DNA of 64,000 bases, taken from NCBI RefSeq assembly GCF_008801835.1, contig NZ_VZOW01000015.1, positions 62,001 through 126,000 on the forward strand, written 5' to 3'. Made by a program: the position numbers and the translations under genes. The notes under the pieces are model-generated. The model was not told the origin of the DNA. It saw only the letters and a list, made by a program, of their open reading frames with translations, and ran no database searches. The first letter of the stretch is position 1; the number at the start of each line of letters is the position of its first letter. Shown piece after piece: positions 1-64,000 of this stretch. This DNA is from Cupriavidus pauculus. GTDB lineage: Bacteria; Pseudomonadota; Gammaproteobacteria; Burkholderiales; Burkholderiaceae.

Positions 1-770
1 GCGGTCACCACATCCGGGTTGAAGAGCGTGACCGCGCTGCCCGGCGGGACGATCTGGTAAATGACCTCCTCGAACGAGGCAATAGGTGTGTCCTCGATGC
101 GGATCTGCTCGATGTCGTACTCACCCAAGCCGATACAGTGCAACTGGTGCAAGTACTGCTCGTTACTCTGGTATTCGCCATACGGCGTGGCAGCCAAATC
201 CGGATAGACCAAATGTCGTCCATAGATCACCGGAATCGGTTGGGCCAGTCGCGCATAGTTGCCCTGACCTTGGAGGCTGTAGGTGGGCGATGGTTGCGCC
301 AGACTCCCGCCCGCCCCGGCAAACGACGGCATGTTGGGCGTGGGCAGCGGCACCAAGGCACTGACCAGTGCAGAGCCCGCCGTCATGATGATGGCCGACC
401 CGACCGCTGTGGCCAGGTTGCCGCTAAAGCCCAAGCTCGCCCCCAAGGGGCCGCCATAGACGGTCGCGACCACCATCACCGCGATCATCAGAACCGTGCG
501 CAGCGGGTTCTTGCCACCGCCACCACCTCCCCCGCCCTGCGGCAGGGTGATGAAGAGCACCACGCCATCGATGGGTGTGACCGCCCAATCGGCACGCAGG
601 ACGGGGGTGCCATTCTTGATGCAGACAGTGGGTTGGTCGAATTCGGCAATACCCTGGTTGCCCAGCCACTGACGGATGGTCTGGCTCGGGTGGGCCACCA
701 TCACTTCGCGCTGGCTGGGCTGGAAGGGGTTGTGCAGCAGGACGACGGCACTTTGCTCGGCGTGAATCAC
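1..770 (-). CDS. Tail tip / host specificity protein (lambda J, TipJ-like), N-terminal part
   Basis: This open frame runs off the left edge, so about 256 N-terminal residues are visible. The GTG start overlaps the stop of the NlpC/P60 gene (shared GTGA). A run of eight glycines (about residues 79-86) is followed by a long hydrophobic stretch (about 90-142), then a VIYGRH block and a GLGEYDIEQIRIED block, which are typical of J/TipJ proteins that cap the tail tip and contact the receptor. Its place as the last gene after the K-like gene fits the lambda order. The receptor-binding C-terminus is outside the window. Confidence 0.85.
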   Translation of the reverse strand, partial: MIHAEQSAVVLLHNPFQPSQREVMVAHPSQTIRQWLGNQGIAEFDQPTVCIKNGTPVLRADWAVTPIDGVVLFITLPQGGGGGGGGKNPLRTVLMIAVMVVATVYGGPLGASLGFSGNLATAVGSAIIMTAGSALVSALVPLPTPNMPSFAGAGGSLAQPSPTYSLQGQGNYARLAQPIPVIYGRHLVYPDLAATPYGEYQSNEQYLHQLHCIGLGEYDIEQIRIEDTPIASFEEVIYQIVPPGSAVTLFNPDVVT

Positions 771-1183
771 GTGCTCTCCACAAATCGGTAATAGCCCTCG
801 ACCCGCCAGCCGTGCAGCAGGAGTTCGGGGGGCTTCTGGAACACGACACCGGCGTCCTTGACCGCGTGAAGCACGCCACCGCCGTCGACCGCCAGCCACA
901 CACCCACATGCACCGGGTGGCGGGACTGGCGCAGCAGCACAGCATCGCCTTCGGCGGGTTGCGCCACAGCCACCCAGCGCTGTCGCTCGGGATGGTCGCG
1001 GAAGGTGGTCATCACGGTGCGCAGGTCGTTGGCGTCCACCGGGATTTCGGACAGGTCTCGGCCAAAGTGCTCGCGCTGGATGGCGAGGAACAGGCCCCAG
1101 CAATCGAACGCGTTCGGGCCACGTGCACCGGCGTGCCAGGGCCGACCGATGAGATCGGCCGCCCAATGGGGTGTCGGGCTCAT
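767..1183 (-). CDS. NlpC/P60-family tail assembly protein (lambda K-like)
   Basis: 138 residues. The catalytic Cys lies in FDCWG (Cys28) and the His in PVHVGVW (His92), with a further polar His106, giving the Cys-His arrangement of NlpC/P60 peptidases. In siphophages this protein sits in the tail tip and is thought to cut peptidoglycan locally during DNA entry. It lies between the DUF1833-type gene and J, overlapping both by 4 bp, so the three genes are translationally coupled. Lambda K has an extra N-terminal JAB domain, which is absent here. Confidence 0.85.
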   Translation of the reverse strand: MSPTPHWAADLIGRPWHAGARGPNAFDCWGLFLAIQREHFGRDLSEIPVDANDLRTVMTTFRDHPERQRWVAVAQPAEGDAVLLRQSRHPVHVGVWLAVDGGGVLHAVKDAGVVFQKPPELLLHGWRVEGYYRFVEST

Positions 1184-1722
1184 CGGGTCAAGCCCGGGAA
1201 GGTCTTGGCGGTGTAGCTGATACCCGGAAATGCCTTGTTGCCCACATCCAGCATGCGCGCACGGCCTGTCACCCGAAAGATGTCAGCTTCGACTTCTGTG
1301 AGCACGAGGTGGATGGGTGGGTCCATCTGCGGGCCTTCCAGGTCGGTCGAGAGGTAAGGCCGGTAAGTCACCTCGATCACCGACTGCGATTCGGCGGCCG
1401 CATCCAGGTGGCGCACGATTTCGCGCGAGACGTTGTCGAGCGTCACGGTGATTTCCGGCACCGGTAGGGTGTCCACTGGCGGCAGATCCAGCTCAAACCC
1501 CATGGCCACGAACTGGACATGCTCTCCAGCTTGCAGCGGCGCTTGCAATTCCAGCCGGGCCCACAGATCACTGGTGTCGCGCACCACGCGAATGGCGACT
1601 GGCTGACCCGCCTCATCGACGAAGGCGGGATGGCGCAACTCCAGTGTGTGAAGGATGATCTGTTCAGAAGGGGCGCTGGCGTAGGCCTCCTTGATAGCCT
1701 CAGACAAAGCGGTATTCGGCAT
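1180..1722 (-). CDS. Minor tail protein, DUF1833-like (L position)
   Basis: 180 residues, beginning MPNTALSEAIKEAYASAP, with no membrane segment. DUF1833 proteins commonly occupy the slot before the NlpC/P60 gene in betaproteobacterial lambdoid phages and are minor tail or tail-tip components. The assignment rests on overall resemblance and on position. The stop overlaps the next start by 4 bp. The start lies only 8 bp past the stop of the first RCC1 gene, so it belongs to the same late operon. Confidence 0.7.
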   Translation of the reverse strand: MPNTALSEAIKEAYASAPSEQIILHTLELRHPAFVDEAGQPVAIRVVRDTSDLWARLELQAPLQAGEHVQFVAMGFELDLPPVDTLPVPEITVTLDNVSREIVRHLDAAAESQSVIEVTYRPYLSTDLEGPQMDPPIHLVLTEVEADIFRVTGRARMLDVGNKAFPGISYTAKTFPGLTR

Positions 1723-1730
1723 GGCACCTC

Positions 1731-3377
1731 CTACAGAATGACGGGGTAAGGCACATAGCTGGTTTCGCTGTCGTCTTCGGGCAACTGCGCCTCCCCGGCA
1801 TAGCCGCTGGCCAGCACCTGACCGTCGTCGAGCAGAAACACCAGGCCCTGCTCGGAGCTCGACCCATAGGACGAGAGATCAACCACACGGCGCTGCGCAA
1901 TGCGCACCAGTTCCACACTGCTGCGGTTGGTGGCGTCGCCCAGTCCGAGTGCCCCGTTGCCGTTGTAGCCCCAGGCGTAGACCGTGCCGTTTTCCAGTAA
2001 GGCAGCACCATAGTTGTAGGAACCGGTGCCACCGTGCACGGCTTTCACCACGGTATTGCCCACCGGCACTTGCACGAAGTTGCCGCTGTTGCTGCCGTTG
2101 GCATTGCCCCAGTACGCACCCGCGCCACAGGCCCACAGGGTTTTGTCGGCTTTCTTGAGAAAGGTCAGCGGGTAGTCGTAGCTGCCGGCGTAGACATCAG
2201 CCACATTGGTCGCCACCTGCACCGGGGTGAACTGATTGGCGAGGTTGCCGTTGCCCAGTTGCCCGTAGTCGTTGGTGCCCCAGGCGTGTAATGCGCCGGT
2301 GCTGTCCAGCGCAAAAGCATGGACGTAGCCGCCAAAGACCTTGACGAGGTTTTTACCGGCGAGGCTGCCACCAGCACGCGGCATGGCGACGTTGGCCTGG
2401 TTGGTGGTGCCGTCGCCCAACTGGCCGTTGGCGTTGTAACCCCACGAGTACAGGGTGCCGTCGTTTTTGACGGCGTAGTAAGCCGTATAGCGCTCACGCC
2501 CGGCAGCGATCTGGGTGATGCCTGAGAGCACCGGCAACTGCACGAAGTTGTTGCGCTGGGTCACATCACCCAAGCCCAGCTGGCCATGGGCGTTGTAGCC
2601 GCAGGCGTGCACGGTGCCATCGCTGCACAGCACCAGGGTGCTGTTGAATCCCTCGACGCCGCAGTTTTGTGCCAGCTGCACCACGGTTTTGCCGGCGATC
2701 GAGTTACTGGCATTGGCGCTCATGTTGTACGGCACCGGTTGGTTGGCCGTGTTGCCGGTACCGAGCTGGCCATAGCCATTGAACCCCCAGCCCCAGAGCT
2801 GACCGTTCTTGTCGATGCAGTAGCCATTGGTGTCGTGGCTGTAATAGAGCTTGTCTGCCCCTGGGAAGCCCGGCGGAAACGCCGTGCGTGCCGGGTAGGA
2901 GCGCGCGAAAGTGGTGCCGTCCCCCAGCTTGAAGTTGACGTTGCGCCCCCAGGCGCGAATGCTGCCATCGGTCATGATGAGGCCGAACTGGCGGTAGCTG
3001 TTGGGTTGCGTGTTACTGGCGTTTTCTGGCAATTTCAGCGCCTTGGTTCCGGAACGCACGTCGGGTGTCGCCCAGACCGGCACACCCTGCGCGCCGATGG
3101 TGAGCACCTGACCGGATTGACCCACGGGCAAGGCGACCAGCTGGTTGCCATCGAAGTAGATAACTTCCCCCGGCAGGCTCGAGACCCCTTGCGTGCCTTG
3201 TGCAAAAAGATCCCATGCCGGGGAATTGGCATGCGGCGCCACGCCCGTGGTGACGTCCGCGAGACACACAAAGCTATCGCCGTGGTGGCCGACCACGTCC
3301 TGGCGGGCATAGGTGGCGCTGGCGTCATACGCGCCGCGCCAGGTAAAGGCAATCTTGCCCAGAGAAACGGTTCCCAT
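1731..3377 (-). CDS. Tail protein with an RCC1-type beta-propeller (copy 1)
   Basis: 548 residues. The N-terminus (about 1-60) is a small WRG-Y-x(4-6)-Y-x3-DVV domain resembling a CBM5/12-like carbohydrate-binding module. The rest holds about eight RCC1-like blades with the signature DGT-x-WGxNxxGQLGxG (for example WGFNGYGQLG, WGYNANGQLG, WGTNDYGQLG, WGYNGNGALG). RCC1 repeats form a seven-bladed propeller in eukaryotic RCC1; here they probably form a receptor-binding or tail-decoration head. AAGGA lies 7 bases before the ATG. It is clearly paralogous to the gene upstream. Function is inferred from position in the tail-tip module. Confidence 0.8.
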   Translation of the reverse strand: MGTVSLGKIAFTWRGAYDASATYARQDVVGHHGDSFVCLADVTTGVAPHANSPAWDLFAQGTQGVSSLPGEVIYFDGNQLVALPVGQSGQVLTIGAQGVPVWATPDVRSGTKALKLPENASNTQPNSYRQFGLIMTDGSIRAWGRNVNFKLGDGTTFARSYPARTAFPPGFPGADKLYYSHDTNGYCIDKNGQLWGWGFNGYGQLGTGNTANQPVPYNMSANASNSIAGKTVVQLAQNCGVEGFNSTLVLCSDGTVHACGYNAHGQLGLGDVTQRNNFVQLPVLSGITQIAAGRERYTAYYAVKNDGTLYSWGYNANGQLGDGTTNQANVAMPRAGGSLAGKNLVKVFGGYVHAFALDSTGALHAWGTNDYGQLGNGNLANQFTPVQVATNVADVYAGSYDYPLTFLKKADKTLWACGAGAYWGNANGSNSGNFVQVPVGNTVVKAVHGGTGSYNYGAALLENGTVYAWGYNGNGALGLGDATNRSSVELVRIAQRRVVDLSSYGSSSEQGLVFLLDDGQVLASGYAGEAQLPEDDSETSYVPYPVIL

Positions 3378-3416
3378 GAACAGTCCTTGAAGAGTGGAGA
3401 TTGAAATCGGTGGGAT

Positions 3417-5093
3417 TCAGAACAGGATGGGCGACGGCGCGAAGCGATGGTCGCTGTCGTCATCGCCCGTTTGTGCATGGCTGCCGTTGCCAGTGCTCAT
3501 CACCTGACCATCGACCGTGAGGAAGTGGTAGGCGCCGTTGTGGTACTCGCCACCCTCGCCGCAGCCCATCGCCCCGGAGCGGGAGAAGTCGACGATGGGC
3601 CGGTCGATGAGCACGAAGCGGGAGGGGGCGTTGGAGGTGTCGGCATACCCGTGGCCGCACTGCCCGGCCGCCCCCATGCCCCAGCCCACGGCCTTGCCGT
3701 CAGATCGGAGCGCCATGGCCGACGACCCGTAGCTGCTGCCGTACAGGCGCAGCTTGGTGACTTGGGTGAGGAAGTCGCCACCGATGGTGGCCCAGGTGGT
3801 GCGGTCACTGCCGCCGCCGATGCTGTAGCCGTTGTACCCGGTGTGGCGCACCGTGCCGTCTTGCATGAGCGCAAGCGTCCTGCCATAACCGCCGGAGATG
3901 GCGTAGGCGTCGGTCACGCCGTCGAGCACCTTGTACGGAAACAGCGCGTGTCCGGTCCAGATATCGCCGGTGAAACCCGTGCCCCAGCTGCCCCCGATCT
4001 GACCGCTGTCATGGCCCCAGCGGTAGAGCGATCCGTCTTCGAGCACCACGCCGTAGGCGCGGTAGTACTGGGCGCCCGCCACCCAATGCCCGTCGGACTC
4101 GGAGCAGAAGACTTTTTTGACGCGCTTGTCGCTGCCCCAAGGCATGAGCAGGCGGTGGGTGAATTGGTCGCTGCCAAAGCCACAGGCGTTGGCTTCACCG
4201 GCCACCCACAACCGGCCCCGGGTGTCCACCAGGTAGCTCGCGGCATGAAAGCCGCCCGACAGAAAGACCTCGCGGATCGGGGTGTCGAGCGTGAAGGGCA
4301 CGAGCGTGGGCGTGGGGACGGTGGTGCTGTGCCCCAGCCCGAGGCTGCCATAGCGGTTGTTGCCCCAGACATAGACGCGGCCGGCGTCATCCAGGCAAGC
4401 GAACATGCGATAGCCGTACCAGTCGTGACCGGTGAAGACCCGCTTGACCACGGCAGCGGCTGGCAACTGGCCCACCCCATTGACGCGTCGAGGCACCGGA
4501 TTGGCGGTGGCCGTGGGCGAGCCCCCGTCGCTGTTGGCCCCGGCGTGCCACAAGCCGCCACTGGCATCGATGAAGAAGGTCTCGTCCCACATGCAGGTGA
4601 TGGACGTGATGCGGGGCGTGCCAGGTGGAAAGGCCACCCGCGCCGGGAATGTGCGGCCAATGTCGCCGGTGCTACCCGTCCCCTGCTGGCCAGCAAGCGC
4701 CCGTCCCCAGGCACGCACCGAGCCGTCGTTCATGAGCGCGGCCATGAAGAAGTTGGCGCTGTGGTAGTCGGCCGCCGCGCGGTCGGTGTTCATCAGCGCC
4801 GTGGCCACCGTGCCGTTGCGATCGGCCATGAAGCGGAATTCCACACCGTCCACCCCATTGGCGCCATTCGCGTGGAGCACCATGCTGCCGATGCCACCCA
4901 CCGACACCCCGCCGGTGAGCAAGTGGCCTTTGAGCGTTGCATCCTGCTGGCCCAGCGCAAAGGGCTGTGGCTGACCGTGGCGGATCACCCAGGCACCGCC
5001 TTCCTTGAAGACCACATCCCCATCGCGATAGCCCAGGTAAGGCGAGTAGAGGCCACGCCAGCGGTAGCCCAGCGCCGATATATCCAGGTTCAC
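3417..5093 (-). CDS. Tail protein with an RCC1-type beta-propeller (copy 2)
   Basis: 558 residues, starting at a GTG that overlaps the stop of the upstream gene. It has the same architecture as the neighbouring copy: an N-terminal WRG-Y domain (about 8-45), then about eight degenerate RCC1 blades (AWGRALAGQQG, VWGNNRYGSLGLG, GWGMGAAGQCG) and the same ending, DGQV...DDDS...P. Sequence divergence from copy 1 is large, so the duplication is old or the two came from different phages. Glycine- and tryptophan-rich blades and lack of any signal peptide fit a structural virion protein. No enzymatic motif is seen. Confidence 0.78.
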   Translation of the reverse strand: MNLDISALGYRWRGLYSPYLGYRDGDVVFKEGGAWVIRHGQPQPFALGQQDATLKGHLLTGGVSVGGIGSMVLHANGANGVDGVEFRFMADRNGTVATALMNTDRAAADYHSANFFMAALMNDGSVRAWGRALAGQQGTGSTGDIGRTFPARVAFPPGTPRITSITCMWDETFFIDASGGLWHAGANSDGGSPTATANPVPRRVNGVGQLPAAAVVKRVFTGHDWYGYRMFACLDDAGRVYVWGNNRYGSLGLGHSTTVPTPTLVPFTLDTPIREVFLSGGFHAASYLVDTRGRLWVAGEANACGFGSDQFTHRLLMPWGSDKRVKKVFCSESDGHWVAGAQYYRAYGVVLEDGSLYRWGHDSGQIGGSWGTGFTGDIWTGHALFPYKVLDGVTDAYAISGGYGRTLALMQDGTVRHTGYNGYSIGGGSDRTTWATIGGDFLTQVTKLRLYGSSYGSSAMALRSDGKAVGWGMGAAGQCGHGYADTSNAPSRFVLIDRPIVDFSRSGAMGCGEGGEYHNGAYHFLTVDGQVMSTGNGSHAQTGDDDSDHRFAPSPILF

Positions 5094-5728
5094 AGTTGCA
5101 CCTCCAGGGCGTTTTGATGGAGGGCAAAGGTCACCCCTTCGGCCAGGGTCCAGGCCAGGAAGTCTTGCGCATTGAAGTTGGCATCCCGCCCCTCGGTCAG
5201 CAGCAACTCCGATCCGTCGCTGGAAAGCGCGAACCCATAGAAGCGAGGCAAAGCCGCGGTGTGGACCAGCTCGTAGCCGGATTCATCGACCTTGACCTTC
5301 AGCAGCATCCCGCGTGCGCCAATCAAGGAGTCCGGCAGTCCCACTGCGAGCAGTCGGGCGATGACCTGCTGCAGCACGGCTTCAGCGTCCACCAGGATCT
5401 GGTTGCCGCTGGACTGCACCTGGTTGAGCACGGCAGTGGTGTCCGCCACGCCTTGGTCGGCCGAGGCTTGGGCACGGTCGGCTTCGCTGGCGGCGAGTTC
5501 GGCCGAGGTGAGCGCGTCTTGCGCGGCGGCCTGGCTCTGGGCCAGCAGGCCGTCGGCGGCCAGGTTGATGCGGGCATCGGCGTCCGCCAGCAGCTTGGCC
5601 ACGGTGGCGACCGCACCACCCTGGGTGGTCACGGTCTGCGCGGCGGTGCCGTGCACGATGGTGTGCAACAAGGCACTGTCGGCCGTGACCTGCGCGACCG
5701 CTTGATGCAAATCGGTTTGCAGACTCAT
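5090..5728 (-). CDS. Tail-tip associated alpha-helical protein
   Basis: 212 residues from the ATG of MSLQTDLHQAV. This start has GGAA 8 bases upstream and lies after the stop of the preceding gene, whereas a longer reading would overlap that gene. Residues about 15-120 are Ala/Gln/Glu-rich and predicted by eye to be helical (AELAASEADRAQASADQG), as in collar or fibre-stem segments. The C-terminus is a compact beta-like region. I do not recognise a family. It probably carries or connects the RCC1 proteins, since their genes follow with a 4-base overlap. Confidence 0.65.
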   Translation of the reverse strand: MSLQTDLHQAVAQVTADSALLHTIVHGTAAQTVTTQGGAVATVAKLLADADARINLAADGLLAQSQAAAQDALTSAELAASEADRAQASADQGVADTTAVLNQVQSSGNQILVDAEAVLQQVIARLLAVGLPDSLIGARGMLLKVKVDESGYELVHTAALPRFYGFALSSDGSELLLTEGRDANFNAQDFLAWTLAEGVTFALHQNALEVQL

Positions 5729-5772
5729 AGAAGTTGTTCCGTGTATGCGATGAATGGATGAATCAGGTGTTG

Positions 5773-6252
5773 CTAGGCCGGCCACCGAACCGGCAAGGTG
5801 ACGTGCACCAGTTGGTGCAGCTCGCTGCCCATGGCAAAGAGGTCGTCGGCGGAGAGCTCCAGCATCAGGTTGAGCGCACCTTCATCGAGCGTCGGCCGCT
5901 CGCGGATTTCCAGCTCGCCCTTGACGTCCCAGCGCCGGGCCGAACGCAGCTGGGCTTCGAACTGGCGGGTGAAACGGGCTTCGTGCGGCAAGAGGCCCAG
6001 GCCGCCGAGCAAGGTGATTTCGAACCACTGCCCACCCTCATCGGCGTGGTACTTGTACCAAGCCTCGAACAGGGCAAACTCGAATTCGCTGAACAGCCAG
6101 CGCACGGTGATGCGCGTGGGCGTTTGCCGAAAGCGACGTCGCTGGCGCGCCGGGCCCGATTCCATGTCGGTGCGCAGCACGGCTTCTTGCGGCGTGAGGC
6201 CATAGCCTTCGACCGAGGGCAGCGGCAGCGTTGTGGGCCAGGTGATGTTCAT
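5773..6252 (-). CDS. Minor tail protein (M-like position)
   Basis: 159 residues, beginning MNITWPTTLPLPSVEGYG. The pattern resembles a widespread siphophage minor tail family found directly after the tape measure gene. The body contains FALFEAWYKYHADEGG. The spacing of 10 bp from the tape measure stop fits one transcript. By analogy with lambda M it would sit at the distal end of the tail. The exact family is not certain. Confidence 0.65.
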   Translation of the reverse strand: MNITWPTTLPLPSVEGYGLTPQEAVLRTDMESGPARQRRRFRQTPTRITVRWLFSEFEFALFEAWYKYHADEGGQWFEITLLGGLGLLPHEARFTRQFEAQLRSARRWDVKGELEIRERPTLDEGALNLMLELSADDLFAMGSELHQLVHVTLPVRWPA

Positions 6253-6262
6253 CTACACCTCC

Positions 6263-8890
6263 TCATCGCATGGCTCCGGCTGCAGGATTGAGTCCGTAGC
6301 GACGCTCCAGCGTAGGCGCCAGGCCGGAACCCTGCGAGATCGACCGGGCCATGCGCGCTTCCATCTGTTCTACGATGACATCGAGCCGCGTGCTGCCATC
6401 GGGCTGCTGTTGCTGCTCGACGCGGGTTTCAACCCCACTGGCGCGGTTGATCACATTCACTTCCACATTCACCTGGGGTTTGGTGGCGCCTGCACCACCC
6501 AGTGCCCGCAATTGCCCCGGCGTAAAGACGGCCTCCCCCTGTCGGGCGATGATCGGCACTTCACCCGACACCAGGCCGCCGGTGTGGAAACGGCGCGCAC
6601 CGGCGAACAGGGTGGCACTCACCTGACGCGATGGCAGGCCATCGGCACCCAAGAGCCCCCCGCTGTGCGCGATATTGGCGTTCACGCCCATCAGGTCACC
6701 CGAGCCCAGAGGCAATGCCGCACCGGCCGCCGGCGCAAACAGGCTCATCGCAAAGTTCGCCAACGGCAAGGTGATGGCACGCTGGATCTGGATGCGGATC
6801 AGGTCACTGATGATGGAGTTGGCCAGGCTGTTGAAGTCCAGCTTGCCGGTCGTCACAAACTGGGTGAGTGCGTCTTCCATGGACTTGAACGCACCGGTCA
6901 CGGCGCGTTCGGCCTGCTTGGCGGCATTCGTCGCATCTTCGATATAGGTACGCAAGGCCGCCTTGGCACCAAACTCGGTGCTGCGCTGGTACTCGGCGTT
7001 GGCCCGAATCAGGCTCTCCACAATGGGCAGCTGACGCGCCAGGGCGTCGTTGATGGCCTCGATGGTCTGGGCACGCAGATCGGCGTCCTGGATCTGGCTG
7101 GCTTCCTTGCGCGCGGCAGTCGCAGACTTTTCGAGTTCGGTGCGGGCTTGCAGGACGGCACGTTCGCTCGCCGACAGATCCAGCATCTCGCGCTGCAGCT
7201 GCAAGGCCTCAATGCGCTGACGGTTGCCGCCGATCAGCCCTTCGGTGATCTTGCGGGCGGCCGCTTCTTCTTTTTCGTAAGCATCGAAGGCCTGGTTGGC
7301 GGCTTTCTGCCGTTCAATGGCTTCGAGCACCTGGATGTACTGCTCGGCTTGCGCCGCCACCCCCTGGTAGCCCTTGGCCTCGATCTGCAAGGCACGCGCA
7401 CGCAGCTCGGCCGCTTCGCCTTCCTGGGTGCGCAAGAGCCGGGTGCGCAGCTGGTTGAGGAAGGCTTCGCCCTCATCGGGCTTGGCGGAAGCGTTCGGCC
7501 TGGCAAAGGCGCTGAAGTCCAGATTAGCCGGTGGCCGGGGCGCTCGGGGAACGGTCGGCAGGAAGCGGTCGTAGATGGCCTGAACTTCCCGGGCCTGCGC
7601 TTCGGTGTCGAGCACAAAGCGCTGGCCCATGACGCGCACCGTGCGGCGCTGCTCGTCGAAGAAGCGGGCCACGCGATCGGTATAGCCCGGGTTCTGGTTG
7701 ATGTTGAATAGCCGGTCATTGGCGGCACGCACATAGTCGTCGCGTGCCGTTTGCAGTTTGGCGATTTCGGCATCGATCGCCTGTGCATCGAACCCATAGT
7801 TCTTGTAGAAGGTCAGCAGTTCGGTCCTGAACCAGGTCTCGATGTCCTTGCCCACCACCGACAGGCTGTCAAAGGGCTGGGCGATCACGCGCTTCAAGAG
7901 CACTGCCGACTCGGCGATGAAGGCCAGGCCCGAGGCGACGGATTCCAGAAACGCCAGCGTGGCCTCCCGGTTAGACGTGATGCGCTGTAGCTCATTGCTG
8001 AAGCTGCCGGTCTCGGTTTGCGCCAGGACCACCTGCTCGGTGAAGTCGGCCAGCACCGGAATGACGGCCGCGCCGATCTGGCGCTGCACGCCCTCGAAGA
8101 TGGCCGACAGGCGCGTGAGGTTGTCGTTGAAGACTTCCGACGCACGCGCCACGTCTTCGGACATCACCAGGCCCAGGCGCTGCGCTTCTTCCATCAGCGC
8201 GGTAATGCCCTCTCGCCCCTGGTTGAGGAAGGGGATCAGGTTGAGCCCCTCACGGCCAAAGAGCTTGATGGCCAAGGCCGCCTTGTCCGCGCCGTCGGGC
8301 ATATCGGCGAACTTCTCGGCCAGATCCAGCAAGACCTGCTCGGTTGGCCGGATCTGTCCATGGGCGTCAGTGGCCGCCACCCCCAGCGCCTGTAAGGCCT
8401 TGCTGCCTTCGGCGCCCTCGAAGCGACTGTCAAACAACGCGACAGACAGGCGCTGCAGCCCCTTGGTCAGTCCTTCGGTGCTGACATCCGAGAGCTTGGC
8501 CGCATAGTCGAGCGCGGTGAGCGCTTCAACCGAGACACCGGTCTTTTGCGAGAGCTTGAAGAACTCATCACCAACCCGAGCCACCGGCATGACCAAGGCG
8601 GTGATGCCCACGCCCAAGGCGGCAATGCTGGCGCCGGCGATCAGACCGGCGGGGCCGAGTTTGCCCAGGACCGATCCGAGCACGCCGAGCCGGTCGGTGG
8701 CGGCCTGCAGTTGGAACTTGGCATCGTTGGCGGCACTGGACAGCAGTTTCAGGCCCCCAGACGCTGGCGTGGCCGCCGCCTCGATTTTTTTGAGCGAGCG
8801 CTCCCCCTTTTCACCAATCTCGGACAGTTCGGCTTTGACCTTGCCGCCGTCGACCACGGACAGGCGGATGGAGAGGTTGCGTTCGGCCAT
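6263..8890 (-). CDS. Tail tape measure protein (lambda-like)
   Basis: 875 residues, the longest gene of the tail operon and placed directly after the G/GT pair, as expected. It is mostly helical and Ala/Gln/Glu-rich, with a hydrophobic segment near residues 82-103 (LIAGASIAALGVGITALV) and a glycine-rich C-terminal part that resembles the lambda tape-measure C-terminal domain. It sets tail length and is released during DNA injection. At about 875 residues it predicts a tail of roughly 130 nm, using the usual 0.15 nm per residue. Confidence 0.9.
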   Translation of the reverse strand: MAERNLSIRLSVVDGGKVKAELSEIGEKGERSLKKIEAAATPASGGLKLLSSAANDAKFQLQAATDRLGVLGSVLGKLGPAGLIAGASIAALGVGITALVMPVARVGDEFFKLSQKTGVSVEALTALDYAAKLSDVSTEGLTKGLQRLSVALFDSRFEGAEGSKALQALGVAATDAHGQIRPTEQVLLDLAEKFADMPDGADKAALAIKLFGREGLNLIPFLNQGREGITALMEEAQRLGLVMSEDVARASEVFNDNLTRLSAIFEGVQRQIGAAVIPVLADFTEQVVLAQTETGSFSNELQRITSNREATLAFLESVASGLAFIAESAVLLKRVIAQPFDSLSVVGKDIETWFRTELLTFYKNYGFDAQAIDAEIAKLQTARDDYVRAANDRLFNINQNPGYTDRVARFFDEQRRTVRVMGQRFVLDTEAQAREVQAIYDRFLPTVPRAPRPPANLDFSAFARPNASAKPDEGEAFLNQLRTRLLRTQEGEAAELRARALQIEAKGYQGVAAQAEQYIQVLEAIERQKAANQAFDAYEKEEAAARKITEGLIGGNRQRIEALQLQREMLDLSASERAVLQARTELEKSATAARKEASQIQDADLRAQTIEAINDALARQLPIVESLIRANAEYQRSTEFGAKAALRTYIEDATNAAKQAERAVTGAFKSMEDALTQFVTTGKLDFNSLANSIISDLIRIQIQRAITLPLANFAMSLFAPAAGAALPLGSGDLMGVNANIAHSGGLLGADGLPSRQVSATLFAGARRFHTGGLVSGEVPIIARQGEAVFTPGQLRALGGAGATKPQVNVEVNVINRASGVETRVEQQQQPDGSTRLDVIVEQMEARMARSISQGSGLAPTLERRYGLNPAAGAMR

Positions 8891-8926
8891 GGGAAGAAGA
8901 AATCCGATATCGGGTGAATCGTGGGT

Positions 8927-9576
8927 CTATGTGTCTTGTTGCAATGTGCTCATCAGGCCCGCCTCGACTGCTGGAAAGAGATCGATTGCCGTCGCGCGAT
9001 CGAGCCCCGTGCACTCGCAAGCCAGCATCCAGGCATTGAGATCGAGCCCCACCACGCGGCCCTGCGCCATGCGCAACTGGCTGGCACAGATGTCAATCGC
9101 ACTGGCGGCTTGCCATCCTTCCAGGCTCTCGGGCGCGTTCATGGTGTAGGGGCACTCGGGACATGATTCAGGGCAGGCGCTGCAATAGCTCGGCCCGCCA
9201 CCGAAGTGCCACGCGGTGCGGGCCTTCAGGCGTTTTTTTCGGAGTCCAGCGCATAGAGGCCGGCGAGGTATTCGCGTTCGAAGGCATCGGCCAGTAGCCA
9301 GTGCTCCATCAGGGCAGCGACACCCTCGGGGGTGACGGCAGCGGGTTTGCCCTTGTCGTCGGCCACACCCTCCCAGGCCAGCACAGCCAGCTTGGCCAGT
9401 TCGGTGATGAGCGTGGCGGTGCGCTCACCGGCCGCCGCGGTATCGGTGCCGGCGACTTTGGAGGCGGCATGGCGCGCGGCCATGACCAGCGCCGTGGTGG
9501 CGGGACGCACCTGCAGGCGCACGCCGGCGGCCAGCGTGATCCAGTGCGGCTCACGCGGGAGATTGAGTTTGATCAT
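8927..9576 (-). CDS. Tail assembly chaperone, -1 frameshift fusion (gpGT-like)
   Basis: A -1 slip on A AAA AAC joins the first 115 codons of the G-like protein to an overlapping frame that is open from 9,232 to the stop at 8,927, giving about 216 residues. The T part begins RLKARTAW and contains a cysteine cluster (C-x2-C-x3-C-x2-C) just before the internal ATG at 9,142, then a helical domain. The cluster suggests metal binding. In lambda the GT product recruits tube subunits to the tape measure. No stop interrupts the shifted frame, which strongly supports the fusion. Confidence 0.87.
9192..9238 (-). promoter_or_regulatory. Programmed -1 ribosomal frameshift signal
   Basis: The heptamer A AAA AAC is at 9,238-9,232 in the zero frame. 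Seven bases downstream is a stem whose arms lie at 9,224-9,215 and 9,202-9,192 (GGCCCGCACC pairing with GGTGGCGGGCC, one bulge). Slippery site, spacer and stem have the classic geometry. Confidence 0.88.
9226..9576 (-). CDS. Tail assembly chaperone, short form (gpG-like)
   Basis: 116 residues, ending DSEKNA. It lies between the tail tube and tape measure genes, the constant position of lambda G. The last codons GAA AAA AAC form the slippery site used to make the longer GT product. The short form is expected to coat the tape measure protein during tail assembly and to be absent from the virion. It is helical with no other motif. Confidence 0.85.
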   Translation of the reverse strand: MIKLNLPREPHWITLAAGVRLQVRPATTALVMAARHAASKVAGTDTAAAGERTATLITELAKLAVLAWEGVADDKGKPAAVTPEGVAALMEHWLLADAFEREYLAGLYALDSEKNA

Positions 9577-9596
9577 GAGAAACCTCGGTCGGGATA

Positions 9597-10535
9597 TCAG
9601 TAAGAAGAAACATCGTTAACCAGTTCGACGGTGAACATGCGCGCCACGCTGGTGGCCTTGGCGGCTTGCCATTCGAAGGTGGCCTGGATGCCGCCGGGGC
9701 CTGGGATGGAGAGCTTGGGCTTGGGCAGATAGACCTCATGGGCGATGAAGGTCAGCCGGTGATCGGCATCGATCGCGTAGCCAAAGGTCAATTCCAGCGG
9801 GGTGTTGTTCGTGGCGGCATCGATCAGCGTGGTGTCGGCAAAGCGCACCTCCAGGTTGCCGGTGAGGCTGGCCACCGTGGGATCGGCCCCGTCGATCTTG
9901 CCGTCGGAGCGGATGGTCTCGATGCGTTCTAGGTTGTTGGCATAGGTCAGCTGCGCCGAAACCACGTTTCCCAGCGCCTGGCCTTCTCGCAGGATTTGGC
10001 ATTGAAACTGGTTGAAGCGCTGCAATTCGCGAATGGCCGGGGTGTCATCCAACGTAGCGGTGCGCCGCACCTCGCCTTGGGCCACCAGACCGACCGTGGC
10101 ATTCGCGGCTCCCGAGCGGGCAAAGCCCACCTGCAGGCTGTTGACCATGACGCCGGAAGCGACGAACCAGGCCGGAATATCTGGCAGACCCGTTTCCAGG
10201 GTGAGGCTGGGCAGGCTCGGCTTGCCGGAGGTGAAGGTGTGGGTCACCACGCCCGTTCCCACCGAGGTGGGCTCGCCCAATAAGGCCTTGAGCCATAGGC
10301 CGATGTGGCGCACGTCCAGCGGAACGACCATGTCGCCCTCGACCTTGATGACATCGCGGATCGGCGCACTCGGGTCGCGCCCGAGGCCGATCAGGTCATT
10401 GGCAATCAGCCCCTGTTCGGAGCCGAGTGAGGTGGAGACAAAGGGCAGCTGCCAGTAGCCATCTACCGGGGTGCTGCCATAGGTAGATTCGAACGCGGCC
10501 AAGAGGCTGGCGTTCGCGCCGTAGGCACGGGCCAT
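9597..10535 (-). CDS. Major tail tube protein
   Basis: 312 residues, starting MARAYGANASLLAAFESTYG, with AAGGAG 7 bases before the ATG. The pattern (WFVASGVMVNSLQVGF, then a beta-rich core) matches the phage tail tube family found between tail terminator and G/GT genes. Subunits stack as hexameric rings to form the tail tube. It is somewhat longer than lambda V (246 residues), with no clear separate Ig-like domain. Confidence 0.82.
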   Translation of the reverse strand: MARAYGANASLLAAFESTYGSTPVDGYWQLPFVSTSLGSEQGLIANDLIGLGRDPSAPIRDVIKVEGDMVVPLDVRHIGLWLKALLGEPTSVGTGVVTHTFTSGKPSLPSLTLETGLPDIPAWFVASGVMVNSLQVGFARSGAANATVGLVAQGEVRRTATLDDTPAIRELQRFNQFQCQILREGQALGNVVSAQLTYANNLERIETIRSDGKIDGADPTVASLTGNLEVRFADTTLIDAATNNTPLELTFGYAIDADHRLTFIAHEVYLPKPKLSIPGPGGIQATFEWQAAKATSVARMFTVELVNDVSSY

Positions 10536-10550
10536 ACAGAACTCCTTGTG

Positions 10551-10600
10551 GATGTGATTTCAGATGTGATTTCAGATGTGATTTCAGATGTGATTTCAGG
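10551..10600. repeat. Four tandem 12-bp repeats (gatgtgatttca)
   Basis: Four nearly perfect copies of a 12-bp unit lie in the short gap between the tail terminator stop and the tail tube ribosome-binding site. On the coding strand each unit is TGAAATCACATC, so every copy contains a TGA in the same frame as the terminator gene stop. The array may have grown by slippage and adds extra in-frame stops after the gene. Confidence 0.9.
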
Positions 10601-11027
10601 AAAGCGGTCCGGCACTGCTGTAGTGCAAGACCACGGGCAGCAGGCAGGCTTTGATGCCGCTCGTGCCTTCGGGGGCCAGTTCATCGAACTTCGGCTGACC
10701 GATTTCGGCGTACTCGACGACACCGGCGAGCGTCCGGTCGGTTTCGATCAGGGTGGCGAGCTCGGTGAGCAGACCGTCCATGCGCGCGTCGCGCGTGCTG
10801 GCATCCGGGTCTGCGACAAACAGTTCGATGGCCACCTGGTGCTGCCAGTGGTAAGTCAGTGGCGAGAGCGATACCTCGGGCTCGCCCATCTCGCCGTCGC
10901 GCAGAATCGTCATGGCGTGGTCCGCGATACGCTCGGGCAAGGCGGCGTTGCGTTTGACCATCGTGCCCAGTGACAACTGGCCGAGGACCGCGAACAAAGC
11001 ACCGATGGCGTTCTCTCTTTGGCTCAT
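10596..11027 (-). CDS. Tail terminator / minor tail protein (lambda U position)
   Basis: 143 residues. It contains ALPERIADHAMTILRDGE and a W-x-HQ-VAIELFVAD strand, the pattern of short tail-completion proteins encoded just before the tail tube gene (some relatives are misnamed acyl-CoA transferase). It should cap the tail before joining to the head. It overlaps the upstream gene by 4 bp, and its stop lies at the first 12-bp repeat unit. Confidence 0.7.
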   Translation of the reverse strand: MSQRENAIGALFAVLGQLSLGTMVKRNAALPERIADHAMTILRDGEMGEPEVSLSPLTYHWQHQVAIELFVADPDASTRDARMDGLLTELATLIETDRTLAGVVEYAEIGQPKFDELAPEGTSGIKACLLPVVLHYSSAGPLS

Positions 11028-11686
11028 GACCCTGCCCCTTTGCGGTCGGCTTCATCGAAGCGGTTGGCAATGCGCTGGGCCAGCGTGCTGATCCAACGAC
11101 GCGCACTGCGGTCGATGTCGAATTTCTTCTTCAGGGTCACTTGGGGGACGAGCAGGAACATCGGGACCGTGACCAGCCCTCGGCCACTGGCTTGGGCCTT
11201 TGGTGAGGCAGCGGAGAAGCCGCCGCGTTGGCCTTGGCGGGCACGCTGGTTTTCTGCGACGAGCAGCGACGGTTTGCCCCGGCGGTAGATGAAACGCAGG
11301 CGCTGGCCGCGAATCTTTTCCCAAAGACCGGGGGTCATGCGTTTGCCGCGTGGGCCTTTGCCGGCAGCCGGCAGCGGGATCGCCAGCCAGAACCCATCCT
11401 TGGAACGGATGGTGGCCCCCTGATCATGGGCGCCGACGATGACGGGCGCCCGGCTATAGACCAGGCCTGCGGCCTTGATGCTCAGTTTGCCTTTGGGATA
11501 GACCTCAGCGCGCCAGGTGTTGGCCAAGCGCTGGCCGAGGCCCGCGCCGGTGACCTGGCTGCGCAACTCGGTCTTGAGGCCATCGGTGGCTTCACGGATG
11601 GAATGCGTGACCGCCTGTTCAGCAATGCGCACTTCATCGGCCAGCATCTGATCCAGATTGCCAGCAAGTGCCGCTATGAGCTTCAT
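11024..11686 (-). CDS. DUF6441-like head-tail completion protein (Z position)
   Basis: 220 residues, starting MKLIAALAGNLDQMLADEVR. It contains basic stretches (GKGPRGKRMTPG, FIYRRGKPSLLVAENQRARQGQRGG) and a C-terminal DRSARRWISTLAQRIANRFDEA helix. It resembles DUF6441 proteins, found between the gpFII-like joiner and tail terminator genes of related prophages. It is expected at the neck or tail connector. It overlaps both neighbours by 4 bp, so it is translated as part of a coupled string. Confidence 0.65.
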   Translation of the reverse strand: MKLIAALAGNLDQMLADEVRIAEQAVTHSIREATDGLKTELRSQVTGAGLGQRLANTWRAEVYPKGKLSIKAAGLVYSRAPVIVGAHDQGATIRSKDGFWLAIPLPAAGKGPRGKRMTPGLWEKIRGQRLRFIYRRGKPSLLVAENQRARQGQRGGFSAASPKAQASGRGLVTVPMFLLVPQVTLKKKFDIDRSARRWISTLAQRIANRFDEADRKGAGS

Positions 11687-11991
11687 AGCGGTGCTCCAGT
11701 CAGCGTCCAGATCAAGCGGTCCCGATCCGCCAGGGGTTCACCCACCACCTGGTAGGTCTGGCCGGCAACAGTGAAGCGCTCGCCCTCGCGGGGAGATGCA
11801 ACGTCACGAGCCATCACATCGAAGCGGTGGGTGGCCAGTGCCAACCGGGTGTCGCCGAAGGACTCGACCACATCGGCCTGTTTGGCGATGAATCGCGTGG
11901 CGATCTCGCGACCATCGGCCAGCCGGTAGGTGCCGGGCACCCCCAGCCGGGCGAACAGGCGCAAGACCGCCCGCTCAAATGCAACTTGCAT
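11683..11991 (-). CDS. Head-tail joining protein (gpFII-like)
   Basis: 102 residues. It starts MQVAFERAVLRLFARLG and contains FTVAGQTYQVVGEPLADRDR, the small beta-barrel pattern of gpFII-type head-tail connectors. It immediately follows the capsid gene with a 4-bp gap. Its job would be to form the interface at the portal vertex to which tails attach. Confidence 0.75.
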   Translation of the reverse strand: MQVAFERAVLRLFARLGVPGTYRLADGREIATRFIAKQADVVESFGDTRLALATHRFDVMARDVASPREGERFTVAGQTYQVVGEPLADRDRLIWTLTGAPL

Positions 11992-11995
11992 CGGA

Positions 11996-13009
11996 TCAGG
12001 CGGTCAGCTTGATCAGCACGCCCGGGCGGTGACACATGGGCAGCGGGTTGCTCTGGGTGTGCAGGTCGGTGCCACGGTCGAACTGGCGAGGAGCCTGCTT
12101 GGCGTACAGCGACTGGCCCAGCGTGTTGACCGTCTCGTTGAAGTCGGCCGGGGCGAAGTAGGTGCCGAAGGTATCGACCGTGCCGAGCGGAAAGGCATGG
12201 GCTTCGCCCGCAGCAATGAAGCGGCGGGTACCCAGATCCCCATTGGCCTGCAGGTAGGCGGCTTGGCCCCGGTATTCCTCGAAGGTGACCCCGGCGTAGG
12301 TGAAGCCCGAACGCACGTCGTTGATAAGAACCGCACCCTGCTGCCAGTTGGTGTAGGCGGTCTTGACCTCCTTGTGGGTGGTCAGTGCCCGGAAGAATTC
12401 TGGTGAGCAAAGCACATGCACACCGGTCATGAATTCACCCTGCAGGGCGTCTTCAATCTTGGTCAGCAGGTCGTAGCAGTGGCCCTTGACCTCGCTGTTG
12501 GCATTGGCCAGATCGAAGTTGACCGATTGCGGCGTGATCTGGAATTCGGTGAACAGGTTGCTGATGACGCTGCCATCGGCATCCAGGATTTCACCCTTCA
12601 ATGCACCCATACGCAGATGCTCGAGCGTGATGGCGTGCTTGTTGCGCATGGTCTCCAGGTGACGAGCGAGCACGCCGGAGATGGCTTCCATCTCGGTCTC
12701 GGAGCCGAAGGCACGGATGCCCTGGACCTCTTCGGGCAGGACCACATCGTCGTGCGGGATGTGCGGAATGACGAAGGAGCGCAGTTTGCGTTTGCCACGT
12801 TCACCGACCGTGCCGGGCGAGCCAGGCGGCTTGGTGGGCAGCAGGTTGAGCTTACCGGCGTACTCCTCCACGATGATCTGGCGGGTGCGCACCGGCTTGG
12901 CCGGGAACAGGTTCAAAGCCTCCAGGCGGCCATAGCGGTTGGGGATGAGGTTGATGGCGGCGGTGAGGCTGGCCATCGAGAATCCAGGGTTCAGAAACGG
13001 GTTGTTCAT
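11996..13009 (-). CDS. Major capsid protein (lambda gpE family)
   Basis: 337 residues, close to lambda gpE (341). Features of the family include the N-terminal NNPFLNPGFSMASLTAAINLIPN, the RGKRKLRSFVIPHIPHDD block and the C-terminal ending. Subunits adopt the HK97 fold and build the procapsid with the scaffold encoded upstream. GGAG lies 7 bases before the ATG. It lies between decoration protein and gpFII, as in lambda (D-E-F). Confidence 0.92.
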   Translation of the reverse strand: MNNPFLNPGFSMASLTAAINLIPNRYGRLEALNLFPAKPVRTRQIIVEEYAGKLNLLPTKPPGSPGTVGERGKRKLRSFVIPHIPHDDVVLPEEVQGIRAFGSETEMEAISGVLARHLETMRNKHAITLEHLRMGALKGEILDADGSVISNLFTEFQITPQSVNFDLANANSEVKGHCYDLLTKIEDALQGEFMTGVHVLCSPEFFRALTTHKEVKTAYTNWQQGAVLINDVRSGFTYAGVTFEEYRGQAAYLQANGDLGTRRFIAAGEAHAFPLGTVDTFGTYFAPADFNETVNTLGQSLYAKQAPRQFDRGTDLHTQSNPLPMCHRPGVLIKLTA

Positions 13010-13107
13010 TCGGGGCTCCAGAAATGACGAAACCCGCGCAAGCCAGACGGCCAGGCGGGCTCGGGGGATGGAAGGACGGGCTGTAAGTGGCGAAGGTCAG
13101 GCGGATG

Positions 13108-13485
13108 TCAGGCGGATTCACGCACCAGTACACCGCGCTCGGCCAGCTGCTGCTCGTAGGCCATGCGCTGGGCGCCGGTGAGGGAAATCGGCCAGACCAG
13201 CGCGGTCTTGGCCACGATGGCGTGGCGGGCGATCAGGATGGCGTCGCTGCGGTCGGCATGGGTGGCATCGATCGCGTTGGCCAGCACCCCGATGGCGTCC
13301 TCAGTGCCGTCGGTGGCGGCGGGGTCGATGGCGTAGTGCTTGCCATCGCTGGCATTGCGGCCGAGTACCGTGCCCAAGGGCAGGTTCTGGCCAGCGGCGA
13401 TGGTGGCGACGTCCCGCGAATAGCGGTTGGGGGCTTCGTACTTCAACAGGTCGCCGAGGTTGTTTTGTTCGGTGATGGAGGTCAT
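13108..13485 (-). CDS. Head decoration protein (lambda gpD family)
   Basis: 125 residues. The AAGQNLPLGTVLGRNASDGKHYAIDP block is characteristic of lambda gpD and SHP trimers that bind the expanded capsid and stabilise it. AAAGGA precedes the ATG. It lies between protease/scaffold and capsid genes. The 98-bp gap to the capsid gene holds no other gene. Confidence 0.9.
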   Translation of the reverse strand: MTSITEQNNLGDLLKYEAPNRYSRDVATIAAGQNLPLGTVLGRNASDGKHYAIDPAATDGTEDAIGVLANAIDATHADRSDAILIARHAIVAKTALVWPISLTGAQRMAYEQQLAERGVLVRESA

Positions 13486-13512
13486 GGTTCAGTCCTTTCT
13501 GGGTCTGGTGCG

Positions 13513-13857
13513 TCAGGCCTGGGCCGTGAGTTTTTTGACGGCGGCCACGATCGGCGAGGCCTCCGGGCGGTCGAGGTTTTGGGTGCCGGCATCCACGGTG
13601 ATGGTCGAGCGGATGTCATCGGCCTCAGACCGTGCCGCTCGGGCATCGATCAGTACGCGCCGCACATCAGCTTCGGTCTTGCCCGTGGCGATGAACTCGG
13701 CCGCGCGGTCGGGGCAGCCGGCCAGCAGACAAACCTCGGCGATGGCCTGGGCAGCCTGGGTCACTTCGCGACGGGCTTCAGCGACCAGCACGGCAGCTTC
13801 GTCGGTGCTGATGGTGTCGGCGGTCTCGATCACTTTCTCTTCTTCATTCATGGTCAT
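13513..13857 (-). CDS. Internal scaffold protein (Nu3-like) from an in-frame start
   Basis: Within the protease gene, ATG codons at 13,857 and 13,851 (MTMNEEEK) are preceded by GAAGGA, with good spacing to the second ATG. Translation there gives about 112-114 residues that are acidic, helical and end in VAAVKKLTAQA. Lambda Nu3 is made the same way. This is seen as a well-placed ribosome-binding site; production of the protein is inferred. Confidence 0.6.
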   Translation of the reverse strand: MTMNEEEKVIETADTISTDEAAVLVAEARREVTQAAQAIAEVCLLAGCPDRAAEFIATGKTEADVRRVLIDARAARSEADDIRSTITVDAGTQNLDRPEASPIVAAVKKLTAQA

Positions 13858-14751
13858 TTCCTTCTTCAAGGGTGCCGCCTCAGCACGGATGACGCCCCGC
13901 ACCTGAGACGGCGAATGGTTACGGGCGTTGAGATACGAGTGGAATTCGCTGAGGGTGACCTCCAACGTCTGGAGGCCATCGGCCAGTCCTTGGGCCACAG
14001 CATTGCTGCCGAAGAAGAGTCCAGCCTCGGTGGCGCGCACGGCATCAACGTCCAGGTCTCGCATCGCAGCCACGTGCTCGGTGAAGATGGCGTAGAGCCG
14101 ATCCACTTCGCCTTGCAGCTCGGTCTTGGCAGCATCCGACAAGGGCTCGTGAGGCGAGTAGTCGTTCTTGTGGGCGCCCGCCGTGATGGCGGTGAACCGA
14201 TAGCCGTCCTTGGCATCCTTGACTGACTGATCGACATGGAGCGCAATCACGCCGATGGATCCGACCCCACCCGTTTCCGTCACAAACAGCCGCTGGGCGC
14301 TGGCGGCAATCGCATAGGCCGCTGAATACGCGGCATCGTTGGCCACCGCCCAGACGGGTTTCATGGCTGCTGCCTCGCGCACACGACGGGCCAACTCGAA
14401 ACTGCCCGAGGCTTCGCCGCCCGGGGAGTCGATGTCGAGCAAGATGCCGCTGACATGGGGATCAGCCAAAGCGGCATCCAACATCGCGGCGATCTCGCCA
14501 TAGGACGTCAGGCCTGAGGAGGCTTCCATGCCCAGCGAGCGCTTGACCAGCGAGCCGTGGATCGGTATCACTGCGATGCCGTCAGGGGTTGCGGCTGCAG
14601 GCGGCCGTTGGTAAAAGGCCATGTCCATGGAAGGCAGCGTGGGGACATCGGCCATGCCGATGCGCTGCCCGACCACGGAGAGAATCACGTCCAGCTTGGG
14701 TCGGTGAATCAGGAGGGGCGTCCCGAACAGGCGGGAGGCAAGGTAAGTCAT
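13513..14751 (-). CDS. S49-family capsid maturation protease with C-terminal scaffold (lambda C/Nu3-like)
   Basis: 412 residues. The N-terminal part (about 60-265) is a ClpP/SppA-type S49 peptidase with DIDSPGGEASGS and the nucleophile region ANDAAYSAAYAIA; the core GGVGSIGV is also present. Residues about 300-412 are acidic and helical, resembling a scaffold. This is the lambda C arrangement: the protease is made as a fusion to scaffold, and scaffold alone is made from an internal start. Its start overlaps the portal stop by 4 bp. Confidence 0.88.
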   Translation of the reverse strand: MTYLASRLFGTPLLIHRPKLDVILSVVGQRIGMADVPTLPSMDMAFYQRPPAAATPDGIAVIPIHGSLVKRSLGMEASSGLTSYGEIAAMLDAALADPHVSGILLDIDSPGGEASGSFELARRVREAAAMKPVWAVANDAAYSAAYAIAASAQRLFVTETGGVGSIGVIALHVDQSVKDAKDGYRFTAITAGAHKNDYSPHEPLSDAAKTELQGEVDRLYAIFTEHVAAMRDLDVDAVRATEAGLFFGSNAVAQGLADGLQTLEVTLSEFHSYLNARNHSPSQVRGVIRAEAAPLKKEMTMNEEEKVIETADTISTDEAAVLVAEARREVTQAAQAIAEVCLLAGCPDRAAEFIATGKTEADVRRVLIDARAARSEADDIRSTITVDAGTQNLDRPEASPIVAAVKKLTAQA

Positions 14752-16274
14752 GGTTGGGGGTCCTGGTTGTTGGGTGACGCACCGCCAGACTCAGCAGTCT
14801 GTGGATCGCTTGGCTCTGTCGACACTGCAGCCAGCGCTTGGTCATGCCGGGCATCGGAGTCAAAGACCAAGCCCAGTGCATCGGCCCGGGCGTTATCGGC
14901 TGCGATCTCACGGTCCACGTCTTCGGCGTCGTAGCCGTTGCCGGAGATGGCCTCGGATCGGCTCATGAGGCCGGCACGAATAGCGAGCTTCATGGCGTTG
15001 TATTCCTTTTGCGGATCGACCCAGCTCCAACCCTGCGGAATCCACTTGGCGGCCTGGTAGGTGCGGCGGTCTTTGCGGTAGCCGGGAATATCCAGTGCCC
15101 CTTCCAGCACTGCCTGGTCCATCCAGGCCCGCCAGATCGGGCGACACAGTTGGTGCACGATCACACCGTGCTGCAGGGCTTCACAGCGGCGGCGAAACTC
15201 CAGCAGGCCAGCACGAATGGAGGAGTAATTCACTTGCGTGAGGTCACCCGTGAGCATCTCGTAGGTGATACCCATGGCAGCGGCCACCGCGCGGAACTGC
15301 TGGCGCATGAATTCGGCGTAAGACGATCCAACATCAGCAGGCGCTGAGAACTTGATGTCTTCGCCCGGCTCAAGGATTTGCAGCGTGCCGGGCTCCATGC
15401 CCGCGAGCGCCACGCCGTTGGCATCCGCTACCGACTCACCCATCAGGTTGTCTTCGGGCGCCATGCGGGTGATAAAGCCAGCGAACATGGCGGCGGTTTT
15501 CTTGCGGACCAGCTCGGCGTCGTCGTACTGGTCCAGCTCGTTGAGCTTCACGAGCGCCCGGGTCAACCACGGCTCGCCCCGGATCTGGCCGGGACGCAAG
15601 GGGCGAAACAGGTGGATGACTTCACTCGCATCCACCCGCACCGTGTCCATGCCACCGCCGCCGGCACTGCTGGACATCGGTGCCAGCAGTCCATCATTGG
15701 GGTGCGAGCGATACAGGTGATAAGCCACCCGGCGACCTAGCCGGTCGAACTCGATGCCAGCGCGAATGACGTTGCCGCCGGGCAGATCACGGTTCATGGT
15801 GGTTGGCAGGTGCTCTGCTTCCAGCACCTGGATCTGGAGCGCCACCGGCAGACCATCTTCTGTGCGGCGGTAACGCAGCCGGACCAGGGCTTCACCGCCT
15901 TCGAGCATGGCGCGAGTGGCCAGTGCCTGTAGGCCGTAGAGGTCGGTCAGCCCTGCTGCATCGGCCTGCTCGCACCAGTCCCACCAGAGGCTGTGGATGG
16001 CTTCTCGCGTAGCCTGGTCTTGCACCATGCTCTGCGGCTTGATACCAGTACCGATCGCGTTGGCCACAAAGGCTTCGATGCCGGCGGCAGCCCAAGCGTT
16101 GCGCCGCACCAGGTCACGGCTCTTGGCGCGCAGTTCGTCTTGGGCCAGCGACAGGGCTGCTACGGCGCCTGGGTTGCTGGGCATCCAGGCCAGGGCGCGC
16201 CGCCCGCCGCCGGTGCCGTCATAGACCGGCGTGCCACCGAACATGCGGCGACGCAGACTTTTGAGCCAGGCCAT
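14748..16274 (-). CDS. Portal protein (lambda gpB family)
   Basis: 508 residues, near the lambda gpB length of 533. It contains SKDLVRRNAWAAAGIEAFVANAIGTG-like sequence near residues 50-80, QYDDAELVRKKTAAMFAGF and an NYSSIRAGLLEFRR block, all typical of the lambda portal family. Twelve subunits form the channel for DNA entry and exit. The start shares a base with the gpW stop (TGATG), so translation is coupled. Confidence 0.92.
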   Translation of the reverse strand: MAWLKSLRRRMFGGTPVYDGTGGGRRALAWMPSNPGAVAALSLAQDELRAKSRDLVRRNAWAAAGIEAFVANAIGTGIKPQSMVQDQATREAIHSLWWDWCEQADAAGLTDLYGLQALATRAMLEGGEALVRLRYRRTEDGLPVALQIQVLEAEHLPTTMNRDLPGGNVIRAGIEFDRLGRRVAYHLYRSHPNDGLLAPMSSSAGGGGMDTVRVDASEVIHLFRPLRPGQIRGEPWLTRALVKLNELDQYDDAELVRKKTAAMFAGFITRMAPEDNLMGESVADANGVALAGMEPGTLQILEPGEDIKFSAPADVGSSYAEFMRQQFRAVAAAMGITYEMLTGDLTQVNYSSIRAGLLEFRRRCEALQHGVIVHQLCRPIWRAWMDQAVLEGALDIPGYRKDRRTYQAAKWIPQGWSWVDPQKEYNAMKLAIRAGLMSRSEAISGNGYDAEDVDREIAADNARADALGLVFDSDARHDQALAAVSTEPSDPQTAESGGASPNNQDPQP

Positions 16275-16486
16275 CAGAGTGCCTTGCTCGTGGTGACACG
16301 GATCTGGCGCGATTTGGGTGCGCCGGATTCACGAGCCATGGTGGCTTCGACCTCTGCAATCGCGGCCTTCAGATCGGCCACGCTGCGGTACTCGATGCTT
16401 TTGCCTTCGTAGGTCACGCGGTGCTCGCCGCTGGCCAGGGCTTCACGCAGGGCCTGCAGGTGTTCTGGTGTGTAGGTCGTGTTCAC
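16274..16486 (-). CDS. Head-tail joining protein gpW
   Basis: 70 residues, close to lambda W (68). It has the pattern YTPEHLQALREALASG...VTYEGKSIEYRSVADLKAAI of the gpW family, which plugs the head after packaging and allows tail attachment. It lies between the large terminase and portal genes, as in lambda. An 8-bp gap separates it from the terminase stop. Confidence 0.9.
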   Translation of the reverse strand: MNTTYTPEHLQALREALASGEHRVTYEGKSIEYRSVADLKAAIAEVEATMARESGAPKSRQIRVTTSKAL

Positions 16487-16493
16487 GTCATCC

Positions 16494-18482
16494 TCAATTC
16501 ATCCATTTGCTGCGTACCACCCGGCGCGGGTTGGGTTTGGCACTGCCAGAAGTAACGAGGCCACCGTCGAACTGCTGTTCTCGGGTGGCCTCGGGGGTTG
16601 TGATTTGTTTGGCAACGACTGGTGGGTCGGAGCCGAGTTGTTTTTCCAATTCGAGCCAGTGCCGGTCTTCGAACCGGTCCAGTCCTGCCGCCGCAGCCGC
16701 CGCCCGGGCGTAGACATAGCAGTCGAGTGCCTCATTGCGCTCACGCATCTTTTGCCACTCGCGGTGGGCAAAGCCGTTGCGGTCTCGCCGGGTGATCAGC
16801 TGCTCGGCACAGAGCTGTTGCACGTATTCGGCATCGACCTTGGGCAGGTGCACAAAGCCAGCCGGGTAGATCGGCGTGATGCCGTCGTCAGCCACCTCGG
16901 CGCTTTTGCGCAGGTTGTTGTAGAACTCCAGCTTGGCGATGCTGCCGGCCACCGGAAACACCTTGATGCCCCGGCGCAGCTTCTTGCCGCTGGCGGTGGC
17001 ATCCACCGCTGTGGGGGTGCCGATCAGCGCCGCACCACCGGCAATGCCCTTGATCGGCATCAGCCGGACATCACGCACGCTGCGAACGAAGGCATAGGCC
17101 TCCTGGGTGGCGTAGCCGGTATCCAACGCCAGTCGCGCCAGGCTCAGTTGGCAGTCCGAACTGTGGGTCCAGGTCTCGCCCATGAGCTTGGCCAAGCCCG
17201 ACCAGACCTCGGTACGAGCCGTGTCGCCCATCAGGATCCGGTGCTCCACCAGCCACGCGGCCTTGCCACGCCCGAAGGCCCAGACCGAGACTTCGATGCG
17301 GTCCTTCTGCACGTCGGCACCGGCAGTCAGCAGCAGACCGCCAGCGGGCACGGTGCCGATGCGGTAGTCCTCGCGACGTTCCAGCAATCGTTGCCAGTCG
17401 GGCGCTTCACCCTCTTCAACCCAGGTCTCACCCAGTTCGGTGTTCTTGAAGGTCTTGATGGCCGACGCCGACCGACTGTCTGACATCGCAGCCGATTCCC
17501 AGGCCCGCGCGATCTCGATCCAGCTGCGCCAGCCGACCGGGCTGTAGAGACTGGAGAGGTGAAACCCGGCCGTGCGCCCGGCTTGTTCAGGCGCGCAAGC
17601 CTGCCACTGACCGTTGTCCAGCATCCAGGTCTTGTGGTGCTCGGCAATCGGTTCACCACAGGCCTCGCAGATGTAGGCCGCTGTTTCGGGCTGGCCACGT
17701 TCCCAGCGCAGCTGTTCAAACCGCAGCCACTGGCGGTGGTCGCAATGCGGGCACGGCACGAAGTAGCGGCGCTGGTCCGACGATTCGAACTCGCGTTCGA
17801 CCGCACTCGCCCCGGCAATCGTCGGGGTCGAGACGATCAGGATCTTGCGCCGGGCAAAGGTGCGGGTTCGCGCCTCGGCCAGAGAGATCGCATCACCTTC
17901 GCCTTCCACATCCAGTGGGTAGCCGTCGACCTCGTCGAGAAACAGGTAGCGCACCGGCATGGAACGCAGGCCCACCGCGCTGTTGGCGCCGGTCATCACC
18001 AGCACGCCACCATGGAACTCTTTGGCCAGGATGGTGTTGCCGGAGTCCCGACTGCGCGCCGGGGCGATGCGCTCCTGGATGGCCGGGCTTTCCTCGATCA
18101 GCGCATCAATGCGCTGCTTGGAGGCCCGCTTGGCCATCTCCACCGTGGGCCACACCGCCATCATCGGGCCCGGGGCGTGGTGGATCACGTATCCCACCCA
18201 GTTCAGGCCCAATTCGGTGCCGCCCACCTGCGCGCCTTTCATGAATACCACCCGCTCGATCGGCGACATCGGGGACAGGCAATCCATGATCTCGCGCAGG
18301 TAGGGCGTGCGGCTGGTGCGCCAGCGTCCTGGTTCGGAGGCAGCCTTGCTGGAGAGCACCCGGTGCTTGTCGGCCCATTCGGATACCGTGAGCAGCGGGT
18401 CGGGCGTCAAGCCTTCGCGCCAAGCGCGCTCGATAGCGTCCCAGCCTTCGTAATACAGCTCGTCCATGCTCAATCCACACAT
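16494..18482 (-). CDS. Terminase large subunit (lambda gpA / GpA family)
   Basis: About 662 residues from the ATG at 18,482, which overlaps the small-subunit stop (TGATG); an ATG five codons later (MDELYYEG) is the alternative. It has a Walker-like MKGAQVGGTE, the acidic FLDEVDGYP, two zinc-type pairs (CPHC and CEAC) and a C-terminal nuclease-like region. It packages and cuts concatemeric DNA at cos. The family and neighbouring gpW and portal indicate a cos-type phage. A longer reading into the small-subunit gene is not needed. Confidence 0.92.
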   Translation of the reverse strand: MCGLSMDELYYEGWDAIERAWREGLTPDPLLTVSEWADKHRVLSSKAASEPGRWRTSRTPYLREIMDCLSPMSPIERVVFMKGAQVGGTELGLNWVGYVIHHAPGPMMAVWPTVEMAKRASKQRIDALIEESPAIQERIAPARSRDSGNTILAKEFHGGVLVMTGANSAVGLRSMPVRYLFLDEVDGYPLDVEGEGDAISLAEARTRTFARRKILIVSTPTIAGASAVEREFESSDQRRYFVPCPHCDHRQWLRFEQLRWERGQPETAAYICEACGEPIAEHHKTWMLDNGQWQACAPEQAGRTAGFHLSSLYSPVGWRSWIEIARAWESAAMSDSRSASAIKTFKNTELGETWVEEGEAPDWQRLLERREDYRIGTVPAGGLLLTAGADVQKDRIEVSVWAFGRGKAAWLVEHRILMGDTARTEVWSGLAKLMGETWTHSSDCQLSLARLALDTGYATQEAYAFVRSVRDVRLMPIKGIAGGAALIGTPTAVDATASGKKLRRGIKVFPVAGSIAKLEFYNNLRKSAEVADDGITPIYPAGFVHLPKVDAEYVQQLCAEQLITRRDRNGFAHREWQKMRERNEALDCYVYARAAAAAAGLDRFEDRHWLELEKQLGSDPPVVAKQITTPEATREQQFDGGLVTSGSAKPNPRRVVRSKWMN

Positions 18483-19063
18483 CAGTCGACTTTGGGCTGC
18501 ACATCGCCCAGGTCTTGCAACTGTTCGCGCACGGCAGCGTCCAGTGCCACGTGCAAGGCATGAGGTTCCACGCCCAGCCCGGCTGCCATTTGCGCGGAAA
18601 TGCGCGCTGGCCAGTTGAGCCATGCATCGCGTTCGGCCCGTGCCAGCTTGAATACGTGAGCCACGGCTTGTGCGCGGTCGACCAGTTCGCCTTTCAGCTG
18701 TGCCAGGCGCACCTTGTTGGTCTGTGCCTTGACCACCTCGTTGACGGTGCGGGCTTGCAGCAGCGATGTGCCGCCCGATGACAGCGCCGGGGTGGGTGAC
18801 TCTGCCGTTTCGCGTGGTGGCCGCGCGGAAGCTTGCGGAGCCTCGCGGGCTGGTGCGGAAACCTGCGGAGTCGTTTTGTCACTGGTTACGTCCGCTACCG
18901 ACCGACGGGTCGGTGTGGTGTTGGCTGCCCACTGGGCATCGGCCACCACCGGATCGATGGTGCCGTCCGGCAACTGGCTGATGCGCCCGGTGTCGATGGC
19001 CTTCTTGACGGCCACGTGCGACACGCCGCGATGGCGCGCGTAGGCGCGAATGGACAGTCCCAT
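18482..19063 (-). CDS. Terminase small subunit (Nu1-like)
   Basis: 193 residues. The N-terminus (MGLSIRAYARHRGVSHVAVKKAI) is a winged helix-turn-helix as in Nu1 and would recognise cos. A Pro/Ala/Thr-rich linker (about 50-100) follows, then a helical C-terminus expected to bind the large subunit. It is the first gene of the leftward late operon; the 19,064-19,220 gap to the divergent gene should hold its promoter and possibly cos, but I cannot point to an exact site. Confidence 0.85.
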   Translation of the reverse strand: MGLSIRAYARHRGVSHVAVKKAIDTGRISQLPDGTIDPVVADAQWAANTTPTRRSVADVTSDKTTPQVSAPAREAPQASARPPRETAESPTPALSSGGTSLLQARTVNEVVKAQTNKVRLAQLKGELVDRAQAVAHVFKLARAERDAWLNWPARISAQMAAGLGVEPHALHVALDAAVREQLQDLGDVQPKVD

Positions 19064-19144
19064 GGTGTTGATCTACTCAGTGCAAGTGGGTGGCCTCCTG
19101 TATGCGGTTTTTCATGCAAAGGCGAGTGAATCACCCGGGATTAA

Positions 19145-19220
19145 AAAGCGCTTGGCTTCTGTGGCGCACAGCGCGTGAATGCGGATGTCGATTGACAAGC
19201 AACTTACCAAGGAGCCCCAC
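19145..19220 (+). repeat. Leader repeat copy A
   Basis: First of three related leaders. It contains TTGGCT at 19,152-19,157, a 17-base spacer with CAGCGC at its end, then GTGAAT at 19,175-19,180, and finishes with AAGGAGCCCCAC before the ATG at 19,221. Spacing and order match copies B and C, suggesting a shared promoter-leader module. Confidence 0.7.
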
Positions 19221-19511
19221 ATGGCCAAACCCAAGCAACCCACCGCACTCTCCCCGGACGAGATCGAGCTCTTGCTCGAATCGATCGCCCTGGACCACCT
19301 GTTAATCGAAACCCTGCAAACCCGCCACCGCGACAGCCTTGACTTCCACGACGTCAGCGTCTGGGGTGTCAAAAGCGCCTTGCAAGCCGCGTTTGACGCC
19401 GGGCTGCGCGCAGCCAGTGGAAGCCTGAAGCAGGCCGTGCACCGCACGCGCAAGGCCACCGCAGCCAATCGAATCAGCGGCAACGGCAGCGCTGCTGCCC
19501 TGCAAGCGTGA
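19221..19511 (+). CDS. DUF6900-like small phage protein
   Basis: 96 residues from the ATG at 19,221 (MAKPKQPTALSPDEIE). This start follows AAGGAG with 7-base spacing and the shared leader; an in-frame upstream ATG falls inside the leader. The pattern IETLQTRHRDSLDFHDVSVWGVKSALQAAFDAG matches DUF6900 proteins of unknown function seen on proteobacterial phages and plasmids. It diverges from the packaging operon. Confidence 0.7.
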   Translation: MAKPKQPTALSPDEIELLLESIALDHLLIETLQTRHRDSLDFHDVSVWGVKSALQAAFDAGLRAASGSLKQAVHRTRKATAANRISGNGSAAALQA

Positions 19512-19518
19512 GGGCGCC

Positions 19519-20091
19519 ATGACCATTGCACTCAACCCCAACCAGCAGGCCATCCTGGAGCACGCCGTACAACACAGCGGCGGCAAGATCGCCTGGTTCC
19601 CCGAGCACATCAAGGGCGGCGCCCGTGCCAAGGTGCTCGAAGGCTTGTTCAAACGTGCCCTAATCACGCCCGACGGCGATGATTGGGTGGTGGCCGCCGA
19701 GGGCTACGACGCCCTGGGCCTGCCCCGACCGGGCGCCTTGCCACCGACCATCACGCTGGACGATCCGGAACTGGAGGCCGATGTCGCCAGTGCAGAGGCC
19801 AGTTGGCAGCAGCCCGCCAAGGGCAAGCCGGTTCGCACCCGCGCCGACAGCAAACAGGCCCTGGTCATTGGCCTGCTGCAACGCCCCGAGGGCGCCACCA
19901 TCGCGCAGATCATGGAAGCCACGGGCTGGCAGCAGCACACCGTGCGCGGAACCCTGGCCGGCACGCTCAAGAAGCGTTTGGGGCTGACCATCACATCAGC
20001 TAAGGATATCGACGGTCAGCGGGTGTACCGCATCGAGTCCGCGTCCGCAGGCACCGCTACCGCCACCACCACTGAATCGGAGGCCGCATGA
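19519..20091 (+). CDS. DUF3489-containing protein
   Basis: 190 residues. The C-terminal half (about 105-175) holds TKQALVIGLLQRPEGATIAQIMEATGWQQHTVRGTLAG-type sequence, the winged-helix-like DUF3489 core. It may bind DNA. The N-terminal half is not recognised and a low-complexity Thr/Ala tail ends the protein. It starts 7 bp after the DUF6900 stop and overlaps the next gene by 4 bp (ATGA). Confidence 0.75.
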   Translation: MTIALNPNQQAILEHAVQHSGGKIAWFPEHIKGGARAKVLEGLFKRALITPDGDDWVVAAEGYDALGLPRPGALPPTITLDDPELEADVASAEASWQQPAKGKPVRTRADSKQALVIGLLQRPEGATIAQIMEATGWQQHTVRGTLAGTLKKRLGLTITSAKDIDGQRVYRIESASAGTATATTTESEAA

Positions 20092-20447
20092 ACGCCCGTC
20101 CCAACTTGGCGCGGATTGATGAACTGGGGCAGCGCCTGGCCGACCAGGCGTTTCGCACCCTGATCAGCCTCTGCCCCGAAATCCGCAGCGCCAGCCCGGC
20201 GCGCCAGGAGACGGTGTGTGCCGCGATGCGCGCCAGGGTGGCGCCAAGCATCGACCGCCTGCTGGAAGACGCACGGCTCGCGCCCTGTTTGGCTGAAGCG
20301 GCGTTTCACAACGCCGTGCTCACCCTGGCACTGGTGGGCGTTGAAGCCTTGCAGGCCAAGGTCGTGAGCCCCAAGTACCGATCCAACAGACGAACAACTA
20401 CACCAACCAGAAAGGCCCGTCATGCCCAGCATGTCCATCACCATTGA
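20088..20447 (+). CDS. Hypothetical protein
   Basis: 119 residues, unrecognised. It is helical in its first 90 residues (ARIDELGQRLADQAFRTLISLCPEIR) with a basic, His-rich tail. It overlaps the DUF3489 gene by 4 bp and the next gene by 26 bp in another frame. The tail from about residue 95 lies in the overlap and may be read-through of the intergenic sequence rather than conserved protein. Confidence 0.5.
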   Translation: MNARPNLARIDELGQRLADQAFRTLISLCPEIRSASPARQETVCAAMRARVAPSIDRLLEDARLAPCLAEAAFHNAVLTLALVGVEALQAKVVSPKYRSNRRTTTPTRKARHAQHVHHH

Positions 20448-20781
20448 ACGCACCCCCTTGACCCTCCAGTGGGAGGGCCAAGATATCCAGGTCGAGCAAC
20501 TTGGCATACGGCTGCCCTTTGCGCGCAAGCCCGAGAACCTCGGGGACATGAGCGCCAGTGGCGACTACATCGTCTACGTCACCGAGACCCGGACCATGAC
20601 ACCCGAGGAGTTCGATGGCTTTGCTGCCAACCTGCTCGTTTCGCGCGACTGGCTGGCGGGCAAGGGTGGCTATGTCGGCCAGGGAGGTTTGTGCGTGGAA
20701 GTTCACGCACCCGGACGCCCGTACCTCTATGTCGACCCGTCTGGCGGCGACTACGCCCGCTACGCGGCCCGGCTGGGCTAG
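20422..20781 (+). CDS. Hypothetical protein
   Basis: 119 residues, starting MPSMSITIERTPLTLQWEG. It is beta-rich by eye, with GYVGQGGLCVEVHAPGRPYLYVDPSGGDYARY near the end. No family is recognised. AAAGG lies upstream of the ATG, slightly distant. It is followed by leader copy B. Confidence 0.6.
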   Translation: MPSMSITIERTPLTLQWEGQDIQVEQLGIRLPFARKPENLGDMSASGDYIVYVTETRTMTPEEFDGFAANLLVSRDWLAGKGGYVGQGGLCVEVHAPGRPYLYVDPSGGDYARYAARLG

Positions 20782-20815
20782 TGGCTGCGCCGCCACGCTG
20801 TTCATCTTCTTCCAT

Positions 20816-20885
20816 CAAAGCCTTGGCTTTGCATCGCAGCAGCGCGTCAATGGGGTTATCGCCCAACGATTGAAGGAGCCCCACC
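20816..20885 (+). repeat. Leader repeat copy B
   Basis: It contains the hairpin AAAGCC-TT-GGCTTT, TTGGCT at 20,823-20,828, a 17-base spacer ending CAGCGC, GTCAAT at 20,846-20,851, a GGTTATCGCC block, and GAAGGAGCCCCACC just before the ATG at 20,886. It is closely similar to copy C, and more divergent from copy A. Confidence 0.75.
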
Positions 20886-21149
20886 ATGACCCTCGACCTC
20901 GACACCCTCATGCGCCAGATGACCGAACAAAAGGCCAAAGACGCCTTGCTCACCGCCCGTTCCACCCTGGAGCGCAGCCTGCGCGAGTTGGACCATTACA
21001 TCGAGCGGCTCGACACCGCCGAGACGCTGCAGGACAAATCGCAGGTAATGAACTGGGCGCTCAATGCGCTTGCCTGCAACATCACGCCCAACTTGCGGCT
21101 GGACTTGATCGCCAACGCGCAGGCCGAACTGGCCAGCGTCGCAAAATGA
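20886..21149 (+). CDS. Hypothetical helical protein
   Basis: 87 residues, unrecognised, strongly helical and charged (KAKDALLTARSTLERSLRELDHYIERLD), probably coiled-coil. It is preceded by leader copy B and AAGGAG. It is followed within 25 bp by leader copy C. Confidence 0.6.
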   Translation: MTLDLDTLMRQMTEQKAKDALLTARSTLERSLRELDHYIERLDTAETLQDKSQVMNWALNALACNITPNLRLDLIANAQAELASVAK

Positions 21150-21172
21150 TCACGGCCCGCAAAAATGATCCA

Positions 21173-21241
21173 GAAAGCCTTGGCTTTCTGATCGAACAGC
21201 GCGTGAATGGAGTCATCGCCAACACAGACACGGAGCCGACG
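21173..21241 (+). repeat. Leader repeat copy C
   Basis: It contains AAAGCC-TT-GGCTTT, TTGGCT at 21,180-21,185, a 17-base spacer ending CAGCGC, GTGAAT at 21,203-21,208, GAGTCATCGCC, and CGGAGCCGACG before the ATG at 21,242. The ribosome-binding part is slightly weaker than in copies A and B. Confidence 0.75.
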
Positions 21242-21616
21242 ATGACCACCACCCAGCAAGCAAAAATCCCCGCAACGCAAAATGAGTCGTGGGGCCTATT
21301 TGGGACCCTCGGCGAGCACGCCGAAGCCGCCTGGCCGATCGCGATGACGGCGATTTCGGACGCCACCTTCCAACCTCTCGACTCGGTCCGCGCATTCCTG
21401 GACAGCCGCCATGGCCGCCACTTTGCCGACGATGTGCTCAACGGCCTGCACGTCGGATCGGACCTGCCTGATGCGATCCACGCCGCCACCCAACGCTGGA
21501 TGGGCTGGACCATCGGCCGCCTGACCAGCAAGCAGCACGGGATTCCCAAGGGGCTGCCCTACCTGACGGGCTTTGTGATTCACTGCGAGATCGTCGAAGA
21601 GGCACTTGCAGACTGA
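21242..21616 (+). CDS. Conserved hypothetical accessory protein
   Basis: 124 residues from the ATG after leader copy C. It starts MTTTQQAKIPATQNESWG and contains GHFADDV-like and GWTIGRLTSKQHGIPKG segments. Similar short proteins occur on plasmids and integrative elements, but I cannot name a family or function. A much longer in-frame reading from upstream would run through the previous gene and leader and is not credible. Confidence 0.6.
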   Translation: MTTTQQAKIPATQNESWGLFGTLGEHAEAAWPIAMTAISDATFQPLDSVRAFLDSRHGRHFADDVLNGLHVGSDLPDAIHAATQRWMGWTIGRLTSKQHGIPKGLPYLTGFVIHCEIVEEALAD

Positions 21617-21642
21617 CAGCCCGGGTTCCATTTTGGTCCATT

Positions 21643-21662
21643 ATGGGCTATGATAGGCCCAT
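21643..21662. promoter_or_regulatory. Inverted repeat overlapping a -10 box, probable toxin-antitoxin operator
   Basis: ATGGGC and GCCCAT flank an 8-base centre that contains the -10-like TATGAT (21,649-21,654). It lies 15 bp before the antitoxin start, with AAAGGAGG between. Autorepression by the antitoxin is inferred from this layout. Confidence 0.6.
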
Positions 21663-21677
21663 TCAAAGGAGGTTCGT

Positions 21678-21887
21678 ATGGCCATCAATGTCAAACTGCC
21701 CGAAGCCTTGGTTGAGACCGCCAAGCGCTATGGCACCATCGAGCACCGCTCGGTGCCCAAGCAAATCGAATACTGGTCTCAGATCGGCAAGATCGCCGCA
21801 GAAAACCCCGATCTTCCGTTCAGCGTCATCCGCGACATCCTGATCGCTGACCAGGAAGAGCCCGTGGGTGAGTACCAGTTCGGCTGA
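21678..21887 (+). CDS. ParD-like antitoxin
   Basis: 69 residues: MAINVKLPEALVETAKRYGTIEHRSVPKQIEYW. This is a short ribbon-helix-helix N-terminus followed by an acidic C-terminus, as in ParD-like antitoxins paired with RelE/ParE toxins. AAAGGAGG precedes the ATG. Its stop overlaps the toxin start (TGATG). It is expected to bind and neutralise the toxin and repress the operon through the inverted repeat upstream. Confidence 0.82.
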   Translation: MAINVKLPEALVETAKRYGTIEHRSVPKQIEYWSQIGKIAAENPDLPFSVIRDILIADQEEPVGEYQFG

Positions 21888-22165
21888 TGCGCGTCCTTGT
21901 CACACCGACCTTCGAGCGCGCCGTTAAAAAGCTGCACAAGCAGCAAAAAGCCGCGCTTGACGAGGCAGTTCGAACCATTGTCGGCCAGCCGGAAGCCGGT
22001 GAAACCAAAGTCGGCGATCTGGCTGGCGTGCAGGTTTACAAGTTCCGCATGGGCAACCTGCTGTGCCTGCTTGCCTACCGCATTCTGGATGAGAACACGC
22101 TCAAGTTGCTGATGGTTGGCCCGCACGAGAATTTCTACCGCGACCTCAAACGCACCGAGCATTGA
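21887..22165 (+). CDS. RelE/ParE-superfamily toxin
   Basis: 92 residues. It has the family pattern FERAVKKLHKQQKAALDEAVRTI near the start, AGVQVYKFRMGNLLCLLAYRI in the core and GPHENFYRDLKR at the end, the last resembling the YafQ/HigB C-terminus. The toxin is probably an mRNA interferase or gyrase inhibitor; sequence alone does not decide. Its stop is 7 bp from the stop of the convergent, broken nuclease gene. Confidence 0.82.
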   Translation: MRVLVTPTFERAVKKLHKQQKAALDEAVRTIVGQPEAGETKVGDLAGVQVYKFRMGNLLCLLAYRILDENTLKLLMVGPHENFYRDLKRTEH

Positions 22166-22374
22166 CATGGACTCAGGAGGCGAACAATGCCTCCTGTCGT
22201 TGTCTCATCAAAACGCTATCCAGGGCGAATTCGAATTTCGCATCCTCAAAGTAGCGGCACTTGACGCCACCATCACCATAGCGGACCCCGGGTACCTCGC
22301 AGCGCAATGCAATCGTTGTGGGTATCGGCCAATGCATAGTAGGCAATCAGCCGGCGATCCAGGGCGACCAATGC

Positions 22375-23742
22375 AGTTGTGTATCGTTCTTTCTGTAAAT
22401 TCCGTTTTGCCCGTGGCCTGCTGGGCGGGGAGCGTAGGCGCGTAGCGCCGGAGGTCACCGCCCAGCAGGCGGCACGACGGTGGGTCTGACGCCATGATTT
22501 CGAGAAAGGAGTGTCTCCCTCATGGCGATGCGTGTCGAAACGAATCCTTTGGAAGCCGCCTATGCCGCCCTGCTTGAAAATGGCCTGGACGGCGCCGGCG
22601 AAGCCCTGCGTATCCTCGTCAATGAAGCCGCCAAGATCGAGCGAAGCGCGTTTCTCGGCGCCCGTCCCTACGAGCGTACCGAAACACGGCGCGATTACGC
22701 CAATGGTTTCAAGCCCAAGACCGTGCTCACCCGGCATGGCGAATTGACCTTCCAGGTGCCGCAAGTGCGTTCCAGCGACTTTTATCCTTCCGCCCTGGAG
22801 AAGGGCACCCGCACCGACCAGGCGGTCAATCTCGCCCTGGCCGAGATGTATGTCCAAGGCGTCTCCACCCGCCGCGTCATCGACGTCCTGCAGCGCCTGC
22901 TCGGACCGGAGATTTCGCTTTCCAGCGCCCAGGTCAGCCGCGCTGCGGCCAAGCTCGACGAGGGACTCAGGGCTTGGCGCGAACGTCCCTTGGGTGAGAC
23001 GCCTTACCTTTTTCTGGATGCGCGCTACGAGAAGGTCCGCCTGGAAGGCCGCATCGTCGATTGCGCGGTTTTGATCGCCGTCGGCATCGAAGCTTCCGGC
23101 AAACGCCGTGTGCTGGGCTGCGAGGTCGCCACCTCGGAAGCCGAGATCAACTGGCGCCGTTTCCTGGAGAGCCTCCTGGCCCGCGGCCTGAAGGGCGTCA
23201 CGCTCATCATCGCCGACGATCATGCCGGACTCAAGGCGGCCCGCCGGGCCGTACTCCCCTCCGTGCCCTGGCAGCGCTGCCAGTTCCATCTGCAGCAGAA
23301 CGCCGGCGCGCTCACTACCCGGCAGGAGGCCCGAAAGACGGTGGCCGCCCAGATGCGCGCCATCTTCAACGCCCCCGACCGGACGGAGGCCGAACGGCTC
23401 TTGAAGGCCGCTCTGACCCTCTGGTGCAAGGAACATCCGAAGCTTGCCGAATGGGCCGAGACGGCCATCCCTGAGAGCCTGACCGTGTTCGACTTCCCGG
23501 CGGCGCATCGCATCCGGCTGCGCACCACCAATGGCCTGGAACGGATCAACCGGGAGCTGCGCCGACGCACCCGGGTGGCGAGCATCTTCCCCAACCCCGA
23601 TTCCTGCCTGCGCCTTGTCTCCGCACTGCTCGCCGAACTCGACGACGAGTGGATGACCGGCAAGGTCTATCTCAACTTCAACCCGTAACCCGAATGTCAT
23701 GACCACCAATCCGGAAATTTACAGAAAAGAGGTTGCACAATC
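22375..23742 (+). mobile_element. IS256-family insertion sequence, 1,368 bp, with target duplication
   Basis: It is flanked by ACCAATGC at 22,367-22,374 and 23,743-23,750, an exact 8-bp target duplication. The ends form imperfect inverted repeats of about 30 bp, sharing TTGTG near the tip and TTTCTGTAAAT further in. A strong 13-bp hairpin (22,416-22,428 with 22,458-22,470) lies ahead of the transposase and may shield it from outside transcription. The element is complete with one transposase. It interrupts the nuclease gene on the opposite strand. Confidence 0.92.
22522..23688 (+). CDS. IS256-family transposase
   Basis: 388 residues, normal for the family. It contains the mutator-type signature with YLFLDARYEKVR (first Asp), IIADDHAGL (second Asp), PWQRCQFHLQQN and the Glu in NGLERINRELRRR. 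These give the DDE triad with the C-2-H region between the second D and E. AAAGGAG lies upstream. No stop or frameshift is visible, so the element is probably still active. Confidence 0.93.
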   Translation: MAMRVETNPLEAAYAALLENGLDGAGEALRILVNEAAKIERSAFLGARPYERTETRRDYANGFKPKTVLTRHGELTFQVPQVRSSDFYPSALEKGTRTDQAVNLALAEMYVQGVSTRRVIDVLQRLLGPEISLSSAQVSRAAAKLDEGLRAWRERPLGETPYLFLDARYEKVRLEGRIVDCAVLIAVGIEASGKRRVLGCEVATSEAEINWRRFLESLLARGLKGVTLIIADDHAGLKAARRAVLPSVPWQRCQFHLQQNAGALTTRQEARKTVAAQMRAIFNAPDRTEAERLLKAALTLWCKEHPKLAEWAETAIPESLTVFDFPAAHRIRLRTTNGLERINRELRRRTRVASIFPNPDSCLRLVSALLAELDDEWMTGKVYLNFNP

Positions 23743-24115
23743 ACCAATGCCAGCACATCAAAATCATCGCTGCTGTACCGCCGTCGCCCACCTTTTCCAG
23801 CTCGACGGGTGTGAAACACATAAAGCGGAGAGCCGCGGTTGAGCGAACCGGGTGTCTTGGGCGTCTTGGTGGATTTCACCTGAACCCGGATCACCCGCTG
23901 ACCGATGTCAACAGCAATGTCATACGGCACGCCTTGTGATGTCGGGTACGCTACCCAACCATTGAGCAGCAAATCTGCCATCACCAAATACTCACCCGCT
24001 CGGCCAATCTCCATTTCGGCGCTGACCCGCAGGTTGTGGTGCCGAACAACAGCACTTTCGTCGATCAAGCCGTGGTCCTTGGGCTCAGCCACATCCAAGA
24101 AGCTGAGTTGCCTGA

Positions 24116-25378
24116 TCACGCAGGAGCCTCTTGAATCGTCACCTCGTCAAAGACGCGCTGGCCGTCTTCAGAGATAGCCTTGCCGCCACTGAATTCCTGC
24201 CAACGGCGAACAATGACGTCGCAGTACTTCGGGTCCAACTCCATCATGAAGCAGCGGCGCCCCGATTTCTCGGCGGCGATCAGCGTGCTTCCGGATCCGC
24301 CAAAGCAATCGAGCACCACATCGCCTGGTCGGCTCGAATTGCGGATTGAACGTTCCATCAACTCAACAGGCTTCATCGTGGGATGAAGATCGTTGCGGGC
24401 AGGTTTTTTGATATTCCAGACGTCCCCTTGATCGCGATCGCCACACCAATGCCGACTGCTACCTTCCGGCCAGCCATACAGGATCGGTTCATATTGACGC
24501 TGGTAATCCGCTCTGCCCAGGGTGAAAGTGTGCTTGGCCCAAATGATGAACGTAGACCACTTTCCACCGGCCGCGCGAAACGCGGCTTGTAGCGTGTCAA
24601 GTTCGCTGGAGGACATCGCGATGTAGACTGCGCCATCGCAGTGGGGCAGCATCAGCGAGAGCGCATCGAAGACGAAGTCGTAAAAGCCCTCGCCCAAGTT
24701 GTCATTCAGGATGGGGCGGTGTTTACCACGCAACTTGTCTTTCGCGCTGTTGGCATAGTTGACGTTGTAGGGCAAGTCGCTCCAGATCATCTGAACGCGT
24801 TGCCCGGCGAGCAACTGCTCGTGGCTGGATGCCTGCGTAGCATCACCGCAAACCAGACGGTGATTGCCAAGAATCCACACATCACCAGGTCGGCTGATGG
24901 CGGTTTCGTTCAGTTCTGGAATGGCATCCTCATCTATATTGCCGTCGACCGTGGTCTCTTCGCCGGCCATGATCTCGGCCAGCGCGTCGACGTCGAAGCC
25001 GGTGATGTCCAGATTGAAACCATCCTCCTGCAGCGACTGCAATTCGATGCGCAGCATGGCGTCGTCCCAACCGGCGTTTTCTGCGATGCGGTTGTCCGCA
25101 ATGATGAGAGCGCGGCGCTGGGTGGGGGTTAGGTGATCGAGGACCACTACGGGCACGGTGTCCAGACCGAGCTTCTGCGCGGCGGCGAGGCGTCCGTGAC
25201 CGGCGACAATAACGCCATCAGACCCCGCCAGGATCGGATTGGTGAACCCGAACTCGACGATGGATGCCGCAATCTGTGCCACCTGCTCCTCGGAGTGGGT
25301 TCGGGCGTTGCGGGCGTAGGGCACGAGTTTTTCCGTCGGCCAGCGCTCGATGTGGGTAGACAGCCAGGGTTCAGACAT
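24116..25378 (-). CDS. ParB-domain / DNA methyltransferase fusion (first)
   Basis: 420 residues. Residues about 12-105 form a ParB/Srx-like domain (IVAGHGRLAAAQKLG, ALIIADNRIAENAGWDD). Then comes a methyltransferase with the catalytic SDLPYN at 200-205 and the AdoMet motif DCFGGSGST near 357-365, the beta-class order typical of adenine-N6 or cytosine-N4 enzymes. Such fusions are common in phages and probably modify phage DNA against restriction. It overlaps the endolysin gene by 8 bp and the broken nuclease gene by 4 bp; the nuclease may once have been a partner. Confidence 0.9.
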   Translation of the reverse strand: MSEPWLSTHIERWPTEKLVPYARNARTHSEEQVAQIAASIVEFGFTNPILAGSDGVIVAGHGRLAAAQKLGLDTVPVVVLDHLTPTQRRALIIADNRIAENAGWDDAMLRIELQSLQEDGFNLDITGFDVDALAEIMAGEETTVDGNIDEDAIPELNETAISRPGDVWILGNHRLVCGDATQASSHEQLLAGQRVQMIWSDLPYNVNYANSAKDKLRGKHRPILNDNLGEGFYDFVFDALSLMLPHCDGAVYIAMSSSELDTLQAAFRAAGGKWSTFIIWAKHTFTLGRADYQRQYEPILYGWPEGSSRHWCGDRDQGDVWNIKKPARNDLHPTMKPVELMERSIRNSSRPGDVVLDCFGGSGSTLIAAEKSGRRCFMMELDPKYCDVIVRRWQEFSGGKAISEDGQRVFDEVTIQEAPA

Positions 25379-25820
25379 GGACCAGCCCCGGTTCGTAGAC
25401 GGTCTTGCCCTGGTTCAGCTTGGCCGTGAGCAATTGGGTGCGTTCGTTCGAGATGGCCACTGACAGATGCGTCCAACGTCCGAACTCGTGAATGATCTGC
25501 ACGCAGGGGAGCTTCAACTGGCTGGCGGCTTGGCACACGGCCAACGGCGTGATGCCCGGCACGATGAGGTCAGCCGCACGCCCTTGCATGTGGTGACTGG
25601 TGGGACTGCCGCCAATGGCGCGGTTCAGCGCTGGCGAGCGGTAGCCGGAGGTAATCACCACCGGGCGCGCCAATTTGACGCGCAGGGGTTCCAGCACCAA
25701 CTGACACAGCCGACGCAGGTTCTCGATGATTTCGGGCGTGGGCTCGTTGGCAATGCCACGGCGAGCAGCGGTTTCTGAAACCAGAAACTCGGCGAGTTCG
25801 AAATGTTCAGACAGTTGCAT
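25371..25820 (-). CDS. M15-family peptidase, probable endolysin
   Basis: 149 residues from the ATG of MQLSEHFELAEFL, which has GAGAG upstream and overlaps the previous stop; a longer reading would run inside the methyltransferase gene. Zinc ligands are seen in SHHMQGRAADL (His, Asp) and WTHLSV (His). The ITSGYRSPALNRAIGG block is typical of Peptidase_M15_3 phage endolysins that cut peptide cross-links. There is no signal peptide, so a holin would be needed; none is visible nearby. Confidence 0.85.
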   Translation of the reverse strand: MQLSEHFELAEFLVSETAARRGIANEPTPEIIENLRRLCQLVLEPLRVKLARPVVITSGYRSPALNRAIGGSPTSHHMQGRAADLIVPGITPLAVCQAASQLKLPCVQIIHEFGRWTHLSVAISNERTQLLTAKLNQGKTVYEPGLVHV

Positions 25821-27231
25821 GTTCACTCTCTTGCCGACGCTCGACTTTGCGTTGCTCGTCGACGACCTCAAAGACTTCTCCGGTGGCGGCCAGGGTGACC
25901 GGCACACCAGGGAAGTTCTGTTGGAAACGGATCAGCGCCACATCGACATACTCCGGCGCGATCTCTACCGCGCGGCCGATGCGACCGGTGCGCTGGGCGG
26001 CCATCAGCGTGGTACCGCTGCCACCGAACGGTTCGAATACGATCTCGCCTTCATCGGTGTAGGCCTCGATGACCTCGACCGGTAGCGTCACCGGAAACAC
26101 GGCCGGATGATCGATGTCCTTGCCGATCTTTCCCTTGTGGCGCATGACCCGGATGACCGAGTCGGGGATGCGGTAGTCCTGCGTCGGCTGGCCCGCAGCG
26201 GTCCAGCCATTGACTTGGCCATCCTTGCCACGCATCGCGGTCGAGGATCCGTCGGCGCGCAGGTGGGTCTCCTGGCCGGCAAACTTGCAGGGCACCGTCT
26301 TGTTGGGTTTGCGCGTCTGACGGTTGAAGTGGAAGATGAATTCGAAGCTCGGCGCCAGGCGTCCTTGCCAGTCACCGGGCATCCCTGGGCCCTGATCCCA
26401 GACGTACCAGGCAAAGCGCCGCCAACCTTGGCTGCGCATCCAGTCGAGCCATGCATCCCAATACGGGATGAACTCGTTGTCGCGGTGGATCAGACCCAGA
26501 TTGACCAGCACCTGGCCATCGGCGGCCATGGGCACTTGCGCAAACACGCCGCGCATCAGGTCATCCCAGTCGGCAATGCCTCCAGAGGTGTAGTCGCGTT
26601 GGTTTCCATAGGGCGGTGAGGTGAAACACAAACTGGCCTGCTCGCCCTGCATCAGGGTGGAGATCACCGATGGATCGGACGCGTCGCCGCAGATCAGCCG
26701 GTGCGGACCCAGTTGCCAAACATCGCCCGGGCGAGAGATGGGCTGCTTGGGTGGTTCGGGAACATCGTCATCCTCATCGCTGGCCGGTTCTTCATCGGTA
26801 TCGGAACCCTCCGTCTCTCCAATGTCAGCCAGCATTTGGGCCAACTCGTCATCGTCAAAGCCTGTCATCAGCAAGTCGTAACCGGCCTCAGACAGCTCGG
26901 CCAATTCGAGCGCCAGCAACTCGTCATCCCAGCCCGCGTCCAGCGCCAGGCGGTTGTCGGCGATCACGTAGGCCCGCTTTTGCGCCAGGGTGAGGTGGCC
27001 CAGTTCAATGACCGGGACCTCGGGCAACTCCAGCTTGCGCGCAGCGGCTAGTCGACCATGGCCAGCAATGATTCCGTTGTCGCCATCGACCAGGATCGGC
27101 TGGGTCCAGCCAAATTCCACGATGCTGGCCGCGATCTTGGCAATCTGCGCCGGAGAATGCGTGCGCGGATTGCGCGCGTACGGCAGCAGCGCGTCGATCG
27201 AGCGATATTCAATCTGCAGGTTTGGCTTCAT
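25807..27231 (-). CDS. ParB-domain / DNA methyltransferase fusion (second)
   Basis: 474 residues. A ParB-like domain covers about 10-105 (IIAGHGRLAAARKL, YVIADNRLALDAGWDD), followed by a very acidic linker (about 138-158, EGSDTDEEPASDEDDD). The methyltransferase has SPPYGN at 205-210 and EPFGGSGTT near 400-408. SPPY suggests cytosine-N4 or adenine-N6 methylation. The N-terminal domain is clearly paralogous to the first fusion, while the catalytic parts differ, suggesting different targets. No Shine-Dalgarno is visible; a terminator-like hairpin lies 8 bp before the ATG. Confidence 0.9.
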   Translation of the reverse strand: MKPNLQIEYRSIDALLPYARNPRTHSPAQIAKIAASIVEFGWTQPILVDGDNGIIAGHGRLAAARKLELPEVPVIELGHLTLAQKRAYVIADNRLALDAGWDDELLALELAELSEAGYDLLMTGFDDDELAQMLADIGETEGSDTDEEPASDEDDDVPEPPKQPISRPGDVWQLGPHRLICGDASDPSVISTLMQGEQASLCFTSPPYGNQRDYTSGGIADWDDLMRGVFAQVPMAADGQVLVNLGLIHRDNEFIPYWDAWLDWMRSQGWRRFAWYVWDQGPGMPGDWQGRLAPSFEFIFHFNRQTRKPNKTVPCKFAGQETHLRADGSSTAMRGKDGQVNGWTAAGQPTQDYRIPDSVIRVMRHKGKIGKDIDHPAVFPVTLPVEVIEAYTDEGEIVFEPFGGSGTTLMAAQRTGRIGRAVEIAPEYVDVALIRFQQNFPGVPVTLAATGEVFEVVDEQRKVERRQESEHATV

Positions 27232-27238
27232 GGAATTG

Positions 27239-27273
27239 AAAAACCCGCCGAGCGCTGCCGCCGGGCGGGTTGG
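27239..27273 (-). terminator. Rho-independent terminator-like hairpin
   Basis: On the minus strand the arms AACCCGCC and GGCGGGTT are followed by TTTTTC. It would stop leftward transcription from the primase and resolvase operon just before the second ParB-methyltransferase gene. Confidence 0.72.
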
Positions 27274-27661
27274 AAATATTCAGAGGGTGGTAACTGTCTG
27301 GGGTGGTGGTAACCACGGGCCGGTAACCTGGCCGGGTGGTAACCTGTTTTTAAGGGGAGACGCTATCGAAATCTCGCGCTGTTGCCCCCCGCATACCGCT
27401 TTGGCCAGGAAGGACCCATCGATTGTCCGCAGGACTCCGCATTCATCAGATTGGCATCAGCCATCAGGCGTTTGCATCACTTCACATCTGTCGGGGTGCA
27501 AGGTTGCAGTCGGAAGATCACGCCCGCTGCTCACACCGCTGTCCTGACCATAGCTGGAACTGTAGGCCCAAACCGGGCAAAACGCGACAGGGGGTGTTTT
27601 GGCATCTGTCATCACCATCCCGCACCACCTCGCCCCCGCCATCGATTTGCCTCGACTTCAG
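27274..27661. other. Gene-free stretch with four GGTAAC sites
   Basis: About 390 bp without a credible gene. Four GGTAAC(C) copies lie at 27,289, 27,308, 27,322 and 27,338, with 14-19 bp spacing, all in the same orientation. The rest has no recognisable motif. Short open frames exist but have no ribosome-binding sites. It may hold a replication or regulatory site of the first phage. Confidence 0.55.
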
Positions 27662-28054
27662 TCAGTGTCCCTTGTTCAGGTGCAGAGCGACCAGATGGAT
27701 GGCAGCGTCGTACCGCCGCTGTGCCGTTCTTGCCGCGCAGGCAAACCGCCGACCGATCTGCTCCCAACGATACCGGTTCGAACGCATCCACACCAGATGC
27801 CGCTGCTCCACCTCCAGCCACTGCACCCAGCGCATGGTCTCCAGCATCCGCTCCACGGCTTGGGGACTGGGGGGCATGGGTCGGTACAGCCGCTCGGGAT
27901 CGGGGTAGCGCTCAGGCACCTGCATGACCAAGGTCATCCACGGGTTGAAGTAGCCGCCCGGTCTGACCCGGGGCAGCTTGTGTGCAATCTCGGCAGCCTC
28001 AGCAAACCGGGCGGCCACATCGTCCACAGTCCATTCGGTTCTGGCCTCAGTCAT
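27662..28054 (-). CDS. DUF6362-like phage protein
   Basis: 130 residues from the ATG of MTEARTEWTVDDVAARF. The pattern LPRVRPGGYFNPWMTLV and RYRWEQIGRRFACAARTAQRRYDAAI matches DUF6362, whose C-terminus looks like a helix-turn-helix (WEQIGRRF...TAQRRY), so DNA binding is plausible. It overlaps the next gene by 8 bp. The longer reading upstream lies within the neighbouring gene. Confidence 0.7.
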   Translation of the reverse strand: MTEARTEWTVDDVAARFAEAAEIAHKLPRVRPGGYFNPWMTLVMQVPERYPDPERLYRPMPPSPQAVERMLETMRWVQWLEVEQRHLVWMRSNRYRWEQIGRRFACAARTAQRRYDAAIHLVALHLNKGH

Positions 28055-28256
28055 GGCGCTTGCCTCCATCACCGTAGAGGCGTTCACCCAGACGACGGAC
28101 GAACTGTTTCTCCACCCAGTCGAGCCGTTCGTCGTGCTCGCTGACCACCAGGATGTGATCGGTGCGCCAGCCATCGCGTTTGACCGCGTCCAGATCCGGC
28201 GTGGTGGGCTGCAGATTGCCCAAGGGGCAGCGGTAGCGGTATTGGGGCACTTTCAT
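28047..28256 (-). CDS. Hypothetical small protein
   Basis: 69 residues: starts MKVPQYRYRCPLGNLQPTTPDLDAVKRDG and ends GGKRHD. It contains WVEKQFVRRLGERLYG, helical and basic. It starts one base after the RuvC-like stop and overlaps the DUF6362 start, so it is part of the same operon. Function unknown. Confidence 0.65.
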   Translation of the reverse strand: MKVPQYRYRCPLGNLQPTTPDLDAVKRDGWRTDHILVVSEHDERLDWVEKQFVRRLGERLYGDGGKRHD

Positions 28257-28257
28257 G

Positions 28258-28731
28258 TCACACCACCTCTGTGGCCATCTCACGGGCCAGGTACAGCAAG
28301 GCGATGGCGTCAGCCTCGTTGTCGTCGGTCGGGGCATGTCCACGCGCACGGACAGATGCCACCATTTCGTCCTTGCTGGCGTTACCTTTACCCGTGGCGT
28401 GCTTCTTGATCGTGCCGACCGGAATGCCCTGGTAGGGAATCTGGTGGTGCTCGCACCAGGCAGTGAGCTGTCCCATGAATCCGCCGTAGGCATGGGCCGC
28501 GTCGACACCAACGTGGCGGCGGACCTCTTCGAAGACGACTTGGTCGATGCCGTCGTTGCACTGCTTAATGTCGGTGAGCCAGCGCTTGAACCGCAGAAAG
28601 CGCATGCCGCCGCCTTCGAAGCGTTGGGGTTTGAAGGCTTGGCTGCCACTGGTGATGCTGCCGTCACGGCTGGTCAGTGCCCAGCCGGTTTGGGTGCCCA
28701 GATCAAGGGCGAGGATGGTCATTGTGTTCAT
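28258..28731 (-). CDS. RuvC-like crossover junction endonuclease
   Basis: 157 residues. RNase H-fold acidic residues are visible in LALDLGTQTGWA (Asp10), VVFEEV (Glu68-69) and DNEADAIALL (near Asp141). It matches phage RuvC-type resolvases that process recombination or replication intermediates before packaging. It lies after the primase gene, separated by a 140-bp gap with an inverted repeat. Confidence 0.85.
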   Translation of the reverse strand: MNTMTILALDLGTQTGWALTSRDGSITSGSQAFKPQRFEGGGMRFLRFKRWLTDIKQCNDGIDQVVFEEVRRHVGVDAAHAYGGFMGQLTAWCEHHQIPYQGIPVGTIKKHATGKGNASKDEMVASVRARGHAPTDDNEADAIALLYLAREMATEVV

Positions 28732-28758
28732 TGGTCACTCCATGCGTTTTTGGCATCT

Positions 28759-28852
28759 GGTGACCGAAGGTGACCCGTTTCTCGTTATCCGCTCGCGCCT
28801 GCGCACGTACACGTGTAGAGAGATAACGATATGCCGGTCACTTTCGGTCACC
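28759..28852. repeat. Long inverted repeat carrying GGTGACC sites
   Basis: Arms 28,759-28,789 and 28,822-28,852 are nearly identical when one is reversed: GGTGACCGAA-x-GTGACC ... CGTTATC. Each arm carries two GGTNAC sites. It occupies the primase-resolvase gap. It may be an origin, operator or attenuator; see findings. Confidence 0.75.
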
Positions 28853-28873
28853 CACTGAGGTTTGTCGATTCGG

Positions 28874-31192
28874 TCAGTCGTCGCGATAGGGCATGTAGCC
28901 GCCCGGCTCGCGGGGTTTGAGCGACAGGCCTGACAGAGCTTTTGCCCCGCCATGCAGGCGTGTGCGCGCAAACCCACGGTTGATGAGTTGCTGGGTGAGC
29001 CAGCGGCTGGTGCCCACGTACTCGCCACGCCGCTCAGCGCGCTCACGCCAGCGCTGGTAGATCGCGGAAATCGCTTCCCGCGCCACAGGCGATTGCTGGC
29101 AGTCCTCGTCCAGGAACTCACCAATCGCGTCCTCCTCTTCGAAGTACTCATCGGTGGCATCGAGCACCTGCTGGGGCGGATCGAGCCGGCCCTGACGCTG
29201 CCACTCCAGACAGCCTTGAACCGCCCAAGCCAGGATCCCATCCCGTTCGGCCAGCAGTTTTTGCTGTAGGTGCTTGTCGCGCCTTTCCGGTGGGACGGTG
29301 ATCGTGAACGGGATCAGGTGGAGGCGCCGCTTCATCGCTTCGTCGATGTTGCGGATAGCCGGTTTGTGATTGCCGGCCACGATCAGCTTGAACTGCGGCA
29401 TGAACTCGAAAAAATCCTGGCGCATGAAGCGCGCAGAGATCTTGTCGCCACCGGTCAAGCTCTTGACCTTGGACTCGGCCCAGCGTCGCCCTTGCTCGGT
29501 TTCGATGGCGGCGACAAACCGGGCCCCACGCAAGCTGGCCATATCGGTCGGGTGCCGGTCTGTGCGGGCTTCCATGAACGTGTCCATGGGAGCATTGGTG
29601 GCGTAGTCGCCCAGGATGGTGGCCAGGGTGTTCACGAACACCGATTTGCCGTTGGCACCCGTGCCATACAGAAAGAACAGCGCGTGCTCGCGTGTCGATC
29701 CAGTCAGGGCATACCCTGCCATCCGGGCAAGATAGGCCTGCAGAGGCTGATCACCGCCCGTGACCTCATGGATGAACTGCCGCCAGGTGGGGCAATCACC
29801 CGCAGGGGTGGCCGTCGTGATCTTGGTCAGTCGGTCCAGACGGTCGTGGGAGCGCAGCACGCCATTCTTGAGATTCACCACGCCGCCTGGCGTGTTGAGA
29901 AGCCAGGGGTCGGCATCCCACTCGTCAGCGGTGGCGGCATGACGCCGATCGGAGCGTGCGAGCCGCTCCAAGCCAGCCACCGTGCCACTGCTGGCGAGTT
30001 TGGCGGCCACCCGATGAGAATCGGCCTTGAGTGCGGCCTCCCGACAGATCTGGCGCATCAGGTGGTGCGCCGCCAGAGTCTCCTCGGTTTGCCAGCGCTT
30101 GCCAGTCCAGAACACCCACTTTCCCCACAACGCGACATAGCGCCAGTCCTGGGCGTACCGACCCGAGAAGGTCAGCGCCAGTGCGTCTTCAGTGGCCCAC
30201 ACCGATTGCTCGGTCGGATCTGCTGCCTGCGTGATGGCTGGCGTTGAAGGCTGGAACTGGATGCGCTCACCGTGGGCAAGGAAGGCCTCCACATCAAAGC
30301 CCTCAGCAATGGCGTCGGCTGCGTCCCAGCCATCCGCACTTCCTTGGGGGTCTTGCGCCGTAGGATTGGACGGCGGCATCAACACCGCGCAGTGCTGGGC
30401 TCCTGCTGCCATGACCGCCTCGGCGGCATTCATGGCGTACTCCCAGCCGGGTTTGTCGCGGTCGGGCCAAATCAGGACATGCTTACCCTGAACGGGCGAC
30501 CAGTCGGTCTTGTCGATGGGCGCGTTGGCACCATGCATCGCAGTGGTCGCGCAATGGCCAGCGTCGATCAATGCCTGGGCGCATTTTTCGCCCTCGACCA
30601 GAATCACCCGGTCGGCATGAAAAATGCCAGGTTGGTTGAACAACGGCCTCGGATCGGGCGGCGCCATCTTGCGGCGCTTGGCATCCCAAGGTCGGAATTC
30701 CTTATAGCCAGGGCTGGGCTCATAGCGATACACGCAGGCAATCAGACTGCCGTCGGCGGCCAGGTAGTCCCACTTGGCGGTGGCTGGCCCCAGTTCATCC
30801 ACCGGCGCGCTTGCCTTGCGTTTGGCGGGAGGCACGACGGGGGCACGGCCGAGCAGCTCCCAGGCGAAACCCAGGACGGCCGCGAAATCACGATGCGTGT
30901 CCCAATGGCGGTGCGCAGCGATAAGCGCAAAGACATCGCCACCATTACCCGTGGCGCGGTCGATCCACAGGCCCGCCCGTTCGCCGTCCAGTTCAATTTC
31001 CAGGCTGCGGCCCGGACTGCCCAGCACATCACCGACGACGAATTTGCCGTGTGTCACCTTGCCAGCAGGGAACAGGGCAAACAGTACCCCCTCCAGTCGC
31101 GCCAGCAAGGCCGAACGCAGCTCATCACGTTCGGCATTCCCGTTGGGTGATGGAACAGCAGGGTCGTGGTCATTGAAATCAAGCATGGGCAC
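28874..31192 (-). CDS. Phage primase-helicase, P4 family
   Basis: 772 residues. The N-terminal half has a TOPRIM domain (VILVEGEK at about 196-203, IWPDRD near 241-246). The C-terminal half has a SF3-type helicase with Walker A GTGANGKS at 510-517, then KSLTGGDKISARFM and LIVAGNHKP, as in P4 alpha and D5-type proteins. The classical N-terminal zinc finger is not evident. It should prime and unwind at the phage origin. GGTNACC clusters on its downstream side fit iterons for such an initiator. Confidence 0.9.
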   Translation of the reverse strand: MPMLDFNDHDPAVPSPNGNAERDELRSALLARLEGVLFALFPAGKVTHGKFVVGDVLGSPGRSLEIELDGERAGLWIDRATGNGGDVFALIAAHRHWDTHRDFAAVLGFAWELLGRAPVVPPAKRKASAPVDELGPATAKWDYLAADGSLIACVYRYEPSPGYKEFRPWDAKRRKMAPPDPRPLFNQPGIFHADRVILVEGEKCAQALIDAGHCATTAMHGANAPIDKTDWSPVQGKHVLIWPDRDKPGWEYAMNAAEAVMAAGAQHCAVLMPPSNPTAQDPQGSADGWDAADAIAEGFDVEAFLAHGERIQFQPSTPAITQAADPTEQSVWATEDALALTFSGRYAQDWRYVALWGKWVFWTGKRWQTEETLAAHHLMRQICREAALKADSHRVAAKLASSGTVAGLERLARSDRRHAATADEWDADPWLLNTPGGVVNLKNGVLRSHDRLDRLTKITTATPAGDCPTWRQFIHEVTGGDQPLQAYLARMAGYALTGSTREHALFFLYGTGANGKSVFVNTLATILGDYATNAPMDTFMEARTDRHPTDMASLRGARFVAAIETEQGRRWAESKVKSLTGGDKISARFMRQDFFEFMPQFKLIVAGNHKPAIRNIDEAMKRRLHLIPFTITVPPERRDKHLQQKLLAERDGILAWAVQGCLEWQRQGRLDPPQQVLDATDEYFEEEDAIGEFLDEDCQQSPVAREAISAIYQRWRERAERRGEYVGTSRWLTQQLINRGFARTRLHGGAKALSGLSLKPREPGGYMPYRDD

Positions 31193-31523
31193 CTCCTTCG
31201 TCGGTGTCTGCCGGATTCAAGTAGCCCGCCTTGATAGCGATCTCGCGCATGAATTCAGGTGACAAATCGACGAGGTCGCACCAAAGTTCCAAACGCCCGT
31301 CCTGGAAAAATCGCCGGGCCTCGGCACGCTGATGCTTCGAGGGTGAGCACAGGTCCACGAACGCCTGTTTGATCACGGCCACGACCAGTCGCGATTCCGG
31401 GCACACGACAGCCACATGACGCAGCAGCAGACGCTCCAGCAGGGATGCGCCGATCAGGGGCTTCTGGCGACGGGCGGTCACCGCCAATGCCTCGCTCACG
31501 GGTTGAGGAAGACGAGCATTCAT
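31179..31523 (-). CDS. Hypothetical phage protein
   Basis: 114 residues from the ATG of MNARLPQPVSEALAV, overlapping the nuclease stop by 4 bp; it overlaps the primase start by 14 bp. It is helical with CPESRLVVAVIKQAFVDLCSPS and RRFFQDGRLELWCDLVDLSPE. I do not know the family, but small proteins with this FFxxGRLExWCxLVxLSPE pattern recur beside primase genes in prophages. Confidence 0.65.
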   Translation of the reverse strand: MNARLPQPVSEALAVTARRQKPLIGASLLERLLLRHVAVVCPESRLVVAVIKQAFVDLCSPSKHQRAEARRFFQDGRLELWCDLVDLSPEFMREIAIKAGYLNPADTDEGGAHA

Positions 31524-32305
31524 GACCGCACCCCCGATGCGTTCACACCCTGCTCGCTCCAGCACCGACGTGCCCAGGCGCAGTACTTACACTCGTAGAA
31601 GCTCGGCTCAGACGCCACCCGCGGCAGCAATTCACCGGCCTCGGTCGCCTGGATCACCTTGACGGCGCGATCCGACATGCGCTGCGCCAGCGCTGCATCA
31701 AACGGCACCAGTTCCAGCCAGAGCTCCTGGGTGTCCTTGTTGATGGCGGTGAACAGCGCAGGCTGGGAGACGATGCCAGGAATACTCGGCTCCATGTACG
31801 CCTGATAGATCGCCATTTGCGCGGCGTAGATCGGCTTGGTTACGGTCACGCCCTTTTTGGCGGTATCGCGCCAGTTCTTGTCGTTCATGGTCTTGCACTC
31901 CCATAGCATGGGGAACGACAAGCCGAGTTCGACAGGGGCGCCAGCGATCACGCCATCGACATGCCCCTGGATGCGGCCACCCGCGACGGAGAAGCCAAAT
32001 TGCTCGCCATCCTGCTTGCGGGTGTAGAGGTCGAAACCAGCCAGGCGCAGCCAGCGAATGGCCAGGTCCTCCATGATGTGGCCGACCTCAAAGATCCGCA
32101 GCGTGCGACCGGGCAACTCAGCACCGTCGTCCACCGGCGCATCGACGTACTCGTATTGCAGGGCGCGCTCGCAGGGCACACCGAGGCGTGAGGCGCCCAG
32201 ATAGCGCCGGTGTGCCTGCTGGCTGCGCTCGGCTTGCAGGGCAGCATCCAGCAGTGTTGACACCTGTTCGTGAAATTTGGGTTGATGGTTCAGGTCGATC
32301 ATCAA
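31520..32305 (-). CDS. Cas4/RecB-like PD-(D/E)XK exonuclease
   Basis: 261 residues. Nuclease motifs are GHVDGVI (Asp117) and LWECKTM (Glu136, Lys138). Cys45 plus a C-terminal CKYCAWARRC (about 239-248) make a four-cysteine iron-sulfur cluster as in Cas4 and AddB-type enzymes. In phages, such nucleases work in recombination or replication. It lies between DUF6511 and the primase, in a coupled run (4-bp overlaps). Confidence 0.85.
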   Translation of the reverse strand: MMIDLNHQPKFHEQVSTLLDAALQAERSQQAHRRYLGASRLGVPCERALQYEYVDAPVDDGAELPGRTLRIFEVGHIMEDLAIRWLRLAGFDLYTRKQDGEQFGFSVAGGRIQGHVDGVIAGAPVELGLSFPMLWECKTMNDKNWRDTAKKGVTVTKPIYAAQMAIYQAYMEPSIPGIVSQPALFTAINKDTQELWLELVPFDAALAQRMSDRAVKVIQATEAGELLPRVASEPSFYECKYCAWARRCWSEQGVNASGVRS

Positions 32306-32748
32306 AATGGAATCCTGTGGTGGTCGCCACCCGTGCCGGCAGTGGCCTTGCGGCTGGCGAGTTGTTCAAAGAAAGTACGGTCACGCTCGACCATGCGTTC
32401 GTGCTCGGCCAACATGTGGGCCTGATAGGCGTCGACCACGACCTCCACCAGGCGCAGGACTTCGTCCTTGCCGTAATCGGCCAAGGGGCGATCCATGCCG
32501 ATGGAAGCGACGTACTCGCCCAAGGGGCCGAGTGCGGATTGCATAGCGGCGAGCTCCATATCACTGGGATCAATCACGGCGTCCTCCTGAAACTGGGTCA
32601 GGCGCTTCATCAGTCGGCAGAAGGCGTTCTGACACCGCATGGAGCAGAACACCCACCGGTCGTTGTAGCGACGGGGGTCGGAGCGCCGCAAGCGCGGGTT
32701 GAAATACCCCAGGCCTTTGGCTTGGCGGGAGCACACGGCACATCTCAC
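32302..32748 (-). CDS. DUF6511-like protein with zinc-type cysteines
   Basis: 148 residues. The N-terminus has C-x2-C (CAVC) and CSMRC, an apparent zinc ribbon. The remainder includes YNDRWVFCSMRCQNAFCRLM and a helical middle. It resembles DUF6511, which lies beside helicase and Cas4-like genes in similar prophages. Function unknown; DNA binding is possible. It overlaps both neighbours by 4 bp. Confidence 0.7.
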   Translation of the reverse strand: MRCAVCSRQAKGLGYFNPRLRRSDPRRYNDRWVFCSMRCQNAFCRLMKRLTQFQEDAVIDPSDMELAAMQSALGPLGEYVASIGMDRPLADYGKDEVLRLVEVVVDAYQAHMLAEHERMVERDRTFFEQLASRKATAGTGGDHHRIPF

Positions 32749-34427
32749 GCTACCTCCCGAAACTCGGCCATCACCGCATCGTTGGCCGCCGTCACCAGAC
32801 GCTGAATGGCCGTCTTGTTGAACTGAAAGGTCAGCAGCGCCGAAGCCTGATAGCGGGTCAGGCTGAAATCCGCCCGCAACGGTGCAGGCAGGTAGCGCAG
32901 TTGCCCGGGTGTGGGTGACTCCTGCAGCCAGCGACGGGTCTTGTGGGCGGCATCGTCGACTTCCTGATCGTTGAGCCAGTCATTGGCCTGGGCCAGGCAC
33001 ACCGTGCGCTCGCCGGCGCCTAGCAAGCGGGCTGGGAGTTTTTCAGCGCCGCCGACTGCGTACCAACGTCCGCTCAGGAAGAACACTCCCGCCCAAGCCT
33101 TGAAGCCCGTGGCCAGCAACGCGCAGTCATCGCCAAAGAGGTCGCACCAGGCAAAGTTGGAGCGCTTGAGCAAATCGATTTCGGTCATCACAAAATCGCT
33201 GATCTGGTGACGCGTCTCTTCGATCTCCTTGGCAAAGCTGTGGCCACAGAGCGGACACTCGCGACTGGCCATCGGCACTTCGGCATCACACTGAGGACAG
33301 CGCTTGGTCGGCGCCTCGCCGTCACCAGCGAAACCGTCCAGATCGACTTCCTGCTCCAGACTGCCATGGCGCAGGGAGGCGGTGCCAAAGTCCAGCACCA
33401 CGCAATCCGTCTTGATCACGCCCGGGTGTTCAGTGGGGTCGACCACGCGCAGGCCGCGCCCGACCATCTGGATCAGGGTCGATTTGTATGAACTGGGCCG
33501 CAGCAGCACGATGCAGGAGGTCGGGGTGTGGTCGTACCCTTCCGTGAGCACGGCCACATTCACCAGCACCATGACATCGCCGGTCTCATATGAGGCCAGG
33601 GTGAACTGCCGCTCAGCTGGTGTCATCTCGCCATGAACCACAGCGGCCCGAACCCCCGCCGCTTTGAAGGCCTGGCAGACGGCATGGGCATGATCCACGG
33701 TGGCTGCGAATGCAATGGTCTTGCGTCGGGCGGCATGCGCCTGCCAGTGCTGCACCACCGCTGCGTTGACCGGCGTGGTGTTCATGATCGATGCCACGGC
33801 ATTCATGTCGTAGTCATCGGTCAGTTTGCGAACGCCGTCGAGTGCGTCACGCGTTCCGACATCGACCACGAAGGTGCGTGGTGGCACCAAATGCCCAGAG
33901 CGGATCAGCTCGCCCAACCTGATCTGGTCTGCGACATTGGAGAACACCTCACGCAGGCCCTTGCCATCCCCGCGATTGGGCGTAGCAGTCACGCCGTAAA
34001 TCAGCGCATGCGGGTTCTTGGCCAGGACCGAGTCGATGACCTGCCGGTAGGTGGGGGCTGCGCAGTGGTGAGCCTCGTCGATCACCAGCATGTCCAGCGT
34101 GGGCATTTGCTCCAGGTTGCGTGCCAAGGTTTGCACCATGGCGAAGGTGGCCTGACCCGACCACGATTTCTGGTGGGCATCGAAGACCGAGGTGCTGACG
34201 TGCGGATTGACGCGGCCAAACTTCGCCAGGTTTTGCGCGGTCAATTCGTCGCGGTGCGCCAAGATGCAGGCCTTGGCGTCCGGATGTTGAAGAAACTCCC
34301 CGGCGGTGCCGGACAGGCAGATCGTCTTGCCTGCACCGGTCGGCGCCACACCGAGTGTGTTGCCATGGGCCTTGAGAGCCGTGACGCAGCGGGTGACGAA
34401 TTCCCGCTGCCGAGGACGCAGCATCAT
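32745..34427 (-). CDS. SF2 DEAD/DEAH-box helicase
   Basis: 560 residues. Walker A PTGAGKT is at 29-35, DEAH at 117-120, TATPNRGDG follows, and motif VI is MVGRGLR. A zinc ribbon (CPQC...CPLC) sits near residues 385-405, then a domain with WYAVGGAEKL. This layout matches phage replicative or recombination helicases related to RadD/UvsW. It lies between an ATPase module and the Cas4-like nuclease. Confidence 0.9.
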   Translation of the reverse strand: MMLRPRQREFVTRCVTALKAHGNTLGVAPTGAGKTICLSGTAGEFLQHPDAKACILAHRDELTAQNLAKFGRVNPHVSTSVFDAHQKSWSGQATFAMVQTLARNLEQMPTLDMLVIDEAHHCAAPTYRQVIDSVLAKNPHALIYGVTATPNRGDGKGLREVFSNVADQIRLGELIRSGHLVPPRTFVVDVGTRDALDGVRKLTDDYDMNAVASIMNTTPVNAAVVQHWQAHAARRKTIAFAATVDHAHAVCQAFKAAGVRAAVVHGEMTPAERQFTLASYETGDVMVLVNVAVLTEGYDHTPTSCIVLLRPSSYKSTLIQMVGRGLRVVDPTEHPGVIKTDCVVLDFGTASLRHGSLEQEVDLDGFAGDGEAPTKRCPQCDAEVPMASRECPLCGHSFAKEIEETRHQISDFVMTEIDLLKRSNFAWCDLFGDDCALLATGFKAWAGVFFLSGRWYAVGGAEKLPARLLGAGERTVCLAQANDWLNDQEVDDAAHKTRRWLQESPTPGQLRYLPAPLRADFSLTRYQASALLTFQFNKTAIQRLVTAANDAVMAEFREVA

Positions 34428-34439
34428 GGGTAGTCCTCC

Positions 34440-35060
34440 TTATTGCGCCCAGGCAGGACGAGTGGGAACGGCCGGCGCCGATGTCATAGGGGGCGTACCG
34501 GTGGGAGCCGAAGGCGCTTGGCTTGGGGTGCGCATAGGCTGCCCCATCAGCACGGCATACTCTTTGTGATCCGGTTGAATGGCGGCCTTGATCACGTTCT
34601 TGTCGTCGCCGTTCTGATCCTTCTCGACATCAATGCGGGCGACAAACTCCACACCATCCAGATCGGCAAAGCCCTTGATGCGGCGCGCACTCTGCGCCTG
34701 TGGCGAGTTGTCTGCCGGATGGATGCCTCGTGCCGAGTTCAGAATGGCGCGCAGGAAGCTGCGGCCGATGTTGGTCCACTCCGGGCCCTTGGGACTGGAC
34801 AGGCCAATCAGCCCGAACACCACGCGTTTGGCAAACGGTCCTTCCAGAATGGTGAACTTGGCGTTGAGATAGATGGCGCCGGTTTTGTCGGAACGGGTCG
34901 CGTAGCCGCCCGTCCAGCCTTGGCTTGGATCGTCATACCCACCCGGGCGAATGGCCATGATGACCTTGGCCAGGGTCTTTGGCGGGATCAGGGCGTACTC
35001 GCGCTGGTCCTCGGCATCGTTGAAGTCATTCCAGGCGGCGTTGTGGTTGTAGCTGTTCAT
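34440..35060 (-). CDS. Phage protein, possible single-stranded DNA-binding protein
   Basis: 206 residues: starts MNSYNHNAAWNDFNDAEDQ, has a beta-rich core (GAIYLNAKFTILEGPFAKRVVFGLIGL) and ends in a Pro/Thr/Ala-rich, low-complexity tail. Proteins with this profile sit next to RecA-like AAA_24 ATPases in many phages. An SSB-like role is inference from the core-plus-tail layout and from neighbours. The acidic tip usual for SSB is not present. Confidence 0.6.
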   Translation of the reverse strand: MNSYNHNAAWNDFNDAEDQREYALIPPKTLAKVIMAIRPGGYDDPSQGWTGGYATRSDKTGAIYLNAKFTILEGPFAKRVVFGLIGLSSPKGPEWTNIGRSFLRAILNSARGIHPADNSPQAQSARRIKGFADLDGVEFVARIDVEKDQNGDDKNVIKAAIQPDHKEYAVLMGQPMRTPSQAPSAPTGTPPMTSAPAVPTRPAWAQ

Positions 35061-35074
35061 GAATACTCTCCTGC

Positions 35075-35878
35075 TTATTGCGCGCGCGGCGCGGTGATCT
35101 TGGAAATGAGGCGGCCCAAATGCGGCTCCTCGACGACTTCCAGTCGTCCGGAACGGTCTTTGGCGGGGTAGCCCCAGGGATTGATGTGCTGGCAGACGAA
35201 GGCCCGATAAGGGGTGCCGTCATCCGACTTGAGCACCACCATCGAGATGACCTGATCGACAATGCCGGGCAGTTCCAGCGCGGCTTTGGAGCCTTCGATC
35301 TGAGGGCTGAACACCTTGCGGTTGAAGTCATCGAGCTTTTCGTCGAGGATCCCGACCAGCCAGATGTCCTTGTCACGGACATGCTGCAACTGGGTGAGCC
35401 ACCCGACCAGTTCGCTGGCATGCAGGCCATAAGCACCACGCGTGTCAGGCTTGCCGGTTTTTTCGGAGAAGGCCTGTGGCTGCCCCTTGGCCCATTGGAG
35501 GCACAGCCGCCCCGCAACAGTGATCGAGTCCACAAAGATCAGCGAGTACTTGGCTAGCATGGCGGGATCGCCATACAAGGCACACACTTGGTCGTAATGC
35601 GCCTGGCTGTAGGACTGGTCGTCGCGCAGCGCGGGATTCGGGCCACCGATGTAGCAGGCCAGATCGCGGCATTCCTGCCAGGTGCGTGGCCGCACGCTGT
35701 CGCCGGGCCAATCCAGCACGGCCAGATCGCCGGCCTCCAGGTCAATGAACAGGGTGCGGGTCGCATCGGCGGTTTTGAGCAGCGTGGTTTTGCCCACACC
35801 CGAGGGGCCAAGGATCACGCCTTTGGAGCCACGCTTTTCTGCCAAGCGCTGCTCGGCGGTGATGAAGGGAAAGCTCAT
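35075..35878 (-). CDS. RecA-like ATP-binding protein (AAA_24)
   Basis: 267 residues from the ATG of MSFPFITAEQRL. Walker A GPSGVGKTT lies near residues 24-32, followed by LFIDLEAGDL and Walker B-like SLIFVDSIT. It matches phage nucleotide-binding proteins of the Sak4/AAA_24 type, thought to serve as single-strand annealing or RecA-like recombinases. A partner SSB-like gene follows. The longer upstream reading overlaps the preceding gene in a different frame and is unlikely. Confidence 0.8.
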   Translation of the reverse strand: MSFPFITAEQRLAEKRGSKGVILGPSGVGKTTLLKTADATRTLFIDLEAGDLAVLDWPGDSVRPRTWQECRDLACYIGGPNPALRDDQSYSQAHYDQVCALYGDPAMLAKYSLIFVDSITVAGRLCLQWAKGQPQAFSEKTGKPDTRGAYGLHASELVGWLTQLQHVRDKDIWLVGILDEKLDDFNRKVFSPQIEGSKAALELPGIVDQVISMVVLKSDDGTPYRAFVCQHINPWGYPAKDRSGRLEVVEEPHLGRLISKITAPRAQ

Positions 35879-35879
35879 G

Positions 35880-36164
35880 TCATACCTCCCTACCAAAAAT
35901 CTCGATGACCTTGTCCGTGCCGAGCGCACCCCGGGCGCGCGCCAGGTCATGCAGGCGGCGCAGGGAATGCAACTGGCAGGAGATCTCAGACGAGCGGGCT
36001 TCCAGCCCCTGGATGGCAAAGGCCAGGTCATCGACCGATGCTTGGTCGAGCGGAAGGCGGTCGATCTCGGTCTGCCCGGCGTGGCCCGGCACGCGGATGG
36101 TTTCCGGCAGGTCCGAAAGGGACAAGGTTTTCTTGCGCAGGGATTCGATGAGGTTTTTGAACAT
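35880..36164 (-). CDS. Hypothetical phage protein
   Basis: 94 residues from the ATG of MFKNLIESLRKKTLSL. It is helical (LAFAIQGLEARSSEISCQLHSLRRLHDLA). Unrecognised. It is the first part of the ATPase module; its stop is 1 bp before the ATPase ATG. The longer upstream reading is out of frame with conserved genes. Confidence 0.6.
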   Translation of the reverse strand: MFKNLIESLRKKTLSLSDLPETIRVPGHAGQTEIDRLPLDQASVDDLAFAIQGLEARSSEISCQLHSLRRLHDLARARGALGTDKVIEIFGREV

Positions 36165-36169
36165 GGTCG

Positions 36170-36652
36170 TTACTCCGAAAGCAGGGCGAGACGGAAGCTG
36201 GGCTTGCCCACCTTCACGGTTCGTGCGGGAATGAATTGCTCGCGCAGGGCGCTCGCCCAGGCAGAGAACTTGGTCTCTGAGACGCGATAGCTGACATCGA
36301 TGAATTCGCGGGGGTTGTCGCCATTGGCAGCAATGCGTGCTTCGAGACTGGCCAGCAGCGCCTGATCCCACTCGACCTTCTTGGGCAGGTCGGCCGTGAT
36401 GCGCACTTCGCCGTCGTCGAAATGCACGACGCCGCTGTCTTTGCCGGCGACCAGGCGCAGGTGCTTGGCGCGCTCGGCGTACTTCAAGTTCAGGGCGTGT
36501 TCGATGTGATCGACTTCAGCCTTGGCAGTGGCCAGGCGGTCGGCGGCCAGCGTCTTCAGTTGGAACAGGCTGCGGGCATCGAATGCGGCCAGCTCGGTAG
36601 CCGGGATGGACAGCACATCCTGCTGTTGCGGGGGCAGATGGCGTTGGCTCAT
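36170..36652 (-). CDS. Conserved phage protein (DUF7173-like)
   Basis: 160 residues. The N-terminal half is coiled-coil-like (FQLKTLAADRLATAKAEVDHIEHAL); the second half contains VVHFDDGEVRITADLPKKVEWDQ, a pattern common to small proteins encoded beside phage recombination ATPases. Function unknown. It overlaps the HTH gene by 4 bp. Confidence 0.6.
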   Translation of the reverse strand: MSQRHLPPQQQDVLSIPATELAAFDARSLFQLKTLAADRLATAKAEVDHIEHALNLKYAERAKHLRLVAGKDSGVVHFDDGEVRITADLPKKVEWDQALLASLEARIAANGDNPREFIDVSYRVSETKFSAWASALREQFIPARTVKVGKPSFRLALLSE

Positions 36653-36861
36653 GCCACACCTCCCGCCATCACACGCGACGATGTGCTGCTGTGCAGACTC
36701 CTCGCCTCGTACTCCTCGATGTCCTCGACGCGGTAGAGGACGCGGCCCTGCAATTTCAGATACACCGGCCCGATACCGGCCGATCGCCAGCGCTCGAGCG
36801 TGGCCTCCGCGACATTCCAGCGCTCAGCCAGTTGGCGCTGATTCAGGTGTTTGACACTCAC
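36649..36861 (-). CDS. Helix-turn-helix (excisionase/AlpA-like) protein
   Basis: 70 residues, GTG start. The sequence NQRQLAERWNVAEATLERWRSAGIGPVYLKLQGRVLYRVEDIEEYE is a MerR-type winged helix as in AlpA and excisionases. AAGGAG is placed 6-7 bases upstream. It is the first gene of the leftward early operon, with an inverted repeat covering its start, so it may be an excisionase or an early regulator. Confidence 0.75.
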   Translation of the reverse strand: MSVKHLNQRQLAERWNVAEATLERWRSAGIGPVYLKLQGRVLYRVEDIEEYEARSLHSSTSSRVMAGGVA

Positions 36862-36960
36862 GTTGATCTCCTTTCAGGTGATTGCGAAAACGTGAGTGCA
36901 GTTTGGAATTCAGGGGGTGGGCAAACCGGTGGGCAAGGTGGACGAAGACGGTGGGCAGAT
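36855..36960. promoter_or_regulatory. Inverted repeat over a start codon and TGCCCACC repeats
   Basis: CACTCACGTT (36,855-36,864) and AACGTGAGTG (36,889-36,898) form a perfect 10-bp inverted repeat. Its one arm contains the GTG start of the HTH gene and its loop holds AAGGAG. Further upstream, TGCCCACC occurs three times (within 36,915-36,958), with one near copy. This could be an operator for the HTH protein or a translational switch. Confidence 0.6.
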
Positions 36961-37067
36961 CAGGCAATTGATGCCTGTGCCAGCATTCGGGTGAAAAAAA
37001 TGCCTGCAGTGGGTGCAAGCAGACCGATGAGGGGTTGTGAGGCGAAGAGGACCGGGTTCTGCCGTGA

Positions 37068-37535
37068 TCAGGCCATCGGCCGAAACCCCAGCAACCGTCG
37101 CTGCTCATCCCAGTCCACGGGCACGTCCGCCTGCCGGCCCCGGATCGCGTGAAGATTGAGGTGGCGCGGCTGCCGCCCATCCAGAATGGCCTGCACGATG
37201 TCTGGTGCGAGGCGCGTGAGCCGCAGCACCTCGGCGACCCAGCCTGGCTCCAGCTTCAATTGCCGCGCCAGTTCGGTGGCATTGGCGACCTCACCGCTGT
37301 CGAGCAGCTTTTGCCAGTAGAAAGCCTTGCCGATCGTGCGGATCATGGGCAAGTCGAATGATGATCGGACCTTGGCATCTTCCTGACCAGGGGGTGCGAT
37401 CAACAGTTTGCGGGTATGCCGGCGCTTGATGGTCAAGGGGACGAAGGTCACCGCCGAGCCCTGACTCTGGTATTCACGCGACGGACCCGACACCGATATC
37501 TCGATCTTGCAACGTTGCGGGGTGGATTGGCTCAT
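37068..37535 (-). CDS. Recombinase-associated HTH protein
   Basis: 155 residues. The C-terminal two-thirds contains NATELARQLKLEPGWVAEVLRLTRLAPDIVQAILDGRQP, a ParB/KorB-like helix-turn-helix pattern. The N-terminus is basic (LTIKRRHTRKLLIAP). It overlaps the serine recombinase stop by 4 bp. Genes of this type recur next to a large serine recombinase and DUF2924; a role in site choice or directionality is inference. Confidence 0.7.
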   Translation of the reverse strand: MSQSTPQRCKIEISVSGPSREYQSQGSAVTFVPLTIKRRHTRKLLIAPPGQEDAKVRSSFDLPMIRTIGKAFYWQKLLDSGEVANATELARQLKLEPGWVAEVLRLTRLAPDIVQAILDGRQPRHLNLHAIRGRQADVPVDWDEQRRLLGFRPMA

Positions 37536-38980
37536 GCCATCACCTCTTCATCATGGCCGAGGTGCCCCATGGCGGGCGCCTCTTTCTGCTCCACCACAAA
37601 GGGGGGCTGGGCCAGTTCACGCCGGAATCTGTGCCATCCGTCTTCACGCCAGACGATGTCAAGACCATTCGGGTGCAGTTGCACACGCTCAATCAGCAGC
37701 CGCATGATGCGATGCTGTTCCACCGGGAACATCTGCGCCCAGATGTCACCGATGCGGCGCATGGCCACCACGACCATGGCCTCGTCGAGCCCGGGTTGCT
37801 CCTGCATTGCCAGCACTTCGCGCCACACGCGGATGATCATCTCGGGTTCCTGCAATACGCGCAGGACCTGCATCAACACAGCCGACTCGATTTCAGCGGC
37901 GGGCATCGGCCCCATGCTGCGCTGTCCGGGAATACGTGATGCTCCGGCAGCCTGCCGCTTTTCCAGGTAAGGGACGTAGTAGTGGTAACGCTTGCCGTTT
38001 TTCTTCTGCGTGTAAGTGGGCAGCATGCGCTGGCCGTCGGGGGCATAGAGGAATCCCGCCAGCAGCGCCGGCGTCTCGTTGTACCGGTCACGGGTCGTGC
38101 TGCGTTTGCGTTGTGCAATGATGGCGTCGACCGCCTCCCATTGCACCGCCGAGATGATGGGCTGGTGTTGGCCTTTAAAGACCTCGCCCTTGTGCGTGAT
38201 CTCACCCAGGTACAGACGGTTGCGCAGCAGCTTGAACAGGTACTGCTGATCAATGATTCGACCGTGGTGAAACTTCCCGGTCTGGGTCTCCCAGGACTTG
38301 GTGGTGTGGCCTTCGACCTGGAGTTCGCGCACCAGACGCGCCGCCGATCCATGCTCGGCGTAACGGGTGAAGATCTCGCGCACCAGCGCCGCCTCCCTTT
38401 CGTTGACGACCAGCTTGCGATCCTTGACGTCATAACCCAAGGGCGGCACGCCGCCCATCCACATCCCCTTGGCCTTGCTGGCGGCAATCTTGTCGCGGAT
38501 GCGTTCACCCGTGACCTCACGCTCGAACTGGGCAAAGGAGAGGAGGATGTTGAGCGTCAGGCGCCCCATCGACGTCGTGGTGTTGAACTGCTGGGTCACA
38601 GACACGAACGAGACGCCTTGCCGATCAAAGACTTCCACCAGCCTCGCGAAATCCGGGAGGCTGCGCGTCAGGCGGTCGATCTTGTAGACCACGACGATGT
38701 CGATCTTTCCGTCCTCGATGTCAGCCATCAATCGGCGCAGCGCGGGCCGCTCCATGTTGCCGCCCGAGAAGCCACCGTCGTCATAGCCATCGGCCACGGC
38801 AATCCAGCCCTCGTGGCGCTGACTGGCAACGTACGCAAGCCCGGCGTCACGCTGCGCCTCCAAGCTGTTGTATTCCATGTCCAGGCCTTCATCGGAGGAC
38901 TTGCGGGTGTAGACCGCACAGCGCCGCTTGGGGGTGGTGGCAGGTGTTTGCGTGTTTGGATAGGGGGTGGGTTTTCTCAT
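37532..38980 (-). CDS. Large serine recombinase
   Basis: 482 residues. The catalytic domain has YTRKSS (nucleophile Ser28 or 29) and VVYKIDRLTRSLPDF, then FAQFEREVTGERIRDKI, followed by a recombinase domain (GYDVKDRKLVV...FTRYAEHGSAARLVREL) and a C-terminal zinc-ribbon/coiled region. It is likely the integrase of the first prophage, or a transposon-type recombinase. Large serine recombinases act at short att sites, not generally at tRNA genes. It overlaps genes on both sides by 4 bp. Confidence 0.9.
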   Translation of the reverse strand: MRKPTPYPNTQTPATTPKRRCAVYTRKSSDEGLDMEYNSLEAQRDAGLAYVASQRHEGWIAVADGYDDGGFSGGNMERPALRRLMADIEDGKIDIVVVYKIDRLTRSLPDFARLVEVFDRQGVSFVSVTQQFNTTTSMGRLTLNILLSFAQFEREVTGERIRDKIAASKAKGMWMGGVPPLGYDVKDRKLVVNEREAALVREIFTRYAEHGSAARLVRELQVEGHTTKSWETQTGKFHHGRIIDQQYLFKLLRNRLYLGEITHKGEVFKGQHQPIISAVQWEAVDAIIAQRKRSTTRDRYNETPALLAGFLYAPDGQRMLPTYTQKKNGKRYHYYVPYLEKRQAAGASRIPGQRSMGPMPAAEIESAVLMQVLRVLQEPEMIIRVWREVLAMQEQPGLDEAMVVVAMRRIGDIWAQMFPVEQHRIMRLLIERVQLHPNGLDIVWREDGWHRFRRELAQPPFVVEQKEAPAMGHLGHDEEVMA

Positions 38981-39447
38981 GCCAAGGCCCCCTGGCGCTT
39001 GGACGCGGGTTGGCGCAGTCCGAAGAATGCCGGTCCCGACCAGGCGGTGCCGGTGATGGCCTTGGCCACCCCGGACAAGCTCTTGTAGGCGCGGGCCTGG
39101 TATTCGAAACGCCCGTCATCCAGGACTTTGACCTGATGGGCAATCCCGTTGTGCTCGCGGATCAGGGTGGCGCCCGGTGCGAGCTGGTTTTCTGCTCTGC
39201 GCTTCTGGTTGGGTACCTCGCCGGTTTCACCGATTTTTTCCAGACGGCGCTTCAGCGATTGCGACATCGCGCCGAAGGCCTCTTCCTGGATCTTGTATGC
39301 CAGCCGGCTTTCCAGCCAGGTGCGGTGATGATGGCCAGGGCGGCGATCGAAATATTGATCCCAGAGCGCCCAGAGGTTTTCCATCGGCAGGTAGGGCAAT
39401 TGCGCGAGGCGCGCAGCGACCGTTTCTTTACTTGCGTGTGTCGTCAT
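38977..39447 (-). CDS. DUF2924 protein
   Basis: 156 residues: RLAQLPYLPMENLWALWDQYFDRRP near the start, RLAYKIQEEAFG in the middle and GATLIREHNGIAHQVKVLDDGRFEYQARAYKSLSGVAKAITGTAWSGPAFFGL at the end, which is characteristic of DUF2924. The C-terminal part resembles the RNase III-like/recombinase-linked small beta domain. These genes are strongly linked to serine recombinases; function unproven. Confidence 0.88.
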   Translation of the reverse strand: MTTHASKETVAARLAQLPYLPMENLWALWDQYFDRRPGHHHRTWLESRLAYKIQEEAFGAMSQSLKRRLEKIGETGEVPNQKRRAENQLAPGATLIREHNGIAHQVKVLDDGRFEYQARAYKSLSGVAKAITGTAWSGPAFFGLRQPASKRQGALA

Positions 39448-39680
39448 ACGGAAACTCCTTCTTGTTGAGACGGGTTCGTATGAACGCGCTGGTGGCCAGT
39501 AAAGCCAAGCGCAATGTCGCTAGTAGTGGCTTCATGCTGACACTGGGTTTCTGCTGGGATGCGCGTGCGGGCGCGGAGAATGCTGGCGGCGAGCAACTGC
39601 GCGATTTCCTGGCAAGGGGGGCGCCCATGCTCACGGGTATCGCGATGGGCGGGATTGGAGTGGTGTTCGATGGGTGACAT
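39444..39680 (-). CDS. Small protein of the recombinase operon
   Basis: 78 residues. It contains CQEIAQLLAASILRARTR, similar to short ORFs that precede DUF2924 genes elsewhere (EIAQLLAxGxLRxR). It overlaps the DUF2924 start by 4 bp. It is rich in His/Thr/Gln at the C-terminus. Function unknown. Confidence 0.6.
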   Translation of the reverse strand: MSPIEHHSNPAHRDTREHGRPPCQEIAQLLAASILRARTRIPAETQCQHEATTSDIALGFTGHQRVHTNPSQQEGVSV

Positions 39681-39841
39681 GGCAGGCTTTCGTGATGAAA
39701 AACTGCCACCATTTCACCGGCAAGCCACAGGAATTCCGAGCAGGAAATTACGGCCCGTTGCGGGCAGTTGCGAACAAGGGCGAATGTTTGCCGAAGGTCG
39801 CGTGCTGGTGACAAAAGTCAGTCAGCTCGGCTGGCATGTCG

Positions 39842-40798
39842 TCAGCGCACTGGCGGCTGACCTTTGCGCACAAACCGATCGAAGGTGTTTTCAAGGCCAT
39901 CGTCGTCATCGTCCGTTTTGTCGCGCTCCCAGGGCTTGACCTCGGGCGGAAGGACCAGCAGCGTCATCGTTTGACGGTAGAAATCAGACGCAATGCGCAT
40001 CTCCCGCGCCACCATGCCCTCGGGCTCCTGCGCAAACCAGATGCGCGCATCAATCGCAGTGCCCAGTCGATCGACCTTGGTGTCGGTGTCCAAGCGGGTC
40101 GCACTCATGGCAGGCACTGGCCGTCGCTGACCATTGGCCAGCCGCTTGTTCAGATGCATGGAGAGCCACTTGCCTGACTCGCTGCCGCAAGCCCACTGAA
40201 CGACCCCGTTCTGCGACATGACCAGCACCGCACGCTGTGGTGTGAGCTCCAGCCACTTGAGGATGGCCGACGTCATGGACACACCATACCGATCCGCACA
40301 CGCGCCGAGCACGTCCAGATCGATGGTCGCCCCCTGGATCTGCCGACGGTAATCATCCGCAGGCATCAGCAGGTAGGACGCAAAGGTGTTCGCCTCGAAC
40401 TCAATCTTGCGCTCGTCGCTGTCCCACTGAGTGGTGTCCACCTCGCTGCAATTGAAAGACGTCTGCAGATGGCGATGCACCAGGTAATGCCCCAGCTCGT
40501 GTGCCAGCGTGAAGCGGATTCGCCCCGGTGAGCTGATCGCCTGGTTGTAGATAATGGCCCAGTTGCCCTTGCCCGGCGCATCGGCATTCAGGTTGAACAG
40601 CGCCCCCTCGAACTCCGGGTCCATCGCCTCGCCCTGAATGGTGATCGGCTCGCCAGTCTGGAACGTGCCCGGCACTTCCCGAATCAGCGCTTCTACATCG
40701 ACCGGGAAACGGTCGCCACCATGGACGGCGTGAAACTGATCCAAGAGCTTGTTCAGCCGGTTGGCCCAAGGCGCCGGCTTGTTGGGCGGGGCACTCAT
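39842..40798 (-). CDS. ImmA/IrrE-family metallopeptidase
   Basis: 318 residues. HELGHYLVH (His100, Glu101, His104) and a downstream Glu in IEFEANTFASYLLMP (about 133-135) give the metalloprotease site. A middle domain of unknown role and a C-terminal acidic tail follow. In ICEs and phages ImmA cleaves the linked repressor after DNA damage. The start overlaps the repressor stop by 4 bp, supporting this pairing. Confidence 0.88.
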   Translation of the reverse strand: MSAPPNKPAPWANRLNKLLDQFHAVHGGDRFPVDVEALIREVPGTFQTGEPITIQGEAMDPEFEGALFNLNADAPGKGNWAIIYNQAISSPGRIRFTLAHELGHYLVHRHLQTSFNCSEVDTTQWDSDERKIEFEANTFASYLLMPADDYRRQIQGATIDLDVLGACADRYGVSMTSAILKWLELTPQRAVLVMSQNGVVQWACGSESGKWLSMHLNKRLANGQRRPVPAMSATRLDTDTKVDRLGTAIDARIWFAQEPEGMVAREMRIASDFYRQTMTLLVLPPEVKPWERDKTDDDDDGLENTFDRFVRKGQPPVR

Positions 40799-41121
40799 CC
40801 TTGGGTTTTCTTGAGGGTCTTCAGGATCTCAAGGAGCTGATGCTTGGTCTCGGGTTTGAGCGTCTTGTAGTTTCGGAAGAACGCCTTGTCGAAAGCATCC
40901 TCCGGCTGGTCTGCCTGCTCGTTGTGGGCCAGGAACTCGGGCGTGACGTTCAGGACAGCGGCGATGCTGGCCAGTTTTTCCATGGTGGGGTTGGCATCGT
41001 CGTTGTTCTCCAACTCCCACAGATAGCTCTTGCTCATGCCAGCTGCGGCGGCCAGTGCGTCGAGACTCAACTTCTGCTCACGGCGCAACCTGCGAATTTT
41101 GTCACCCAGTGGGGTTGCCAC
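40795..41121 (-). CDS. Cro/CI-type repressor (ImmR-like)
   Basis: 108 residues, GTG start after CAGGAG. The HTH_3 domain (IRRLRREQKLSLDALAAAAGMSKSYLWELE) is followed by a helical tail. It is the likely lysogeny repressor cleaved by the adjacent ImmA-type peptidase. It is divergent from the unknown cassette on the plus strand, and the intervening 266 bp should hold the operators. Confidence 0.85.
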   Translation of the reverse strand: MATPLGDKIRRLRREQKLSLDALAAAAGMSKSYLWELENNDDANPTMEKLASIAAVLNVTPEFLAHNEQADQPEDAFDKAFFRNYKTLKPETKHQLLEILKTLKKTQG

Positions 41122-41219
41122 GGTTTCTCCTGTGTTCTCTCAGCCCCACACGAATAGGGGACGGGTAGCGTTTTGCACAGACCGAGATATTACGTTATTT
41201 CGAACGAATCCGCACCGGC

Positions 41220-41248
41220 TTGACAACACAATCATCCACCGCTAAATT
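41220..41248 (+). promoter_or_regulatory. Sigma70-type promoter
   Basis: TTGACA (41,220-41,225), 17-base spacer, TAAATT (41,243-41,248). It faces the two-gene unknown cassette, with a leader of about 130 bases. Confidence 0.7.
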
Positions 41249-41387
41249 CCATCAAACACCCGATATAGCGAACAAAACCATTTTGCTTTGTTGTGCGATA
41301 CGGTGTTGAGAATAGTGTATCCAACCCAGGCCTCTCGCGCACACAAGCAGTCATCGGCACGGCGGCCCAGCAAATAGGAAAAACAAG

Positions 41388-42623
41388 ATGGCCGCCTTCA
41401 ACTATCGTCAACTCATCCGCCAAATCCCTGCACGGACTTGGGCGTTTTACTTTCAGTCTCGCAAGCTGGAACTGCCCGGCGAGCTTGCCGGCGACAAGCT
41501 GGTCAGCACCGTCATCGACATCATCGATGCCTTGCCTGCGGCCCAGGGTGCGGCGGTGTATGCCGAACTGCGGCGCGTGCATGCCCTGGCCAACGGACGC
41601 GGGATCGATGCCCTGCGCAACACCGCCCCACCGGACTCGGCGATCCATGAGGATTTCACGAAGTTCTCCAGCGATGCCGAGCGCGCCTTGTGGGTCATGG
41701 CCAACTGGCCCGATCTGTTCGCCACCGCCGAGGCCATCTACGCCGTCAGCCTGCGCATCGGCAAGCGTGGCTGGAAACGCTTGCAAGTGCCGCCGGTCGA
41801 TGCGCTGTTCCGTGGCCAGGAAGACATTCGCGCCCTCGAGGTGGCACTGGCCACCGCATTCACGCCGCGCAAGGGGACGCCACGCGCCTGTCAGATCGAC
41901 ACCTTGGATCGTCATCTGGATGGTGGCGTGCAACTGGGCATCCTCATCGAGGACAACGCCCAGCGTCAGCTGGAATTTGGCGACGACAACCGGGCGCACT
42001 GGCGTGACGTCCGGCCACCCATGGCGATGGATGTCGTCATCTACCCGGCCAGCGGTGTGATTGATGTGCTGGCGCCCGGTGGTGCCAAGACACAGCAGAC
42101 CTTGCTGGAGCACCTCGGCAAGCATGTCTTCAAGAAAGTACTGCAGCCCACGGATGTCGAGAAGCCGATGTTTTTCCTGAATCGTCTGCGGGATGGCTTC
42201 GAGCTTTTCGATGACAGCGAATGTGACCTGGCGGCACACCGGGTTGAGCGCATCCGTTTGTCACAGGCGAAAGTGCGGGCCATCCATCCCCCGATCTGCG
42301 ACTACCAGATCAAGCCGCCGGGGGAGAAAGACGCGCCCGATGTGCTGGCCTGTCTCGCTGCCCAGCAAATCAGTCCCATCCTGATGGGACAAGGCTTCAA
42401 CATCATCGACGCCGTGGTCTCGCTGTACTTCGAGCCGCTGCAGCCGGGAAAAGCCAGCCGTGTGCTGCACATCGATCTCAAGCAAAGCGGGATCAGCAAT
42501 CTGCGGGACATGGAAGAGGCTGACGCCCGGCTGGTGGAATCGCTGCTGCGCGCACTGGGTGTCATGCAATCACCCGCGACGGCCAAGCTGGCGGAGGAAG
42601 CCGAAGGAGTCATGCATGAATGA
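41388..42623 (+). CDS. Unrecognised protein of a two-gene cassette (A)
   Basis: 411 residues, starting MAAFNYRQLIRQIPARTWAFYFQSRKL. It shows no membrane span or enzymatic motif. The middle (about 165-260) has a beta-rich segment with LGILIEDNAQRQLEFG and AMDVVIYPASGVIDVLAPGG; an Arg/Glu-rich helical end follows. The ATG has AGGA 9 bases upstream. It overlaps the next gene by 8 bp and lies beside the ImmA/repressor pair. A role in immunity, defence or lysogenic conversion is a guess. Confidence 0.7.
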   Translation: MAAFNYRQLIRQIPARTWAFYFQSRKLELPGELAGDKLVSTVIDIIDALPAAQGAAVYAELRRVHALANGRGIDALRNTAPPDSAIHEDFTKFSSDAERALWVMANWPDLFATAEAIYAVSLRIGKRGWKRLQVPPVDALFRGQEDIRALEVALATAFTPRKGTPRACQIDTLDRHLDGGVQLGILIEDNAQRQLEFGDDNRAHWRDVRPPMAMDVVIYPASGVIDVLAPGGAKTQQTLLEHLGKHVFKKVLQPTDVEKPMFFLNRLRDGFELFDDSECDLAAHRVERIRLSQAKVRAIHPPICDYQIKPPGEKDAPDVLACLAAQQISPILMGQGFNIIDAVVSLYFEPLQPGKASRVLHIDLKQSGISNLRDMEEADARLVESLLRALGVMQSPATAKLAEEAEGVMHE

Positions 42624-43590
42624 GGTGGTCGCGGTCATGAACGACCAAGGGCTGGCCGAGATCTGCCGCCTGCTCGAGCGTGAAGACATGCTGATCTCTC
42701 CTGACGCGGTCTGGCTTTCGAGTCGGCCCGGTTTCTATGGTCATCTGCTGGCCCTGGATGCCATCGCCATCAGCCGCGAGCGTGCAATGGACATCCTCTG
42801 CCCGGAGTGCGGCACGAAGTCCATGCGGCCGCAGCCACACGACGCGCCAGAGTCGCCACCCTATCGCGGCTACTGCCCGGAATGCGGGTGGGTCGGTCTG
42901 GCGAATCAACAGGCGCACTTTTGGCAGGTGCAGCCCCAGAAGCTGGCCAGGTGGTTGTCAGCAGGATTGGGGCTGGCCCCGCGTTATGCCGTCGAGCCGA
43001 TCGTGGACAACGTCTTGTGGCGGCTGGGTGAGTTCGAACATCGACGCCGGCGGCACACGGTTTTCTTTGGACGTCGCCTGAGCGCGATGTCCGATCAGGT
43101 GGCAGCCAAGCTGGCGCAATTGGTGGCGCCCGGCGCTGAGGTGATCATCACGGCGGGAGAGCCTGCGTCCTTGCTCGGTACCGCCTTGGGCGATCGCCTG
43201 TTGGTGCCGCTGCGGGCCATTGCCCACATCCGCAAATCCGGGCTGGTGATCGAGAACCTTGAGGCATATCTGACCCGTCCAGCACCGGTGCAGGAATCGA
43301 CGGAGACGTCCCTGCGACTGATGCACACCCAGCGCGTGGCGCTGATCAATGGTGAGCCGATCGACCTCTCACCTCAGGTCTATCTCTTCCTGAAGATCCT
43401 GGAGGACGCCGATGGCGACGAAGTGCACAAGCGGCACATGGCCGAAGGGCTTGGCCTTGAGCCTGGCACCAGCTTCCGGACGGCAGACATTTTCAAACGC
43501 CACAAGCAGGTCTACATCACCTTTGTCGACAAGGACGACAAGGGGCACTACTGGCTCAAGCCTGACTTCCTGATCTTGGAAAGGGGGTGA
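42616..43590 (+). CDS. Unrecognised protein with zinc ribbon and winged-helix-like end (B)
   Basis: 324 residues from the ATG after AAGGAG. Cys62-x2-Cys65 and Cys87-x2-Cys90 (CPECG repeated) form a zinc ribbon. The C-terminal 80 residues (INGEPIDLSPQVYLFLKIL ... HYWLKPDFLILERG) look like a winged helix of the OmpR/transcriptional type. It could be a DNA-binding partner for protein A, with which it overlaps by 8 bp. No family is recognised. Confidence 0.7.
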   Translation: MNEVVAVMNDQGLAEICRLLEREDMLISPDAVWLSSRPGFYGHLLALDAIAISRERAMDILCPECGTKSMRPQPHDAPESPPYRGYCPECGWVGLANQQAHFWQVQPQKLARWLSAGLGLAPRYAVEPIVDNVLWRLGEFEHRRRRHTVFFGRRLSAMSDQVAAKLAQLVAPGAEVIITAGEPASLLGTALGDRLLVPLRAIAHIRKSGLVIENLEAYLTRPAPVQESTETSLRLMHTQRVALINGEPIDLSPQVYLFLKILEDADGDEVHKRHMAEGLGLEPGTSFRTADIFKRHKQVYITFVDKDDKGHYWLKPDFLILERG

Positions 43591-43646
43591 CTCGGCAGCC
43601 AATACCCCGACTTCCAGCATCCACCCAACTTTGAAAGGATTTTGAA

Positions 43647-43871
43647 ATGGCCGGTAAAAACCAACATGTAGTGAAGCGCGACGACGGCTGGGCCGTGCGT
43701 GGCGCAGGCAATCAGCGAGACACCTCGCATCACCGCACCCAGTCCGAGGCCGAGCGGGCCGCCCGTGACATCGCCATCAACCAGCGCAGCGAGGTGTTGA
43801 TTCATGGCGAGAACGGTCGTATCCGTGAGCGCAACAGCTACGGCAACGATCCACACCCGCCCAAGGGCTGA
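43647..43871 (+). CDS. DUF2188 protein
   Basis: 74 residues. HVVKRDDGWAVRGAGNQRDTSHHRTQSEAERAARDIAINQ is the DUF2188 pattern, a small fold that occurs in phages and in stress-linked loci. GAAAGGA lies upstream. It completes the three-gene cassette. Function unknown. Confidence 0.82.
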   Translation: MAGKNQHVVKRDDGWAVRGAGNQRDTSHHRTQSEAERAARDIAINQRSEVLIHGENGRIRERNSYGNDPHPPKG

Positions 43872-43889
43872 CGATCGCTGCCCTGAAAT

Positions 43890-43937
43890 CATCGGGTTCG
43901 ACTATTGCAGTAAGTGGTCCATGCGTCGAACCCGATG
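43890..43937. repeat. Perfect 13-bp inverted repeat
   Basis: CATCGGGTTCGAC (43,890-43,902) and GTCGAACCCGATG (43,925-43,937), 22 bp apart, begin 18 bp after the DUF2188 stop. There is no T tract, so an ordinary terminator is doubtful. A recombinase site or a factor-dependent end are alternatives. The rest of 43,938-44,140 contains no gene I can support. Confidence 0.75.
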
Positions 43938-44143
43938 CGGTGCATCAATGGCAAGCGCTTGTCACGACAGGGTTTCTGCGTGCGCTCGGCTGGCGAAGTT
44001 CTGGCCGATTTTTTGAGAACAGAGACCAAAAAAGAGTCAAACTTGGCGGGTCGGTGGGCGCTTTCTGGCCGGCGCGATATGGCCTGTGGCACACGCAAAA
44101 TCGGCAGAATCCCCGCACAGTGTGGGGAAAGCACAGATGTGAA

Positions 44144-44171
44144 AAAGCCCAACCGAGAAGGGTTGGGCTTT
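44144..44171 (-). terminator. Terminator hairpin downstream of the tRNA-Phe fragment
   Basis: AAAGCCCAACC and GGTTGGGCTTT flank GAGAAG. On the minus strand the stem is followed by TTTTT, placing it as the native terminator of the tRNA gene whose 3' half lies just upstream. It may work in both directions. Confidence 0.75.
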
Positions 44172-44176
44172 GAAAG

Positions 44177-44221
44177 TGGTGGCCTGGGACGGAATCGAAC
44201 CGCCGACACAAGGATTTTCAA
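44177..44221 (-). tRNA. tRNA-Phe (GAA) 3' half, probable att site
   Basis: On the minus strand the sequence from the anticodon loop (TTGAAAA) to CCA is intact: TCCTT anticodon arm, GTGTC, T arm around TTCGATT, and acceptor 3' strand ending CCAGGCCACCA. The 5' half beyond the anticodon loop does not fold as tRNA. This is what remains at one end when an element inserts in the 3' half of a tRNA gene. Since the native terminator lies on the low-coordinate side, the inserted element should be on the high-coordinate side. Confidence 0.8.
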
Positions 44222-44466
44222 AACGTGCTACCGATTCGAGGGTCACGCCAGGCAAGGCTTTGCAGGCTGTTAAGAAACGCAAAGCAGCCTAAATCCTGTC
44301 ACAACCCGGCACATTGACGGCACATCCCGTTTCAATGCCGGCACACCGCGCCAAGTCGGGCGTCCGCGCGACTTCCTTACGGGCACCTTGTCCAACCTGC
44401 CTTGCCTCCAGCGCGTTACAATTCCGCCGTTTGTGCCGAGGTTGCCGGCCACCGGTAGGCGGGGAT

Positions 44467-44889
44467 ATGGACTCTCTGACGACACGCGAGCGAAGCGAGC
44501 GCATGGGACGAATCAAGGCTAAGGACACCAAGCCTGAAATGCTCGTTCGGCGGCTTGTTCATGGCATGGGGTTTCGATATCGACTCCATGACGCCCGCCT
44601 CCCCGGCCGTCCTGACCTGGTTTTTCCGGGGCGAAGGAAGGCGATCTTCGTACACGGCTGTTTCTGGCATCGCCACGAGAACTGCAAGCTCGCGCGGTTG
44701 CCCAAATCTCGTCTTGAATTTTGGGTGCCCAAGCTCCAGGCGAACTGGGAACGGGACCAGCGCGACGCGCGGGAACTTGGCTTGCTCGGCTGGAAAGTGC
44801 TTATTGTGTGGGAATGCGAGTTGAAGGATCGAATGGCACTAGCCTATCGAATTAGAGAATTTCTTGAGAGATCGGAGAGTCACGAATGA
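44467..44889 (+). CDS. vsr: Vsr-type very short patch repair endonuclease
   Basis: 140 residues from the ATG of MDSLTTRERSERMGRIKAKD. Asp50 in GRPDLVF is the counterpart of the catalytic Asp of E. coli Vsr; FVHGCFWHRH and ENCKL carry the conserved His and zinc Cys. It nicks T:G mismatches left by deamination of 5-methylcytosine, and so protects the genome from mutation by the adjacent methyltransferase. It overlaps that gene by 4 bp. Confidence 0.9.
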   Translation: MDSLTTRERSERMGRIKAKDTKPEMLVRRLVHGMGFRYRLHDARLPGRPDLVFPGRRKAIFVHGCFWHRHENCKLARLPKSRLEFWVPKLQANWERDQRDARELGLLGWKVLIVWECELKDRMALAYRIREFLERSESHE

Positions 44890-46106
44890 ATGCCGTTGAG
44901 CTCTACGCAGGTGCTGGTGGTCTCGCGATGGGCGTTAGCCTCGCGGGATTCAAGCCGCTCGCCGTGGTCGAATGGGATAAGTGGGCCTGCGACACGATTC
45001 GTGAGAATCAAAAGCGAGGTTATCCGCTCGTTGAAAACTGGCCGCTCCATGAGGGCGATGTACGCGAGTTCGATTGGAGCGGAATTACTGAGGAGGTGGA
45101 CCTTCTCGCCGGTGGGCCGCCGTGCCAGCCATTCTCGATGGGCGGTAAGCACCAGGCGCACGATGATAGTCGCGACATGTTCCCGGCAACAGTCGATATT
45201 GTCCGCAGACTCAGGCCAAAGGCCTTCATCGTGGAAAACGTGAAGGGGCTGACACGCTCCACGTTCGCGAATTACTACCAGTACATCTTGCTTCAGCTGG
45301 AGTTTCCTGAGAGCCCGCGCCGGCGTAGCGAAACATGGTTCGACCATCTGCTGAGGCTTCAGGCAGAGCGGTCGAGCGGCCGACAGAAAGGAAAGAAGCT
45401 TACCTACAACGTCAATCCCACACTGGTAAATGCCGCAGACTATGGCATTCCGCAGAAGCGCGAGCGCGTCTTCATTGTCGGTTTTCGTTCAGATCTCGGC
45501 ATAGAGTGGGGCTTCCCTCGTCCCACTCATAGTTACGATCGCCTTCTGTACGATCAATGGGTAACGGGCGAATATTGGGAGCGGCATAACATTTCTCGAC
45601 GCTCTCGCCCGACGATGCCTTCATCCTTGGAATCGAGGGTGAAAAAGCTGGCGTCCTCGCTTCTCCCTTTGGATACGCTGCCATGGCGGACTGTAAGGGA
45701 CGCGATCGCTGATCTCCCGCATCCGCAGTCTCGAGCTGCGGCAGCCTATGCTGATCACCGTTTTCAGCCCGGAGCGAAGGTATATCCGGGCCACACCGGC
45801 AGCCCCCTTGATCTTCCAGCCAAGACCCTCAAGGCTGGTGACCACGGTGTGCCAGGCGGTGAGAATATGTTGGTGAACCCCGATGGTACTGTACGGTATT
45901 TCTCAGTCCGGGAATCCGCTCGGATTCAAACGTTTCCAGATGGTTTCGTGTTTCATGGATCGTGGACCGAGACAATGCGTCAGCTTGGTAACGCGGTCCC
46001 TGTTGCGCTCGGCCATATTGTCGCGCGAAGCGTCGCGGAACACTTAATTCGCGCCGAGATGGAAACCATCGTGCGCCGACAGGACATGCTGCGAGGCGTT
46101 GCATGA
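44886..46106 (+). CDS. Type II DNA (cytosine-5) methyltransferase, Eco29kI-type
   Basis: 406 residues. AdoMet motif LYAGAGGLAMG (6-16), catalytic Cys80 in GGPPCQPFS, ENV near 118, PQKRERVF, and C-terminal GNAVPVALG are all present. It forms an overlapping operon with Vsr and a GIY-YIG nuclease of the Eco29kI type, so the target is probably CCGCGG. That site is inferred from the nuclease family, not read from this protein. Base composition is lower in GC than flanking phage genes, indicating transfer. Confidence 0.93.
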   Translation: MNAVELYAGAGGLAMGVSLAGFKPLAVVEWDKWACDTIRENQKRGYPLVENWPLHEGDVREFDWSGITEEVDLLAGGPPCQPFSMGGKHQAHDDSRDMFPATVDIVRRLRPKAFIVENVKGLTRSTFANYYQYILLQLEFPESPRRRSETWFDHLLRLQAERSSGRQKGKKLTYNVNPTLVNAADYGIPQKRERVFIVGFRSDLGIEWGFPRPTHSYDRLLYDQWVTGEYWERHNISRRSRPTMPSSLESRVKKLASSLLPLDTLPWRTVRDAIADLPHPQSRAAAAYADHRFQPGAKVYPGHTGSPLDLPAKTLKAGDHGVPGGENMLVNPDGTVRYFSVRESARIQTFPDGFVFHGSWTETMRQLGNAVPVALGHIVARSVAEHLIRAEMETIVRRQDMLRGVA

Positions 46107-46759
46107 CCGATTCCAACATCATCCCCTTTAACCCACTCGACAAGAAGAATCTCGGTGCAAGCGTGGCGGAAGCCATGCTAGAACAGAAGGCCCGCCCGCT
46201 CGGTGAGCTCAAGCCATTTTTTGGCGTTGGCATCTACGCGATTTACTACACCGGCGACTTTCCCGAGTACGCGCCGCTAGCGGAACGGAACAGGGAGGGC
46301 CAGTTCAGAGCCCCAATCTACGTTGGCAAGGCCGTTCCTAAAGGAGCCCGAAAAGGCGGGGGCGTGGGTGAGTTGCGGAGCCGAGCGTTGTTTGATCGAT
46401 TGAAGGAGCATGCCGAAAGCGTCGAAGCGGCTCTGAATCTGAATGTGGAGGACTTTTACTGTCGCTTCCTCGTCGTTGACGATATCTGGATTCCGCTCGG
46501 AGAGTCCTTGCTAATCGCAAAGTTCTCTCCCGTTTGGAACGCTCTGATTGATGGCTTCGGTAATCACGACCCTGGTAGCGGTCGATACAATGGTCTTCGT
46601 CCGCGATGGGATGTGCTTCATCCAGGGCGGCATTGGGCTGAGAAATGCGCGCAAAGAAAGGAGACTCAAACAGAGATCGGTCGCGATGTAGAAAACTACT
46701 TCAAGACCATTTCGTTTCCCGCATCTCATCACGTGCTAGGGCCCGGCCAACAGCCATGA
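46103..46759 (+). CDS. Eco29kI-family GIY-YIG restriction endonuclease
   Basis: 218 residues, near Eco29kI (214). GIY at 43-45, YVG at 73-75, Arg99, His103, Glu134 and Asn146 reproduce the spacing of the Eco29kI active site (Arg and His 4 apart, Glu and Asn 12 apart). Eco29kI cuts CCGC/GG. The start overlaps the methyltransferase stop by 4 bp. A terminator hairpin follows. All key residues are present, so the system looks intact. Confidence 0.9.
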   Translation: MTDSNIIPFNPLDKKNLGASVAEAMLEQKARPLGELKPFFGVGIYAIYYTGDFPEYAPLAERNREGQFRAPIYVGKAVPKGARKGGGVGELRSRALFDRLKEHAESVEAALNLNVEDFYCRFLVVDDIWIPLGESLLIAKFSPVWNALIDGFGNHDPGSGRYNGLRPRWDVLHPGRHWAEKCAQRKETQTEIGRDVENYFKTISFPASHHVLGPGQQP

Positions 46760-46874
46760 TTTGATTGGGCATAGGCGTACAAGGGGCTGGTTGCGCGAGC
46801 GACTGGCCCCTTTGTCTTGTGGGGATGGGCTCAATGCGTCGCGCCAGAGCCGATGCTTCGTTGAGTTCGTGCAT
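46701..46874 (-). CDS. Possible small ORF with a strong ribosome-binding site
   Basis: 57 residues, MHELNEASALARRIEPIP at the start. GGGGGAAAGG precedes the ATG, but the 3' half overlaps the terminator and the end of the restriction gene in a convergent sense. It may be the remnant of a gene cut by insertion of the restriction-modification island. Confidence 0.3.
   Translation of the reverse strand: MHELNEASALARRIEPIPTRQRGQSLAQPAPCTPMPNQIMAVGRALARDEMRETKWS
46781..46817 (+). terminator. Terminator after the restriction gene
   Basis: AAGGGGC pairs with GCCCCTTT across a loop, followed by TGTCTTGT. It ends the Vsr-methyltransferase-endonuclease transcript. Confidence 0.65.
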
Positions 46875-46960
46875 ATCCTTTCCCCCTGTCGCTAGCTATT
46901 GCGGCGGCGCCTAGCCTCGCGCTTGAGCGCCCACGGATCCTGCGTGGTCAGTGTGGTCGA

Positions 46961-47335
46961 TCAATCGTTCTCTTCTCGCCGGCGGCGTTCTTCCGCCAGG
47001 CACGGCTCTTCCTCCAATTCGCGGCGCAGCGCGCCAATCACGATGTCCAGTGCCGTGGCCGTCTGTGCCGGCGGACGGGGAAGCACGACAGCAGCGGGGG
47101 AAGCACGACAGCAGCTGATCTGCGCGTCCGACGATGGCTGTGCAGCCGCGCTATTTCCCACAGAAGCGCGCGCACCTCGGGCGACCGGTTGCGCCGATAC
47201 AGCGCTCGCAGCTCGATGGCCGACAACGGCGCGGGATAGCGCGGATCGTTCCGCTGGCCAGAAAGGTAATCAGCCTTCGCGCGTCCATGTGACGGCGTCG
47301 GGTGTGTGCTTCCGGCTGCGCATGAGCATTTCCAT
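46961..47335 (-). pseudogene. Decayed small gene behind an SOS box
   Basis: The start MEMLMRSRKHTPDAVTWTREG stops at once; one base fewer would continue to DYLSGQRNDPRYPAPLSAIELRALYRRN, and a second shift near a 14-bp duplication (aagcacgacagcag twice, about 47,080-47,115) leads to TALDIVIGALRRELEEEP and the stop at 46,961. I read this as one gene of about 130 residues with two frameshifts. The product was probably a small helical protein of unknown role. Confidence 0.42.
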
Positions 47336-47341
47336 CTACTG

Positions 47342-47357
47342 CTGTATATATGTACAG
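47342..47357. promoter_or_regulatory. LexA-type SOS box 1
   Basis: CTGTATATATGTACAG is a perfect CTGT-N8-ACAG site with an AT-rich centre. It lies 6 bp before the decayed minus-strand gene and overlaps its -10-like TATACT. Confidence 0.78.
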
Positions 47358-47390
47358 TATAAATCAAGGATAAGGCTAAATTCGGTGGGG

Positions 47391-47693
47391 TGTCGGGAAA
47401 AAGGTAACTTCGGTAACCTGTGGACGGGAATCGACCGGAAAGCGTTGCCAGATAAGGCATTGCGGGTTTCAGTGCAAAGGTAACATTGGGGTAACTTTAG
47501 GGTAACCAGATTACCTTTAGTCTTGGTAACTTCCTCGGTACATCATCCCTAATAAAATCAATGACTTAGCGGCAGGTTACCTTCTGTGTTACCTCAGATT
47601 ACCTTTTGCAGGTAACCTAAAATGCTCAAATAAATCAGATGGTTAGCTTCATTCTCTAGGGCGGATTACCGAGGTTACCTTTTTCCCGACCTG
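47391..47693. repeat. GGTAACC array with inverted-repeat ends
   Basis: At least 13 copies of GGTAAC or its complement (some as GGTTACC or ATTACC) lie within 280 bp in both orientations. The ends form an inverted repeat (GTCGGGAAAAAGGTAAC at 47,391-47,408 and its complement at about 47,674-47,690). No gene is convincing here. It resembles an initiator-binding array, that is, a replication origin of a satellite or prophage. Confidence 0.8.
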
Positions 47694-48031
47694 CCCCCGG
47701 TCCATAGCTTTCGTTGGTGCTGCTGGGCCTAGTCAGCAGAGGCTGGCGACGTCCGGTGCGGACGGGTGCAGAACCACTGCGGCAGGTGCGTAAATCTGCG
47801 TAAGTGGATGCGCGGGGCAAATCGCCTGCGGCCCCCGTGCTGGCGAGGCCCGCAGCCGGTTGCGTCGATGCATAAAAACCACTCGATGAAGCGGGCGGGT
47901 GAGGCGGGGTCTCCACCGCGCGCCGAACGTGACAGTTGAGGCGTATGACCTTAATGCCACTGCTCACCTCGGCCTTGTGGAACGGCGTCGTGGCAGGCAC
48001 GATACGGGCACCTGCTAATGCAGCGGCGATG
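47694..48031. other. Stretch without a supported gene
   Basis: A minus-strand frame is open throughout (for example SSGIKVIRLNCHVRRAVETPP) and continues into the array, but it has no clear start or ribosome-binding site and its composition (Pro/Ser/Thr/Ala rich) is not convincing. I do not call a gene. Confidence 0.4.
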
Positions 48032-48047
48032 CTGTATATTTGTACAG
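48032..48047 (+). promoter_or_regulatory. LexA-type SOS box 2
   Basis: CTGTATATTTGTACAG, a second perfect CTGT-N8-ACAG site, 43 bp before the DprA-like start, overlapping a TATATT -10 candidate. A TGGGGC-GTT-GCCCCA hairpin follows at about 48,065-48,079. Confidence 0.78.
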
Positions 48048-48089
48048 TGATGGACGGTCCCCGCTGGGGCGTTGCCCCACCAGGATCTA

Positions 48090-48986
48090 ATGGAGAATGA
48101 CTTGAACACGTGGCCCGAACTCCTCGCGAACAAGCCCATAAATACCCTTGCTGAAATTGGGGCCTACGAGCACCTCTGGCAACAGCCGAATACAAGCACG
48201 AAGAAACTCGCGCAACTCTTCGAGTCCCATCCGGGTAGCCTGCCTTCCGACTTGGTGGACATAGACGTTGCCGAGCGGACGGCCGCTGAGGTTGTCAGGC
48301 ATTTCAACGAGAGTGGTATCAGGCGGTTCGGCGTCCGGATTCACGGTACGCATGACTATCCGTCGCGCTTACGTGACGCGGTCGAGCCGGTTGAGATGCT
48401 GTATTACCTTGGTTCTTGGGAGCTTGCCGAGGCTCCGCGCCGCGTAGCGGTTGTGGGCACTCGCAAAGTATCGAGTGAGGGGGCCGCCCGCACGCGAAAG
48501 CTCGTAAAGGCGCTTGTAGAACATGACTTCACGGTGGTGTCTGGGCTAGCTCAAGGGGTGGACACCATAGCCCACGAGACAGCCATCAAATATGGTGGCC
48601 GTACTATTGCCGTGATCGGTACCCCCATCTCAGAGGTGTATCCGAAAGAAAACGGCGATCTGCAGCGGCGCATCGCCGAGGACTACTTGGTTGTGAGTCA
48701 AGTGCCGGTCTTGCGCTATATGAGCCAGACTTGGAAAGGCAATCGATTTTTCTTTCCTGAGCGGAACAAGACCATGTCTGCGTTGACGGAAGCTACGATT
48801 ATCGTCGAAGCCAGCGAGACGTCAGGCACCTTGATCCAAGCTCAGGCCGCGCTCAACCAAGGCAGAAAGCTGTTTATCCTTGAGAGTAACTTCCATAATT
48901 CTGCCATTACATGGCCGGCGAAATTCGAGAAACTAGGAGCGATTCGCGTACGCGAATTTAACGATATCGTTCAATCGCTTTCCTGA
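48090..48986 (+). CDS. DprA/Smf-like protein (SLOG fold)
   Basis: 298 residues from ATG with AGGAT upstream. The Rossmann-like core has VVGTRKVSSEG (121-131), SGLAQGVDTIAHE (151-163), AVIGTPISEVYP and a late ASETSGTLIQAQAAL, matching DprA/Smf. The N-terminal region differs from SAM-type DprA and there is no C-terminal winged helix. Chromosomal DprA loads RecA on incoming DNA; mobile-element homologues with phosphoribosyltransferase partners have been proposed to act in conflict systems. It has an SOS box upstream and a 2-bp gap to its partner. Confidence 0.85.
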   Translation: MENDLNTWPELLANKPINTLAEIGAYEHLWQQPNTSTKKLAQLFESHPGSLPSDLVDIDVAERTAAEVVRHFNESGIRRFGVRIHGTHDYPSRLRDAVEPVEMLYYLGSWELAEAPRRVAVVGTRKVSSEGAARTRKLVKALVEHDFTVVSGLAQGVDTIAHETAIKYGGRTIAVIGTPISEVYPKENGDLQRRIAEDYLVVSQVPVLRYMSQTWKGNRFFFPERNKTMSALTEATIIVEASETSGTLIQAQAALNQGRKLFILESNFHNSAITWPAKFEKLGAIRVREFNDIVQSLS

Positions 48987-48988
48987 CC

Positions 48989-49693
48989 ATGCCCCTGCCC
49001 CCCATGCCGAGCCGGCTCACCGTCATTGGCGAGCGTGAGAAGCCAGATCATCATCATCTTCCGGCCGATTCGATGTGCTATTTCTGGGGCGAGTACACGC
49101 CGCATGAACACACCGATGGCAAGAGGTGGGACTACTCGTCCACAAACAAGCTCATGAGCAATTTAAAGAAGAAGATGGATCGGGCGGGGCAGTGGGATTG
49201 GCACTACAAACAGGAGGCGATCCAAGATGCGGCGAATGCATTCGCGCGCAGTTGGAAATGGACCGACTTACACGAGACGCATCGCGTTGCGTTGATACCG
49301 ATTCCGCCCTCGAAGGCGCGAGCACACGCGTTGTACGATCCGAGAATGCTACAGGTTGTCCAGAACATTGCGCAGAGAGCCGGGTTGCCGCTTGACATAC
49401 GTGACTGTCTTTCGTTTAGCGGGAGATACGCTGCTAGTCATGAGACAGCGGATCGTCCGACACCCGACGAGCTTTACGAAGATCTGACATTTGACGCGAC
49501 GGTGGGCCGTCCAGGACAACCCCCCGGCGTCATCTTCTTGTTTGACGATATGCTCACGGCAGGTTCCCATTTCGTCGCCGTGAAGCGGCGGCTCGCGGAC
49601 GTCTTCGGCGACGTTCCTGTAGTGGGCAACTTTGTGGCACGGCGTATATTGCCGAACCCGTTTGCCGACTTCGATGACCTCGACGCAATCTAG
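48989..49693 (+). CDS. Phosphoribosyltransferase-fold protein (ComF-like)
   Basis: 234 residues. VIFLFDDMLTAGSHF (about 181-195) is the PRPP-binding loop of type I phosphoribosyltransferases, with ALIPIPPSKARAH earlier. There is no N-terminal zinc finger as in ComF. It lies 2 bp after the DprA-like stop, so the two form an operon. Base composition is AT-richer than the phage genes. It may make or use a nucleotide that the SLOG-fold partner senses; this is inference. Confidence 0.8.
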   Translation: MPLPPMPSRLTVIGEREKPDHHHLPADSMCYFWGEYTPHEHTDGKRWDYSSTNKLMSNLKKKMDRAGQWDWHYKQEAIQDAANAFARSWKWTDLHETHRVALIPIPPSKARAHALYDPRMLQVVQNIAQRAGLPLDIRDCLSFSGRYAASHETADRPTPDELYEDLTFDATVGRPGQPPGVIFLFDDMLTAGSHFVAVKRRLADVFGDVPVVGNFVARRILPNPFADFDDLDAI

Positions 49694-49713
49694 TCGCAAG
49701 CTAACAAGTCGGC

Positions 49714-50757
49714 TTAGAGACGTAGCGAATAGGGGTCAAACCGGACCACGTCCTGTCCCAGCCAGGAATTGACTTCCTGCAGCCGATCCTGCAATGGTTT
49801 TACCTCGTTTCGCGCGAAGACCAATGCCGCCTTCTCCGCATCCCCGAAGCCTCCGGTGTTATTCGGAATGATGCCCATCAGCTGCGGCGGCACGCGGTGC
49901 GCGGCGAGCTGGTCGTCGCGTGTCACGTTCTTGATGTTCCAGAACTCGTCCTTGGCCGCGACTTCAGACACCGGGATCAGCTGAATGCCTTCCTTCTTGC
50001 CGTTGGGCGCGTACATGAACAGGTTGCGGAAATTGCCGGGCCCCTTGCTGTTCTTGAGCGCCTCGCGCAGGTTGTCGACGTCTTCCTGTTTCTGCGCGGC
50101 GTCGGTCATGTACAGGATGAAACCTGCGTGACTGCCGTTCTTGTAGTAGCGTCGGCGAAACAACGTTGCCGACTCATTCAGCCAGGTCGCATTCAACGCC
50201 GACAGGTATTCGGGCAAGCCGTACACCTCTTGGTTGATGTCGGGCTCCATCAGATGAAAGATGCTGCCCGGTTTGAATTCGTGCTTGTCCTGCCAGTTCT
50301 GCACAAAGAAATACCGCGCGAGGTCCGTGCCGCGCCGCATGTACTTTGCAAGCGCCGGCTCCAATGCCGTCGGACGCCCTAGCGCATTGTCGCGGCGCTC
50401 CAGATACCCGTTGCCGAATACAAGGAAGTCCTGCACCCAGCGCGCAAACGAAGTGCGCGACAGCAGCTTGTGCGGGATGAATGTCGACACGAGGATGTTG
50501 CGTTTCACGTAGATGGGCGAGCTGTTATGGACGGCCGCGCGAAACGTGCGCGCCAGCCCGTCCCACGGCATCGGCGGCTCGAACCATTCGCCGACGCGCT
50601 GGCACTCGATGTAGTCGAGCAGCTCGCGACGGTCGAGCACGGCAACGGGATCGCCAAAGGAGAACGCCTCCATCGTCGCCGACGCAGGGGCCGTTGTGAC
50701 CGGTGGCGCGGCGTGCTTGATCACGTCCGGCGCGCGGCCTCTTTTCTTACGGGTCAT
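49714..50757 (-). CDS. Q: Portal protein (P2 gpQ)
   Basis: 347 residues, close to P2 Q (344). It has EAFSFGDPVAVLDRRELLDYIE, FLVFGNGYLERRDN and DAEKAALVFARNEVKPLQ, all typical of P2-type portals. The ATG overlaps the terminase stop by 4 bp. It starts the P2-like structural region and is transcribed leftward with P. Confidence 0.94.
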   Translation of the reverse strand: MTRKKRGRAPDVIKHAAPPVTTAPASATMEAFSFGDPVAVLDRRELLDYIECQRVGEWFEPPMPWDGLARTFRAAVHNSSPIYVKRNILVSTFIPHKLLSRTSFARWVQDFLVFGNGYLERRDNALGRPTALEPALAKYMRRGTDLARYFFVQNWQDKHEFKPGSIFHLMEPDINQEVYGLPEYLSALNATWLNESATLFRRRYYKNGSHAGFILYMTDAAQKQEDVDNLREALKNSKGPGNFRNLFMYAPNGKKEGIQLIPVSEVAAKDEFWNIKNVTRDDQLAAHRVPPQLMGIIPNNTGGFGDAEKAALVFARNEVKPLQDRLQEVNSWLGQDVVRFDPYSLRL

Positions 50758-52535
50758 GACAGCTCCATGATGCTGGTATTGGTGGTAGTGACGCCTTCGA
50801 GTGGTTCGTGTGCGATGGCGTGCATGCATGCCCACGCGAGGTCCGCGTGGCTTGTTTCTTCGGATCGGCCGGCCTGGTACGTGACGCGGCCGCCAGCCGC
50901 AGTGGTGGTCTTGCGGATCGACATGAACGAGGCAGCGAAGTCGGTCCACCCGGCGTCGAACTCCAGGCGCCCTTTGCTGATCACGTCGTGGGCCTTCAGC
51001 ACGAGGCCGGTCTTCACATCGACCGAGTAGGTGAAGCCCTCAGCATCGGGCCGGAACTTGATCACGAGCTGATAGACGGCATCGCCGATGCCGGTGCGAT
51101 CGATGCCGATGTATGCCACGTTGTAGCGCTCGGTGACGCGCTTGATGGCGGTTGCCTGCTCTTCGTAGTCGATGCCGCGGAATTGGTGTTTCTCCAGCAC
51201 GCGGAACTTTCCGCCCGGTACGAGCGGGGGCGCCACGACCACCAGCGCGGCACTGTCGCCACCGCCGCCGTTCGGGTCGTAGCCCACCCATACCTCACGA
51301 TTACCGAAAGGGCGGGGCGACCAATGGCGGAAGTCCTCCCACACCTCCCAGCTGTCGACCATGCCGCGCATGAGCATCGACAGCGGGAAGACAGAGGCCG
51401 TGTCATCGATGAAGCCGCACATCAGCAAGTTCTCGAAGTCCGCGTCGCTGTACTCCAGCCGCAACTGGTCGAGGTCGAACAGGTTGCAGCCACCGGCGAT
51501 GGCGTCTTCCACCGTGACGATCTGTTTCCACTGACCGTCCGCGCACCGCCGGCCGTCCTGCAGGTTCGCGTGGCTGACGTCAACGCGGATGTGGTCTTCC
51601 TTCTTCCGCCCGCGATTGAACAGCGCGCCAGACCAGAACGGGTACGCTTCGTGGGCAAGGCTCGAAGGCGTCGAGAAATATGTCTGCCGCCACTTCGAGT
51701 GGATGGCCATCCCGGAGGCCACCTTGCGCAGCTCTTGGAAGCGCTGGATCCAGAAGTACTCGTCCAGATAGAGGTTGCCGTGATAGCTCTGCGCGGTGCG
51801 TGCGTTTGTGCCGAGGAAATACAGCGTCGCGCCGTTCGGCAACACCATCGGCTCGCCCTTCAGCTCCACGCCGGCAGCATCCTTCGCGAACTGGATGATG
51901 TATTGCTTGAAAACGTGGGCCTGCGCCTTGCTGGCCGACAAGAAAATCTGATTGCGCCCCGTGCTCAACGCATCAATGAAGGCCTCCCGTGCGAAATACC
52001 ACGTGGCACCGATCTGGCGGCTCTTCAGAACATTGCGGATACGCTCTGTGAGACCCGCTTCGTACCAGGCACGCTGGTAGTCGAACATTGAATCCTTGAA
52101 CGCCTCGACGAGTCGCTCCTGTTCCTCTTCGCTGATCGCGTTGCGCTCGGGGGCGCGCCGTGGTCCCTTGTTTCGATTTGCGACTTTCGGGTTCAGGTCC
52201 GCTTCGTTGCCGCTGTCCTCATACCGGCGCACACGCGCTAGTCGCTCGATCTGCCGCCCAAGCAGATCGATCTCCTTGAAGTCCTTTCCCTCCTTGTTCT
52301 CTTTCGCGATCAACTGCGCCATGCGCGTCTCGAGATTTGAACCTACGCGCGTCACGGCGTCAGCCCGGTCCCACTGTTCGCGCTGCTTCCAGCTGTGAAT
52401 CGTGGACGGCTTCTTGCCAAGCATCTCGGCGATGCGGGCCACGCGATAGCCCTGCCAGTAGAGCGCGCGCGCAATGCGACGCGGCTCCATCTCGGGGTCC
52501 AGCGAAAGCGAGGTGATGGGCTGAAGCGTAGTCAT
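50754..52535 (-). CDS. P: Terminase ATPase subunit (P2 gpP)
   Basis: 593 residues, near P2 P (590). The N-terminus (ARALYWQGYRVARIAEMLGKKPSTIHSWK) is a helix-turn-helix, followed by the ATPase part (LKSRQIGATWYFAREA) and a C-terminal nuclease-like domain with VGYDPNGGGG. It packages DNA with gpM. It is divergent from the scaffold gene, as in P2, and shares the intergenic dyad. Confidence 0.94.
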   Translation of the reverse strand: MTTLQPITSLSLDPEMEPRRIARALYWQGYRVARIAEMLGKKPSTIHSWKQREQWDRADAVTRVGSNLETRMAQLIAKENKEGKDFKEIDLLGRQIERLARVRRYEDSGNEADLNPKVANRNKGPRRAPERNAISEEEQERLVEAFKDSMFDYQRAWYEAGLTERIRNVLKSRQIGATWYFAREAFIDALSTGRNQIFLSASKAQAHVFKQYIIQFAKDAAGVELKGEPMVLPNGATLYFLGTNARTAQSYHGNLYLDEYFWIQRFQELRKVASGMAIHSKWRQTYFSTPSSLAHEAYPFWSGALFNRGRKKEDHIRVDVSHANLQDGRRCADGQWKQIVTVEDAIAGGCNLFDLDQLRLEYSDADFENLLMCGFIDDTASVFPLSMLMRGMVDSWEVWEDFRHWSPRPFGNREVWVGYDPNGGGGDSAALVVVAPPLVPGGKFRVLEKHQFRGIDYEEQATAIKRVTERYNVAYIGIDRTGIGDAVYQLVIKFRPDAEGFTYSVDVKTGLVLKAHDVISKGRLEFDAGWTDFAASFMSIRKTTTAAGGRVTYQAGRSEETSHADLAWACMHAIAHEPLEGVTTTNTSIMELS

Positions 52536-52579
52536 GCCGCAACGCTACCGTCCGCGCGCGCGCGTGCCACGTGGCGCGT

Positions 52580-52602
52580 GTTGTCACTGCCGCCTGCACA
52601 AC
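52580..52602. promoter_or_regulatory. Late promoter activator-type dyad (P/O)
   Basis: GTTGT-N13-ACAAC between the divergent P and O genes, matching in layout the dyad before gene V. P2 has Ogr-dependent late promoters PP and PO here, bound at TGT-N12-ACA elements. Spacer 13 rather than 12 is noted. Confidence 0.6.
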
Positions 52603-52685
52603 ACGATTGCATTGCCCGCGCGTGGCGGCACGCCGAACATGGCAGCACGAACACACCACACCGAATCACCATCGAAGAGGAATCC

Positions 52686-53537
52686 ATGGCCGGCAAGAAC
52701 ACGAAGTTTTTCCGCATCGCCACCGAAGGCGCAACCAGCGATGGGCGCGTGATCGACCGTCAGATGATCCTGCAGATGGCCGCCAGCTACGACCCGAACA
52801 CGTATGGCGCGCGCATCAACATGGAACACATTCGCGGGTACGACCCAACCGGCCTCTTCAAGGCATACGGCGATGTGCTGGCACTGAAGGCCGAAGAGCA
52901 GGACGGCAAGATGCGCCTGTTCGCACAACTCGACCCCACTGCCGAACTGATTGCCTTCAACAAGGCCCGGCAGAAAGTGTTCTGCTCGATGGAGGTGAAT
53001 CCGGACTTTGCCGACACTGGCGAGGCATATCTGACCGGCCTGGCTGTGACCGACAACCCGGCAAGCCTCGGCTGCGAGATGCTGGCCTTCAGCGCCAAAG
53101 CCAAGGTGAATCCGCTAGCCGAGCGCAAGCAGGATCCGCAGAACCTGTTCACCGAGGCCGTGGAAGTCATCTTTGACTTCGGCGAGGAAAAGCCCGTCGA
53201 GAAGGGCAAGGATTCATCCAGCCTGACCGAATCGATCAAGCGCATGTTCGGCCGTCAGGACAAGAGCGACGCCGCCAACCAGGCGAAGCATGCCGACGCG
53301 AGCGAAGCAGTGACGGCGCTGGCCGGCGAAGTGAAGGCGCTGAGCGACAAATTCAGCAAGGTGCTGCAGGCCGTCGAGACGGTGGCTGGGCAGGTGGACA
53401 AGCTGCAGGAAGAGCAGTCCGCTGCCAGCAAGGAATTCTCCACGCTAAAGAGGGAGCTGGAGAACACCGAGACGTTCACGAAGAGACCGCCGGCCACGGG
53501 CGGCAGCGGCGACGCCGCAATTAAGACCGACTGCTGA
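52686..53537 (+). CDS. O: Capsid scaffold / protease (P2 gpO)
   Basis: 283 residues, exactly the P2 O range. The ATG of MAGKNTKFFRIATEG follows GAGGA. Catalytic candidates include the His in NMEHIRGY and the Ser in FCSMEVNP, and the C-terminal third is coiled-coil scaffold (VKALSDKFSKVLQAVETVAGQ). It directs capsid assembly and cleaves N, O and Q. A longer upstream reading would run into the P promoter region and is rejected. Confidence 0.93.
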   Translation: MAGKNTKFFRIATEGATSDGRVIDRQMILQMAASYDPNTYGARINMEHIRGYDPTGLFKAYGDVLALKAEEQDGKMRLFAQLDPTAELIAFNKARQKVFCSMEVNPDFADTGEAYLTGLAVTDNPASLGCEMLAFSAKAKVNPLAERKQDPQNLFTEAVEVIFDFGEEKPVEKGKDSSSLTESIKRMFGRQDKSDAANQAKHADASEAVTALAGEVKALSDKFSKVLQAVETVAGQVDKLQEEQSAASKEFSTLKRELENTETFTKRPPATGGSGDAAIKTDC

Positions 53538-53585
53538 GCCGGCACCCGGACAGCGACTCCATAACCCATACCCGGAGCCAACTCT

Positions 53586-54608
53586 ATGCGTAACGATACC
53601 CGCCGGATGTACACGGCGTACGAAGGCGAAATCGCCAAACTGAACGGCGTTGAACGCGTTGACCGCAAATTCAGCGTGCAACCGAGCGTCCAGCAGCGGC
53701 TGGAAACGAAGGTGCAGGAATCGAGTGAATTCCTCCAGCAGATCAACGTTCATGGCGTGCTGGAGCAGGAAGGCGAGAAGATCGGCCTCGGCGTGTCCGG
53801 CCCGGTGGCCGGCACCACCGACACGACGGTCAAGGACCGGCAGACCAGCGACATTGCGACGCTGGATGGTCGCAAGTACCGTTGCGAGCAGACCAACTCG
53901 GACACCCACATTACCTACCAGCGCCTGGACGCGTGGGCGAAGTTCCCCGACTTCCAGACGCGCATTCGTGATGCGATCCTGCGCCGCCAGGCGCTCGATC
54001 GCATCATGATCGGCTTCAACGGCATCGCCCGCGCTGCCACGTCCGACCGGGCAGCCAACCCGATGCTGCAGGATGTCAACAAGGGCTGGCTGCAACACTT
54101 GCGCGAGGAAGCTGAAGAGCGCGTGATGAATGGCGGAAAGGTCGAAGGCAAAATCGTGGTCGGTGGCAAAGACACCGACGCCACCCGCGACTATGCGAGT
54201 CTCGACGCCCTCGTGTTCGATGTGGTCAACCACCTCATCGCCCCGTGGTACGCGGAAGATCCGGATCTCGTGGTGATCTGCGGCCGCCAGTTGCTGGCCG
54301 ACAAGTATTTCCCGCTGCTGAACAAGGACCGCGACCCCACCCAGAAGATCGCTGCGGACATGATCATCAGCCAGAAGCGTATCGGCAACCTGCCGGCCGT
54401 TCGCGTGCCGTACTTTCCGCCGAATGCGCTGATGGTCACGCGCCTGGACAACCTGTCCATCTACTGGCAGGAGGGCGCACGTCGTCGCACGATCCTCGAC
54501 AACGCCAAGCGTGACCGCATCGAGAACTACGAATCGAGCAACGACGCGTACGTTATCGAAGACCTGGCCTGCGCTGCTATGGCCGAAAACATCGTGGTGC
54601 AGGAATGA
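53586..54608 (+). CDS. N: Major capsid protein (P2 gpN)
   Basis: 340 residues, as in P2 N (357). It begins MRNDTRRMYTAYEGEIAKLN and has KFSVQPSVQQRLETKVQESSEFL, the cleavage-region pattern seen in P2-type capsids. It is HK97-fold and processed by gpO. The stop overlaps gpM by 4 bp. Confidence 0.95.
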   Translation: MRNDTRRMYTAYEGEIAKLNGVERVDRKFSVQPSVQQRLETKVQESSEFLQQINVHGVLEQEGEKIGLGVSGPVAGTTDTTVKDRQTSDIATLDGRKYRCEQTNSDTHITYQRLDAWAKFPDFQTRIRDAILRRQALDRIMIGFNGIARAATSDRAANPMLQDVNKGWLQHLREEAEERVMNGGKVEGKIVVGGKDTDATRDYASLDALVFDVVNHLIAPWYAEDPDLVVICGRQLLADKYFPLLNKDRDPTQKIAADMIISQKRIGNLPAVRVPYFPPNALMVTRLDNLSIYWQEGARRRTILDNAKRDRIENYESSNDAYVIEDLACAAMAENIVVQE

Positions 54609-55327
54609 CAAGCCCCGCCCGCAAGCATTTCCTGCGCGCGACGGCGGCCTCCGTGGCAGCGGCTTCGGCCGCGGCGAATCCGATGCGTCATGCCACCGGC
54701 CACGAACTGATGCTCGCGCAACTCGCTGAGCACAAGCGCGCCCTGAAACAGATCCAGTCCATCGAACGCAAGGCCGAGGCTAAGCGCAAGATGCTGCCCG
54801 AGTACTCCGATTGGGTGCAGGGCACGTTGGACGCGGATACGGGCGTGCAGGACGAAGTGTTCATGACCGTCATGGTCTGGCACATCGATGTCGGCGATTT
54901 TGCCGGCGCCCTGCCCCTCGCGCGCTACGGCATCCGCCACGGCCTGGTCATGCCCGACCAGTACCAGCGCACTACGGCGTGCCTGATCGCGGAGGAATAC
55001 GCCGCGATGGCCATCAAGGCGGTCGAGGCCGGGCAGCCGGTCGACGCGGAAGCGCTGGCCGAGGTGACGCAGCTCGTGGAAGGCCAAGACATGCCCGACG
55101 AAGTGCGCGCCAAGCTCCACAAGGCGCTGGGCTATGTGGCGCTGGCTCAGGTCGACGGCCTGCCGTCGGCGGCGCAACAGCAGTCATGCCGGCGCTTCGC
55201 ACTCGACCACCTGCAGCGTGCCCTGCAGCTCCACGACAAGGTCGGCGTGAAAAAGGATATCGAGCGCGTGGAGCGTGACATCAAAAATGCTGGCCCCGCC
55301 CCCTCACAGGAGGAAGGCAAGGGCTGA
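54605..55327 (+). CDS. M: Terminase endonuclease subunit (P2 gpM)
   Basis: 240 residues, near P2 M (247). MTSPARKHFLRATAASVAAA at the start and LPEYSDWVQGTLDADTG, then GIRHGLVMPDQYQRTTACLIAEEYA, match the family. It cuts cos and pairs with gpP. A 4-bp overlap couples it to N. Confidence 0.93.
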   Translation: MTSPARKHFLRATAASVAAASAAANPMRHATGHELMLAQLAEHKRALKQIQSIERKAEAKRKMLPEYSDWVQGTLDADTGVQDEVFMTVMVWHIDVGDFAGALPLARYGIRHGLVMPDQYQRTTACLIAEEYAAMAIKAVEAGQPVDAEALAEVTQLVEGQDMPDEVRAKLHKALGYVALAQVDGLPSAAQQQSCRRFALDHLQRALQLHDKVGVKKDIERVERDIKNAGPAPSQEEGKG

Positions 55328-55439
55328 CACCGAGCGTGACCCCGCGCATCAGGCGGCACGGGGTGCCCGCAGGGCGCGCCGCAAGGCCAACCCGAACGGT
55401 CACCCCGTCCACCGCCTCCCCCACTCCGACGGCGTACTC

Positions 55440-55907
55440 ATGTCTTCCTTCTTCGCATCCGCTCCGGCGCAGTCCGACGTCAACGCCATCGGCAACGATG
55501 GCTTCTTTCCCGACATCGATGTCGACGTGGCGATGGTGGCCATGCGGCAAGACGGCACCGTCACCACCGAGCGGCTGCGAGCCGCCCTGGTCGAAGCGGT
55601 GCTCTCGGTGAATGAAGATCTAGAAGGCTGGGCATCCACGCAGAAGGCGGCTGGGATCAACACACTCGCTGACGTCCCGGCGAATAAGGTCGACGGCAAG
55701 TCCGCGCACATCCACCGCTATTTGCGTGCGGTGTACTGCGAGGCGCGTGCCGGCCTGATTGAGCGATATCGCGACTATGACGCCACGGCCGATGGGGATC
55801 GCAAGGCCGAGGCGCTCATGCAGGCGGTCGAGGATCTGCGGCGCGACGCCCGGTGGGCAGTCAGCGACATTGTCGGTCGCCAGCGCAGCACGGTGGAGCT
55901 GATCTGA
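55440..55907 (+). CDS. L: Head completion protein (P2 gpL)
   Basis: 155 residues from the ATG of MSSFFASAPAQSDVN (P2 L is 169). It includes NDGFFPDIDVDVAMVAMRQDGTVTTERLRAALVEA, the L pattern. Upstream in-frame start codons would place it inside gpM. It stabilises filled heads. The stop overlaps gpX (TGATG). Confidence 0.9.
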   Translation: MSSFFASAPAQSDVNAIGNDGFFPDIDVDVAMVAMRQDGTVTTERLRAALVEAVLSVNEDLEGWASTQKAAGINTLADVPANKVDGKSAHIHRYLRAVYCEARAGLIERYRDYDATADGDRKAEALMQAVEDLRRDARWAVSDIVGRQRSTVELI

Positions 55908-56110
55908 TGCGAGTGATCGCGATGCAAGGTGACACGGTGGACGCGATCTGTCATCGCGTCTATGGCCAGACGGCCGGCATCACTGAAGCAGTGCTCGAAG
56001 CAAATCGAGGGCTGGCCGATCTCGGTCCCGTCCTTCCCCATGGCACGGTCATAGACCTGCCTGACCTTCCCCAACAGGCGGACGTGAAGCGCGTCCAGCT
56101 GTGGGACTGA
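55907..56110 (+). CDS. X: Tail protein (P2 gpX)
   Basis: 67 residues, exactly as P2 X (67). LysM-like pattern: AMQGDTVDAICHRVYGQTAGITEAVLEANRGLA...GTVIDLPD. It is needed for tail assembly. Its ATG overlaps the L stop. Confidence 0.9.
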   Translation: MRVIAMQGDTVDAICHRVYGQTAGITEAVLEANRGLADLGPVLPHGTVIDLPDLPQQADVKRVQLWD

Positions 56111-56126
56111 ACCCCAAGGATGAACC

Positions 56127-56516
56127 ATGGCTGAACCCATCTCCACCAGCTCGACCGCCGCGCTCGCGGTAACGGGCATCGGTGCGGTCACGCTGCTGCC
56201 TGGTGTCGACGCCGCGACGGTGCTCGGCGCATTTGCTGGCGCTGCCGTCTTCGCGCTCAATTCCGACGAGCTGTCGACGGGCAAGAAGATCGCTTTCCTG
56301 ATGCTGTCCATCGTCATGGGGTGGCTCGCCGCGCCGCTGGCGGCTTCATTGATCGCTCGCATCCTGCCTGCGGACACCGAAGTCAGCCACGGTGTCGGCG
56401 CGCTGGTGGCTTCGGCAGTGCTCGTAAAGCTGCTGCTGGCGCTGATCCGGCTGGCGGACAACAGCGATCGCCTTGTCGCCCTGTTTCGGGGAAACAACGA
56501 CGGAGGTGCCAAGTGA
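56127..56516 (+). CDS. Putative holin or membrane protein of the lysis module (first)
   Basis: 129 residues with two to three hydrophobic segments (ALAVTGIGAVTLLPGVDAATVLGAFAGAAVFAL, IAFLMLSIVMGWLAAPLAA, ALVASAVLVKLLLALIRLA). It is in the position of P2 Y but longer and related to holin-like proteins of Burkholderia and Ralstonia P2 phages. The stop overlaps the next GTG. Confidence 0.7.
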   Translation: MAEPISTSSTAALAVTGIGAVTLLPGVDAATVLGAFAGAAVFALNSDELSTGKKIAFLMLSIVMGWLAAPLAASLIARILPADTEVSHGVGALVASAVLVKLLLALIRLADNSDRLVALFRGNNDGGAK

Positions 56517-56860
56517 AGACCCTGTTCGCTATCCAGGCGTTGATGTGCGCGCTGATTGCCACGCGCCTGCTGTTCTTTCGGCGCGAAGGTGCCATCCACC
56601 GCCCTTGGGCAGCAAGGCTTGCCTATGCCCTGATCGTGATGGCAGGCACGGTAACCATCGGCGTTCTTTTCGGACGATACGGATGGGCGCTTCTGGCCAT
56701 GAACGGCATCACTGCGGTGCTATGCATCGCCATCTATGCCGTCCGCGGCAACGTGGTCGAGCTGTTCCGCATCACCGGGCTGGATCCCGACGGTGATAGC
56801 GAATCTCTTCTGTTGCGATTGCTTCGGAGATCGAATCATGACGCTACTGCGACGCGGTGA
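56513..56860 (+). CDS. Putative holin or membrane protein of the lysis module (second)
   Basis: 115 residues, GTG start overlapping the previous stop. Three membrane segments (LFAIQALMCALIATRLLFF, LAYALIVMAGTVTIGVLFG, WALLAMNGITAVLCIAIYAV). It may pair with the first small membrane protein as holin and antiholin. It overlaps the endolysin start by 23 bp. Confidence 0.72.
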   Translation: MKTLFAIQALMCALIATRLLFFRREGAIHRPWAARLAYALIVMAGTVTIGVLFGRYGWALLAMNGITAVLCIAIYAVRGNVVELFRITGLDPDGDSESLLLRLLRRSNHDATATR

Positions 56861-57644
56861 CGTAGGCGCCGAGGTACGCGAGCTGCAACGGCTGCTGCGC
56901 GTGCGGGGCGCCCGCCTCGAACTGACCGGCGCATTTGATGACGCGACTGCAGCAGCCGTGGCGGTGGCGCAGGCTCGCTACGGCCTGGTCTTAGATGGGG
57001 TGGTCGGCAATAAGACGCTGCTGGCGCTGCAGCTCGACGGACGCAGCCCCGGCCACCTAGGCGCGGAGGATCTGCGCCGTGCGGCGGCAACGCTTGACGT
57101 GAAGCTGGCTGCCGTACGTGCGGTCAATGAAGTGGAAAGCAAAGGATCGGGATTTCTGCCTGATGGCCGCCCGGTGATTCTCTTTGAGCGCCACATCATG
57201 TACCGGCAACTGCGGGCCGCCGGCCATGACGCGGATCAACGCGCCCGCCAGTACCCGAACGTCGTCAACCCGGTACGAGGCGGATACATGGGCAAGGCCG
57301 CGGAGCACATGCGGCTGGCGCAGGCTGCTGGGCTCGACCAGGCGTGCGCGCTCGCCTCGGCAAGCTGGGGATTGTTCCAAGTCATGGGCTACCACTGGGA
57401 GCGCCTTGGCTATGCCAACGTGCATGTCTTTGCCGATGCCATGCGCAGCGGCGAATCGCAGCAATTGGATGCCTTCGTGCAGTTCATCGCGACCGATCCC
57501 ACTCTCCACAAGGCGTTGAAGGGTCTGAAGTGGGCGGCATTCGCCTCTGGCTACAACGGCCCGGCTTACAAGGACAACCTCTACGACGTGAAGCTGGCCC
57601 GCGCTTTTGCCCGCTACGAGGCCGAGGAACAGGTGCCCGCATGA
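56838..57644 (+). CDS. Endolysin: peptidoglycan-binding plus N-acetylmuramidase
   Basis: 268 residues. The N-terminal PG_binding_1 domain (RRGDVGAEVRELQRLLRVRG...) is followed by a DUF3380-type N-acetylmuramidase (AVNEVESKGSGFLPDGRPVILFERHIMYRQL, then SASWGLFQVMGYHW), with the catalytic Glu in NEVES. There is no signal peptide, so release depends on the holin. It takes the slot of P2 K. Its stop overlaps the Rz start. Confidence 0.9.
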   Translation: MTLLRRGDVGAEVRELQRLLRVRGARLELTGAFDDATAAAVAVAQARYGLVLDGVVGNKTLLALQLDGRSPGHLGAEDLRRAAATLDVKLAAVRAVNEVESKGSGFLPDGRPVILFERHIMYRQLRAAGHDADQRARQYPNVVNPVRGGYMGKAAEHMRLAQAAGLDQACALASASWGLFQVMGYHWERLGYANVHVFADAMRSGESQQLDAFVQFIATDPTLHKALKGLKWAAFASGYNGPAYKDNLYDVKLARAFARYEAEEQVPA

Positions 57645-58150
57645 ACCGCTCCCTTGCCATCGCGCTGGCCGCTGTTCTGACCCTGTTGGTCGCCGCTGGC
57701 GCCGGCGCCTGGTTCACAGACCGATATCGTGAAGCCGTCCGGCGCGCAGCCGCATCGGAAGCCATGGTGGCGTCGCTGCGCGCCCAGCTCGACAGCACCG
57801 ATGCCAGTGTTGTCGAAGTCATCAAGTACGTCGACCGCGTGCAGACCATCCATGTGAACGGCGACACCATCGTTAAGGAGATTCCCCGTTATGTCACGGT
57901 CGTTGCTGATGCCGCTTGTACTGTGCCTGGTGGCTTTGTCCGCCTGCACGACGCCGCCGCCACCGGTAGCATGCTCGATTCGGATCCCGGAGGCGCTGAT
58001 GCAGCCCCCTCAGGGATTCCGCTCTCTGCCGTCGCCGGCATCGTCGCCGGGAACTACACCACCGGCCGCGTCAACGCCGCTCGACTGACAGCGCTGCAGG
58101 ACACCCTACGCGCGCAAGGGGTGACGATCATCGGGGAGCCCGCGCAATGA
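57641..58150 (+). CDS. i-spanin (Rz-like)
   Basis: 169 residues. One N-terminal membrane segment (LAIALAAVLTLLVAAGAGAWF), then a helical periplasmic part (YREAVRRAAASEAMVASLRAQL). It carries an embedded Rz1 reading frame, the hallmark of spanin pairs. It fuses inner and outer membranes at lysis. Confidence 0.85.
   Translation: MNRSLAIALAAVLTLLVAAGAGAWFTDRYREAVRRAAASEAMVASLRAQLDSTDASVVEVIKYVDRVQTIHVNGDTIVKEIPRYVTVVADAACTVPGGFVRLHDAAATGSMLDSDPGGADAAPSGIPLSAVAGIVAGNYTTGRVNAARLTALQDTLRAQGVTIIGEPAQ
57891..58088 (+). CDS. o-spanin (Rz1-like) lipoprotein, nested in Rz
   Basis: 65 residues in the +1 frame inside Rz. The signal peptide and lipobox (MSRSLLMPLVLCLVALSAC) end in the Cys to be acylated, followed by TTPPPP, a proline-rich region as in Rz1. 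It pairs with the i-spanin. Confidence 0.85.
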   Translation: MSRSLLMPLVLCLVALSACTTPPPPVACSIRIPEALMQPPQGFRSLPSPASSPGTTPPAASTPLD

Positions 58151-58587
58151 GAAAGCCCGTAGAGCTGCGCGCGGCGATCACCGCCGTCGTGGTTGACCTG
58201 AAGCGCAACCCGGAAAAGCTGCATCTGTTCGTGGAAGAAGGCCGCGTGGTGGCCACTGGCGCGAAGACGATCTCATTCGAGTATCAGTACACGCTGACGC
58301 TACTTGTGACGGACTTTGCGCAGAGCGCGGACACGATCACGGTGCCGGTGATGGCCTGGCTGCGCGAGCACCAGCCGGAGCTATTCACGAACCCGGACAG
58401 ACGGCCCGATGGCTTCAAGTTCGAGACGGACATCCTGAACCACGATTGCGTCGACCTGCTTATGCGGATCCCGCTGACCGAACGGGTGATCGTCAAGGTG
58501 GTCGACGGGCGCTACGAAGTGACGCATGCCCCGGAACCCGCGAACGAGTACGACGATCCTTCCGGCTGGAAGCTGCCCGCGCTGTGA
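58147..58587 (+). CDS. R: Tail completion protein (P2 gpR)
   Basis: 146 residues (P2 R 155). KPVELRAAITAVVVDLKRNPEKLHLFVEEGRV and a central LLVTDFAQSADTITVPVMAWLREHQPEL are typical of R. Overlaps Rz stop by 4 bp and S start by 4 bp. Confidence 0.92.
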   Translation: MRKPVELRAAITAVVVDLKRNPEKLHLFVEEGRVVATGAKTISFEYQYTLTLLVTDFAQSADTITVPVMAWLREHQPELFTNPDRRPDGFKFETDILNHDCVDLLMRIPLTERVIVKVVDGRYEVTHAPEPANEYDDPSGWKLPAL

Positions 58588-59030
58588 ACAGTCTCGAAGA
58601 TCTGACGGCGTGGGCAGGCGCCTTGCTGCACAAGCTCGATGCCGGCGAACGCCGCACCCTGCTCCGCGCCGTGGCGTATGAGCTGCGGCGCCGGCAGACC
58701 GTGCGGATAGCCGAACAGCGCAATCCCGATGGCACTTCCTACGAGCCGCGCAAGCCGCGCTTCAGGCACGGCACCGGCAGAGTCCGGCGGGCAATGTTCA
58801 TGCGGCTGCGCACCTCGCGCTTCATGAAGGCGCAGGCCGATCCGAATAGTGCTGTGGTGAGTTTCATCGGCAGTGCTGAGCGCATCGCCGCAGTCCACCA
58901 GTTTGGTCTGCGCGACCGCGTGAACAACGGTGGCCTCGAAGTTCTGTACGCCAAGCGCGAGCTTCTCGGCTTCGCAGAGAACGATGTGGACCGCCTGGCT
59001 GACATGGTACTAGCCCACGTAGCGTCCTGA
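58584..59030 (+). CDS. S: Tail completion protein (P2 gpS)
   Basis: 148 residues (P2 S 150), GTG start overlapping the R stop. RRTLLRAVAYELRRRQTVRIAEQRNPDGTSYEPRKPR is the family signature. It acts in tail completion with R. Confidence 0.92.
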   Translation: MNSLEDLTAWAGALLHKLDAGERRTLLRAVAYELRRRQTVRIAEQRNPDGTSYEPRKPRFRHGTGRVRRAMFMRLRTSRFMKAQADPNSAVVSFIGSAERIAAVHQFGLRDRVNNGGLEVLYAKRELLGFAENDVDRLADMVLAHVAS

Positions 59031-59059
59031 GGTCACGGCAAGCAGCAGGCGCGCCGCTT

Positions 59060-59082
59060 GTTGTCGCGCACCTTCGCACAAC
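59060..59082. promoter_or_regulatory. Late promoter activator-type dyad (V)
   Basis: GTTGT-N13-ACAAC in the S-V gap, same form as the dyad at 52,580. P2 has the late promoter PV here. Its centre is 57 bp before the V start. Confidence 0.6.
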
Positions 59083-59127
59083 ACCATTCGAGTGACCGCC
59101 ACGCGCGCGCAAGGCACGCTGGCGGGT

Positions 59128-59745
59128 ATGGACACCGCTGAAATCCTCCGACTGATCGAGAACCTGCTGCGTACCGGCACCGTTGCCGAGATCCAGCATG
59201 GCAGGCCGCCGCGGGTTCGCGTCAAATCCGGCGGACTTGACACTGATTGGCTGCCGTGGGCCGAGCGCCGTGCAGGCAGCACACGCACTTGGAGTCCGCC
59301 GACTATCGGCGAACAGGTTCTGCTCTTCTGCCCGAGCGGTGAGCCGCGCAACGGTATCGTCTTGTGTGGCATCCCCTCGGATGCCAACGACACTCCTAGC
59401 CATAGCGCGGACGAGACCGTGACGCTGTACGCGGACGGCGCGACCACAATTTACAACCATGCCGACGGCACGCTGTCTGTGGCCGGCATTCAGAAGGTCA
59501 TTGTCGAGGCGGCCACCAGCGTGCTGGTGAAATGCCCGGACACCACTTTTGACGGCGACGTGACTGTGAAGGGGCTGCTGTCCTACCAGAACGGCATCGC
59601 TGGCAATGGCGGCGCCAATGGAAATGTCATCACTGGTGACTTCAATCACCAGAACGGAAAACTATCGTCCAACGGCGTAGTACTCGACGACCACGACCAC
59701 GGCAACGTGCAGCGAGGCGGTGAGTGGACGGAGGGCACGCGATGA
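59128..59745 (+). CDS. V: Baseplate spike protein (P2 gpV)
   Basis: 205 residues from the ATG of MDTAEILRLIENLLRTG, which aligns with the P2 V start; a GTG at 59,092 is possible. It contains TDWLPWAERRAGSTRTWSPPTIGEQVL and a C-terminal HNGKLSSNG-like and DDHDHGN motif, the His pair that binds iron at the spike tip. Overlaps W by 4 bp. Confidence 0.93.
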   Translation: MDTAEILRLIENLLRTGTVAEIQHGRPPRVRVKSGGLDTDWLPWAERRAGSTRTWSPPTIGEQVLLFCPSGEPRNGIVLCGIPSDANDTPSHSADETVTLYADGATTIYNHADGTLSVAGIQKVIVEAATSVLVKCPDTTFDGDVTVKGLLSYQNGIAGNGGANGNVITGDFNHQNGKLSSNGVVLDDHDHGNVQRGGEWTEGTR

Positions 59746-60104
59746 CCTACCTCGGCCTTAACAGTGCAACTGGCCGCGCCATCAGCGATCTGGGCCACAT
59801 CTGGCAGTCCATCCGCGACATTCTGACCACGCAGGAAGGCACGCGTGTCATGCGGCGCCTCTACGGCTCCCAAGTCCCCATGTTGATCGACCAGCCACTG
59901 AACGAGGTTACGCGGCTGCGGGTCATGTCCGCCGCCGTGGCCGCAATCGTGAAATGGGAGCCGCGCGTGCAGGTCAACTCTGCGTCCTTTCAGATCGACG
60001 GCGAAGGGGCTATGACGGTCGATCTGGACGCGGATCGCGTCGACGGTGCCCGCAGCACACCGCTCGGCACGCTCTCCATCCCCCTGCGCGAGGCCAAGGC
60101 ATGA
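59742..60104 (+). CDS. W: Baseplate wedge protein (P2 gpW)
   Basis: 120 residues (P2 W 115). It contains TQEGTRVMRRLYGSQVPMLIDQPLNE, the gp25/W pattern. The start overlaps V and the stop overlaps J, so the baseplate genes are coupled. Confidence 0.94.
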   Translation: MTYLGLNSATGRAISDLGHIWQSIRDILTTQEGTRVMRRLYGSQVPMLIDQPLNEVTRLRVMSAAVAAIVKWEPRVQVNSASFQIDGEGAMTVDLDADRVDGARSTPLGTLSIPLREAKA

Positions 60105-61015
60105 CGACGCCCATTGATCTGACCCGGCTCCCGGTGCCGGACGTGATCGAGAACATCGACTACGAGACCATCGTTGCGGAGCGCAAGGCTTATTACGTCA
60201 GCCTTTATCCGGTCGACCAGCAAGCTGACGTGGCGAAGACGCTGCAGTTGGAATCTGAACCCGTGGTCAAGCTGATTCAGGAGAACGCCTACCGCGAGAC
60301 CATCCTGCGTCAGCGCGTGAACGATGCTGCGCGTGCGCGCATGCTGGCGTATGCCAAGGGCAATGACCTCGAACACGTCGCAGCGAACTACAACGTCGAG
60401 CGGCTGGTCGTGGCGCCCCAGGACAACAGCACCGAGCCGCCCACAGCTGCGGTGATGGAAGACGACGATTCGCTGACCGAGCGGACACAGCTCGCCTTCG
60501 AGGGACTGTCCACTGCTGGGCCACGCGAAGGCTACAAGTTCCATGCTCGCAGCGCGGATGGCCGGATCGCCGATGTCAGCGCGATCAGCCCGGCTCCATG
60601 CGAAGTCCTCATCACCGTTCTCGGCATCGATGGCGACGGCAGCGTCGAACAGGACGTGCTGGACAACGTGGAAGTGGCGCTCAGCGACGAAGACGTGAGG
60701 CCACTGGCCGACCGCCTGACCATCCAGTCCGCCCGCATCACCCACTACGAGATCGACGCCACAGTTTTTACGACGAGCAATGGACCCGAGCGTGAACTTG
60801 TATTGGCCGAGGCTGCCAAGCGCATCGACGCTTATCGCCGAGAAAGCCGGCGGCTTGGGCGGGACATCGATCGCTCAGCCATCAACAGTGCCTTGTTCGC
60901 CGAAGGCGTGTCGCGCGTCGAGATCCGTTTGCCTGCGGCGGATGTGGTGCTTGACGAAACACAGGCGGCCTACTGCACCGCAGTGAATGTGTTGGATGGG
61001 GGCGCACGTGACTAA
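60101..61015 (+). CDS. J: Baseplate wedge protein (P2 gpJ)
   Basis: 304 residues (P2 J 302). TTPIDLTRLPVPDVIENIDYETI at the start and NAYRETILRQRVNDAARARMLAYAKGNDLEHVAA are characteristic. The stop overlaps the gpI GTG start by 8 bp. Confidence 0.95.
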   Translation: MTTPIDLTRLPVPDVIENIDYETIVAERKAYYVSLYPVDQQADVAKTLQLESEPVVKLIQENAYRETILRQRVNDAARARMLAYAKGNDLEHVAANYNVERLVVAPQDNSTEPPTAAVMEDDDSLTERTQLAFEGLSTAGPREGYKFHARSADGRIADVSAISPAPCEVLITVLGIDGDGSVEQDVLDNVEVALSDEDVRPLADRLTIQSARITHYEIDATVFTTSNGPERELVLAEAAKRIDAYRRESRRLGRDIDRSAINSALFAEGVSRVEIRLPAADVVLDETQAAYCTAVNVLDGGARD

Positions 61016-61625
61016 GACGCTGCTGCCACCCAACGCCACACAGGTCGAGCGAAACCTTGCCACGATGGGCGCGGTCATCGAAGCCATTCCGGTGCCCATC
61101 CGGGACATCAGTGAGGCAGGTTCTTGCCCCGCGAATGTGCTGCCCTTCCTTGCGTGGGAGCGTTCGGTGGACCGCTGGGATCCCAAGTGGCCTGAAGCCA
61201 CCAAGCGTGCGGTGATAGCCGCGTCGTTCTTTGTGCATCAGCGCAAAGGCACCGTGGGCGCGATCCGCCGCGCTATTGAACCGCTGGGATACCTGATTCG
61301 CGTCATCCCTTGGTACGACATGGAACCCGAAGGGCCGCGCGGCACTTTCCACCTCGATATCGGCGTTCTCGACACTGGCATCACAGAAGAAATGTACGCC
61401 GAGCTTGAGCGTCTGATTGATGACGCCAAGCCGCTATCGCGGCACATGACGGGCCTCGCCATCAGCGTGGAGACCCGCGGCGCCGTGCGCATCATCGGCG
61501 CGCCGCTGCTCGGTGACGTCGTTACGGTCTATCCATATGCCCCTGAGCCCGTCGAGGTTACTGGCACTGCGCGTTTCGCTGGCGTCTCTCACCTGGTCGA
61601 CACCATCACCGTTACCCATCTGTAA
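61008..61625 (+). CDS. I: Tail protein (P2 gpI)
   Basis: 205 residues, GTG start. LLPPNATQVERNLATMG, CPANVLPFLAWERSVDRWDPKWPEATKRAVI and GTVGAIRRAIEPLGY are typical of P2 I. It ends with a beta-rich C-terminus. It anchors fibre or baseplate edge components. Confidence 0.92.
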   Translation: MTKTLLPPNATQVERNLATMGAVIEAIPVPIRDISEAGSCPANVLPFLAWERSVDRWDPKWPEATKRAVIAASFFVHQRKGTVGAIRRAIEPLGYLIRVIPWYDMEPEGPRGTFHLDIGVLDTGITEEMYAELERLIDDAKPLSRHMTGLAISVETRGAVRIIGAPLLGDVVTVYPYAPEPVEVTGTARFAGVSHLVDTITVTHL

Positions 61626-61628
61626 GCC

Positions 61629-63140
61629 ATGCCGCAAATTTACTTCCTCCTTCCCACCGCTATCGGCGAGGCCAAACTTGCCAACGCCCAAGCACTTGGC
61701 ATTCCGTTGAAGCTCGCTGCAATGGCGGTCGGTGATGGCAACGGTGTACTGCCCGTGCCGAGCCGCGACAGAACGGCGCTCGTCAACGAGAAACGTCGAG
61801 CGGCGATCAACTCGATCGTTCAAAACCCCTCCAATCCTAGCCAGTTCATTGCAGAGCAGATCATCCCGGAGAACGAAGGGGGCTGGTGGATTCGCGAAGG
61901 CGGGTTGTTCGACATCGACGGCGACCTGATCTACTACGCGAACATTCCCGAGACTTACAAGCCCCTCCTCGCTGAAGGATCGGGCCGCAATCAGGTTGTG
62001 CGCCTGGTCGGCGCCATGACAGGGAGCGCCACCGTTGAGCTGAAGGTGGATCCGTCCATCGTTCTCGCGACGCGGGACTACGTCGACACGCAGCTAGCCG
62101 CAGAGCTGGCGAAGCGCGATGCTAAACAATCTGTTCTTGTCGCTACGACCGGCCCCCTTCCGGCTTTGTCCGGTCTACTGACCATCGACGGCGTTGTCCT
62201 TCCTGCGGGCGCTCGCGTGCTGGTGAAGGATCAGGCCGCAGGCAAGGACAATGGCATCTATGTGGCTGCGCCTGGCGCTTGGTCCCGTGCATCTGATGCC
62301 GACGCCGCGATTGAAGTCACGCCAGGCATGCTCGTACCCGTCGAGCAGGGTGACAAGAACGCCGATTCGCTTTGGCAACTCGCCACGGACGGCGCCATCG
62401 TCATCGGCACGACGGCGCTCTCATTTGATATGGCCGCGGGCAAAACCGGAGTGACTGCCGGCACGTACTCGAGCGTGACAGTGGACATGCGCGGGCGGGT
62501 GACTGGCGGCACGAACCCCCAGGCATCGGAAACCGTAGCCGGGCCGGTAATGGCCGCCACCCAGGCCGAAACCGACGACGGCACGAACGATTCAAAGTTC
62601 ATCACGCCGAAGAAGCTGGTGGCCTGGACCAAGCAGGCCACGGCGGCGGTGCTTGGCATGGCGAAGATCGCCACACAGGCCGAGACTGACGAGGGCACCG
62701 ATGACACGAAGATCGTTACTCCGAAGAAGCTTCTCGCCTGGACAAAGCAGGCCACCGAGGTCCTGCTCGGCATGGCAAAGGTAGCGACGCAGGCAGAGAC
62801 CAACGCCGGTACCGACGACGCGAAATTCGTTACGCCGAAGAAGCTTCGCTTCGGCATTCTCTATTCGTTCGGTACCACGGGTTACCTCGTCTTCCCTACT
62901 TGGCTCGGCGGGCTCGTTATTCAGTGGGGTCTATGGAACGGCATCAACAATGGCAACGCCATCAATGTGACGTTCCCCATCGCATACCCGAACGCCGCCT
63001 ATGTCGTTGTGGCGACGCAGGTTTCGCCAGGCGGTGCCGCTGGTCGCATTGTCGAAGTCGCCATTCGCGGTACCACCTATTACGACGCGTGGGGAAACTC
63101 GACCGCCAACGCGATTTACTACATTTCGCTCGGACGTTAA
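61629..63140 (+). CDS. H: Tail fibre protein (P2 gpH)
   Basis: 503 residues, shorter than P2 H (669). The N-terminal part is DUF3751-like (LLPTAIGEAKLANAQALG..., GGWWIREGGLFDIDGDLIYYAN), then a collagen-free shaft including three 38-residue repeats (about 310-408), each with ATQAETD-x-GT-x-D-x-K-x-TPKKL. The C-terminal 100 residues are the variable receptor-binding tip. Followed by a fibre assembly gene. Confidence 0.93.
   Translation: MPQIYFLLPTAIGEAKLANAQALGIPLKLAAMAVGDGNGVLPVPSRDRTALVNEKRRAAINSIVQNPSNPSQFIAEQIIPENEGGWWIREGGLFDIDGDLIYYANIPETYKPLLAEGSGRNQVVRLVGAMTGSATVELKVDPSIVLATRDYVDTQLAAELAKRDAKQSVLVATTGPLPALSGLLTIDGVVLPAGARVLVKDQAAGKDNGIYVAAPGAWSRASDADAAIEVTPGMLVPVEQGDKNADSLWQLATDGAIVIGTTALSFDMAAGKTGVTAGTYSSVTVDMRGRVTGGTNPQASETVAGPVMAATQAETDDGTNDSKFITPKKLVAWTKQATAAVLGMAKIATQAETDEGTDDTKIVTPKKLLAWTKQATEVLLGMAKVATQAETNAGTDDAKFVTPKKLRFGILYSFGTTGYLVFPTWLGGLVIQWGLWNGINNGNAINVTFPIAYPNAAYVVVATQVSPGGAAGRIVEVAIRGTTYYDAWGNSTANAIYYISLGR
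62556..62850 (+). repeat. Three tandem 114-bp repeats in the fibre gene
   Basis: Units begin near 62,556, 62,670 and 62,784 and encode ATQAETD...TPKKL...WTKQAT. The third is shorter. Copy number could change by recombination and so alter shaft length. Confidence 0.8.
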
Positions 63141-63143
63141 ATC

Positions 63144-63737
63144 ATGGCCTATAAATTCAGCCCCTCGACGCTAGCGTTTTACCCGAAAGGACTGCTCTCC
63201 TCCTACGCGTCTCTCCCCGACGACCTAGTCGATGCGACGGACGAAGAATGGCAAGAATTCGGCGTCGGCCCGGCGCCTGCGGGAATGATGCGCGGCGTCG
63301 CCAATGGCCGGCTTGCGTGGGTTGCGCCCCCGACACCGGACCTCGCGACGGCTACCACGATGGCAATCACCGCCATCGACAAGGCAGCCGACGATGCGCG
63401 ACTCGCGGTTGCTGGCGACCCGCTGCGGGCAGCCGAGTATCAGATCGCGGAGGCCGAGGCAAAGGCGTACCAAGCGGCGGGCTATGCCGGCGAATGCCCG
63501 CCGAGCGTCAAGAGCTGGGCCGAGGCAAAGGCATGGACCTCGAGGCAAGCGGCCGACAACATCATCGCCGAGGCGGCCGCATGGACCGCTGCGCTGTACG
63601 CCATTCGTGACGTGCGCCTGAAAGCGAAAGAGAATGCGCGCAATGCGCAGACCTCCGAAGCCGTTGCCGAGATTGCACACGCGGCCGTTAGCCAAATCAC
63701 CGCCATGGTGGCGAACCTTGGCAACGCGACCAGCTGA
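63144..63737 (+). CDS. Tail fibre assembly / fibre-associated protein
   Basis: 197 residues. It begins MAYKFSPSTLAFYPKGLLSSYASLPDDLVDATDEEW, as in P2 G-type fibre assembly chaperones. The rest is Ala/Lys/Glu-rich helical (AIDKAADDARLAVAG...). It starts 3 bp after the fibre gene. Confidence 0.85.
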   Translation: MAYKFSPSTLAFYPKGLLSSYASLPDDLVDATDEEWQEFGVGPAPAGMMRGVANGRLAWVAPPTPDLATATTMAITAIDKAADDARLAVAGDPLRAAEYQIAEAEAKAYQAAGYAGECPPSVKSWAEAKAWTSRQAADNIIAEAAAWTAALYAIRDVRLKAKENARNAQTSEAVAEIAHAAVSQITAMVANLGNATS

Positions 63738-63740
63738 GCC

Positions 63741-64000
63741 ATGACCAGTGTGCGCCTCCTGTTCTCCACTACGCGGTTGCCTCTGTCGGTGGCCATCCGT
63801 GCCTTCACGTGGTCGCGCTGGTCCCATGTGGCGATTGTCGATTGCGACAGTGTGATCGAGGCGGTGGCGCTTCACGGCGTACGTCGTGCGCCTCTGGCCG
63901 ACGCGCTGGCACGCAGCGCAGACTTTGCAATAGCAGATCTGCCGGCACGCGATCCACAGGCCGTCATCGACGTCGCGGCATCGCAGCTTGGCAAGCCGTA
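63741..64000 (+). CDS. Papain-like (NlpC/YiiX-type) hydrolase, partial
   Basis: The first 86 residues are visible and the gene runs off the right edge. WSHVAIVDCDSVIEAVALHGVRRAPL suggests a permuted papain-like fold of the YebB/YiiX type, in which the visible His is catalytic; the Cys should lie beyond the window. Genes of this type follow the fibre assembly gene in some Burkholderia and Ralstonia P2-like phages. Function unclear. Confidence 0.6.
   Translation, partial: MTSVRLLFSTTRLPLSVAIRAFTWSRWSHVAIVDCDSVIEAVALHGVRRAPLADALARSADFAIADLPARDPQAVIDVAASQLGKP

What the first reader, a model, noticed from the sequence alone, without database searches (positions are those of the whole stretch)
48032..49693. 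SOS-controlled DprA-like plus phosphoribosyltransferase operon
The DprA-like protein lacks the usual C-terminal domain and is followed after 2 bp by a type I phosphoribosyltransferase without the ComF zinc finger. SLOG-fold (including DprA-type) proteins have been proposed to be nucleotide sensors in immunity. Beside a restriction system and under an SOS box, this pair is a candidate anti-phage or DNA-damage response system.
Basis: partly seen in the sequence, partly recalled or inferred. Interest (0 to 1): 0.65.

Follow-up and report, generated by a model that had tools for sequence, protein, structure and literature searches.

The report
SOS-controlled ShosTA phage-defence pair
Two genes in a P2-like prophage form a known kind of toxin-antitoxin phage defence, ShosTA, and in many bacteria this pair carries the host's own type of DNA-damage (SOS) switch in front of it, a link between damage sensing and phage defence that can be tested directly.

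Summary
A DprA-like gene (48090-48986) and, 2 bp on, a type I phosphoribosyltransferase gene (48989-49693) lie behind a perfect CTGT-N8-ACAG box at 48032. The pair is a ShosTA toxin-antitoxin defence system: PADLOC ShosA 350.8 bits, ShosT 141.5 bits. It is of the short-ShosT subtype, in the cos-portal hotspot of a P2-like prophage, where a DprA-PRTase pair is known to defend (Rousset 2022). So the pair is not new.

What I found in no paper held here is the regulation. The host's own lexA and recA carry the same kind of box. Of 134 non-redundant shosA upstream regions, 48 have an exact LexA operator of one of two types, mostly the type proper to the host: GTTC-N7-GTTC in 19 of 26 alphaproteobacterial clusters (control 9 of 362 genes), CTGT-N8-ACAG in 6 of 20 betaproteobacterial ones (control 1 of 213), with no crossover between these two classes. 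Of 13 such alpha genomes checked, lexA has the same operator type in all 12 that gave a lexA hit. The E. coli copies examined lack a box. SOS control of ShosTA therefore seems recurrent but lineage-dependent. The key mechanistic paper (Pu 2025) could not be read here.

The parts
48032..48047 (+). LexA operator (SOS box) CTGTATATTTGTACAG, 42 bases between it and the shosA ATG
   Evidence: Exact CTGT-N8-ACAG. The same operator type precedes lexA (two copies) and recA of this genome. Recurs upstream of shosA in relatives
48082..48085 (+). Probable ribosome-binding site AGGA for the ATG at 48090
   Evidence: sequence, (inference)
48090..48986 (+). shosA: DprA-like antitoxin, 298 aa (alternative TTG start 48072)
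   Evidence: PADLOC ShosA PDLC03961 350.8 bits; Pfam PF02481; model pLDDT 95.0, best solved matches DprA 3uqz Z 29.9, and E. coli ShosA 8zva Z 27.3
48989..49693 (+). shosT: type I phosphoribosyltransferase toxin, 234 aa, short subtype
   Evidence: PADLOC ShosT PDLC03962 141.5 bits; model pLDDT 95.8; ComF 7p0h Z 13.5, ShosT-PRPP-Mg 8zvc Z 11.8
49529..49564 (+). PRPP loop of ShosT, residues 181-192 (VIFLFDDMLTAG)
   Evidence: D186, D187, G192 invariant in the 82 ShosT sequences aligned
47342..47357 (+). second LexA-type box CTGTATATATGTACAG, 690 bp upstream, target unknown
   Evidence: (18 of 19 extended bases as in the shosA box)
47909..47916 (.). probable cos site of the P2-like prophage
   Evidence: 80% identity over 55 bp to the stretch of Burkholderia phage Mana that holds its PhageTerm-predicted cos; the 8-base site itself differs at 2 of 8
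49714..50949 (-). P2-like portal gene (Q), right border of the hotspot
   Evidence: PHROG 68, E 7.6e-165
50754..52535 (-). P2-like terminase large subunit gene (P)
   Evidence: PHROG 3746, E 9.6e-151
44464..46759 (+). Vsr - C5 methyltransferase - Eco29kI-type REase, neighbouring restriction system; a terminator-like hairpin at 46781-46812 follows, so probably a separate unit
   Evidence: hairpin (4 such sites in the stretch, 2.7 expected, so weak by itself)

Best explanation
The pair is a prophage-borne ShosTA toxin-antitoxin defence operon of the short-ShosT subtype, repressed by the host LexA protein through the box at 48032. Proposed working: in healthy cells LexA keeps the operon low. Replication-fork damage, including that caused by an infecting phage, loads RecA on ssDNA, LexA is cleaved, and ShosA and ShosT are made together. 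ShosT, a PRPP-using transferase, upsets the nucleotide pool and injures the cell's DNA. ShosA, a DprA-like DNA-binding protein, holds this in check until a phage product tips the balance, so infected cells die or stall before phage release. Because ShosT is reported to act through DNA damage, SOS control would also form a positive feedback loop. Shown here: family membership, predicted folds, conserved active-site residues, operon layout, hotspot position, and LexA-type operators proper to the host. Taken from a review's account of Pu 2025: what ShosT and ShosA do. Inferred: LexA binding at this site, the feedback loop, and that the short subtype acts as the studied one does.
For: Family: PADLOC ShosA/ShosT. 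Folds: with solved ShosA 8zva and ShosT 8zvb-d among the best. ShosT on the same strand in 121 of 134 clusters, 118 of these within 60 bp. Host operator: two boxes at lexA, one upstream of recA. Upstream of shosA, exact boxes: alpha 19/26 GTTC-N7-GTTC (control 9/362, Fisher 4.8e-20), beta 6/20 CTGT-N8-ACAG (control 1/213, 1.2e-6), viral contigs 8/52 CTGT type and 9/52 GTTC type (controls 8/779 and 9/779). Clusters with a box: alpha 19 GTTC and 0 CTGT, beta+gamma 1 GTTC and 8 CTGT. Of 13 alpha genomes with the box at shosA, 12 gave a lexA hit and all 12 have the same operator type there. Motif types as published: PMC8565304, PMC3091678 (passages). Defence by a DprA-PRTase pair from the P2 hotspot against T7 and lambda: PMC9122126 (passages).
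Against: 86 of 134 clusters have neither of the two main exact box types. The E. coli, Enterobacter and Pseudomonas phage Riah-group copies have no CTGT-N8-ACAG, so the system does not need SOS control in general. Gamma enrichment is weak (2/17 against 1/169, p 0.02). In phage Mana the box is not specific to shosA: 4 of its 15 control genes have one too. Close relatives L129 and L131 have the operator at lexA but no exact box in front of shosA. Of seven beta/gamma genomes with a box at shosA, lexA has an exact copy in three, only a one-mismatch form in three, none seen in one. The third type, GAAC-N4-GTTC, is not enriched overall (2/161 against 45/8050 random windows). No promoter-like sequence was scored at the box. 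No expression data.
Confidence: 0.67

Rival explanations
1. The SOS box serves the prophage, not defence of the host: the pair is switched on during prophage induction to exclude competing phages or to steer recombination of the replicating P2-like genome near cos.
For: The pair lies between cos and the portal gene. Three viral contigs with shosA and shosT 0.4, 0.9 and 2.9 kb before a like portal gene (L044, L052, L045) all have the exact box. So has the phage Mana pair.
Against: A fifth contig with a related portal, L094 (portal about 6 kb ahead of shosA and in the other relative orientation), has no box. The operator is commoner in alphaproteobacterial genome and plasmid loci, e.g. plasmids L039 and L042. 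Prophage status of the genome loci was not tested systematically.
Confidence: 0.18
2. The pair is chiefly a DNA-repair module of the SOS response: ShosA loads RecA or protects ssDNA and ShosT tunes nucleotide supply; phage defence is secondary.
For: ShosA is structurally a DprA (Z 29.9 to 3uqz). LexA control is typical of repair genes. The review of Pu 2025 says ShosA likely promotes homologous recombination.
Against: ShosTA is reported as toxin and antitoxin with phage defence, and relatives occur on phages and plasmids.
Confidence: 0.1
3. The box at 48032 is a chance or relic match and the operon is constitutive, as the copies without a box may be.
For: Many relatives have no exact box (86 of 134), and no promoter was scored there.
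Against: About 0.0009 expected in 120 bp. Of its five nearest homologues on the tree, L123, L044, L045 and L127 have it, and the fifth, L125, has a one-mismatch form, as has L124.
Confidence: 0.04
4. A displaced competence dprA-comF pair.
For: Profile matches to DprA and structural likeness of ShosT to ComF.
Against: TIGR00732 dprA score below its cut-off (173.7 against 191.15), ShosA/ShosT profiles far better, no zinc finger, prophage context.
Confidence: 0.01

Closest known systems
ShosTA toxin-antitoxin defence system with solved structures (PDB 8zva 'ShosA from E. coli APEC O1', 8zvb-d ShosT; probably those of Pu et al. 2025 Nat Commun 16:3141, which is not held and is known here only through passages of the review PMC12593503)
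   Same: DprA-like antitoxin and PRTase toxin; matching folds; PRPP loop kept
   Different: The solved ShosT chains are 393-424 residues and only residues 155-365 align with the window's 234-aa ShosT; ShosA there is 318-331 aa and 24-25% identical. PADLOC keeps separate models (PDLC02997/PDLC03012 against PDLC03961/PDLC03962). That 8zvb-d come from the same strain and paper is inferred from title and release date
DprA-PRTase pair of the P2-like phage hotspot (Rousset et al. 2022, PMC9122126, passages read)
   Same: Same gene pair in the same place, cos-proximal before the portal gene gpQ; protects against T7 and lambda
   Different: Regulation: 'SOS' and 'LexA' do not occur in that paper's main text. 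Which ShosTA subtype it is was not determined
Short-type ShosTA of E. coli (WP_001367158.1 / WP_000175354.1)
   Same: Same PADLOC models, overlapping operon
   Different: No LexA box upstream in the two plasmid copies examined, one cluster; in strain M19 it sits between genes of a cdiA system and a TOTE primase gene, with no phage late genes among the 11 features listed
PsyrTA (DprA-like antitoxin system)
   Same: DprA-like antitoxin, weaker match PDLC03927 87.3 bits
   Different: Scores far below ShosA; no PsyrT match to the window's PRTase at E 0.001

Membership tests
ShosTA defence system | DprA-like ShosA gene matching a ShosA profile | tested here: met
   PDLC03961 350.8 bits over residues 19-296
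ShosTA defence system | adjacent PRTase gene matching a ShosT profile | tested here: met
   PDLC03962 141.5 bits, 2 bp after shosA
ShosTA defence system | type I PRTase fold with PRPP loop in ShosT | tested here: met
   model pLDDT 95.8; 8zvc Z 11.8, rmsd 3.2, 173 aligned; D186 D187 G192 invariant in 82
ShosTA defence system | ShosT toxic alone, neutralised by ShosA; phage protection | not testable with these tools
   needs an experiment
ShosTA, long subtype | ShosT of about 400-430 aa with an N-terminal extension | tested here: not met
   window ShosT is 234 aa and aligns to residues 155-365 of 8zvb-d; no PDLC03012 hit
Competence DprA (TIGR00732) | score over the curated cut-off | tested here: not met
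   173.7 bits against cut-off 191.15
ComF | N-terminal four-cysteine zinc finger (recalled) | tested here: not met
   two cysteines in the whole protein (sequence)
LexA regulon of this host | operator of the host's lexA/recA type close to the start codon | tested here: met
LexA regulon of this host | LexA binding and DNA-damage induction | not testable with these tools
   needs gel shift and reporter
P2-like phage cos-portal hotspot | lies between cos and the portal gene Q of a P2-like prophage | tested here: met
   portal and terminase PHROGs, cos by similarity, best of 7 phage records Burkholderia phage AP3, 75.1% over 80%; the left border, gpA, was not located

The most novel reading that the evidence does not exclude
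ShosTA is, across much of the Proteobacteria, an SOS effector module: it has repeatedly come under whatever LexA operator its current host uses, which would make it an abortive-infection device armed by fork damage. Since ShosT is reported to act through DNA damage, this would create a self-amplifying SOS loop in which damage makes toxin, toxin makes damage, and only the co-induced DprA-like antitoxin sets the threshold.
Probability: 0.38. Interest if true: 0.75.

Novelty: new variant of a known kind. Interest (0 to 1): 0.6.

Why it matters
How ShosTA genes are regulated, and why a DprA protein serves as antitoxin, are open as far as I could read. LexA operators of two different types (perhaps three), matching the host's own lexA operator in most genomes checked, in front of the same gene pair argue that damage sensing by RecA/LexA is part of the system in several lineages and not an accident of one prophage. 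It predicts cheap tests (LexA gel shift, mitomycin C reporter, non-cleavable lexA mutant). It also predicts that the short-type E. coli copies examined, which lack a box, will not show this control.

Tried and rejected
Competence origin: rejected on profile scores, absent zinc finger and context. SLOG nucleotide sensor: the Rossmann fold is shared with LOG proteins, Moco carrier proteins and ThsA (Z about 12-19), but DprA and ShosA score far higher (27-30); no evidence for a nucleotide signal. Single-protein scans with ShosT found nothing in genome contigs and one viral contig; the ShosT alignment was too variable for a pattern scan, so ShosA alignment A2 was used instead.

The ShosT profile at E 0.001 rings in 390 of 399 genomes of the order and in 13 of 14 control genomes. 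Most of these weak hits are probably other PRTases, so only top hits that also had a ShosA gene at 390 bits or more entered the upstream scan. At E 1e-20 it rings in 5 of 369 genomes of the class, the window's own included, and in none of the 14 controls. Search for the long ShosT subtype in the class gave 0 of 369, with the tool's warning that nothing rang anywhere. The long-subtype shosA of L039 has no exact box; that is one case only.

One-mismatch scans of the alpha-type box are too noisy (66 of 362 alpha controls), so conclusions rest on exact matches. Some exact matches are chance or off-type: L049 at -3, L038 (Enterobacter, alpha-type), and the window's own GAAC-N7-GAAC at +15 inside shosA, which is counted twice among the 40 of 161 but not. 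In acidobacterial upstreams (5 clusters) no exact box was found; a TTCGCC direct repeat seen by eye in L141, L055 and L064 was not tested. Rfam: no match at 46700-48200.

Papers: the searches aimed at SOS or LexA control of ShosTA or a DprA-PRTase pair and at the system's name showed no paper in the held library that reports it. Of the three papers that hold both 'ShosTA' and 'SOS response', passages read do not link the two. PMC6560143, most papers and all but one were seen in listings only.

Full report
What is there. At 48032-48047 stands CTGTATATTTGTACAG, a perfect CTGT-N8-ACAG palindrome. Forty-two bases further, after AGGA, an ATG at 48090 opens a 298-residue DprA-like protein that ends at 48986. 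An ATG at 48989 opens a 234-residue protein that ends at 49693. In the 64 kb window this palindrome occurs only twice, here and at 47342. The whole genome (6.4 Mb) has 46, against 36 for the pattern read backwards, so about 0.0009 would be expected in a 120-bp stretch; 19 of the 46 have an A/T-rich centre like this one.

Identity. PADLOC names the two proteins ShosA (PDLC03961, 350.8 bits) and ShosT (PDLC03962, 141.5 bits). Pfam gives DNA_processg_A for the first and nothing for the second. The NCBI dprA model scores below its cut-off. AlphaFold models built on alignments of 82 and 61 sequences are confident (pLDDT 95.8 and 95.0). ShosT matches H. pylori ComF (7p0h, Z 13.5, rmsd 3.7, 172 aligned) and solved ShosT (8zvc with PRPP-Mg, Z 11.8, rmsd 3.2, 173 aligned; 8zvd Z 11.1); every chain of another family in the list has Z 8.9 or less. 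ShosA matches S. pneumoniae DprA (3uqz, Z 29.9, rmsd 2.9, 250 aligned) and ShosA of E. coli APEC O1 (8zva, Z 27.3, rmsd 3.4, 262 aligned). The PRPP-loop residues D186, D187 and G192 are invariant in the 82 ShosT sequences.

Two subtypes. The solved ShosT chains are 393-424 residues; the window's protein corresponds to their residues 155-365. PADLOC has separate long models (PDLC02997, PDLC03012). A Rhizobiaceae plasmid, L039, carries a pair of each subtype in convergent order. The window belongs to the short subtype, so activities reported for the studied ShosTA carry over by inference only.

Place. The portal and large terminase genes lie at 49714 and 50754, tail genes continue beyond the window, and the best of seven phage records is Burkholderia phage AP3 (75.1% over 80% of the query). 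A 55-bp stretch at 47869-47923 is 80% identical to the stretch of phage Mana that contains its predicted cos. The pair therefore sits between cos and portal, the P2 hotspot in which Rousset and co-workers found a DprA-PRTase pair that protects against T7 and lambda (PMC9122126, passages). Viral contigs L044, L052 and L045 have shosA, shosT and, 0.4, 0.9 and 2.9 kb on, a like portal gene; all three have the exact box. L001 has shosT 0.6 kb before such a portal but begins inside shosT. L094 has a related portal about 6 kb ahead of shosA, in the other relative orientation, and no box. Left of the pair lie Vsr, a C5 methyltransferase and an Eco29kI-type endonuclease, with a terminator-like hairpin after them.

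SOS control in this genome. The host lexA gene has two CTGT-N8-ACAG boxes just upstream (CTGTATAAAATCACAG and CTGTTTAAACATACAG), and recA has one about 200 bp upstream (CTGTATAAAAAAACAG). The box in front of shosA is thus of the host's own LexA type.

SOS control across the family. I collected ShosA relatives from IMG/VR (79 loci, best 80 of 122 matches kept), GTDB genomes (80 loci, best 80 of 240), other genomes, phages and plasmids. Of 179 entries with a ShosA hit (the window counted beside its own locus L004), 161 scored 390 bits or more and were used; 18 weaker ones were dropped. Exact CTGT-N8-ACAG stands upstream in 21 of 161 (window counted twice), against 35 of 8050 random same-locus windows. 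Exact GTTC-N7-GTTC or its complement stands in 40 of 161 (two of them the window's own chance match inside shosA), against 88 of 8050. GAAC-N4-GTTC stands in 2 of 161, against 45 of 8050, which is no clear excess.

After leaving out the duplicate window and joining similar upstreams, 160 loci gave 134 clusters. Alphaproteobacteria: 19 of 26 alpha-type, 0 CTGT-type; control genes of the same loci 9 of 362 and 0 of 362. Betaproteobacteria: 6 of 20 CTGT-type, 0 alpha-type; controls 1 of 213 and 0 of 213. Gammaproteobacteria: 2 of 17 CTGT-type and 1 of 17 alpha-type; controls 1 of 169 and 2 of 169. Viral contigs: 8 of 52 CTGT-type and 9 of 52 alpha-type; controls 8 and 9 of 779. Phage Mana has the CTGT type, but so do 4 of its 15 control genes; the Pseudomonas phage Riah cluster has neither. 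Other or unassigned hosts: 0 CTGT-type and 2 alpha-type of 12; controls 0 and 2 of 100. Acidobacteria: none of 5. That alpha hosts use GTTC-N7-GTTC and E. coli CTGT-N8-ACAG is stated in PMC8565304, and the alpha type also in PMC3091678 (passages).

Genome-matched test. In 30 genomes I looked for lexA (26 with a match, 22 over the family's cut-off) and read the upstream region. Of 13 alpha genomes with the box at shosA, 12 gave a lexA hit and all 12 carry the alpha-type operator there (at -30 to -291); L134's genome gave no lexA, and a second lexA in L158's genome has no box. Of seven beta/gamma genomes with CTGT-N8-ACAG at shosA, three have it exactly at lexA (L006, L127, L194), three show a one-mismatch CTGG-N8-ACAG (L123, L132, L144), and one shows none (L178). 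In genome G208 a lexA-like gene (101.7 bits, under the cut-off) has GAAC-N4-GTTC twice, and shosA has it once (L007, -46): a possible third operator type, one case. Against the reading: G028 and G389 have that third type at a lexA-like gene but no exact copy at shosA, and L129 and L131 have CTGT-N8-ACAG at lexA but not at shosA. G162, G630 and G726 gave no lexA, and L130's genome only C-terminal lexA-like hits; G427 has an alpha-type site near one of its lexA genes and none at shosA.

History. On a quick tree of the 134 ShosA proteins the CTGT label needs 12 changes (at least 9 forced by starred branches) and the alpha label 15 (at least 6). The boxes have been gained or lost many times; the counts cannot tell which. 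The E. coli and Enterobacter copies and the Pseudomonas phage Riah group have no CTGT-N8-ACAG.

Mechanism. According to a review (passage read; the paper, Pu et al. 2025, is not held), ShosT is a phosphoribosyltransferase and pyrophosphatase that disturbs purine metabolism and leads to DNA duplications, filamentation and death. ShosA binds DNA and likely promotes homologous recombination, and T7 Gp0.7 triggers the system. With LexA in front, damage or phage-caused ssDNA would raise both proteins together, and any DNA damage by ShosT would feed back on LexA. LexA binding, induction and feedback are inferred, not shown.

Verdict. The gene pair and its place are known; the LexA operator, recurring mostly in the type proper to each host, is the new part as far as the held library shows (searches, and by name 7, 9, 10, 25), with the main ShosTA paper unread. 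After checking, I lowered confidence slightly because the third operator type is not enriched and the Mana control is not clean.

Noticed in passing
window 47342-47357: Second LexA-type box with 18 of 19 extended bases as in the shosA box and no obvious gene behind it; L132 has a further box 1.4 kb ahead of shosA, and in L131 the only exact box lies 1 kb ahead of shosA.
   Followed up: partly
window 47383-47699: 34-nt inverted-repeat arms (85% complementary, 249 nt apart) with several GGTAAC/GTTACC motifs between and around them; no Rfam match.
   Followed up: partly
window 41388-43590: Two-gene unit of unknown function: 411 aa (PHROG 37634, unknown) and 326 aa with a weak Zn-ribbon match; no Pfam or PADLOC hit.
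   Followed up: no
L205:6734-8987 (own contig, beyond the window): Minus-strand pair next to the prophage tail genes: PHROG 5023 (unknown) and PHROG 3767 (nucleoid-associated protein); possibly another accessory cargo site.
   Followed up: no
L039:2100-5872: Rhizobiaceae plasmid with a short-type and a long-type ShosTA pair convergent to each other.
   Followed up: partly
L192, L200, L201 after shosT: A third gene, DprA-like (92-93 bits to the ShosA profile), follows shosT in three sphingomonad loci.
   Followed up: no
L003, L006, L144, L155 after shosT: A second, weaker PRTase gene stands right after shosT (43-47 bits; L003 and L155 share their upstream region).
   Followed up: no
E. coli complete genomes: 683 of 5426 genomes match the short-type shosTA DNA of L040, but only 37 cover 80% or more; of the 20 rows listed at even steps, 13 are 3' parts beside an IS30 transposase gene.
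   Followed up: no
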